Source: a virus
IMG/VR virus record: IMGVR_UViG_3300023210_000005
Coordinates: 1-31,125 of that record
Length of the DNA stretch: 31,125 bases
Direction: 5' to 3' (one strand)
This document shows positions 1-31,125 of the stretch, piece after piece. The translations under genes were made by a program, and so were the position numbers. How positions within the stretch are numbered: position 1 is the first letter of the stretch; each line of letters begins with the position of its first letter. The notes under the pieces were generated by a model. The model saw only the letters and a program-made list of their open reading frames with translations. It was not told the origin of the DNA and did not search any database.

Positions 1-127
1 GCACAAGGTTTAGTAGAGAATGTACAGATAATCAGTTCAGAGTTAGTTTCAAATGGTAACTTTTCACAGATAGGTACAGAAGAAGTATTAAACGGAAACT
101 TTTCACAAGAAGGAAGTGAGTTAGTTA
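1..127. repeat. Terminal direct repeat (left copy); circular closure
   Basis: These 127 bases are identical to the last 127 bases of the window. The repeat lies inside an open reading frame that continues in phase across the joint. The simplest reading is a circular (or circularly permuted) genome written out by an assembler with a k-mer-length overlap. A real short terminal repeat in the middle of a fibre gene is less likely. Confidence 0.95.
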
Positions 128-2661
128 CAAATGGAGATTTTGCTACAGATAGTGATTGGGGTAAGGGAAATGATGTTAATATAAGTGGGGGTAGTGCAAA
201 TTGGGTTGATGCACAAAATAATACTGGAATAAATCAATTTATATCTTTCAATAGTGGTTCTATATATAAGTTTAAATTTACAGTTTCAAACTATTCAAGT
301 GGTTCTGTTAAGGTTAGATATCCAAGCGTTTCACAATTAATAACATCAAATGGAGATTATACTTTTTACCTTGTAGCAGACCAAGTTTTAACACAAATTT
401 ACTTTCAAGGATTAACTAATGGGGATTCTAACATTAACCTTTCAATAGACAACGTTTCAGTAAAAGAAGTCGGACAAAATTGGGATTTAGTAAGTGGTGC
501 TACCATAGGAGATAACAAAGCAATTATCACTGGAGATGGTAGTGTTGCTGGATTAATAGAGCAAACAAGTGTTTTTGCAAGTGGTAAAACTTATAAAATA
601 ACTTTAGATGCAGTAATAAATAGTGGTGGTGGTTTAAATGTAAAATATGGGATTGGTTTTGCTGACAATATTGGCAGTATGCTAACTACTGGTTCTTACA
701 CCTTTTATTACACTGCTTCTGCTACAAAATCTTTAGTAATAGCTAGAAAAACTGGAGGGGTTGCTTATGATTCATCTATAACAAACATCTCAGTTAAAGA
801 AGTAGGGCAAGATTGGACTTTAGGTACTGGATGGAGTGTAGACCAAGCTAATAGTAAGGCTATAAGAACTAGCACTGCTTCAGGTGGGTTAGCACAATCT
901 TATAGTTTTGGTAATGCAAAAAAATATAGGCTTAAATTTACTATTTCAGATTATGTAAGTGGCTCAATTAAAGCGGAGTTTTCTGGTGGCGGTGGTAGTG
1001 ATTTGTTTTTCACAAGCAATAATATAGGAAACGGAACTTTTACTTTTGAAACTACGACTACAACAAACAGAACAGCATTTCAATTTTATGCTTTTAGTTC
1101 TTTTCAAGGCTCAATCACAAACATCTCAGTTAAAGAAATAACAGACGATACAAACATACCAAGAATAAACTACGAAGGGTTTAGTTATCAAGATTCTTTA
1201 GGAAGTGAGCAAGTTGTAAATGGAGATTTTAGTGTAGATAGTAATTGGACAAAACAAGTTGGTTGGAGTATTAGTGGTGGTAAAGCTAATAGTGATGGAA
1301 GTGGTAATTATCAAAGTATAAGCCAAAGCTGTTTGATTAGTCCAATAGGTAAAACATATAAAGTCACTTATGAGGTTTCTGATTATGTAAGTGGAGAAGC
1401 AAGATGTATATTAGGTGGTTTTACATTTGGTCAAATTACATCTTCTAATGGTGTTGTAACTGAATATTTAACAGCATCAAATGCATCATCTAATACATTT
1501 GTTTATATAGAAACAAGGGGAAGTGGTTTCATAGGCTCAATAGACAACGTATCTGTAAAAGAATATCTTGGTCAAGAAGTAGTACCAGATAGTGGTTGTG
1601 GAAGTTGGTTATTAGAGCCACAGAGTACGAATTTGATAACTTATAGTGAGGATTTTAGTGATGCTAGTTGGATTAAATCAGATTCAAGTATTACAAGTAA
1701 TTCAGTAATTTCTCCAGATGGTAGTTTAAATGCTGATAAAATAATTGCTACAGCAACAAATGGCTCACACGCAGTATTTGTTTCAATTTCATCAGCAACA
1801 TCTTCTGGCTCATCTTATTGTTATTCATTTTTTGCTAAAGCCGAACAATATACAAAGACAGCAATACGTATAGGAGGTGGTGGATATAGTGCTCAACCTA
1901 TGGCAGTTATTAATCTTTTAAATGGTACTGTTGTTAGTCAGCAAGGATTTACAAGTGTTTCTGTTACCAATTTTAACAACGGATGGTATAAGATTAACGC
2001 AGTTTTTACAGCAACAGCATCGGTAGCTCCAAATATTCAACCTATTGCAGATGGATTTATTACGACTGCCGATAATTACACCTATACTGGAGATGGAACA
2101 AGTGGAATTTACATTTGGGGCGCACAACTAGAACAACAATCATACGCAACCTCATACATTCCAACTAACGGAGCAGCAAACACTAGGCTACAAGATATTG
2201 CAGACAATAGTGGTAACTCTACTTTAATAAATAGTACAGAGGGTGTATTGTATGCAGAGATGGCAGCTTTGGCTGATGATGGGACAAATAGAAGAATTTC
2301 TTTAAATGATGGAAGTGATAATAATAGAATAAATTTAATGTTTACAGCTAACTCAAATCAAATTATATGTAACTACAAAGTTAGTGGAACAACAAGGGTG
2401 ACACTAAGTAATATAGTTACTTCTGTTCAAAACTTAAATAAAATTGCTTTTAAGTGGAGTTCTGGAGATTTCGCATTATTTGTAAATGGAATAAAAACAT
2501 CTGTAGATAGTAGCACTATAATGATGAGTGAAAACTCTCTAAGTAGCCTTGACTTTAGAGATGGTAATGCCTTATTTAATTTCTACGGAAAAGCAAAAGC
2601 ACTAGCAGTTTACAAAGAAGCATTAACAGATGCAGAATTACAATCTTTAACAACAATATAA
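1..2661 (+). CDS. Modular tail fibre/spike protein with LamG-like C-terminus, 3' part
   Basis: Continuation of the gene that starts at 30501; the frame is open from base 1, so the ATG at 679 is internal. In full-protein numbering, four more modules end in (S)I(D/T)N(V/I)SVKE at about residues 322, 433, 545 and 687, giving five tandem modules of roughly 110-120 residues with the one before the joint. Modules open with an (E)(L/V)V-NGDF strand and a W-rich segment, resembling carbohydrate-binding-type beta-sandwiches. A WLLEPQSTNLITYSEDF motif (about residue 702) starts the segment seen in many phage fibre/head-spike proteins. The last ~150 residues look like a LamG/concanavalin-type domain, including LFVNGIK and a final KEALTDAEL. 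Probable role: binding of surface polysaccharide during adsorption. The domain names are my pattern recognition and were not searched. Confidence 0.82.
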   Translation, partial: AQGLVENVQIISSELVSNGNFSQIGTEEVLNGNFSQEGSELVTNGDFATDSDWGKGNDVNISGGSANWVDAQNNTGINQFISFNSGSIYKFKFTVSNYSSGSVKVRYPSVSQLITSNGDYTFYLVADQVLTQIYFQGLTNGDSNINLSIDNVSVKEVGQNWDLVSGATIGDNKAIITGDGSVAGLIEQTSVFASGKTYKITLDAVINSGGGLNVKYGIGFADNIGSMLTTGSYTFYYTASATKSLVIARKTGGVAYDSSITNISVKEVGQDWTLGTGWSVDQANSKAIRTSTASGGLAQSYSFGNAKKYRLKFTISDYVSGSIKAEFSGGGGSDLFFTSNNIGNGTFTFETTTTTNRTAFQFYAFSSFQGSITNISVKEITDDTNIPRINYEGFSYQDSLGSEQVVNGDFSVDSNWTKQVGWSISGGKANSDGSGNYQSISQSCLISPIGKTYKVTYEVSDYVSGEARCILGGFTFGQITSSNGVVTEYLTASNASSNTFVYIETRGSGFIGSIDNVSVKEYLGQEVVPDSGCGSWLLEPQSTNLITYSEDFSDASWIKSDSSITSNSVISPDGSLNADKIIATATNGSHAVFVSISSATSSGSSYCYSFFAKAEQYTKTAIRIGGGGYSAQPMAVINLLNGTVVSQQGFTSVSVTNFNNGWYKINAVFTATASVAPNIQPIADGFITTADNYTYTGDGTSGIYIWGAQLEQQSYATSYIPTNGAANTRLQDIADNSGNSTLINSTEGVLYAEMAALADDGTNRRISLNDGSDNNRINLMFTANSNQIICNYKVSGTTRVTLSNIVTSVQNLNKIAFKWSSGDFALFVNGIKTSVDSSTIMMSENSLSSLDFRDGNALFNFYGKAKALAVYKEALTDAELQSLTTI
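37..141 (+). repeat. 39-nt (13-residue) mini-repeat inside the fibre gene
   Basis: Units begin at 37, 76 and 115 and each encodes (S/T)E-(L/V)-(V/L)-x-NG-(N/D)-F. The third unit is the first strand of a full module; the first two look like orphan copies of that strand. The in-phase 39-nt period suggests duplication or deletion of module starts by recombination. Confidence 0.75.
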
Positions 2662-2662
2662 A

Positions 2663-2986
2663 ATGCACATATACAAATTAGTTTTTGATACAGAACAACA
2701 AGGCAAACAAGTCTTAATAGATAACAACGTTTGGGAAGAAGTAACAGAAGAAGGTGTTACATCTATGCGTTACATAAACGGAACAAAAGGTGTTGTGAAT
2801 ATTGGAAAGGTAATAGACCCTGCTAAGACAACAGATCCAGAGCATCCTATTTATTATAAAGGTTATGCTTATGATGTTATGAGTACTGATGACTTAGACT
2901 TTGGAAGCAATGAGGTTTATCCTGCTGATAATGCAGCACATCAATTTTATGGATATCCTAGAAACGCAGAAGTGCCAAAACCTTAA
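2663..2986 (+). CDS. Small tail-associated protein, unknown function
   Basis: 107 residues, starting one base after the fibre stop, so it is almost certainly co-transcribed with it. It is acidic and soluble, with no signal peptide or membrane segment. It contains a predicted beta-rich start (HIYKLVFDT) and a C-terminal half with several aromatic residues (YYKGYAYDVM, HQFYGYPRN). Its place between the fibre and the endolysin suggests a fibre-associated factor such as a chaperone or cap, but nothing in the sequence proves this. No family recognised. Confidence 0.6.
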   Translation: MHIYKLVFDTEQQGKQVLIDNNVWEEVTEEGVTSMRYINGTKGVVNIGKVIDPAKTTDPEHPIYYKGYAYDVMSTDDLDFGSNEVYPADNAAHQFYGYPRNAEVPKP

Positions 2987-3000
2987 CTTAAATTTTTATT

Positions 3001-3444
3001 ATGAAAAAAATAAGTAAAAATATTTCATACAAAGAAGCAACATATTCTAATTATGCTAAAAAATATAAGATAGCAAATAAGCCTGATGATGAAAAGATTG
3101 AAAATATGAAGTTAGTTGCTGAAGAAGTTTTTCAACCATTAAGGGAATGGGCAAATCATCCTATTAAAGTAAATAGTTTTTTTAGATCTAAGAAGGTAAA
3201 TTCAGGAATCGGTGGCTCATCTGTTTCAAGTCATTTAACAGGTAATGCTATTGATATTACTACACTAGGTGAAAAAACTAATTTAGAATTATTTAACTAC
3301 ATAAAAGACAATTTAGAGTTTGACCAATTAATTTGGGAATTTGGATCACAAAACCCTAAATGGATTCACGTATCATTCAAAGAAAAAGATAATAGAAAGC
3401 AAGTATTAAAAACTTTAAGAAAAGGAATTTATTATACTTTATAG
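3001..3444 (+). CDS. Peptidoglycan peptidase, M15 family endolysin
   Basis: 147 residues. The zinc-peptidase signature SxHxxGxAxD is present as SHLTGNAID (His78, Asp85), and the third ligand lies in WIHVSF (His123). A typical M15 NSFFRS strand lies at residues 58-63. M15_3-type enzymes cut the peptide cross-links of peptidoglycan (L-Ala-D-Glu or D-Ala-D-Ala type); the exact bond cannot be told here. There is no signal peptide, so it needs a holin, and two small membrane proteins follow within 1 kb. The length is normal for a single-domain phage endolysin. Lysis role is strongly supported. Confidence 0.9.
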   Translation: MKKISKNISYKEATYSNYAKKYKIANKPDDEKIENMKLVAEEVFQPLREWANHPIKVNSFFRSKKVNSGIGGSSVSSHLTGNAIDITTLGEKTNLELFNYIKDNLEFDQLIWEFGSQNPKWIHVSFKEKDNRKQVLKTLRKGIYYTL

Positions 3445-3446
3445 AT

Positions 3447-3911
3447 ATGCCAATACCAAACAAAAAAATAGGAGAAAAGCAGAAAGATTTTATGATGAGG
3501 TGTGTTCCTCAGCTAATGATTTACCACGATAGGTCAGAAGCTATTGCAATATGCTATAAGTCTTTTGAAGGTAATATGGTTAATTTAGAAACCTATAATG
3601 ACTATCCTGAATCAGCAAAGAACAATGCTAAAAAAGTATTAAAGTGGAGAGAAAAGTACGGAAGTGAGGTTAAGGGAATGACTAGGGTTGGTTGGGTTAG
3701 AGCAAACCAATTAGCAAAGGGAGAAAACATAAGCAGGGAAACAATAGCTAGAATGTCAGCTTTTCAAAGACATAAAAAAAATGCAGAAGTAAGTCCTGAA
3801 AACAAAAGCACACCTTGGAAAGACAATGGTTATGTTGCTTGGTTAGGTTGGGGTGGAACATCAGGTATTAATTGGGCTTCTAAGAAGCTAAAATCAATAG
3901 ATAAAAAATGA
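3447..3911 (+). CDS. Conserved phage protein with WGG motif
   Basis: 154 residues, starting three bases after the endolysin stop. Two segments are visible. The first is a short N-terminal helical part with a KDFMMRC...AIAICYKSF pattern (about residues 13-40), similar to Cys-containing segments often attached to phage capsid or protease proteins. The second is a C-terminal domain (about 45-150) with the pattern YPESAKNNA, GWVRANQLAKGE, ISRETIARMSAF.RH and WLGWGGTSGINWA. This second pattern recurs in many phages of Bacteroidota and elsewhere, either alone or fused to head proteins. Its function is not known to me. The stop overlaps the start of the next gene (ATGA), so translation is probably coupled. 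Confidence 0.7.
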   Translation: MPIPNKKIGEKQKDFMMRCVPQLMIYHDRSEAIAICYKSFEGNMVNLETYNDYPESAKNNAKKVLKWREKYGSEVKGMTRVGWVRANQLAKGENISRETIARMSAFQRHKKNAEVSPENKSTPWKDNGYVAWLGWGGTSGINWASKKLKSIDKK

Positions 3912-4057
3912 TTTCAGATTACAAAACAATATTAATAAATTTAAGTAGCTTCGGCATATCAATGACCAATATAGATATAGGATTAAAAATAATTCTTTTA
4001 AGCATAACAATAGGATATACTATTCAAAAATGGTATTTACTAAATAAAAATAAATAG
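3908..4057 (+). CDS. Small one-TM membrane protein, probable holin
   Basis: 49 residues, starting with an ATGA overlap with the gene before and ending directly at the next ATG. One hydrophobic helix is visible at about residues 23-46 (IDIGLKIILLSITIGYTI), followed by a basic tail. Small proteins of this type beside a peptidase are typical holin or spanin-like candidates. Position and topology support a lysis role; the sequence itself is too short for firm family assignment. Confidence 0.6.
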   Translation: MISDYKTILINLSSFGISMTNIDIGLKIILLSITIGYTIQKWYLLNKNK

Positions 4058-4483
4058 ATGCCTAAAAAAAAATTTTCTGAAACTAAGGTTGGTAAATTCT
4101 TAAAAGGTGCAGCACCTAAAGTATTAAATATATTAGGTGATGTATTTCCATCAGTTGGTATTTTAAATAAGGCTAAGAACTTAATACAAAAAGATATTAG
4201 TATATCAAATGAAGATAAAGATATTGCTTTAAAACTGCTAGAAATAGACGTTATTGAGATGCAGGAAATTACTAAGCGATGGGAATCAGATAATTTATCA
4301 GATAGTTGGTTAAGTAAAAACGTAAGACCTTTAACTTTAGTATTTTTTTCAATATCTTATGTTATAGGATGGTTTTTAGAATATCCTTTAGATTCTATTA
4401 CAGGATTATTATCTTTAATTGTAGCAGCTTATTTTGGATCTAGAGGGTTTGAAAAGATTAAATCTATTGGAAATAAGAATTAG
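4058..4483 (+). CDS. Holin-like membrane protein (3TM holin type)
   Basis: 141 residues. The basic N-terminus (PKKKFSETKVGKFLKGAAPKV) and a hydrophilic middle are followed by a WLSKNVRPLTLVFF segment and two or more hydrophobic helices (about residues 92-110 and 115-130) ending in YFGSRGFEKIKS. This pattern matches the family annotated as 'holin of 3TMs, for gene-transfer release'. It completes the lysis module after the endolysin and the one-TM protein. No gene follows for about 160 bp, so it probably ends the structural/lysis transcript. Confidence 0.7.
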   Translation: MPKKKFSETKVGKFLKGAAPKVLNILGDVFPSVGILNKAKNLIQKDISISNEDKDIALKLLEIDVIEMQEITKRWESDNLSDSWLSKNVRPLTLVFFSISYVIGWFLEYPLDSITGLLSLIVAAYFGSRGFEKIKSIGNKN

Positions 4484-4640
4484 ATTACATTTTCTAAGTC
4501 TTTATTTTTATTATATTATTATATTTTATATTTATTTTTATATATATTTATATATATTTGGTTATATGTTTAAATAAAAAAATTTAAATTTATTATTTTT
4601 ATTCTACAAAAAAAAACATTTTAATCAAAATTTTAAAATT
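4484..4640. promoter_or_regulatory. Extremely AT-rich intergenic region; possible early promoter or origin
   Basis: 157 bp without a gene, separating the lysis module from the early genes. From about 4500 to 4620 there are only a handful of G or C bases. It contains TATATTTG at 4553-4560, a perfect match to the Bacteroidota -7 element TAnnTTTG, but no TTG at the expected distance upstream. It could hold the early promoter, a DNA-unwinding element, or both. I see no clear iterons or DnaA boxes. Confidence 0.45.
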
Positions 4641-4805
4641 ATGCAATTCAAATTAGATGTAAACCACCTTTATAAAGAAGATAAGAAAGAAGAAAAAGAT
4701 ATGTATTCAATTAAGTTAGAAACATATAATGGAAAGGTAGAGGGTAAGTTTGAAAGAAGTGAAATCAGGCATATTATACAAATCTTAGATAATGCCATCG
4801 AATAA
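4641..4805 (+). CDS. Small hypothetical early protein
   Basis: 54 residues. It is the first ORF after the AT-rich gap and overlaps the next gene by 14 bases. It is highly charged, with a Lys/Glu-rich stretch (about residues 12-20), then an amphipathic C-terminal helix (RSEIRHIIQILDNAIE). No family recognised. Its position suggests an early accessory factor, and translational coupling to the NinG-like gene is likely. Confidence 0.6.
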   Translation: MQFKLDVNHLYKEDKKEEKDMYSIKLETYNGKVEGKFERSEIRHIIQILDNAIE

Positions 4806-5187
4806 AAAGGTAAGCAGAAGTAAATTAGTTAAAAAGCTAGATACTATATTTAGCCAATATATTAGACTAAAAAATTCAGTAGATGAAAAAGCTACCTGCT
4901 TTACTTGTGGCAAGGTGGATCATTGGAAGAAATTACAGAACGGGCATTTTCAATCTAGAAAACATTATTCTACTAGATGGGATGAGGTAAATTGCCAAGT
5001 ACAATGTGCAGGATGCAATGTTTTTAAGTATGGAGAACAATATAAGTTTTCTGTAAATCTAGATGCAAAATATGGTGAGGGTACTGCAGAAGATTTAAGC
5101 ATTAAAGCACAACAAATAATAAAGTTATCAAACTTTGAAATAGAAGATATGATTAAAAAATATAAAAATTTGGTAGATTCAATGTAA
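4792..5187 (+). CDS. NinG-like recombination protein
   Basis: 131 residues matching the lambda NinG (Rap) family. A first Cys pair is CFTCG (residues 36-40), followed by the hallmark LQNGHFQSR (48-56), TRWDEVNCQVQC (61-72) and a second Cys pair CAGCN (72-76). In lambda, this family helps RecBCD- or Red-dependent recombination and can act on branched DNA. The zinc-binding HNH-like arrangement supports a structure-specific nuclease role. It lies with other DNA-metabolism genes, overlaps the small ORF before it and is followed by a terminator. Confidence 0.85.
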   Translation: MPSNKKVSRSKLVKKLDTIFSQYIRLKNSVDEKATCFTCGKVDHWKKLQNGHFQSRKHYSTRWDEVNCQVQCAGCNVFKYGEQYKFSVNLDAKYGEGTAEDLSIKAQQIIKLSNFEIEDMIKKYKNLVDSM

Positions 5188-5230
5188 TTAACTACATTTG
5201 AGTATTCTTTGTTCTGTTATACTTTGATAT

Positions 5231-5268
5231 TAAAAGGGGTAAAATTAATTTTTTATCCTTTTTTTTTG
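5231..5268 (+). terminator. Rho-independent-like terminator after ninG-like gene
   Basis: AAAAGGGGTAAAA (5232-5244) can pair with TTTTATCCTTTT just downstream, with one small bulge, and the 3' arm runs into an uninterrupted T tract. It closes the short 4641-5187 unit and lies just upstream of a promoter-like element at 5281. Confidence 0.6.
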
Positions 5269-5280
5269 TTTTAAACCTTA

Positions 5281-5306
5281 GTTATTAAATTTTTTGTTTA
5301 TATTTG
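5281..5306 (+). promoter_or_regulatory. Promoter-like element, GTTATTAAATTT class (copy A)
   Basis: Begins with GTTATTAAATTT followed by TTTG, matching copies at 9713 and 16505. A perfect -7 element TATATTTG lies at 5299-5306, 33 bp before the ATG at 5339. Unlike the other two copies, the -7 element is 18 rather than 35 bases from the start of the motif, so the geometry differs and a TTG -33 element is not seen at the usual distance. It follows a terminator, as expected of a unit boundary. Confidence 0.5.
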
Positions 5307-5338
5307 TTCAACAGAATTATTAATTAATATTAAAAAGT

Positions 5339-5488
5339 ATGATAACACAAAGAACTACCTTAAATAAAAAGGTAAAAGAATTACAACAGGAATTGTATGT
5401 GGCAGTTCTAAATGATAACAAAGAAATTATTCCTGATCTAGAAAAGAAGATTGAGATAGCTAAATCAACTTTATTAAATCTAGACTAA
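5339..5488 (+). CDS. Small coiled-coil protein
   Basis: 49 residues, first gene after the terminator/promoter pair at 5231-5306. Almost entirely predicted alpha-helix with heptad-like spacing (LNKKVKELQQELYVAVL, then IIPDLEKKIEIAKSTLLNL). Its TAA overlaps the next ATG, so the two small coiled-coil ORFs are probably translated together. No family recognised. Confidence 0.65.
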   Translation: MITQRTTLNKKVKELQQELYVAVLNDNKEIIPDLEKKIEIAKSTLLNLD

Positions 5489-5619
5489 TGGGAATAAATT
5501 ATTCAACAGAAACATCTAAATCAATCATAGAAGAATATGAGTTTAGAATAAAAGCATTACTAAAAAAGATAGAATTTTTAGAAGCACAAATAGAAGTATC
5601 AAAACAAATTTTTAAATAA
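5488..5619 (+). CDS. Small coiled-coil protein
   Basis: 43 residues, beginning in the stop codon of the preceding ORF (taATG) and ending one base before the next ATG. The C-terminal two thirds form a probable amphipathic helix (EYEFRIKALLKKIEFLEAQI). Tight packing between neighbours is the main argument that it is a real gene. Function unknown; with its neighbour it could form a hetero-coil, which is inference. Confidence 0.6.
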   Translation: MGINYSTETSKSIIEEYEFRIKALLKKIEFLEAQIEVSKQIFK

Positions 5620-5620
5620 G

Positions 5621-6040
5621 ATGAACAGAGAAAAATTAAAGGCTTTATATCTAAAGTATGAATTAACATCAGAAGATATATTTACAAAAGAAATTGGATT
5701 TGGGGATAACAAAAAAACCTTTACTATAATCACAAGGTCAGGTATTGAAAAAATACAAGCTAAAGAAAACATTAAGATTGCTTATAAAGTAATTAAATGT
5801 GAAACTAATTTTGCAGTAATAAAAGCAACTGCATTTTTAGACTTAAAGCCTATTTATACTTGCGAAACTTTTGGTAGTGCTTTGAAAGGAACTACTTATA
5901 AGGACGGAAATTGTCAAAGTTGGTATGTTGTAGAAATGGCAGAGAAACGAGCATTAAGCAGGGCAGTATTAAAACTGACAGGATTTTATGAATTAGGGGT
6001 ATTTGGAGAAGATGAATCAGATGATTTTAAAAAGAAATAG
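5621..6040 (+). CDS. Probable DNA-annealing/recombination protein
   Basis: 139 residues. The pattern TIITRSGIEKI (about 35-45), TCETFGSALKG (80-90) and a strongly conserved-looking helix VVEMAEKRALSRAVLKLTGFYELGVFGEDE (103-132, described in part) recalls the core of phage ssDNA-annealing proteins of the Rad52/Sak type, where an (A)xTxAxxRAL helix follows a beta sheet. Its place between a NinG-like gene and SSB fits a recombination role. It is shorter than typical Sak or Erf proteins and the family match was not searched. A conserved phage protein of unknown function is the alternative. Confidence 0.5.
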   Translation: MNREKLKALYLKYELTSEDIFTKEIGFGDNKKTFTIITRSGIEKIQAKENIKIAYKVIKCETNFAVIKATAFLDLKPIYTCETFGSALKGTTYKDGNCQSWYVVEMAEKRALSRAVLKLTGFYELGVFGEDESDDFKKK

Positions 6041-6042
6041 AT

Positions 6043-6141
6043 ATGAGCGAATCAGATTGTTGTGGAGCATCTAACTTGTGGGATGCAGGTATTTGTTCAG
6101 ATTGTGGAGAACACGCAGAATTTAATTTTACAGATAAATAA
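6043..6141 (+). CDS. Cys-rich mini-protein
   Basis: 32 residues, ATG two bases after the preceding stop. It has CC near the start and CSDCGEH in the middle, giving four Cys and one His that could bind one zinc ion. It sits directly before ssb. Real-gene status rests on its tight placement and on the presence of several similar mini-proteins in this genome. No family recognised. Confidence 0.55.
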   Translation: MSESDCCGASNLWDAGICSDCGEHAEFNFTDK

Positions 6142-6165
6142 ATTTAATAACTAAATAAATAAATT

Positions 6166-6459
6166 ATGAGTACACTTATTACAGGATCTATTAGAGTAGA
6201 TAAATTACCAAAGGAAAAATTTATCAAAGGAAAAGATGGAGCAGTTTATTATAATTTTACTATATCAGTTCAGGATGAAACTAGATATGGAAACAATGTT
6301 GCTTTTATGGATAGTCAAACCAAAGAAGAACGAGATGCTAAAGTTCAAAAAAATTACTTAGGAAATGGAAAAGTAGTTTGGACTGATGGAAATATCACTT
6401 TAGCAGAAAAAGAAGAAGCTAAAACTGAAGCAACTGCCGATGCAGATTTACCATTTTAA
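6166..6459 (+). CDS. ssb: Single-stranded DNA-binding protein
   Basis: 97 residues. The N-terminal OB-fold-like part starts LITGSIRVDKLPK and contains YYNFTISVQDE. The protein ends in DADLPF, the acidic tip by which SSB proteins recruit replication and repair enzymes. A variable, acidic linker (KEEAKTEATADA) precedes the tip. It is shorter than cellular SSB, which is common in phages of this type. A strong terminator follows at 6477-6514. Likely covers ssDNA during replication and annealing together with the protein at 5621. Confidence 0.85.
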   Translation: MSTLITGSIRVDKLPKEKFIKGKDGAVYYNFTISVQDETRYGNNVAFMDSQTKEERDAKVQKNYLGNGKVVWTDGNITLAEKEEAKTEATADADLPF

Positions 6460-6476
6460 GACTAACCATTTTTAAT

Positions 6477-6514
6477 AAAAAGGTGTAGGTTTTATAATCT
6501 ATACCTTTTTTTTT
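6477..6514 (+). terminator. Rho-independent terminator after ssb
   Basis: A 12-bp stem (left arm AAAAAGGTGTAG, right arm CTATACCTTTTT at 6499-6510) has one G:U pair and a 10-nt loop. It is followed by T residues to 6514. Confidence 0.8.
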
Positions 6515-6527
6515 ATATATTTATCAA

Positions 6528-7373
6528 ATGACAGAAAAACAGAACGAACACAGAATGTTAATGCAATTTATAGAGCAAGATTGTTTTATAAATTCTAAGG
6601 AAAAAGTAGACTATCCACCTGTAGCATTATCTTATGGTGAGAAAGTAGTAAAATCAAATAAAATAGATGGTGATTTAATTGTACCAATAGCATTAGGAAC
6701 ATACGGAAATCTATCAGTAGTAACTGCACCACCTAAAACAAAGAAAACATTTTTTATATCATTATTGGCATCTTGCTATTTAAGTGATAAAAATCAATTT
6801 GGTGGTGATATAAAAGGACATAAAGGTAATGATGGACAATTAATTCATATAGATACAGAACAAGGCGCTTGGCATTGCCAAAAAGTGTTTGAAAGGGTAC
6901 ACAAAATGGACTCTAATATTAATTCAGAAATTTATCATACCTTTGGATTGAGGTCAATAGACTATAAAATGAGAATTGAATTTATAGATTACTATTTAAA
7001 AGAAAGAATTAAAACACCATCTTTATTAATTATAGATGGTATTGCAGATTTATGTTCTGATGCTAACAATATTTCTGAAAGTAATCATCTAGTTCAGAAA
7101 TTAATGGAATGGTCATCAATTTACAAATGCCACATAATAAACGTTATACATCAAAACTTTGGTAGTTCAAAACTAGGTACAGGTCATCTAGGTAGTTTCT
7201 TAGAAAAGAAAGCAGAAACGGTAATACAATTAGAAGCTAATACGGTTAATAAAGATTGGGTTACAGTAAAGTGTGGAAGATCTAGAGGTTATTCTTTTGA
7301 TACTTTTAGCTTTGAAGTTAATGATTTTGGATTACCTCAAATAGTAGAAAATTTATATGACCCATTAAAATAA
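6528..7373 (+). CDS. RecA-superfamily ATPase (RepA/AAA_25-like helicase)
   Basis: 281 residues. Features in order: a Walker A-like loop TAPPKTKKTFF (about 66-76), IHIDTEQG (about 107-113), the Walker B strand SLLIIDG (165-171), and a sensor-like strand IINVIHQN (203-210) followed by GTGHLGSFLEKKAE. This is the layout of RepA-type hexameric helicases and KaiC-like ATPases found in phage replication modules. The Walker A is unusual: a Lys (K72) replaces the Gly normally before the catalytic Lys. It lies between ssb and a sigma-like gene. Likely the replicative helicase or a recombination ATPase; no separate DNA polymerase or primase is visible in the genome. Confidence 0.75.
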   Translation: MTEKQNEHRMLMQFIEQDCFINSKEKVDYPPVALSYGEKVVKSNKIDGDLIVPIALGTYGNLSVVTAPPKTKKTFFISLLASCYLSDKNQFGGDIKGHKGNDGQLIHIDTEQGAWHCQKVFERVHKMDSNINSEIYHTFGLRSIDYKMRIEFIDYYLKERIKTPSLLIIDGIADLCSDANNISESNHLVQKLMEWSSIYKCHIINVIHQNFGSSKLGTGHLGSFLEKKAETVIQLEANTVNKDWVTVKCGRSRGYSFDTFSFEVNDFGLPQIVENLYDPLK

Positions 7374-7858
7374 TGTCTGAAAAAGAAGTTATATTATTAC
7401 TAGCTAAAAAGCATAAGACTTGGATTAATGTTGTTAATTCATTTGGTTGTAATAAAACGATAGCTGAGGACATTGTTCAGGAAATGTATATTAAAATAAT
7501 ACCAAAAATAGAAGCAGGTTTAGACATTATTTATTATGATAATGACATAAACTACTACTACATTTATAAAGTTCTAAAAACATTATACATAGATTTAAAA
7601 CGTAAGGGTAAAAATATTACAATGCTTAATATAGAAGATGCCAATTATTCTAAATTAGATTGTGATGTAGATTATGATGAAGCCTATGATAAAATAAAAT
7701 CTGAATTAAATAAGATGTTTTGGTATGACAGAAAAGTTTTTGAAATAATTAACGAGGGTGAAAGCATAGCAGACTTTTCTAGAAATTCATTTATTGAATA
7801 TTATACCCTTTACAATACATACAGAAAAGTAAAAGATAAATTAAAGAAATTAATATGA
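7373..7858 (+). CDS. ECF-like sigma-70 family factor
   Basis: 161 residues; the ATG overlaps the TAA of the ATPase gene. Region 2 is visible as CNKTIAEDIVQEMYIKI (residues 26-42), close to the AEDIVQEVF core of ECF sigma factors, with YYIYKVLKTLYIDLKRKGK (62-80) as the 2.3/2.4 part. An acidic linker follows. The C-terminal 50 residues (FWYDRKVFEIINEGESIADFS, then a final helix RKVKDKLKKL) fit the region 4 helix-turn-helix. This two-domain layout and size are those of ECF sigma factors. It is the best candidate to read the RYAAAA-N14-CGTTATA motif found before the structural genes. That link is inference. Confidence 0.7.
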   Translation: MSEKEVILLLAKKHKTWINVVNSFGCNKTIAEDIVQEMYIKIIPKIEAGLDIIYYDNDINYYYIYKVLKTLYIDLKRKGKNITMLNIEDANYSKLDCDVDYDEAYDKIKSELNKMFWYDRKVFEIINEGESIADFSRNSFIEYYTLYNTYRKVKDKLKKLI

Positions 7859-8325
7859 CAATCAAATTAACAGACAAAGAATTAGATTGGTGCAAAGATT
7901 TAGCAATGAAGCGATCAGGATCAATGAATCACGCAGATACAAAAAATAGTTTTAATTTCTTTAAAAGCAAACCTGCTTGGTGGAGGCATTACATAGGTGT
8001 TCTTGGAGAATATGCTTATTCTAAACATACAGGTGAAAAGGTAGATGTTCTAACTATTGGAAAAGGAGATTCAGGAAGTGATTTTAAATATGGTGTTGAT
8101 GTAAAATCTTCTAATTCTAAGAATAGACCACCTTTATTATTATTTGCAAATCAATTTAAAAGGAAGACAGCAAAGCATTATGTACTTGCTTGGGTGCAGG
8201 AAAACTCTGTTGAATTGATAGGTCATATAAAAAGAAAAAAAGTAATAGAATTAAAAGAAATAAAAGATTTTGGCTTCGGAGAAACGTATGTAATTGATAA
8301 TAAACATTTAACAAAATTTAAATGA
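7855..8325 (+). CDS. PD-(D/E)XK-like nuclease
   Basis: 156 residues, overlapping its neighbours at both ends by ATGA-type junctions. A GVLGEYAYSKHTGE helix (Glu52), then KGDSGSDFKYGVDVKSS (70-86) supply the E...GD..D...VDVKxS arrangement typical of PD-(D/E)XK enzymes, including restriction-like endonucleases and phage resolvases. Probable active-site residues are Asp72 or Asp76, Asp82 and Lys84. It directly precedes a cytosine methyltransferase, which invites comparison with a restriction-modification pair, but it may equally be a recombination or host-DNA-degrading nuclease. Confidence 0.65.
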   Translation: MTIKLTDKELDWCKDLAMKRSGSMNHADTKNSFNFFKSKPAWWRHYIGVLGEYAYSKHTGEKVDVLTIGKGDSGSDFKYGVDVKSSNSKNRPPLLLFANQFKRKTAKHYVLAWVQENSVELIGHIKRKKVIELKEIKDFGFGETYVIDNKHLTKFK

Positions 8326-8951
8326 AAGTTTTAGAGTTATTTGCAGGAAGTAGAAGTATTGGAAAAGCAGCTGAAAGTTTAGGTTATGATGTTTTTAGTA
8401 GTGATGTAAATGATTTTGATAAAATAGATTATGTAGTTGATATATTAAATTTTGATATAAAAAAAGTTCCATTTCATCCTGATATTATATGGGCTAGTCC
8501 ACCTTGTACTTATTTTTCTGTTGCAAGTATTGGTAAGCATTGGAATAAAGACCATACACCAAAATCAGAAAATGCTTTGTTAGGAGTTGAATTTGTAAAA
8601 AAAACAATAGAAATAATAAAAGTCTTAAAACCTAAATTTTGGTATATTGAAAACCCTAGAGGAAAGTTAAGAAAATTACAAGTAGTAAAAGGATTGCCAA
8701 AAACTACAGTTTGGTATTGTACCTACGGAGATAATAGAGCAAAGCCTACAGATATTTGGAGTAATAACATAAGATCATTATTAAATATAAATGGATGGCA
8801 GCCTAGACCTGAATGTTTTAATGGAAATAAGAATTGCCATCACGAGGCTGCACCAAGGGGAAGTAGAACAGGAACGCAGGGAGTAAAAGGTAATTATAAT
8901 AGAAGTAAAATACCAAACCAACTTTGTTTAGAAATTTTAAAATCAATATAA
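8322..8951 (+). CDS. DNA cytosine-C5 methyltransferase-like protein 1
   Basis: 209 residues. Motif I is ELFAGSRSIGKA (5-16), SAM-binding acidic residue SSDVND (26-31), motif IV with the catalytic cysteine is ASPPCTYFS (58-66), and motif VI is IENPRGKL (109-116), with ENP replacing the usual ENV. It is short for a C5-methyltransferase (usually 300 or more), with a reduced target-recognition part. A tail of SKIPNQLCLEIL resembles motif X. Expected reaction: methyl transfer from S-adenosylmethionine to cytosine C5 in DNA. Likely role: protection from host restriction. Overlaps the upstream nuclease gene by 4 nt. Confidence 0.75.
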   Translation: MKVLELFAGSRSIGKAAESLGYDVFSSDVNDFDKIDYVVDILNFDIKKVPFHPDIIWASPPCTYFSVASIGKHWNKDHTPKSENALLGVEFVKKTIEIIKVLKPKFWYIENPRGKLRKLQVVKGLPKTTVWYCTYGDNRAKPTDIWSNNIRSLLNINGWQPRPECFNGNKNCHHEAAPRGSRTGTQGVKGNYNRSKIPNQLCLEILKSI

Positions 8952-9097
8952 TGAAACTAGGAGATCTAATTTACTACATAACTAAATATACAGGTATAAA
9001 ATACCTAGTAGATAAATATCATACTTATAAAGGAACAAAATGTGATTGTGATAAAAGACGTGAAAGTCTTAATAACATAAAGATTAAAAGATGGTAA
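8951..9097 (+). CDS. Small CxC-containing protein
   Basis: 48 residues; starts in the stop codon of the methyltransferase (taATG) and overlaps the next gene by 7 bases. N-terminal GDLIYYITKYTGIKYLV is amphipathic; the C-terminal part CDCDKRRESLNNIKIK has a CxC pair and basic residues. This composition occurs in small proteins of Flavobacteriia phages, but no function is known to me. Confidence 0.6.
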   Translation: MKLGDLIYYITKYTGIKYLVDKYHTYKGTKCDCDKRRESLNNIKIKRW

Positions 9098-9309
9098 AAT
9101 TTGAAAAAGAAGATAGAATTGATTGGAGAAAATTTAGAATGGGTAAAAAACAGCACTTATCCTCTGAAGAATTTGAATTGGTTTGCCAACTCCACGCAAA
9201 GTACCACAACCATAAATACCATAAACCCTGTACTTGTAACCCTAAAAGAATAGTTCAATGGATAAAAGACTTGAATATTATTTGGAACAATGGGATTAAA
9301 AAAGATTAA
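9091..9309 (+). CDS. Small Cys/His-rich protein
   Basis: 72 residues. A His-rich stretch HAKYHNHKYHKPCTCNPK (35-52) provides five His and two Cys and could bind a metal. It ends with an IVQWIKDLNIIW helix. Overlaps both neighbours (7 and 20 bases), which supports translation. The CxC followed by Lys/Arg resembles the preceding small protein. Function unknown. Confidence 0.6.
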   Translation: MVKFEKEDRIDWRKFRMGKKQHLSSEEFELVCQLHAKYHNHKYHKPCTCNPKRIVQWIKDLNIIWNNGIKKD

Positions 9310-9712
9310 TAAGTGGGAAAAGGCAGTTGTATTCCTGCTTAACCTAGATGGATGGGATTTAGAATGGTGTGGTGATGGTTTTACTAGATACGATGCAATA
9401 GGTAAAACACCAAGGGGAAAAGACTGCGTTATTGAAATGAAATTTCGTAATAAGTATTACGAACAGAAAATGCTTGAGAAAGACAAGTACGATGCTTTAA
9501 TGTCATTAGATGAAGATGTAATTAAATTATATTTTGTTAATGATCCTAAAGGCAATTTTTTATATTGGCTTAATAATCTACAGATGCCAATACCTGTAAA
9601 AAAATATTGTCCTGACACTACAATGTGGACAAAAAAAAGACTTCTTAAAGATGTTTATTTACTAGAAGAAAACGATGCTAGTATAATAAATATTAATATT
9701 TCTGAAAAATAA
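9290..9712 (+). CDS. PD-(D/E)XK-like nuclease (resolvase/VRR-like)
   Basis: 140 residues. The segment YDAIGKTPRGKDCVIEMKFRNKYYEQKM (about 34-61, described in part) shows a beta hairpin with Asp35, then IEMK (Glu49, Lys51), the D-(x)n-ExK core. Helices after it (LEKDKYDALM) and the strand VIKLYFVND fit the fold. Such small enzymes in phage early regions often act as Holliday-junction or flap resolvases. It ends the 6528-9712 unit and is followed by a promoter-like motif. It is a second nuclease of this fold besides the one at 7855. Confidence 0.55.
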   Translation: MGLKKINKWEKAVVFLLNLDGWDLEWCGDGFTRYDAIGKTPRGKDCVIEMKFRNKYYEQKMLEKDKYDALMSLDEDVIKLYFVNDPKGNFLYWLNNLQMPIPVKKYCPDTTMWTKKRLLKDVYLLEENDASIININISEK

Positions 9713-9755
9713 GTTATTAAATTTTCTGTTTATAAGTATATTTATATTATATTTA
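9713..9755 (+). promoter_or_regulatory. Promoter-like element, GTTATTAAATTT class (copy B)
   Basis: GTTATTAAATTT at 9713-9724, CTG at 9726-9728 in the -33 position, a 19-nt spacer, then TATATTTA at 9748-9755, one base off the TAnnTTTG -7 consensus. The geometry is identical to copy C at 16505. The start codon at 9785 lies 29 nt downstream, preceded by the AAAACAGAACA leader. Confidence 0.65.
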
Positions 9756-9771
9756 TACTTTATTAATTATT

Positions 9772-9784
9772 AAAACAGAACAAA
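9772..9784 (+). promoter_or_regulatory. AAAACAGAACA translation leader (copy 1)
   Basis: AAAACAGAAC directly precedes the ATG at 9785. The same word sits at the same place before ATGs at 9979, 16569 and 16786. It has no Shine-Dalgarno core. It supports the chosen starts and may be a phage-specific initiation enhancer. Confidence 0.6.
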
Positions 9785-9967
9785 ATGGCAACAGAAACAA
9801 AAAAATCAAATTTAGCAAAAGCATTTGCAAGAAAAAATGATTTAAAATTAAACCTAACTACAGATGAGTTTATCGCATTGAATGATATACTCTGTGATCT
9901 AGCAAACCAAGAATTTGAAAAGGGTTTAAATAAGGGTTTAGAAATAGGTAATATGTTTAACAAATAA
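9785..9967 (+). CDS. Small hypothetical protein
   Basis: 60 residues, first gene of a unit with promoter copy B and the ACAGAACA leader. Lys-rich N-terminus, then a probable amphipathic helix (TTDEFIALNDILCDLANQEF) and a Gly/Lys-containing C-terminus. No metal-binding or catalytic motif. A regulator or host-takeover peptide is possible from its position, but nothing in the sequence shows it. Confidence 0.65.
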   Translation: MATETKKSNLAKAFARKNDLKLNLTTDEFIALNDILCDLANQEFEKGLNKGLEIGNMFNK

Positions 9968-9978
9968 AAACAGAACAG
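9966..9978 (+). promoter_or_regulatory. AAAACAGAACA translation leader (copy 2)
   Basis: AAAAACAGAACAG fills the gap between the TAA ending at 9967 and the ATG at 9979. Same word as before 9785, 16569 and 16786. Confidence 0.6.
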
Positions 9979-10161
9979 ATGTATAAATTATCAAAGTACA
10001 AGCAAAATTTATCAATTCAAGGAAATCAGGTATGGAGTTATACAACTCACGTTGCAACAATAGCAGAGGGTAAATTATACCAATTAGGTTATTGGTCACA
10101 AACTACACAGAAGCATATTAATTATGTAGCTAGGGAATTAGATCTAGCTTTAATCAAATGA
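9979..10161 (+). CDS. Small conserved-looking protein
   Basis: 60 residues. The order QVWSYTTHVATI, GKLYQLGYWSQTTQKHINYVA recalls a small protein family frequent on phages and plasmids, with the T(S/Q)KHI core after a G-W motif. It is predicted to be a compact beta-beta-alpha fold and may bind nucleic acid; function not established. The TGA overlaps the next ATG. Confidence 0.65.
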   Translation: MYKLSKYKQNLSIQGNQVWSYTTHVATIAEGKLYQLGYWSQTTQKHINYVARELDLALIK

Positions 10162-10322
10162 AAGTAAATCAGGCACTATGGGATGAGGTTAAAAAATCAA
10201 TCGAATCCCATACAGAACAAGACCAAGCTATAACTGATATAACAATCAATTTTAGAATAAAAGAAAAATCAGATTTAAGAAATTACTTACAAATAAATTT
10301 ATCACAATATGAAGAAAAATAA
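10158..10322 (+). CDS. Small hypothetical protein
   Basis: 54 residues, with an ATGA-type overlap at its start and a 14-base overlap with the next gene at its end. It is acidic, with a mixed alpha/beta prediction (LWDEVKKSIESHTEQD, then DITINFRIKE). No family recognised. Support is the gap-free packing and an uninterrupted frame. Confidence 0.6.
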   Translation: MKVNQALWDEVKKSIESHTEQDQAITDITINFRIKEKSDLRNYLQINLSQYEEK

Positions 10323-10527
10323 AACTACATACATACACGAAACAAATCACCTTTATTGCCAAGATGGAGAATTACATATTGGATATGGAAAAGATAACTG
10401 GGTTGTTTTTAATGTAGAACATTTATTTAAAGACTTAGGTTTTATAGTAGATCAGGTTGTAAAAGAAAATAAAAAAATGCAGGATATGCATTTAAGTTCA
10501 ATTAAAGATTCATTAAAAGAATTATGA
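10309..10527 (+). CDS. Small hypothetical protein
   Basis: 72 residues. N-terminal beta-rich half (THYIHETNHLYC-like spacing with two His and one Cys; then GELHIGYGKDNWVVFNVEHL) and a helical C-terminal half (VDQVVKENKKMQDMHLSSIKDSLKEL). Coupled to both neighbours by overlaps. No known family recognised. Confidence 0.6.
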   Translation: MKKNKTTYIHETNHLYCQDGELHIGYGKDNWVVFNVEHLFKDLGFIVDQVVKENKKMQDMHLSSIKDSLKEL

Positions 10528-10727
10528 AGCAGAAAAAAACAACTATAAATATTGGAGATTTAGCTAGACATTGTATGAAGTCAATAGCAGAATTTCCTAT
10601 GTTAGAAAGACAGATAAGGTATATTTACATAAACGCTTTAGAAGATATTGAAAATGGAGAAACAGAAGATAATATTTGTCAAAATGCGATAATGTATATT
10701 GATGGAGCAATACAGGATATATTATGA
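10524..10727 (+). CDS. Small hypothetical protein, helical
   Basis: 67 residues, almost all predicted helix (IGDLARHCMKSIAEFPMLERQI, then IYINALEDIENGETEDNICQ). ATGA overlaps on both sides place it in one translationally coupled string with the exonuclease. Its role may be tied to the exonuclease, but this is only from position. Confidence 0.6.
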   Translation: MKQKKTTINIGDLARHCMKSIAEFPMLERQIRYIYINALEDIENGETEDNICQNAIMYIDGAIQDIL

Positions 10728-11437
10728 TATTATTAGTAGATGCAGATAGTTTAGTATTTGCAAGTTGTTATAGGAAGCGAGAACATCCTGAGGATGAAAA
10801 GTATTATACAGACATAGCTGATGCTAGAAATAAGTTTGATGAGCAATATATGGCTATTGTAAACCACTTAGAAGAACTTTATAATATTGATAAGGTAATT
10901 ACATTTAGTGGATCTAGAGGAAACTTTAGAAAGCTAATAACTAAGAAATACAAAGCCAATAGGAAAAAAACAGAATTACCACCATTATTACACGAAATGC
11001 ACGATTTTGTAAAAAGTCATTATGATAGTGTTGTAGGTTATGGAGTAGAAACAGATGATATGGTTGCAAGGTATTGGAAAAAGTTGTCAAAAGAACTAGG
11101 AAGAAATGAAGTTATGATTGTATCAATAGATAAAGACTACAAGCAGTTTCCTTGCCTGATGTATAACTATCATTACAAGCACCAAGAAATACTAGACATA
11201 TCAGAAGATGAAGCTATGTATAATTTTTATGAGCAGATGATTGCAGGAGATACTGCAGACAATGTAAATTACTTTAAAGGAAAAGGTAAAAGGTTTGCAG
11301 AAAAGTATTATGCAGATTGCCAAACTAAATACCAATATACTAGGAAACTTTACGAATTATTTAAACAAGAATATAGAGGCAAAGCTAGGCAGAAGTATGC
11401 TGAATGCTATAACCTTTTAAAGCTATTGACAGAATGA
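10724..11437 (+). CDS. 5'-3' exonuclease (FLAP/T5 D15-like)
   Basis: 237 residues. Metal-binding acidic motifs of the FEN family occur in order: LLVDADSLVF (3-12), the arch region KYKANRKKTE (75-84), GVETDDMVA (107-115), VSIDKDYKQF (133-142) and GDTADNV (175-181), followed by a Lys/Gly-rich helix-hairpin region KGKGKRFAEK. This family removes 5' flaps and degrades duplex DNA from 5' ends; in phages it processes replication and recombination intermediates and can degrade host DNA. The length is slightly under that of T5 D15. Works with SSB and the annealing-like protein at 5621. Confidence 0.88.
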   Translation: MILLVDADSLVFASCYRKREHPEDEKYYTDIADARNKFDEQYMAIVNHLEELYNIDKVITFSGSRGNFRKLITKKYKANRKKTELPPLLHEMHDFVKSHYDSVVGYGVETDDMVARYWKKLSKELGRNEVMIVSIDKDYKQFPCLMYNYHYKHQEILDISEDEAMYNFYEQMIAGDTADNVNYFKGKGKRFAEKYYADCQTKYQYTRKLYELFKQEYRGKARQKYAECYNLLKLLTE

Positions 11438-12084
11438 AGATATTAAATTTATATGCTTGTCTAGGTGGCAATAGATACAAGTGGAACGAAGTAAAAGAAG
11501 ATATAGAAGTTACAGCTGTTGAATGGGATGAAGAACTAGCAAGGTTATACCAGGAACGTTTCCCAAACGACAAAGTTATAGTAGCAGATGCACACCAATA
11601 TTTACTTGACAACTATAAAGAATTTGATTTTATATGGAGCAGTCCACCTTGTCCAACACATAGTAGAATGAGAAAAACAAATACTGGTGAGGGAGAAAGA
11701 AAATCAAAAGCTACTTATCCTGATATGAAATTATACCAAGAAATATTACTATTAGAACACTTCTTTAAAGGTAAATATGTAGTTGAAAATGTGATACCTT
11801 TTTACGAGCCTTTAATAGTTGCTAAAAAAATAGATAGACACTTGTATTGGACTAACTTTAATTTGCCAAATGATTTAAAAGGAAGGAAAGCAAGTAATTT
11901 TATACACTCTAAAGTTTCAGATTTAAGTAAATTTCACGATTACGATTTCACTAAATACAAAGGAAAACAAAGAATGGGTAAAATAGCAAGAAATCTTGTG
12001 GACTATGAAGCGGGTAGAACTATATTTGAAACTGCTTTAGGTATAATAAGAAAACAAAATATTAATCAAACAGAATTATTTTAA
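11434..12084 (+). CDS. DNA cytosine-C5 methyltransferase-like protein 2
   Basis: 216 residues, overlapping the exonuclease by ATGA. Motif I is LNLYACLGGNRYKW (4-17), with Cys where most members have Gly. VEWDEELARLY (29-39) gives the SAM-ribose acidic residue, SSPPCPTHSRM (69-79) the catalytic Cys73, and VVENVIPFY (116-124) motif VI with the canonical ENV. A C-terminal RNLVDYEAGRTIFETALG is in the motif IX/X position. It differs clearly from the methyltransferase at 8322, so the two were probably acquired separately and may have different targets. Likely protects phage DNA from restriction. Confidence 0.75.
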   Translation: MKILNLYACLGGNRYKWNEVKEDIEVTAVEWDEELARLYQERFPNDKVIVADAHQYLLDNYKEFDFIWSSPPCPTHSRMRKTNTGEGERKSKATYPDMKLYQEILLLEHFFKGKYVVENVIPFYEPLIVAKKIDRHLYWTNFNLPNDLKGRKASNFIHSKVSDLSKFHDYDFTKYKGKQRMGKIARNLVDYEAGRTIFETALGIIRKQNINQTELF

Positions 12085-12085
12085 T

Positions 12086-12286
12086 ATGAAAGCAACACAA
12101 GTACATTACGATAACGGAAAAGATTACGATATTATAGACGTATGTAACGATTACTCGCTTAACTTTAACAGGGGTAATATCTTGAAGTATATTGTTAGAG
12201 CAGGAAAAAAGAAAGACGAACTAGGAGACTTATTAAAAGCAAAAGATTATTTAGAACGAGAAATAAAAATTTTAAGAAATGAATAA
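12086..12286 (+). CDS. DUF3310-type small protein
   Basis: 66 residues with the family pattern: an N-terminal HY....DYDIIDVCNDYSL, then NFNRGNILKYIVRAGKK (27-43), DLLKAKDYLEREI (48-60). DUF3310 proteins are widespread in phages and are sometimes annotated as nucleotide kinases without evidence. Predicted all-helical. Function unknown; an early DNA-metabolism role is suggested by its neighbours. Confidence 0.8.
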   Translation: MKATQVHYDNGKDYDIIDVCNDYSLNFNRGNILKYIVRAGKKKDELGDLLKAKDYLEREIKILRNE

Positions 12287-12854
12287 AGACTATTTAAAAA
12301 TATCAGAACGTATTATTGAAATGACAGGGATAGATATATTTCAAAATACTAGAAAGCGAGAATATGTAGAACTAAGGGCATTGGCTTGTTATATCTTTAG
12401 AAAGAAAATGAATATGCGTTGGACAAGTATTGCTAACTTTTTTACTTCAATGGGAAAGAAAACAGATCACGCATCAGTTATACATTTAGTAAAGATGTAT
12501 CCAATTTACAAGAAAAGTAACGAAGAACTTTCTGAATTAGAATCCTGCTTTCAATTCAAAAGTAAATTAAACTATGATGAAATAGATCAAGTCCATTTTT
12601 TACAGAATCAATACAGGAAAATTAAAAAAGAAAATCTTCAGCTTGAAAAAGAACTTAAAGAAATAAAATTAAATTCTAAAAATTATAGTTTTGATGATCA
12701 AAAAATATTAATGTTATTTGAGGGTTTACCTAAAAATAGAATAGATGAAATTATAGAAAGAATTAGTTTATTGAAAAAATCTTGGTCTTGGAAAAGTAAA
12801 GATAAGTGCCAAGTAATAGAAAGCAGTACATCAATGGAAGGTATGCATTGGTAA
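12279..12854 (+). CDS. Orphan DnaA domain IV-like DNA-binding protein
   Basis: 191 residues. Residues ~22-80 match the DnaA C-terminal helix-turn-helix domain: TRKREYVELRALACYIFRKK (24-43), then WTSIANFFTSMGKKTDHASVIH (48-69), where DHASVIH stands at the DHTTVLH DnaA signature. There is no AAA+ domain. The rest has a coiled coil (about 105-132, QNQYRKIKKENLQLEKELKE) and a helical C-terminus. It may bind DnaA-box-like sites as an origin marker or a decoy/regulator of host DnaA. I saw no clear DnaA boxes, so its target is open. Overlaps the DUF3310 gene by 8 bases. Confidence 0.7.
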   Translation: MNKDYLKISERIIEMTGIDIFQNTRKREYVELRALACYIFRKKMNMRWTSIANFFTSMGKKTDHASVIHLVKMYPIYKKSNEELSELESCFQFKSKLNYDEIDQVHFLQNQYRKIKKENLQLEKELKEIKLNSKNYSFDDQKILMLFEGLPKNRIDEIIERISLLKKSWSWKSKDKCQVIESSTSMEGMHW

Positions 12855-12905
12855 CTTATTTGTGTAACAGATTTAGCGATTAATTAATACTAAAAATAAA
12901 TAAAT

Positions 12906-13130
12906 ATGACAGACCAAAAAAAACTAGAAGTAATTGAAGAAGCGTTTAATTACTACCACGATAGAACTTCACTAACAAGACTTGAAGAAAAAGAATTAAC
13001 AGACTTTGTATATGAGCTAAAAGAAGCTATTTCTGTTACACGTTGTTGTACGGAGTTGTGCGATGATAAAGGACACGATTTTGATAAAGAAACAAGCGTT
13101 TGTAAAAGGTGTAATACTATGCATTTTTAA
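12906..13130 (+). CDS. Small zinc-ribbon-like protein
   Basis: 74 residues. Helical N-terminal two thirds (VIEEAFNYYHDRTSLTRLEEKEL) and a Cys/His-rich tail: CCTELC, then GHDFDKETSVCKRCNTMH. The terminal H-x(7)-CxxC pattern and the earlier Cys could bind zinc. Last gene of the early block, followed by an inverted-repeat region. Function unknown. Confidence 0.65.
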   Translation: MTDQKKLEVIEEAFNYYHDRTSLTRLEEKELTDFVYELKEAISVTRCCTELCDDKGHDFDKETSVCKRCNTMHF

Positions 13131-13134
13131 TAGG

Positions 13135-13198
13135 TAAGCACAATTACTTACAACAGTTGTACAAGGCACGTTTTAATGTGCTTTGTGCTTAGTTGTAA
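13135..13198. repeat. Nested inverted-repeat element (possible structured RNA/host-type intergenic repeat)
   Basis: Several inverted repeats are stacked: TACAAC-A-GTTGTA (13149-13161, perfect palindrome around one base); ACAAGGCAC (13161-13169) with GTGCTTTGT (13178-13186), 9 bp with one G:U, 8-nt loop; TAAGCACA (13135-13142) with TGTGCTTA (13184-13191); and TTACAAC (13148-13154) with GTTGTAA (13192-13198). These pairings compete, as in an attenuator or folded RNA. No long T tract follows, so it is not a classic terminator. It separates early genes from the packaging unit. Confidence 0.6.
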
Positions 13199-13221
13199 AA
13201 AGTAATTTTAAAAACGTTATA
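13195..13221 (+). promoter_or_regulatory. Candidate late promoter, RYAAAA-N14-CGTTATA (copy 1)
   Basis: GTAAAA at 13195-13200, 14 nt, then CGTTATA at 13215-13221. The ATG at 13238 is 16 nt downstream, more than in the other four copies. It lies at the border between the early and the packaging genes. Confidence 0.5.
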
Positions 13222-13237
13222 CTAGAAATTATATACT

Positions 13238-13396
13238 ATGGAGTTATTACGTTATGAAATTAAAGCAGGTTTTTTTAAGGGGATTTTGTTTGGAATCAGA
13301 CATTATCCCTTTGAAGATAAAGAAATATACGAAGAAGACATTGTTATTTACTTTGGAATATTTCAATTAGTAATTACAAGAATATACAGAAAATAA
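13238..13396 (+). CDS. Small hypothetical protein
   Basis: 52 residues downstream of a CGTTATA motif. It contains hydrophobic stretches (GFFKGILFGI and DIVIYFGIFQLVITRI), but charged residues break them, so a single amphipathic or membrane-surface segment is more likely than a full transmembrane helix. No family recognised. It heads the ParB/ABC-GNAT/terminase unit. Confidence 0.6.
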   Translation: MELLRYEIKAGFFKGILFGIRHYPFEDKEIYEEDIVIYFGIFQLVITRIYRK

Positions 13397-13427
13397 TTTT
13401 TTTGTACCTTAGAGAAAATTTAATACA

Positions 13428-13952
13428 ATGATCAAAGCTAAAATACAAAAGGTAAGCATATCATCTATAAAAGAAAATGATGCTAACCCTAGATTCATAA
13501 ACAAGCATAAGTTTCAGAAACTTGTTAATAGTGTAAAGGAATTTCCTGAGATGTTATCACTTAGACCAATAGTGGTTGATAAGGATAATATTATCTTAGG
13601 TGGAAATATGCGTTATAAGGCTTGTAAGGAAATAGGATTAAAAGAAGTCTATATTATACAGGCAGCAGATTTAGATGATAAACAAGCACAGGAATTTATT
13701 ATTAAAGATAATGTAGGTTTTGGGGAATGGGATTGGGATGTTTTAGCTAATGATTGGGATGTAAAAGAATTAGAAGATTGGGGTTTAGATGGTTTTCCAT
13801 TTGAAAAAGAAGAAAAAGAATTAAATGATATATCAGATACTATTGAAAGTTCTTATAGGATAGAAGTAGAAATAGAAAATGAAGAAGAACAAGAAAAATT
13901 ATATAATGAATTAATAGAAAAAGGATACATATGCCGAATTTTGACATTGTAA
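13428..13952 (+). CDS. ParB-like nuclease-domain protein
   Basis: 174 residues. The ParB/Srx N-terminal fold is clear: VSISSIKENDANPR (9-22), LRPIVVDKDNIILGGNMRYKAC (45-66, described in part), then GLKEVYII. In this family GG.MRY is the CTP/ATP-binding or catalytic box. It is followed by KDNVGFGEWDWDVL and an acidic C-terminal segment with EEQEKLYNELIEKGYICRI. There is no DNA-binding HTH or dimerization domain as in chromosomal ParB. In phages such genes precede terminases or DNA methylases. Overlaps the ABC-GNAT gene by 22 bases, so the two products probably work together. Confidence 0.8.
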   Translation: MIKAKIQKVSISSIKENDANPRFINKHKFQKLVNSVKEFPEMLSLRPIVVDKDNIILGGNMRYKACKEIGLKEVYIIQAADLDDKQAQEFIIKDNVGFGEWDWDVLANDWDVKELEDWGLDGFPFEKEEKELNDISDTIESSYRIEVEIENEEEQEKLYNELIEKGYICRILTL

Positions 13953-15001
13953 AAACAAATAAAACAGATTTAACATTTAGGGTTTCATCTGTTATAGGTA
14001 AATTCGATTTACAATCTAATGAATCAACAGAAAGATTTACAGGATCAATAGATTTATATAATGAATGGAAGATTGGTTTAATTGTAGGTAAAAGTGGAAG
14101 TGGTAAAACAACAATAGCAAAACAACTATTTGAAGACTTTTATATTACTAAATTTGAATATACAGATAAATCAATTTTAGATGATATGCCAAGTTATTGT
14201 TCTGTATCAGATATAACAAATGCCTTTAATTCTGTTGGTTTTTCTAGCCCACCTAGTTGGTTAAAACCTTATTCAGTATTATCTAATGGAGAAAAAATGA
14301 GATGTGATTTAGCTAGGGCTATATTAGAAAAAAATGAAATGATTGTTTTCGATGAATTTACAAGTGTTGTAGATAGAAATGTAGCAAAAATAGGAAGTTT
14401 TGCAATTCAAAAAGCAATAAGGAAAAGTGATAAAAAATTTATAGCAGTTGGTTGTCATTATGATGTTGAAGATTGGTTATTACCTGATTGGGTTTTTAAT
14501 ACAGATACTATGACCTTTCAAACATTTGAAGGGCAAAAAAAAAATAGACCAAAAATTGATTTCAAAATCTATGAAGCATCAGATAAACAAATTTGGAAAA
14601 TGTTTTCTAAACACCACTATTTAAGTCATACTCATAATAATGCAGCTAAAGTTTTTATAGCAACTATAAATGATGAAATAGCAGGATTTTTAAGTGTATT
14701 ACATTTTCCTCATCCAAAAGTAAAAAATATGAAAAAAGTTCATAGATTGGTTATATTACCTGATTATCAAGGTGCAGGTTTTGGTATCAAATTTTTAAAT
14801 GAAATTGGTAAAATATATAAAAAAGAAAATTTTAGATATAATATAGTTACATCAGCACCTAGTTTAATTTATGCTTTAAAAAAATCAAATAAATGGATAA
14901 CAACACGATTTTCTAGAACTACCTCTCAATCAAAAGAAACTACGGTTGGAAATATGCAAACATCACACAACAGAATAACAGCATCATTTGAAATGAAATA
15001 A
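13931..15001 (+). CDS. ABC-type ATPase fused to GNAT acyltransferase
   Basis: 356 residues with two domains. The N-terminal ABC ATPase has Walker A GKSGSGKT (53-60), signature loop LSNGEKMRCDLARA (117-130), Walker B MIVFDE (137-142) with a D-loop at SVVD, and switch His176 in VGCHYDV. There are no membrane segments or a transporter partner, so it is a soluble ABC ATPase. The C-terminal part (~210-356) carries a GNAT acetyl-CoA-binding core RLVILPDYQGAGFGIKFL (272-289), preceded by IAGFLSVLHFP and followed by NIVTSAPSLIYAL. Phage Mu Mom is a GNAT-fold DNA-modifying enzyme, so base modification is a possible function; protein or tRNA acylation are alternatives. Sits between ParB-like and TerS genes. 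Confidence 0.8.
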   Translation: MPNFDIVKTNKTDLTFRVSSVIGKFDLQSNESTERFTGSIDLYNEWKIGLIVGKSGSGKTTIAKQLFEDFYITKFEYTDKSILDDMPSYCSVSDITNAFNSVGFSSPPSWLKPYSVLSNGEKMRCDLARAILEKNEMIVFDEFTSVVDRNVAKIGSFAIQKAIRKSDKKFIAVGCHYDVEDWLLPDWVFNTDTMTFQTFEGQKKNRPKIDFKIYEASDKQIWKMFSKHHYLSHTHNNAAKVFIATINDEIAGFLSVLHFPHPKVKNMKKVHRLVILPDYQGAGFGIKFLNEIGKIYKKENFRYNIVTSAPSLIYALKKSNKWITTRFSRTTSQSKETTVGNMQTSHNRITASFEMK

Positions 15002-15010
15002 ATATAAATA

Positions 15011-15361
15011 ATGAACGAAAGTAGACATATTAAAAAGGAATCACTATTAGCAGCACTAGAACAAAGCCTAGGAGTTGTTACGGTAGCTTGTAAGAAAGCA
15101 GATATACCTAGAAGCACATATTACAAATGGCTAAAGGAAGATGAAATGTTTGCAATAGCAGTACAGGAAATTGAGAACGTTGCTTTAGACTTTGCAGAAA
15201 GTCAATTACATAAACAGATAGCAGCAGATTCAACTGCAGCAACTATATTCTATTTAAAGACAAAAGGAAAGAAAAGGGGTTATGTAGAAAGACAAGAAAT
15301 AACAGGAGCAGACGGAATGCCATCACACTTTGAAATTGAGATAATTGAAAATAAAGACTAA
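15011..15361 (+). CDS. Terminase small subunit-like protein
   Basis: 116 residues. N-terminal helix-turn-helix ESLLAALEQSLGVVTVACKKADIPRSTYYKWL (about 10-41, described in part), helical middle DFAESQLHKQIAADSTAATIFYLKTKGKKRGY (57-88), and acidic tail. This arrangement is typical of phage small terminases, which recognise the packaging site and load the large subunit. The adjacent, overlapping TerL gene confirms it. Starts nine bases after the ABC-GNAT stop. Confidence 0.82.
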   Translation: MNESRHIKKESLLAALEQSLGVVTVACKKADIPRSTYYKWLKEDEMFAIAVQEIENVALDFAESQLHKQIAADSTAATIFYLKTKGKKRGYVERQEITGADGMPSHFEIEIIENKD

Positions 15362-16499
15362 CGTAGTTTTTAAACACCTTTTAAAGTCTGATAAAAAGAT
15401 ATCAATAGAACAGGGTGGAACAAGGTCAGGTAAGACGTATAACATCCTGCTTTATATTATATTTCATTATTCATTAAAGAATACAGGAAAGACAATAACA
15501 ATATGTAGAAAAACATTCCCATCAGTTAGGGCATCTGTAATGAGGGATTTTTTAGATATATTAAAATTACATAATTGCTATTTTGAAGCTAACCATAATA
15601 AATCAAATCACGAATACAAGATAAATGGTAATCTAGTAGAATTTATTTCTTTAGACCAACCACAAAAAGTTAGAGGTAGAAAAAGAAACTTACTATTTAT
15701 AAATGAAGCCAATGAGTTAGACTATGAAGATTGGCAACAATTAATATTTAGAACAGATGAAAAAATAATTCTTGACTTTAATCCATCAGATGAATACCAT
15801 TGGATTTATGACAAGGTAATACCAAGACAAGATGCCGATTTTAACATTACTACTTATTTGGATAATAGCTTCCTTAGTGATAGCATTAAGGAGGAGATTG
15901 AAAGACTAAAATATACTGATGAACAATATTGGCAAATCTATGGACTTGGTGTAAAGGGAATCAGTAAATCAACTATATTTAGTTATGTAGAGGTTAATCA
16001 AATTCCTGAAGATGCTGAGTTTATCAGCTTTGGTGCAGATGCAGGATATACTAATGATCCTACAAGTTTAGTTTCTGTATTTAGAAAAGACTATGACCTT
16101 TATGTAAAAGAACATTTGTATCAAACTCAAATGACTACAATAGACATACATAAGAAATGGAAAGAAGTTGGAATAGAAAGACAAACAATATATTTTGATT
16201 CAGCAGAGCCTAGATTAATTGAAGAACTACGTAGAATGGGTTGGAATGTACGACCAAGTTTGAAAGGTGCTGATAGTATAAATGCAGGAATAGATCTATT
16301 AAAACGATTTAAAATACATATTCTAAAGGATAGCCATAATGCAATACAGGAATTTAGAAACTACAAATGGCAAGAAGATAGAAGTGGAAAGATGATTAAT
16401 AAACCTATTGATAAAAATAACCATATTATTGATGCTATCAGATATGCTACTTATTCAGTCCTAAGCAAACCTAATTTTGGTAAATATACACTTCATTAA
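15345..16499 (+). CDS. terL: Terminase large subunit
   Basis: 384 residues from a TTG start at 15345; no ATG occurs in frame before the Walker A motif. Motifs: Walker A GGTRSGKT (24-31), FISLDQPQKVRGRKRNLL with Walker B LLFINEAN (116-123), then the RNase H-like nuclease domain with SFGADAGYTNDPTSL (228-242; Asp232), IYFDSAEP (282-289; Asp285) and HIIDAIRYATYS near the C-terminus. PBSX-like group. It packages DNA into the prohead and cuts concatemers. Overlaps TerS by 17 bases, so translation is coupled and the TTG start is plausible. Confidence 0.92.
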   Translation: MKIKTNVVFKHLLKSDKKISIEQGGTRSGKTYNILLYIIFHYSLKNTGKTITICRKTFPSVRASVMRDFLDILKLHNCYFEANHNKSNHEYKINGNLVEFISLDQPQKVRGRKRNLLFINEANELDYEDWQQLIFRTDEKIILDFNPSDEYHWIYDKVIPRQDADFNITTYLDNSFLSDSIKEEIERLKYTDEQYWQIYGLGVKGISKSTIFSYVEVNQIPEDAEFISFGADAGYTNDPTSLVSVFRKDYDLYVKEHLYQTQMTTIDIHKKWKEVGIERQTIYFDSAEPRLIEELRRMGWNVRPSLKGADSINAGIDLLKRFKIHILKDSHNAIQEFRNYKWQEDRSGKMINKPIDKNNHIIDAIRYATYSVLSKPNFGKYTLH

Positions 16500-16504
16500 A
16501 AAAA

Positions 16505-16547
16505 GTTATTAAATTTATTGTTTATTAAATAAATAGTATTATATTTG
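16505..16547 (+). promoter_or_regulatory. Promoter-like element, GTTATTAAATTT class (copy C)
   Basis: GTTATTAAATTT at 16505-16516, TTG at 16518-16520, 19-nt spacer, and a perfect TATATTTG at 16540-16547. This matches the Bacteroidota vegetative promoter (TTG-N~19-TAnnTTTG) in sequence and spacing. It drives the small-gene unit 16569-17001. Confidence 0.75.
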
Positions 16548-16556
16548 TTTATCATT

Positions 16557-16568
16557 AAAACAGAACAA
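16557..16568 (+). promoter_or_regulatory. AAAACAGAACA translation leader (copy 3)
   Basis: AAAACAGAACAA directly precedes ATG 16569. It decides the start: an upstream in-frame TTG at 16545 would lie inside the -7 promoter element. Confidence 0.65.
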
Positions 16569-16772
16569 ATGAAAAAATTTACACCAAGAAGCCAAAAAGG
16601 AAAAGATACTATAGCTTTTATAGAAAGCATAGAAGATAAAGATTTGACAGGTAGAGAAAGATTAGACTTAATTTCTAAGTTTAGTGATAGTTGGGAAGAA
16701 AACCAATTACCCGATGGAATAAAAATAATAACTAATTCTTTTGGGTTACCTGAAATAGAATTAAATAATTAA
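16569..16772 (+). CDS. Small hypothetical protein
   Basis: 67 residues from ATG 16569, chosen because promoter copy C and the ACAGAACA leader lie just upstream. The frame extends further to a TTG at 16545, but that codon is within the -7 element. Basic N-terminus (KKFTPRSQKGKDT), then acidic helix (AFIESIEDKDLTGRERLDLISKF). No family recognised. It is expressed apart from the terminase gene just before it, so it may be an early or constitutive factor. Confidence 0.65.
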   Translation: MKKFTPRSQKGKDTIAFIESIEDKDLTGRERLDLISKFSDSWEENQLPDGIKIITNSFGLPEIELNN

Positions 16773-16785
16773 AAAAACAGAACAG
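16773..16785 (+). promoter_or_regulatory. AAAACAGAACA translation leader (copy 4)
   Basis: AAAAACAGAACAG-type sequence fills the gap between the previous stop and ATG 16786. It supports the tiny ORF that follows. Confidence 0.55.
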
Positions 16786-16872
16786 ATGAAAAAATTACAA
16801 ACATTAGTATTGATTTTAGCACCAAGCTATTTCGTAGGTAGATTATTAATAGGTTTAATTTTTAATATTTAA
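16786..16872 (+). CDS. Tiny membrane peptide
   Basis: 28 residues, mostly hydrophobic (KKLQTLVLILAPSYFVGRLL, then IGLIFNI), consistent with one membrane-spanning helix with a basic N-terminus. The ACAGAACA leader before its ATG is the best evidence that it is translated. Could be a lysis regulator, superinfection-exclusion peptide or membrane-active toxin; none can be shown. Confidence 0.55.
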   Translation: MKKLQTLVLILAPSYFVGRLLIGLIFNI

Positions 16873-16875
16873 GAT

Positions 16876-17001
16876 ATGGAATGGTATGATTGTTTAAATC
16901 CACACGAACAGAAAGAATACGAATGTTCAGAATGTGGTAAGCCACTAGAAACAGATGATGGTTATTGTTCAGGAACTTGTTTTGAAGCAAGTATGTTATA
17001 G
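16876..17001 (+). CDS. Cys-rich zinc-finger-like mini-protein
   Basis: 41 residues. CSECGKPL (17-24) and GYCSGTCFEA (29-38) form a CxxC...CxxxC zinc-ribbon pattern, similar to many short phage and bacterial treble-clef proteins. Starts three bases after the membrane-peptide stop and is followed by a terminator. Function unknown. Confidence 0.65.
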   Translation: MEWYDCLNPHEQKEYECSECGKPLETDDGYCSGTCFEASML

Positions 17002-17047
17002 AATTAAAAATATATGATGTTATTATGTAGGGATAATAATATCTGTT

Positions 17048-17079
17048 AAAGGGTAGCTAGAAATGGCTACCTTTTTTTT
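17048..17079 (+). terminator. Rho-independent terminator
   Basis: GGTAGC (17052-17057) pairs with GCTACC (17066-17071) around an 8-nt loop; three A residues upstream can extend pairing into the 8-T tract that follows. It closes the 16569-17001 unit immediately before a candidate late promoter. Confidence 0.75.
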
Positions 17080-17094
17080 ATTACCTTTATTCAA

Positions 17095-17121
17095 ATAAAA
17101 AATTAAATTAAATACGTTATA
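17095..17121 (+). promoter_or_regulatory. Candidate late promoter, RYAAAA-N14-CGTTATA (copy 2)
   Basis: ATAAAA at 17095-17100, 14 nt, CGTTATA at 17115-17121, and only 5 nt to ATG 17127. The 17 bases AAATTAAATACGTTATA are identical to those before 24354. Follows a terminator and heads the tail module. Confidence 0.65.
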
Positions 17122-17126
17122 CAGAT

Positions 17127-17780
17127 ATGAAATTAAAATTAACAATACCTAGTGATCTATCAGAAATATCATTAAAGCAATATAATAAGTTTCTTAAAAT
17201 ACAGAAAAACAATGAGGATTCTTATTTCTTGCAATGTAAGATGATTGAAATATTTTGTAATCTAGATCTAGAAAGTGTAAGGCTTTTAAAACTTACTGAT
17301 GCAGATAGGATTGTAAATATTTTAAATAAGATGTTTGAAGATAAACCTCAGCTAATAAGAAGATTTAAACTATCAGGTGTTGAATATGGTATGATACCTA
17401 ATCTAGATGAAATATCTTTAGGTGAATATGTAGACTTAGATACTTATATGGGTGATTGGGAAAATATGCATATTGCTATGAATGTGCTTTATAGACCAAT
17501 AAAAGAAAACATAGGTGATAAGTACCTTATTAAAGAATATGATGTAGATACAAAAGACAAGTTAGAAGAAATTCCTATGGATGTGGTTTTTGGTGCTATT
17601 TTTTTTTTGTACAATTTAGGGATAGACTTATCAAAGGTTATGATGGATTGTTTGGAGGATCATCAGATGGAAGACTGGATGGATCAGCAAATTTCTCTAG
17701 AAAATATGGATGGTATCAAAGCATCTTCTCTGCACTCGCTCAAAACGATGTTAGACGACTTGAAGATATCACTAAATTAA
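17127..17780 (+). CDS. Tail assembly chaperone, short form
   Basis: 217 residues, mostly helical. The N-terminal LTIPSDLSEISLKQYNKFL and central GMIPNLDEISLGEYVDLD resemble a conserved protein at this place in Bacteroidota phages. Like lambda G, it is followed in the -1 frame by a second ORF (17609-17866), with a slippery U UUU UUG at 17603-17609. The C-terminus beyond residue 161 overlaps the alternative frame. Such proteins help assemble the tail tube around the tape measure, encoded downstream at 22441. Expressed from the candidate late promoter. Confidence 0.6.
   Translation: MKLKLTIPSDLSEISLKQYNKFLKIQKNNEDSYFLQCKMIEIFCNLDLESVRLLKLTDADRIVNILNKMFEDKPQLIRRFKLSGVEYGMIPNLDEISLGEYVDLDTYMGDWENMHIAMNVLYRPIKENIGDKYLIKEYDVDTKDKLEEIPMDVVFGAIFFLYNLGIDLSKVMMDCLEDHQMEDWMDQQISLENMDGIKASSLHSLKTMLDDLKISLN
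17603..17609 (+). other. Probable -1 ribosomal frameshift site (T TTT TTG)
   Basis: In the frame of the 17127 gene the heptamer reads T TTT TTG, a consensus X XXY YYZ slippery site, within an 8-T run. A -1 slip gives a 246-residue product that ends at 17866. I see no strong hairpin just downstream. Confidence 0.6.
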
Positions 17781-17866
17781 ATGTACATAAATGCCTGTAT
17801 GCTTTAGAATATATGAAAGAAAAATCAGAGTTAGAGGCAAATCAAATTAAAAAGAATTTTAAATGA
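17609..17866 (+). CDS. Tail assembly chaperone, frameshift extension (GT-like)
   Basis: Open in the -1 frame relative to the gene at 17127. If the slip happens at 17603-17609, 161 residues of the first ORF are joined to 85 residues here. The segment FSRKYGWYQSIFSALAQND, then RRLEDITKLNVHKCLYALEYMKEK is the conserved-looking C-terminal part of these chaperones. A TTG at 17648 could also allow separate initiation. The stop overlaps the next gene's start (ATGA at 17863), so this frame, not the 17127 frame that stops at 17780, is coupled to the downstream gene. This favours real translation. Confidence 0.65.
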   Translation, partial: VQFRDRLIKGYDGLFGGSSDGRLDGSANFSRKYGWYQSIFSALAQNDVRRLEDITKLNVHKCLYALEYMKEKSELEANQIKKNFK

Positions 17867-18333
17867 GCAATCAGGGAATAAGGGGTTTTTATCAATTAAC
17901 AGAAACAATTAAAACGCAATTATTAGCAGACATAAATGTTAATACTGTTACTACAGGAGATATTTCAGATATCAATCTAGGTAAGCAGGATATGTTTCCA
18001 TTATCTCACATTATAGTTAATAATGTAGTTGTGAATGAACAAACCTTAGATTTTAATATTAGTATTTTATCCTGTGATATTGTCAATCAATCAAAGCTAG
18101 AAACAACAGATATATTCACAGGTAACAATGATGTTCAGAATATATTAAACACTCAACTAGCAGTATTAAATAAGTTAATACAGAAGCTAAGAATGGGTAA
18201 CCTGCATACTGATATGTATCAATTAGATGGCAGCCCAAGTTTAGATCCTTTTTATGATAGATTTGAAAATCAATTAGCAGGATGGACTGCAACAATGAAT
18301 ATACAGATTTATAATGACATTTATATTTGCTAA
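17863..18333 (+). CDS. Putative tail completion/terminator protein
   Basis: 156 residues. The N-terminus GFYQLTETIKTQLLADINVNTVTTGD and the C-terminal GWTATMNIQIYNDIYIC are typical of a conserved small protein between tail chaperone and minor tail genes in phages of Bacteroidota. Predicted alpha/beta fold similar in length to tail-terminator proteins. Its stop overlaps the next ATG (taATG at 18333). Exact role inferred from position. Confidence 0.55.
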   Translation: MSNQGIRGFYQLTETIKTQLLADINVNTVTTGDISDINLGKQDMFPLSHIIVNNVVVNEQTLDFNISILSCDIVNQSKLETTDIFTGNNDVQNILNTQLAVLNKLIQKLRMGNLHTDMYQLDGSPSLDPFYDRFENQLAGWTATMNIQIYNDIYIC

Positions 18334-18866
18334 TGGAATTTAATGAAGTAGATAAAGAATTAAAAAAGTTTGGTAATTATATTATTCAGCAGTCAAGAAG
18401 CAACCTTACAAAAGGAAAAAGAAACTATACTAAAGAACTCTATAATTCATTAAGTTATAAGTTAGAAGAATCAGGTGATGGTTTTATCATTGATTTTTTT
18501 ATGGAAGATTATGGTGCTTTTCAAGACCAAGGGGTTAAAGGTGTAAAAAGTAATTATTTAGAAAACAAAAACTCACCATTTTCTTACAAGGCAAGTAGCA
18601 ATTTAAAAGGGTTAGAATATAAAACAAATATATTTTCTAAGTGGGCAAAATATAAGAAGCTACAACCTAGAGACAAAAAAGGAAGATTTGGAACGTATGA
18701 ATCAATGGGGTATATCTTAGCCAATAGCATAAAGAACAAAGGTATAAAGGCTACTATGTTTTTTAGTAAACCATTTGAAGCTGCATTAGAAAGATTACCA
18801 ATAGAATTAATAAACTCGTTTACGTTAGATGTTGAGAACTCAATATTATTAGCACAAAAAAATTAA
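18333..18866 (+). CDS. HK97 gp10-like head-tail/tail completion protein
   Basis: 177 residues from ATG 18333, which overlaps the preceding stop; an in-frame TTG at 18327 lies inside the previous gene and is less likely. N-terminal helix EVDKELKKFGNYIIQQSRSNL, then YTKELYNSLSYKL and DYGAFQDQGVKG, which recall the HK97 gp10 family (neck/tail completion). Basic overall. Ends three bases before the next gene. Confidence 0.55.
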   Translation: MEFNEVDKELKKFGNYIIQQSRSNLTKGKRNYTKELYNSLSYKLEESGDGFIIDFFMEDYGAFQDQGVKGVKSNYLENKNSPFSYKASSNLKGLEYKTNIFSKWAKYKKLQPRDKKGRFGTYESMGYILANSIKNKGIKATMFFSKPFEAALERLPIELINSFTLDVENSILLAQKN

Positions 18867-18869
18867 ACA

Positions 18870-19874
18870 ATGGCAGATATAGCATTAAGAAGTCCACAAT
18901 TTAAACATAAAGAAATTCCTGCAACAGGGGTGTTTTCTAGTGTTTGTACAGTTACAATAGATGGAACTTTAAGATATACATTAGTAAAAAACGTAGCACC
19001 ATCAACTTCAGTTAATTTTGATATATCAGAACTAGCAAGGGATTATTTAGAAATCCAATATGATAGTAGTTACATAACTCAGAATGTTTCTATTGTTACA
19101 TCTATAAATAATTATTCAGGGCTAAATGGTACAGGCTCAATAGTAGGTAGTGCTGCAACTTTTACAGATAGAGGATTTGAATCTTATGGAACTTTTGAGG
19201 AAGGTGTTAATCCATTTTTTACAGGAAATAGATCAGAGCCAACGATATTAATAGCTGCTAATAATTATACATCACCTGCATCTTTTACAATATTTGCACC
19301 AACAGGAAAGCAAGGCAAAATACCTTATATTGAAACTGATGCTAGTTTGTCTTCAGATTCATTTGCTACAAATGCTACAAGCATAACATTAGATGGAATT
19401 AATGTTGAGATAAAAAGAATTGATTGTACAAAATATGGAGCAGGTAGAAAGATAATATTTATAAATAAGTATGGATCTCAGCAAGACTTATGGTTTTTCT
19501 TAAAGGAAGTAAAATCAATAGCTAGAACAAACGAAAATTTTAAATCTAATACTATAACCTACCCTAGTGATACAAATGCAACATACTCAATAAGTGATGC
19601 ACCAAACAAGGTGTTTAATACACAGGCAAAACAATCTCACGTTTTAAGTTCAGGCTATTATCCTGAGTTTGCAAATGAATACTTTGAGCAATTACTATTA
19701 TCAGAATATGTTTGGATGGAAAGACCAAGCAAAACAAATCCTAGTTCTAATGAGATAATACCTGTAAATGTTAAAACCTCAACAATGACTTTTAAAACCT
19801 CTGTTAATGATAAATTGATAGAATATAATATAAACTTTGAAGAAGCATTTGATTACATAAACAATATTAGATAG
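18870..19874 (+). CDS. Minor tail/baseplate protein
   Basis: 334 residues, beta-rich. N-terminus ALRSPQFKHKEIPATGVFSSVCTVTIDGTLRYTLVK looks like a beta-sandwich. No signal peptide, coiled coil or catalytic motif. It abuts the large tail-tip gene with no gap and lies before the tape measure gene. Position suggests distal tail or baseplate hub. The family is conserved in related phages as I recall, but the role is inferred. Confidence 0.6.
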   Translation: MADIALRSPQFKHKEIPATGVFSSVCTVTIDGTLRYTLVKNVAPSTSVNFDISELARDYLEIQYDSSYITQNVSIVTSINNYSGLNGTGSIVGSAATFTDRGFESYGTFEEGVNPFFTGNRSEPTILIAANNYTSPASFTIFAPTGKQGKIPYIETDASLSSDSFATNATSITLDGINVEIKRIDCTKYGAGRKIIFINKYGSQQDLWFFLKEVKSIARTNENFKSNTITYPSDTNATYSISDAPNKVFNTQAKQSHVLSSGYYPEFANEYFEQLLLSEYVWMERPSKTNPSSNEIIPVNVKTSTMTFKTSVNDKLIEYNINFEEAFDYINNIR

Positions 19875-22310
19875 ATGCAAAAACTACAATTATACATTGA
19901 GGAACAGAGGGTAGATTTATTTAAGGATGAATCAGTTTCACTTACACAAACTTTACAGAATGTTAAGGATATCGGAAAGATATTTACTGAATTTACTAAA
20001 ACATTTGCCGTTCCTGCATCTAGTGTAAATAATAAGATATTTAAACATTATTATAATTTTGATATAAATGGGGGTTATGATGCTAGAAGTAAACAACCTG
20101 CAACATTAGAATTAAATGACTTGCCTTTTAAACAGGGTGCTATAAAATTAAATGGTGTTAAGTTAAAAAACAACGTAGCACATACTTATAATATTACTTT
20201 TTTTGGAAATACAATAAACCTAAAAGATATTCTAGCAGAAAGTCAATTATCTTCATTAAGTGGTTTAGCACAATATAATAAAATTTATAGCTTTGACGAT
20301 GTAGTTGATGCAATGCAGAATGCTGAAAATAGTGGCAATATAATTGTTCCTTTAATCACTCACACGAATAGATTAATTTACGATAGTTCTAGTCACGTTA
20401 ATTTTCCCCCTAATCCAGATTTAGGTATTAGAAATATTGCACATCACGGAACAGGAACACATAATCAAAATGGTGTTGAATGGAATCAATTTAAGTATGC
20501 TATAAAATTACAAGCTATTATAGATGCAATAGAAGCAGAAACTTTTGCAGGGGGTAAGACAATAACTTTCTCAAATGATTTTTTTAATAAGCCAAGTAAT
20601 ACGGATTTCAGTAATTTGTTTTTATGGTTGCATAGAAAGAAAGGATCAGTAGATTCACCATCACAAGTTTTACAGAATTTTACTCAGGTAACAGAATTAG
20701 GAACAACTACTTGTGTGCCTGTTTCTAATTGTCAGCCATCAACATCTAATGTTTCAAATGGTATTTTAGCTTTAACTGCACAAGCACCTTATAGTATATC
20801 ATTTTTAAATCTAAATGTAACACCACCAAATACAACTGATGCTTATACAATTAGAGTTATTAGGGATGGATCTCAAATCGTTGGAGAAGTTACAGGAACA
20901 GGTAACAAACAAATAATTGTAGTGCCTTGGAATGATAGTACCTATTCAATACAGATAGCATCTTCTACAAATATGGTTTTCCCTATTGGTGGAATACAAT
21001 GGTCTGTTAGTTGGACTACAGGGGGTACAGGGTTTGGTGCTAATGGTCAGATGTTATATTCTAATGCTGCAACTTTTACTACTACTGCTTTTAAGGATTT
21101 TAACATAAACGAACAGATGCCTAAAATGACCATAATGGAATTTCTATCAGGTCTTTTTAAAATGTTTAATTTAACTGCTTATGTAGATGATGCAGGGACT
21201 ATTGTAGTAAGAACTTTAGATAGTTATTATGAAGCAGGAACACAAATACCAATTAATATAGATAAATATTTAGATACAAAAACCTCAGCAGTAAATGTTG
21301 CTTTACCTTTTAAAAGTGTAAAATTTCAATATAAAGGTTTATCAACTTTTCTAGCTAAACAATTTGAGCAGATAAATAACTTAGGGTGGGGAACATTATC
21401 ATATACTTTAGATGGTAATATTTATGATGCACCTACAAAAGAATATACAATAGAATTACCTTTTGAGCATATGCAATATGAAAGGCTTTATGATGTTGAT
21501 GGTGGTGCTTCTACTGATGTTCAATGGGGGTATTTTGTAGATGATAACCAAGAATCTTATTTTGGCTCACCTTTATTATTTTATCCTATAAGGCAACCTG
21601 GTGGAACTTCAATAAGAATACGAGATACAATAAGTGATGATTATAATGATATTGATGAATATTTTATTCCATCAAATGCACTAGCTTTAAGTTCTAATAC
21701 AAGTAAGGTTAATATACATTTTGGAAATGAGATAAACGAATACCAAGCAAATGAGCCTGGAGATCCTTTATCTTTTACAGATACTTTATTTATGACTAAA
21801 TATATTAGTTACATAAGGGATGTATTTAATTTAAGTAGAAGAATCACAAAGGTGACTGCATATCTTCCGATGAAGATTTATTACAATTTAAAGTTAAATG
21901 ACTTAATACAATTAGGTCAAAATAATTATAAGATAAATTCATTAACTACAAATCTATCAACAGGTAAAACTCAGTTTGAATTATTAAATGATGTAAGCCC
22001 ATCAGTATCTAGTATTCCAACTACACCATCAGGATTAAATGTTACAAACTTAACATCTACTTCTGTTACTTTTTGTTGGAATGCTTCAACCTCAGCAGTT
22101 ATTATGCGAAGCTATCAGGTTTATCAAAATGGTACGCAACAATCTAATATTATTCAAAGGGTACCTGCTATTCCAATTTCAAGTACATATTGTGCTACGA
22201 TAACAGGATTGACACCTAATACAACTTATTCTTTTTATGTAAGTGCTTTAAATGATGATGTAGAAGAATCTGCTTTATCTTCAGTTTTAACTATAACAAC
22301 ATTACCATAA
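19875..22310 (+). CDS. Tail-tip/baseplate protein with C-terminal fibronectin III domain
   Basis: 811 residues. N-terminal half starts with LQLYIEEQRVDLF and a KTFAVPASSVNNKIF segment (about residues 42-58), a pattern common in distal tail proteins of flavobacterial siphoviruses. The last ~95 residues (from about 715) form a fibronectin type III domain: TPSGLNVTNLTSTSVTFCW, then TYCATITGLTPNTTYSFYV. FN3 domains in tail tips are thought to aid adhesion to host surface. The protein probably forms the tip complex and contacts the cell envelope. Its stop overlaps the next small ORF. Confidence 0.7.
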   Translation: MQKLQLYIEEQRVDLFKDESVSLTQTLQNVKDIGKIFTEFTKTFAVPASSVNNKIFKHYYNFDINGGYDARSKQPATLELNDLPFKQGAIKLNGVKLKNNVAHTYNITFFGNTINLKDILAESQLSSLSGLAQYNKIYSFDDVVDAMQNAENSGNIIVPLITHTNRLIYDSSSHVNFPPNPDLGIRNIAHHGTGTHNQNGVEWNQFKYAIKLQAIIDAIEAETFAGGKTITFSNDFFNKPSNTDFSNLFLWLHRKKGSVDSPSQVLQNFTQVTELGTTTCVPVSNCQPSTSNVSNGILALTAQAPYSISFLNLNVTPPNTTDAYTIRVIRDGSQIVGEVTGTGNKQIIVVPWNDSTYSIQIASSTNMVFPIGGIQWSVSWTTGGTGFGANGQMLYSNAATFTTTAFKDFNINEQMPKMTIMEFLSGLFKMFNLTAYVDDAGTIVVRTLDSYYEAGTQIPINIDKYLDTKTSAVNVALPFKSVKFQYKGLSTFLAKQFEQINNLGWGTLSYTLDGNIYDAPTKEYTIELPFEHMQYERLYDVDGGASTDVQWGYFVDDNQESYFGSPLLFYPIRQPGGTSIRIRDTISDDYNDIDEYFIPSNALALSSNTSKVNIHFGNEINEYQANEPGDPLSFTDTLFMTKYISYIRDVFNLSRRITKVTAYLPMKIYYNLKLNDLIQLGQNNYKINSLTTNLSTGKTQFELLNDVSPSVSSIPTTPSGLNVTNLTSTSVTFCWNASTSAVIMRSYQVYQNGTQQSNIIQRVPAIPISSTYCATITGLTPNTTYSFYVSALNDDVEESALSSVLTITTLP

Positions 22311-22456
22311 TGATTAAAAATATAATAGATCTATTGCAGGTTGCAAAAGGAGAAACGGAAAATATAAGAATTGCACAAGGAAAGTATAAATTATCAGAAA
22401 CTTTTTCAGAAGCTATTAAGCAAACAAAAACAAATATAATATGGCAAAAAAAATAG
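22310..22456 (+). CDS. Small hypothetical protein before tape measure
   Basis: 48 residues, starting in the stop of the tail-tip gene and overlapping the tape measure start by 16 bases. Helical, with DLLQVAKGETENIRIAQGKYKLSETFSEA. Several siphoviruses have a small coupled ORF here; function unknown. Support is from tight overlaps and an open frame. Confidence 0.6.
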   Translation: MIKNIIDLLQVAKGETENIRIAQGKYKLSETFSEAIKQTKTNIIWQKK

Positions 22457-24318
22457 AACTTGAATTTGAGTTAAAATACAAAGAAGCTGCAAAAAACTTA
22501 GATGAATTTCAAAAAGAATATGCCAAGCTAGAAAAAGAAGTACAATCTGCTAATAAAAAAACAGAAGATGCTTTGAAGAAAGTTGAGAAATCAGCTAAGG
22601 ATGGAGCAAAGGGAGTTAAAAAGGTGGGAGCATCTATAAAAACTTTAGCAAAAGCCACAGGTATTATTTTCTTATTACAGAAAGCATTTGAATTTGTTTC
22701 TTCTGCAATACAGGAAAACCAAGAAGTGATGTCTGGTTTAAATACTATCTTTCAAACTGCTCAAATTGTATTCAATGAAATAGTAGGGGTGTTTGTAGAT
22801 GTTTATAAAAGTGTTTCGTCAGCAACAGAAAACTTTGATGCACTAGGAAAAGTGATGGGGGGTATTCTTACAGTTGTTTTATCACCTTTTAAACTTGCTT
22901 TTTATGGAATATCATTAGCAGTTCAGGAAGCACAATTAATGTGGGAAAAATCATTTTTTGGAGATGGAGATCCTGAAACAATAAAAGAATTAAATCTTGC
23001 AATACTAGAAACGAAATCAAATATAGTTGATGTTGCAACAGAAACTGCAAATGCTGCAGGTGAAATTGTAGATAATTTTGGAGAAGCAATTACCGAAGTA
23101 AGTGAAATAGGTACGCAAGTTGTAGATGGATTAAAAGATATTAGTATTGAGGCTGCAATAGAAACTGCTAAAACAAATCAGGCATTAAAAAAATCTGCAC
23201 AAATAGCTGCAGCAGAATCTAGAATACTATTAGAACAATATGATAGACAGGCTGAGGTACAAAGGCAGATTAGGGATGATGAAACTTTAAGTATTGAAGA
23301 TAGAAAAAAAGCTAACGATGAATTATTAGTTATTCTTGAAAAGCAAGAAACAGAAATGACTAAAAATGCTAAATTAGTCAAAGATGCAGCCCAAGCCCAA
23401 TTTGATTTAACAGGTAAGACAGAAGATTATGTTGCAGTGCTAGAAGCAGAAGCAGAGATACAGGCAGTTGCAGCAACGGTTACAGGGTTTAAATCAGAAC
23501 AACAAATAAATAATAATGCTTTAGTAAAAGAAGCAACTGAATTAACAAATGCAAAATTAGAAAGCGAATCATTACTATCAATAGAGCAAAAAAGATTTAA
23601 TGCAGAACAGATAGAAGATGAATTAGCTAGATTAGAAGCATTAAAAGAAGTTGATATATTAGAAGCTGAACAGGAATCTTTAAGGCTACAAGCAATAGTT
23701 GATAATGCAAATGCAGGTACACAGGCTAAGATAGATGCAAGAATAGCTTTAGATCAATTTACAGAGCAATCAGAACAAACTAGTGTTACAAGGGCAAAAC
23801 AAATAGCAGATGCAAAAACTAAAATTTCAGATGCAGAAGCAAAAGCTAAAAAAGATAACTTAGATAAAACTGCTTCAGTATTAGAAAACTTTAGTAACAT
23901 AGCAGGAAAGGAAACTGCTGCAGGTAAGGCTTTCGCAGTCGCTGCTGCAACTATAAATACTTACAGAGGGGTATCAGATGCTTTAGCTGCCACTACTGCA
24001 ACACCATTTGAAACTGCATTAAAATTTGCAAATGCTGCAGCTATTGGTATTTCAGGAATAGCAAATGTAAAAAAGATATTAAGTGTTAAAACACCACCTG
24101 TATCAGGGGGATCAGCATCACCATCAGGAAGTCCAACTCCTGCACCATTATCTGTACCACCTGCTTTTAATATAGTAGGAGCAAGTGGAACGAATCAATT
24201 AGCATCAGCAATAGGAGAACAATCTCAGCAACCTGTACAAGCATTTGTAGTTTCTAGCGAAGTAACTACTGCACAAGAATTAGATAGAAATATTATTGAT
24301 GAAGCTACAATAGATTAA
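22441..24318 (+). CDS. Tape measure protein
   Basis: 625 residues. Long Lys/Glu/Ala-rich coiled coil at the N-terminus (1-60), two hydrophobic segments (about 70-90 and 137-161, GGILTVVLSPFKLAF), long coiled coil of Ala/Glu/Gln repeats (about 230-470), then a Gly/Ala-rich and Pro-rich C-terminus. This is the standard tape measure layout; the length of such proteins sets tail length, at about 1.5 A per residue, so the tail should be near 90-100 nm. The gene lies after the tail-tip genes, whereas in most siphoviruses it precedes them. Confidence 0.85.
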   Translation: MAKKIELEFELKYKEAAKNLDEFQKEYAKLEKEVQSANKKTEDALKKVEKSAKDGAKGVKKVGASIKTLAKATGIIFLLQKAFEFVSSAIQENQEVMSGLNTIFQTAQIVFNEIVGVFVDVYKSVSSATENFDALGKVMGGILTVVLSPFKLAFYGISLAVQEAQLMWEKSFFGDGDPETIKELNLAILETKSNIVDVATETANAAGEIVDNFGEAITEVSEIGTQVVDGLKDISIEAAIETAKTNQALKKSAQIAAAESRILLEQYDRQAEVQRQIRDDETLSIEDRKKANDELLVILEKQETEMTKNAKLVKDAAQAQFDLTGKTEDYVAVLEAEAEIQAVAATVTGFKSEQQINNNALVKEATELTNAKLESESLLSIEQKRFNAEQIEDELARLEALKEVDILEAEQESLRLQAIVDNANAGTQAKIDARIALDQFTEQSEQTSVTRAKQIADAKTKISDAEAKAKKDNLDKTASVLENFSNIAGKETAAGKAFAVAAATINTYRGVSDALAATTATPFETALKFANAAAIGISGIANVKKILSVKTPPVSGGSASPSGSPTPAPLSVPPAFNIVGASGTNQLASAIGEQSQQPVQAFVVSSEVTTAQELDRNIIDEATID

Positions 24319-24321
24319 AAA

Positions 24322-24348
24322 GCAAAATTTAAAATTAAATACGTTATA
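24322..24348 (+). promoter_or_regulatory. Candidate late promoter, RYAAAA-N14-CGTTATA (copy 3)
   Basis: GCAAAA at 24322-24327, 14 nt, CGTTATA at 24342-24348, then 5 nt to ATG 24354. Shares 17 identical bases with copy 2 and the GCAAAA box and spacing with copy 4. Heads the head module. Confidence 0.65.
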
Positions 24349-24353
24349 TTATT

Positions 24354-24956
24354 ATGAAGATAGTTGAACTTATATTAGACGAGGATCAGGAAGAAAGTGG
24401 AATAGAAGCAATTTCAATCGTAGAATCACCTGCTATTGAATCAGACTTTGTAGCTTTAAAGAATGAAGAAATAAAGTTAGCAGAAATAAGTAAAGAAAAA
24501 AGAATCTTGCTAGGTGCTTTGTTAATCCCTAATAAACCAATTTACAGAAATGGTAGTGAGGGTGATTATTATATTTTCTTTTCTAAAGATACTATTTCTA
24601 AAGCATCACAAATGTATTTAAGAAATGGATATCAAAACAATTCTACCTTAGAACACTCAAAAGATTTAAAAGGTTTAACATTGGTAGAATCTTGGATCGT
24701 AGAAGATGAGGTACAAGACAAGTCAAGAAAGTATGGATTAAATGTACCTGTTGGGACTTGGATGGGTGCAGTTAAAGTTAATAATGAAGAAGTTTGGAAT
24801 GAGTATGTTAGAACAAATAAAGTTAAAGGTTTTTCTATTGAGGGTTACTTTGCAGATAAAATGGAAGCACCTAAAGAAGCAGTTAAAGAAGATATGTCAA
24901 GTGAGATTGATAAACAGACCTTACTAAAAATAAAAGAAATTTTAACTTCTAATTAA
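24354..24956 (+). CDS. Prohead serine protease, XkdF-like
   Basis: 200 residues. N-terminal ELILDEDQEESGIEAISIVESPAIE, then NSTLEHSKDLKGLTLVESWIVED with His101, and GTWMGAVKVNNEEVW followed by VKGFSIEGYF with Ser161. This His/Ser pair and motif order match the XkdF family of putative phage serine proteases, which process scaffold and capsid proteins during head maturation. The acidic C-terminal tail could bind scaffold. It precedes scaffold and capsid genes. Family activity is known largely by inference. Confidence 0.75.
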   Translation: MKIVELILDEDQEESGIEAISIVESPAIESDFVALKNEEIKLAEISKEKRILLGALLIPNKPIYRNGSEGDYYIFFSKDTISKASQMYLRNGYQNNSTLEHSKDLKGLTLVESWIVEDEVQDKSRKYGLNVPVGTWMGAVKVNNEEVWNEYVRTNKVKGFSIEGYFADKMEAPKEAVKEDMSSEIDKQTLLKIKEILTSN

Positions 24957-25120
24957 TGGGCAGAAATACAAAAAATAAAAAAACTTTTATACCATCTAGA
25001 ACAAGTCCAACAGGAAGTTCTAGGGCTTGTTTATGTTGGGACACAAATAAATATTCTATTGAGTGTTGTGATGGATCTATGCAGGCTCAGGGCATAGGTG
25101 TTATAACAAGAACAGATTGA
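24956..25120 (+). CDS. Small Cys-rich phage protein
   Basis: 54 residues, starting in the stop of the protease gene. C-terminal half ACLCWDTNKYSIECCDGSM, then AQGIGVI has four Cys in CLC...CC order, a pattern I recall from small proteins in this spot in phages of Bacteroidota. Basic N-terminus (GRNTKNKKTFIPSRT). May be a metal-binding decoration or assembly peptide; function unknown. Confidence 0.65.
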   Translation: MGRNTKNKKTFIPSRTSPTGSSRACLCWDTNKYSIECCDGSMQAQGIGVITRTD

Positions 25121-25124
25121 AAAT

Positions 25125-25151
25125 GCAAAAATTAAATTAATAATCGTTATA
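25125..25151 (+). promoter_or_regulatory. Candidate late promoter, RYAAAA-N14-CGTTATA (copy 4)
   Basis: GCAAAA at 25125-25130, 14 nt, CGTTATA at 25145-25151, 8 nt to ATG 25160. Precedes scaffold and major capsid genes, the most highly needed products. Confidence 0.65.
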
Positions 25152-25159
25152 TAAATAAT

Positions 25160-25801
25160 ATGAAATCAACCGAAATGTTAAATCAAATTAAGACGCTTCT
25201 AAATATCGAGGTTAAACTTGAAGAAATGAAGTTAGAAAATGGCACAATAGTTAGTGCAGAATCATTTGAAAAAGGAAAAGAAATCTTTATAGTAACAGAT
25301 GATGAAAAGGTAGCAATGCCTGTTGGAGAATATTTACTTGAAGATGGTAGATTAGTTGTAGTTGAAGAAGAAGGTAAAATTGGTGATGTTAGAGAAGTAT
25401 CAGATGAAGTACCTGCAAAGGAAGAAGAATCAGGTGACAAAGAAATTACTGAAGATCTAGCTGAAGAAGAAGAAGAAAAAAAAGAAGAAGAAATGGCAGA
25501 TGTTGCAGATTGGGAGGGAATGGAAAAAAGAATCCAAAACCTAGAAGATGCGATTGCAGATTTAAAAGCTGACAAAGAAAGTAAAATGAAAGAAGAAGAA
25601 ATGTCAGAAGAATCTTCAGAAGAAGTAATTGAGGAAAAAGTAGAAATGTCAAAAGAAGTTCAGGAACAATTATCAGAACCTGCTTCTAAGCCAATTAAAC
25701 ACAATCCTGAGGGCGAAAGCAAACAAATGAAAAAGGTTGAATTTGGAAAAGGAAAATTTACATCAACATTAGATAGAGTATTAAATAAATTAAATAAATA
25801 A
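25160..25801 (+). CDS. Capsid scaffolding protein
   Basis: 213 residues. N-terminal ~80 residues form a beta-rich segment (MPVGEYLLEDGRLVVVEEEGKI). The middle is extremely acidic with Glu/Lys runs (about 95-165, including EEEEEKKEEEM) and coiled-coil potential (KRIQNLEDAIADLKADKE). The C-terminus is basic (KKVEFGKGKFTSTLDRVLNKLNK), typical of a capsid-binding helix. Position between protease and major capsid, composition and tail all point to the scaffold that is digested on maturation. Confidence 0.75.
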   Translation: MKSTEMLNQIKTLLNIEVKLEEMKLENGTIVSAESFEKGKEIFIVTDDEKVAMPVGEYLLEDGRLVVVEEEGKIGDVREVSDEVPAKEEESGDKEITEDLAEEEEEKKEEEMADVADWEGMEKRIQNLEDAIADLKADKESKMKEEEMSEESSEEVIEEKVEMSKEVQEQLSEPASKPIKHNPEGESKQMKKVEFGKGKFTSTLDRVLNKLNK

Positions 25802-25807
25802 AATAGA

Positions 25808-26782
25808 ATGAGTAATTTAAAAAACGTAGAATTAGCTACAACAACAAACATCACTACGACTTACGCAGGTCAATTTGCAGGTGAATATATCGCTGCTGCT
25901 TTATTAAGTGCGTCAACTATTGATGATGGTGGAATCACAGTAAAATCTAACATTGCTTTTAAAGAAGTAATTAAAAAACTAGCAACAGATGCATTAGTAA
26001 CTGCTGCAGGATGTGATTTTAATCCAACCTCAACAATTACATTAACTGAAAGAATCTTACAACCAACTGAGTTACAAGTAAACTTACAACTTTGTAAATA
26101 TGATTTCGTAAACGATTGGGAATCTGAGCAAATGGGCTTCGGATTAGGTCAGTCACTACCTCCTAAGTTTTCTGACTTTTTAATAGCACACGTTGCTTCT
26201 AAAGTTGCACAGAATACTGAATTTAATATTTGGCAAGGAGATACTGCTGCTGCATCTAAAAATTCATTTGATGGATTTGAAAAATTAATCGCTGCTGCTG
26301 TAACTGCTGGAGATGTACCTGCAGGTCAGGCTTTAACATCTGTAGCATTAACTGCTGCTAACATTGTAGAAAAAATGTCTGATGTAGTTGAAGCTATTCC
26401 TGCTGCATTGTATGGAAAAGAAGATTTATTCGTTTATGTTTCTTCTAAAGCTGCAAAACTTTATGTTCAAGCATTAGGTGGATTTGGAGCAAATGGTCTT
26501 GGAGCAAATGGTGTAAATGGAATGGGAACTCAATGGTGGAATAATGGATCATTAAGCATCAACGGAGTTAAAATATTTGTTTGTCCAGGTTTATCTGATG
26601 ACAAAATGTATGCTGCAGAGAAAAGCAACCTTTATTTTGGAACAGGATTACTAAATTCTACACAAGAAGTTAAGGTTTTAGATATGACAGATTTGGATGC
26701 TTCAAACAATGTTAGAATGGTAATGCGTTTTACAAGTGGAGTACAATTCGGAATTGCTTCTGATATCGTATCTTACGCATAA
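25808..26782 (+). CDS. Major capsid protein
   Basis: 324 residues, starting six bases after scaffold. Pattern of HK97-fold capsid proteins: N-arm, an Ala/Thr-rich core, ITLTERILQPTELQVNLQLCKYDFVNDWESEQM (about 76-108, in part), SDFLIAHVASKVAQNTEFNIWQGD, a Gly-rich loop (GGFGANGLGANGVNGMG) and a C-terminal beta part KIFVCPGLSDDKMYAAEKSNLYFGTGL. Codon use looks richer in GCT and GCA Ala codons, as expected of an abundant protein. Followed by a strong terminator. Confidence 0.88.
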   Translation: MSNLKNVELATTTNITTTYAGQFAGEYIAAALLSASTIDDGGITVKSNIAFKEVIKKLATDALVTAAGCDFNPTSTITLTERILQPTELQVNLQLCKYDFVNDWESEQMGFGLGQSLPPKFSDFLIAHVASKVAQNTEFNIWQGDTAAASKNSFDGFEKLIAAAVTAGDVPAGQALTSVALTAANIVEKMSDVVEAIPAALYGKEDLFVYVSSKAAKLYVQALGGFGANGLGANGVNGMGTQWWNNGSLSINGVKIFVCPGLSDDKMYAAEKSNLYFGTGLLNSTQEVKVLDMTDLDASNNVRMVMRFTSGVQFGIASDIVSYA

Positions 26783-26804
26783 TTAATTAATTAACCAATA
26801 AAAT

Positions 26805-26841
26805 AGGGTAGGTAGAATTTATCTACTTGCCCTTTTTTTTT
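26805..26841 (+). terminator. Rho-independent terminator after capsid gene
   Basis: 12-bp stem AGGGTAGGTAGA (26805-26816) with TCTACTTGCCCT (26822-26833), two G:U pairs, 5-nt loop, then a T tract. A partial terminator here could keep the capsid transcript level above that of distal genes. Confidence 0.85.
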
Positions 26842-26858
26842 AAAAAATCATATAAACA

Positions 26859-27389
26859 ATGGCTTGTACATTAACAACAGGTAGAAAAATACCTTGTAAA
26901 AGTGCCTTTGGTGGCATAAAAAAAGTATTATTTGCTGATTATGGAACAATAGCTTCTATTGCAGTAGATAGCACAACTAAGGAAGCAACTATCACAGATG
27001 GTAGTCCTGCACCAAGTTGGTTTGAATATGATGTGAAAGGAAATTCTAGCTTAGAAACTACTGTAACAAGTAGTAGAGAAAATGGAACTACCTTTTATAC
27101 TCAGACTTTAAACTTGACTTTAACATATTTAGATGCTAAAACTCAGGCAGAATTGCAAACACTTGCAGTTTCTAGACCTTATATCGTTGTAGTAGACTAC
27201 TACGGTAACAACTTCCTTTGTGGGCTTGAAAACGGAATGGAATGCACAGGTGGAACTGTAGTTACAGGAGCAGCAGCAGGAGATTTAAGTGGATTTACTT
27301 TAACATTCGAGGGAATGGAAGAAACTGCTCCTTATTTCTTAGATGCAGCAGTAACGGCAGATGCAACACAAATTGACCCAACTGCATAA
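26859..27389 (+). CDS. Probable major tail tube protein
   Basis: 176 residues. N-terminus TLTTGRKIPCKSAFGGIKKVLFADYG and beta-rich body with FYTQTLNLTLTYLDAKTQAELQTL, then PYIVVVDYYGNNFLCGLENGMECTGG and GFTLTFEGMEE. This strand pattern is typical of tail tube subunits of Bacteroidota siphoviruses. It lies away from the other tail genes, between capsid and portal, and has terminators on both sides, consistent with strong separate expression. I see no CGTTATA motif upstream, so it probably depends on read-through from the capsid unit. Confidence 0.6.
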   Translation: MACTLTTGRKIPCKSAFGGIKKVLFADYGTIASIAVDSTTKEATITDGSPAPSWFEYDVKGNSSLETTVTSSRENGTTFYTQTLNLTLTYLDAKTQAELQTLAVSRPYIVVVDYYGNNFLCGLENGMECTGGTVVTGAAAGDLSGFTLTFEGMEETAPYFLDAAVTADATQIDPTA

Positions 27390-27411
27390 TATAATTATTT
27401 AGTTAAAAATT

Positions 27412-27441
27412 AAGCATCCTTTATTGGGTGCTTTTTTTTTT
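27412..27441 (+). terminator. Rho-independent terminator
   Basis: AAGCATCC (27412-27419) pairs with GGGTGCTT (27426-27433), one G:U, 6-nt loop, followed by a run of T residues. A candidate late promoter follows at once. Confidence 0.85.
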
Positions 27442-27455
27442 GCTTTAGTAATTTT

Positions 27456-27482
27456 ACAAATTAGATGTTTTTTTTCGTTATA
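27456..27482 (+). promoter_or_regulatory. Candidate late promoter, RYAAAA-N14-CGTTATA (copy 5)
   Basis: ACAAAT at 27456-27461, 14 nt, CGTTATA at 27476-27482, 6 nt to ATG 27489. The upstream box is the weakest of the five. It follows a terminator and heads the portal/connector/fibre unit. Confidence 0.55.
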
Positions 27483-27488
27483 TTAATA

Positions 27489-27845
27489 ATGATTATACTA
27501 ACGACATCAGCAACTGCTCAATCTCTATCAGTAATACCAAGAAGCTATGTATCTACTTTTACGTTATCAATAAGGGATGATAGTACTAATGTAGAAAAAA
27601 CTTATAGTATTACTAATGCAGTAAATTCAGGTAATTACTTAAATTTTAATAATATCTTTGATCCTATATTAGTTGAGAATCATTTTTACGATTTAAAACT
27701 TATAAGCAACGGAGAAGTTATTTTTAAAGATAGAATTTTCTGTACAGACCAAGATATTGACCAATTAAATAACGATTACTATGATTTAAATTCAAATGAA
27801 TATTTAGATTATAATGGTTATGATAATACTTATTTAGTAAGATGA
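27489..27845 (+). CDS. Small structural protein upstream of portal
   Basis: 118 residues from ATG 27489. The frame extends to ATG 27465, which would add a hydrophobic stretch (MFFFVILI) resembling a signal peptide, but that stretch is encoded by the T tract and CGTTATA motif, so it is probably not translated. From 27489 the protein starts MIILTTSATAQSLSVIPR, as I recall for small beta-sandwich proteins beside portals in these phages, and ends with FKDRIFCTDQDIDQLNNDYY. Likely head-associated; function unknown. Stop overlaps the portal ATG. Confidence 0.6.
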   Translation: MIILTTSATAQSLSVIPRSYVSTFTLSIRDDSTNVEKTYSITNAVNSGNYLNFNNIFDPILVENHFYDLKLISNGEVIFKDRIFCTDQDIDQLNNDYYDLNSNEYLDYNGYDNTYLVR

Positions 27846-29728
27846 AAACAAGATTAAGAAATAATAAAGGGCAGTTTATAAAAAAATCTAAAACATCAGA
27901 GTTTGGATTTATTAATTTAAGTACTTATACAAGCCCTGAAGTTAAAGAAGTAAATGGTGCTGATTGGATTGAATATGGTGCTGATAATAATTACTTTCAG
28001 TATTTAATTGATAGATACAATGGAAGTCCAACAAATAATGCAGCTATTAATGGTATTAGTCAGGCTATTTACGGAAAAGGTTTAAATGCTACCGATTCAA
28101 GTTCTAAGCCAAATGAGTATGCTCAAATGGTTTCTTTGTTTAAAAAAGATGTAGTTAGAAAATTATGCTATGATCTAAAATTAATGGGACAATGTGCTAT
28201 TCAGATTATCTATTCTAAGGATAGAAAGACTATTGCACAGATAGAACATATGCCTATTGAAACTTTAAGGGCAGAAAAATGTAATGAAGATGGAGAAGTA
28301 CCTGCTTATTATTACTATAAAGATTGGGCAAATATAAAAAGAACAGATATACCTACTAGAATTCCTGCTTTTGGGATGTCTAAAGAAAATATAGAAATAT
28401 TGTATGTTCAACCATACAAGGCAGGTTTTTATTACTACTCACCTGTGGATTACCAAGGTGGATTGCAATATGCAGAACTTGAGGAAGAAGTATCTAACTA
28501 TCATTTAAATAATATACTTAATGGTCTAAGCCCTAGTATGTTAATTAATTTTAACAATGGTACTCCAAACCAACAAGAAAGACAATTAATAGAAAATAAG
28601 ATTGCTCAGAAATTTAGTGGGACAAGTAATGCAGGAAAGTTTATACTAGCTTTTAACGACAATAAAGATAGTCAAGCAGAAATAACACCTGTTCAGTTAT
28701 CAGATGCACATAACCAATATCAATTTCTTTCTGAAGAATCACAATCTAAAATACAAGTAGCACATAGGGTTGTTTCACCATTTTTATTAGGTATTAAATC
28801 TAGTACAGGTTTTTCTAGTAATGCAGATGAAATAAAGACTGCTAGTTTGTTAATGGATAATACTGTAATAAGACCTTTTCAGGAACTTTTAATAGATAAC
28901 TTTGATAGAATACTAGCTTACAATGATATTAGCTTAAATCTATACTTTACGACCTTACAACCATTAGAATTTACTGAAGTAGATTCCGAAATACAAGATA
29001 AGGAAACTATTGAGGAAGAAACAGGTGTTGAAATGGAAAAGTTTAGTCTTAAAAAAATAGACGGAAAACAGGCATACATATCTTCAGAAGAAGTTACTTT
29101 AGAATCTTTTGGAGAAGATGAAGATTTATCTGAATGGGAATTAATAGATGAAAGAAAAGTTGATTATGAAGCAGAGGATGCTTTGGATTATCAGATAGAT
29201 CAATTAAACACAAAAGGAAAAAGTTTACTTTCTAAACTATGGGAATTTGTATCAACAGGAACTGCAAGACCAAATGCAAAAAGTAGTCAGGATGAATTGG
29301 TTGATGGAACACAATTTAAAGTTAGATATCAATATGCACCTCTAAAAGATACATTTGACAAAGATGGTAAAAATGTTACTAGAGATTTTTGTTCTAAAAT
29401 GGTAGCAGCTAAAAAGATATACAGAAAAGAAGATATTGAAATGATGAGTAAACAGGCAGTTAATGCAGGATGGGGACCTAGAGGTGCTGATACATATTCG
29501 ATTTGGTTTTACAAAGGAGGTGGGGCTTGTCACCATTTTTGGATGCGTAAGACTTATATGAAGAAAGGAAAAGGAAGTATTGATGTTAAAAGTCCACTTG
29601 CACCAACAATAAGTGTAAGTAAAGCAATAAAGCAAGGGTTTAAACCTGAAAAGAATAGTCCATTAGTTGCAAAGCGACCAATAGATATGCCTAATGAGGG
29701 ATTTTTACCAACAAATAAAAGAAGATAA
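27842..29728 (+). CDS. Portal protein with additional C-terminal domain
   Basis: 628 residues. The first ~390 have portal features: WIEYGADNNYFQYLIDRYNGSPTNNAAINGISQAIYGKGL (residues 42-81, in part), then AHNQYQFLSEESQSKIQVAHRVVSPFLLGI and a wing/stem helix (IRPFQELLIDNFDRIL). An acidic linker with WELIDERKVDYE follows. The C-terminal ~135 residues form a separate domain with RYQYAPLKD, RDFCSKMVAAKKIYRKEDIEMMS, GWGPRGADTYSIWFYKGGGACHHFW, containing conserved-looking Cys and His-His. I recall it attached to portals in related phages. Ring-shaped entry port for DNA; the extra domain may serve maturation or anchoring. Confidence 0.78.
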   Translation: MKTRLRNNKGQFIKKSKTSEFGFINLSTYTSPEVKEVNGADWIEYGADNNYFQYLIDRYNGSPTNNAAINGISQAIYGKGLNATDSSSKPNEYAQMVSLFKKDVVRKLCYDLKLMGQCAIQIIYSKDRKTIAQIEHMPIETLRAEKCNEDGEVPAYYYYKDWANIKRTDIPTRIPAFGMSKENIEILYVQPYKAGFYYYSPVDYQGGLQYAELEEEVSNYHLNNILNGLSPSMLINFNNGTPNQQERQLIENKIAQKFSGTSNAGKFILAFNDNKDSQAEITPVQLSDAHNQYQFLSEESQSKIQVAHRVVSPFLLGIKSSTGFSSNADEIKTASLLMDNTVIRPFQELLIDNFDRILAYNDISLNLYFTTLQPLEFTEVDSEIQDKETIEEETGVEMEKFSLKKIDGKQAYISSEEVTLESFGEDEDLSEWELIDERKVDYEAEDALDYQIDQLNTKGKSLLSKLWEFVSTGTARPNAKSSQDELVDGTQFKVRYQYAPLKDTFDKDGKNVTRDFCSKMVAAKKIYRKEDIEMMSKQAVNAGWGPRGADTYSIWFYKGGGACHHFWMRKTYMKKGKGSIDVKSPLAPTISVSKAIKQGFKPEKNSPLVAKRPIDMPNEGFLPTNKRR

Positions 29729-30235
29729 ATGGCTACACAATTATTCATAAACAGAACAGATTTAGTTCGTAATTCCATAATGGATGGAAATATTTCGACG
29801 GATAAGTTTATACAATTTGTAAAGATAGCACAAGAAATAGATGTTCAGCAAATAATGGGAACAGATCTGTATAATGGTTTATCTGCAGCAATGCCAAATA
29901 TAGACGATGCTTCTAATGCAAGGTGGAAAACAATTTTAGATGACTATATTGTACCTATGTTAATTTGGTATGCTCAATCTAATTACTACCCATTTGCTGC
30001 ATATCAGGTTAAACAAGGTGGGGTATTTAAACATACATCAGAAAATTCTATTTCAGTAGATAAAAACGAAGTAGATTTTTTAGTTGAGAAAGCAAGAACA
30101 AATGCTGAATGGTATTCTAGAAGATTTATTGATTTTATGAGTTTTAATCAGGCAACATATCCTGAATATACAAGTAACTCAAATGATGATATTTACCCAA
30201 GTTATGATTCAACATTTAATGGTTGGGTTTTATGA
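29729..30235 (+). CDS. Head-tail connector-like protein (DUF6712-like)
   Basis: 168 residues, abutting the portal stop. Helical, with FIQFVKIAQEIDVQQIMGTDLYNGL (about 28-52), then YIVPMLIWYAQSNYYPFAAYQVKQGGVFKH. This arrangement recalls DUF6712-type proteins next to portals, likely gp6-type head-tail connectors that close the portal and dock the tail. Stop overlaps the next ATG. Confidence 0.6.
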   Translation: MATQLFINRTDLVRNSIMDGNISTDKFIQFVKIAQEIDVQQIMGTDLYNGLSAAMPNIDDASNARWKTILDDYIVPMLIWYAQSNYYPFAAYQVKQGGVFKHTSENSISVDKNEVDFLVEKARTNAEWYSRRFIDFMSFNQATYPEYTSNSNDDIYPSYDSTFNGWVL

Positions 30236-30327
30236 TCTACAAGCCTAAGAAAAAAAACATAGAAAAGTTAAAAGTCTTTTTAAAAAAAAGAAATAAAAAA
30301 ATAAAGAATGGCAAACGAAATTTATAG
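30232..30327 (+). CDS. Very basic mini-protein
   Basis: 31 residues, with 14 Lys/Arg. Starts as ATGA within the connector's stop and overlaps the next gene by 20 bases. May bind DNA or the acidic capsid lining, or be a translational coupler only. Its small size keeps confidence modest. Confidence 0.5.
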   Translation: MIYKPKKKNIEKLKVFLKKRNKKIKNGKRNL

Positions 30328-30499
30328 TACAAGTTGGTGGGGAAGTCCTATGGAAATAGGATGGGGAAGCATTTATTATCGTTTTGCTTTTCCTAGTGCT
30401 ATTCCTGCTTTATTAATTACTTTAGAAAGCAGAGCAACCTATTATGAAAACGTTACTTGTACAACTGCAACATTAACCACAATAGAAAACATAGAATAA
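30308..30499 (+). CDS. Small hypothetical protein before fibre
   Basis: 63 residues. Trp/Tyr-rich N-terminus (YSTSWWGSPMEIGWGSIYYRF), then Thr/Ala-rich C-terminus (CTTATLTTIENIE). No membrane segment of sufficient length. Lies between the connector and the fibre gene, one base before its ATG. May be a small neck or fibre-attachment protein; no family recognised. Confidence 0.6.
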   Translation: MANEIYSTSWWGSPMEIGWGSIYYRFAFPSAIPALLITLESRATYYENVTCTTATLTTIENIE

Positions 30500-30500
30500 G

Positions 30501-31125
30501 ATGGCAGATAATTTATTAGATAAAGCATCAATATTACTTACACCAACTGCATACGACAATGGCAGAATGTTAAGTGTAAAGCCAAATGAAAATTTATATG
30601 GCTCAGAGGAAGTTACTAACGGAGATTTTGATGGTAATGCAAGTGGATGGAACTTACAAGTAGGATGGGCTTATAATGGAAATAAAGTTTCTAAATCATT
30701 AAATAATTCTTCTTACTTATTGCAAACTTCCGCCTTAACTATTGGTAAGAAATACAAGGTTACATTTACAATTTCAGATTACGTTTCAGGTGAAATTGGA
30801 TTAAATAGTGTTTTTTGGGGTACAAATAATCTCTACTCTACTAATGGAACTTATGAAGTTACCGCAATTACAACAAGTGCAAATTTTTATCTTTATAGTA
30901 ATGCAAGTTTTGTAGGCTCAATAGACAACGTTTCAGTAAAAGAAGATTTAAGTGGAGATTTCAACTTTGAAAGAAATTCTGCTGCTACTAGAGTTAACGC
31001 ACAAGGTTTAGTAGAGAATGTACAGATAATCAGTTCAGAGTTAGTTTCAAATGGTAACTTTTCACAGATAGGTACAGAAGAAGTATTAAACGGAAACTTT
31101 TCACAAGAAGGAAGTGAGTTAGTTA
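30501..31125 (+). CDS. Modular tail fibre/spike protein, 5' part (continues at base 1)
   Basis: This ATG, two bases after the stop of the previous gene, begins a 1,052-residue protein. Codons 1-166 lie in 30501-30998; the remainder is at 1-2661 because the circle was opened inside the gene. The first ~36 residues look like a short attachment segment. A first beta-sandwich-like module follows (about residues 37-148), starting with a V-NGDF motif and ending in the SIDNVSVKE signature. A short FERNSAATRVN linker (about residues 154-164), typical of phage fibres of this kind, comes next. It lies directly downstream of the head and connector genes and belongs to the structural unit. Receptor or glycan binding is inferred from the architecture; no catalytic motif is visible. 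Confidence 0.85.
   Translation, partial: MADNLLDKASILLTPTAYDNGRMLSVKPNENLYGSEEVTNGDFDGNASGWNLQVGWAYNGNKVSKSLNNSSYLLQTSALTIGKKYKVTFTISDYVSGEIGLNSVFWGTNNLYSTNGTYEVTAITTSANFYLYSNASFVGSIDNVSVKEDLSGDFNFERNSAATRVNAQGLVENVQIISSELVSNGNFSQIGTEEVLNGNFSQEGSELV
30999..31125. repeat. Terminal direct repeat (right copy); circular closure
   Basis: Exact copy of bases 1-127. Removing one copy leaves a unit of 30,998 bp in which the fibre gene starting at 30501 reads without a stop into base 1 and on to 2661. Confidence 0.95.

Follow-up and report, generated by a model that had tools for sequence, protein, structure and literature searches.

The closest precedent for the locus described here is the sigma factor of phiEco32 (gp36) and of phage 7-11, phiEco32-like podophages of Enterobacteria that encode an ECF-like sigma factor of their own, use the host sigma factor for early genes and the phage sigma factor for middle and late genes (PMC4331800). 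Binding to host polymerase has been shown for the phiEco32 sigma factor (as cited in a passage of PMC7881722), which uses the motif tAATGTATAtA, 6-8 nt upstream of the start point (PMC4281155). The promoters of phiEco32 and 7-11 are reported to be of the extended -10 type with no recognisable -35 (PMC5333181). In addition, phiEco32 makes an inhibitor of host sigma70 polymerase, a counterpart of which was not recognised in the window. In phages of Bacteroidota, transcription control is almost undescribed in the searchable literature, although such phages are common in marine viromes, and no description of a late sigma regulon was found there (most subscription papers lie outside this literature).

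The DNA analysed here (the window) comprises 31,125 bases with 30% G+C and is a virus record of IMG/VR. Direct reading of the sequence shows that its end repeats its beginning, and the window is therefore probably a complete permuted genome. The phage is marine, its host is a Bacteroidota-type bacterium, and its structural genes are related by sequence to those of Nonlabens phage P12024S (the portal proteins share 37% identity over 96%). Judged by sequence and position, the window holds what phiEco32 and 7-11 hold, a phage ECF-like sigma factor with dedicated late promoters, with another promoter motif and another type of host. We consider it highly likely that the ORF at 7373-7858 encodes an ECF-type sigma factor that serves as a late-transcription switch acting at five promoters. 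The gene is located in a replication/recombination block and adjoins an AAA_25 ATPase gene. Its end is overlapped by ORF 7855-8325, which by eye has the look of a PD-(D/E)XK-type nuclease (GSDFKYGVDVKSS) and whose sole match is an unnamed PHROG. Elsewhere, 13931-15001 fuses an ABC-type ATPase with a GNAT acetyltransferase and adjoins ParB and terminase; a similar ATPase-acetyltransferase protein is included in the P12024S annotation.

7373..7858, + strand: predicted ECF-type sigma factor gene (161 aa; sigma2 at about residues 1-84, sigma4 at about residues 97-161)

The earlier note had placed a sigma-like protein of ECF size at this ORF with AEDIVQEMY as its region 2 core, and the gene indeed encodes 161 aa on the + strand, with AEDIVQEMY at residues 31-39. 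The layout is that of the ECF class (about 160-200 aa), with only regions 2 and 4 and without regions 1.1 or 3. Searched alone, the window protein matched profile models weakly (Pfam Sigma70_r2, E 0.026, 14.7 bits vs a cut-off of 24; TIGR02937, 13.5 bits vs a curated cut-off of 42.9; the SigZ model, E 3.5e-4). Among 29 aligned family members, 25 matched Pfam Sigma70_r2 (best E 4.4e-6) and all 29 matched the SigZ and PG0214 ECF models (E up to 1; best E 3.4e-7 and 1.3e-6, respectively), some ECF models covering members over nearly their full length. The invariant residues of the family lie in region 2.1-2.2 (EDIVQEMY), in region 2.3-2.4 (NYYYIFKxLxxxxxDLKRK) and in the C-terminal helix-turn-helix; region 4 was detected through structure and full-length ECF models, not through a Pfam r4 model. 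Relatives of the protein are encoded by at least 580 IMG/VR stretches, and none was found in 84,980 prokaryote species genomes. A tblastn search of 50,697 phage records with the window protein gave no match; the P12024S homologue was missed because it is too divergent, and was reached through the portal protein.

A sequence profile searched against PDB chains returned no sigma factor at E<1, so that structure was needed. The AlphaFold2 model of the window protein (pLDDT 85) has helices at 3-79 and 101-160 joined by a low-confidence linker; the placement of the two domains relative to each other is uncertain (pTM 0.48, usual for two domains on a loose linker). In Foldseek, the model matched ECF sigma factors in transcription complexes (E 7.5e-5). 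The N-terminal part superposed on region 2 of SigR (1h3l; 2.4 A over 72 residues) and also on sigmaE region 2, and the C-terminal helix-turn-helix on the -35 domain of SigC (2o8x; 1.7 A over 60) and on sigmaE region 4 bound to -35 DNA (2h27; 2.7 A over 65). The sigma fold that the earlier note had supposed was therefore predicted, with matches to solved ECF sigma factors in both domains, and by homology and predicted fold the product of ORF 7373-7858 is an ECF-type sigma factor. It shares the two-domain fold with the bacterial ECF sigma factors (sigmaE, SigW, SigZ, the PG0214/GFO_1088 family), but unlike these it is phage-borne, with a very small dedicated regulon, no anti-sigma partner was seen for it, and no close relative was found in prokaryote genomes.

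CGTTATA occurs seven times in the window, always on the + strand (1.86 expected; none of 100 shuffles reached seven), and at five of the sites it forms the -10 of a promoter with two parts in fixed arrangement, YAAA-N15-CGTTATA (0.05 expected; 0 of 100 shuffles), sitting 5-16 nt before start codons. Each of the five heads a structural or packaging gene block:

13196..13221, + strand: predicted sigma-dependent promoter (-35 TAAA at 13196, -10 CGTTATA at 13215-13221), heading the ParB / ABC-GNAT / TerS / TerL genes (first ORF 13238)
17096..17121, + strand: predicted sigma-dependent promoter of the tail/morphogenesis operon, with 5 nt between its -10 (17115-17121) and ATG 17127 of the first gene
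24323..24348, + strand: predicted sigma-dependent promoter, with 5 nt between its -10 (24342-24348) and ATG 24354
25126..25151, + strand: predicted sigma-dependent promoter, with 8 nt between its -10 (25145-25151) and ATG 25160 of a scaffold-like gene that is followed by the major capsid protein gene
27457..27482, + strand: predicted sigma-dependent promoter of the portal operon, with 6 nt between its -10 (27476-27482) and ATG 27489, the likely true start
27489..27845, + strand: gene, its start corrected from 27465 in the listed ORF, a position within the promoter
13159..13188, + strand: intrinsic-terminator-like hairpin just upstream of promoter 13196
17048..17075, + strand: intrinsic-terminator-like hairpin just upstream of promoter 17096
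27412..27433, + strand: intrinsic-terminator-like hairpin just upstream of promoter 27457

Four of the promoters lie between genes and the fifth (-10 at 27476) just inside the called ORF 27465, which the mechanical caller began too early, because its homologues start at the ATG after the motif. The hairpins upstream of three of the five end 8-24 bp before the promoter. Since the targets are structural and packaging operons, the earlier description of the motif as standing before late genes was right, 'late' being understood by gene function. The in-gene CGTTATA sites at 7142 and 13611 were dropped as promoters for want of a -35 half, as was autoregulation of the sigma gene by a promoter of its own. 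A further strong terminator-like hairpin, in the gap that follows the major capsid gene (26805-26833), has no CGTTATA promoter behind it and may limit read-through.

The promoter recurs in related contigs. When k-mers upstream of genes were ranked de novo, the motif not being named beforehand, CGTTATA was the top 7-mer (52 regions, 3.1 expected), and alignment on it revealed an unsought element, A-Y-AAA, ending 15 bp upstream, with the AAA almost invariant. Among 81 non-redundant sites (flanks less than 65% alike), AAA stood at exactly 15 bp in 90%, compared with 9% in shuffled flanks; in this -35 at fixed spacing the window-type promoters differ from those of phiEco32 and 7-11. ECF promoters have an AA-containing -35, a CGT-type -10 and rigid spacing, and the pattern found here is of this kind, an AA-containing -35 (AYAAA) and a CGT-type -10 separated by a constant N15. 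We infer that AYAAA-N15-CGTTATA is read by the sigma protein of 7373-7858.

The predicted regulon is constant across phages and consists of five late operons (late by function): 325 of 343 de-duplicated sites precede homologues of just five window genes (17127, n=80; 25160, n=76; 24354, n=69; 27465, n=68; ParB, n=32). The distance to the ATG, mostly 5-9 nt, hardly varies within a target (for 17127 it is 5 nt at 78 of the 80 sites). The first base of the -35 pattern, at -19, depends on the target as well: the 17127 tail operon has T there in 73 of its 80 promoters, and the 24354, 25160 and 27465 operons have C in 211 of their 213 (the Fisher test on this base ignores the relatedness of the phages and is descriptive only). 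In the window it is T at 13196 and 17096, and C at 24323, 25126 and 27457. Such a target-dependent base may tune relative promoter strength.

Sigma gene and promoter were found together in both directions. Of the two outcomes that the earlier note would have counted as refuting, a missing sigma fold and a gene and motif that part company in related phages, neither came about. Of the contigs of at least 20 kb that were found by the promoter alone, 21 of 23 held the sigma family (0 of 8 control contigs), and all 12 sigma-bearing contigs over 26 kb held 2-5 promoters (0-1 for the reversed pattern), which in each contig were all on one strand. One exception, G016, is a truncated near-copy of G011 that has the same four promoters and stops short of the region where G011 has its sigma gene; the other, the 20 kb piece G038, has three promoters of this kind and one more in which the -10 reads CGTTAAA. 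Four contigs with a major capsid protein gene and no sigma match (G046, G047, G049 and G051) were not counted, being fragments of 18-26 kb from genomes of about 31 kb. The co-occurrence is in part shared ancestry.

A second lineage, with a changed promoter, is provided by the Nonlabens (Persicivirga) phages P12024S and P12024L, which resemble the window in late promoter layout and in having a related portal and sigma factor. P12024S gp33, deposited as 'containing Sigma-70 region 2', matched the window sigma family in profile-profile comparison (E 2e-13, about 26% identity), and the P12024 sigma clade also matched ECF models; its AlphaFold model was poor (pLDDT 62), with ECF sigma factors as the best PDB matches, though only at E 0.01. 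The P12024S sigma factor differs from that of the window in a shorter segment between regions 2.2 and 2.3, and the phage in its 35.7 kb genome and other gene order. Its late operons are preceded by AAACAAA-N14-CGTTAATA, 4-5 nt before the ATG. A scan with this variant returned P12024-type contigs; all three contigs of at least 20 kb with several variant sites held the P12024-type sigma factor, and the contigs of 38 kb and 10.6 kb, which have one site each, lacked it. In a third sigma lineage (G009, G039), CGTTATA promoters are kept at corresponding places, so that two of the three lineages compared keep the same -10. Sigma factor and predicted promoter diverge together between P12024S and the window. 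Together with the co-occurrence, the second lineage supports the link between factor and motif that the earlier note had drawn. In one 40 kb contig (L096 / G048), the capsid is 94% identical to that of the window, the sigma factor belongs to a much more distant branch (E 2.7e-49), and CGTTATA promoters are still present; an exchange of sigma and capsid genes between lineages may lie behind this.

Outside viruses, the promoter left few traces. At least 119 IMG/VR stretches matched the pattern, compared with 8 when the -10 letters were permuted, and 121 of 130 sites in the viral set were directly upstream of an ORF, whereas 257 Gb of prokaryote sequence in ~85,000 genomes gave 45 matches, one per listed contig and in unrelated phyla, 3 of them upstream of an ORF. 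With matches so few and scattered, no host regulon of the YAAA-N15-CGTTATA type is visible. These counts weigh against the reading in which CGTTATA is a host stress promoter taken over by the phage and recognised by a host ECF sigma factor, the sigma-like phage protein having some other function. Bacteroidota do carry many ECF sigma factors (PMC7366714), most with unknown motifs, but in P12024S-type phages the promoter and the phage sigma factor have both changed, and we regard a host factor as very unlikely. Similarly improbable is that the protein is not a true sigma factor but a sigma-like activator or appropriator working with the host primary sigma factor. Short phage sigma-like activators are known, and the window protein is divergent and below curated cut-offs; nevertheless it has both sigma2 and sigma4, and at the late promoters the -35/-10 pair is complete, ECF-like and constant in spacing, with no host -7 TAnnTTTG element seen at the listed promoter sites. 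That CGTTATA is a translation-level element (a start-codon context in the mRNA) and not a promoter we discount almost entirely: it does lie mostly 5-9 nt before start codons, and Bacteroidota rarely use Shine-Dalgarno sites, yet a -35 half stands exactly 15 bp upstream, and the motif marks operon heads, not every gene, in three of five cases right after terminator-like hairpins.

If the protein is a true phage sigma factor, as we hold, early genes including the sigma gene itself would be transcribed by host polymerase with the host primary sigma factor. The phage sigma factor would then bind host core RNA polymerase and direct it to the five YAAA-N15-CGTTATA(T) promoters heading the packaging (ParB/TerS/TerL), tail, 24354, scaffold-capsid and portal operons, with the sigma4 domain predicted to read the -35 AYAAA, and the sigma2 domain to melt and read CGTTATA. 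As the phage has a sigma gene and its genome, like those of hundreds of relatives, has a matching phage-only promoter close before the start codons of the late operons (capsid, tail and packaging), host polymerase is very probably redirected to the late genes by this one-gene switch. With a start 6-8 nt after the -10 (the phiEco32 distance), transcription would begin at the ATG or within a few bases of it, and the late mRNAs would be almost without leaders, which is a new prediction; in B. thetaiotaomicron only ~3.7% of 5' leaders are shorter than 10 nt (PMC7366714). More broadly, and with more reserve, we lean towards a large undescribed group of marine Bacteroidota phages with such a one-gene late switch, consisting of an ECF sigma factor and about five private promoters, with starts on or next to the start codon, (nearly) leaderless late mRNAs and a target-specific -35 base (T for tail, C for capsid) by which output ratios could be set. 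In this case the sequence is enough to read off a sigma factor together with its complete predicted regulon, repeated over many genomes, and the cultured representative P12024S allows the prediction to be tested at once. For Bacteroidota the phages offer orthogonal sigma/promoter pairs, a way to map the residues that set -10 and -35 with two natural specificity variants, and a test of leaderless mRNA translation in this phylum.

Candidates for the early promoters were also seen. The primary-sigma promoter of Bacteroidota is TTTG / TAnnTTTG (PMC7366714), and TTG-N19-TATATTTG is of this -33/-7 type (cf. PMC7366714). An element present in three exact copies in the window (0.15 expected) stands upstream of the block that holds the sigma gene and, at 9713 and 16505, at the head of other blocks:

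5281..5301, + strand: candidate early (host-type) promoter element GTTATTAAATTTNYTGTTTAT, upstream of the block holding the sigma gene
9713..9733, + strand: candidate early promoter element GTTATTAAATTTNYTGTTTAT, second copy
16505..16525, + strand: candidate early promoter element GTTATTAAATTTNYTGTTTAT, third copy, overlapping a TTG-N19-TATATTTG match

These copies are probably host-type early promoters; a scan for the host-type -33/-7 pattern gave few, mixed sites, and they therefore stay candidates. One other short element was noticed: AAAACAGAACA, at 9773-9784, 9967-9978 and 16773-16786, is enriched right before early-gene start codons (ACAGAAC in 25 regions, 3.4 expected).
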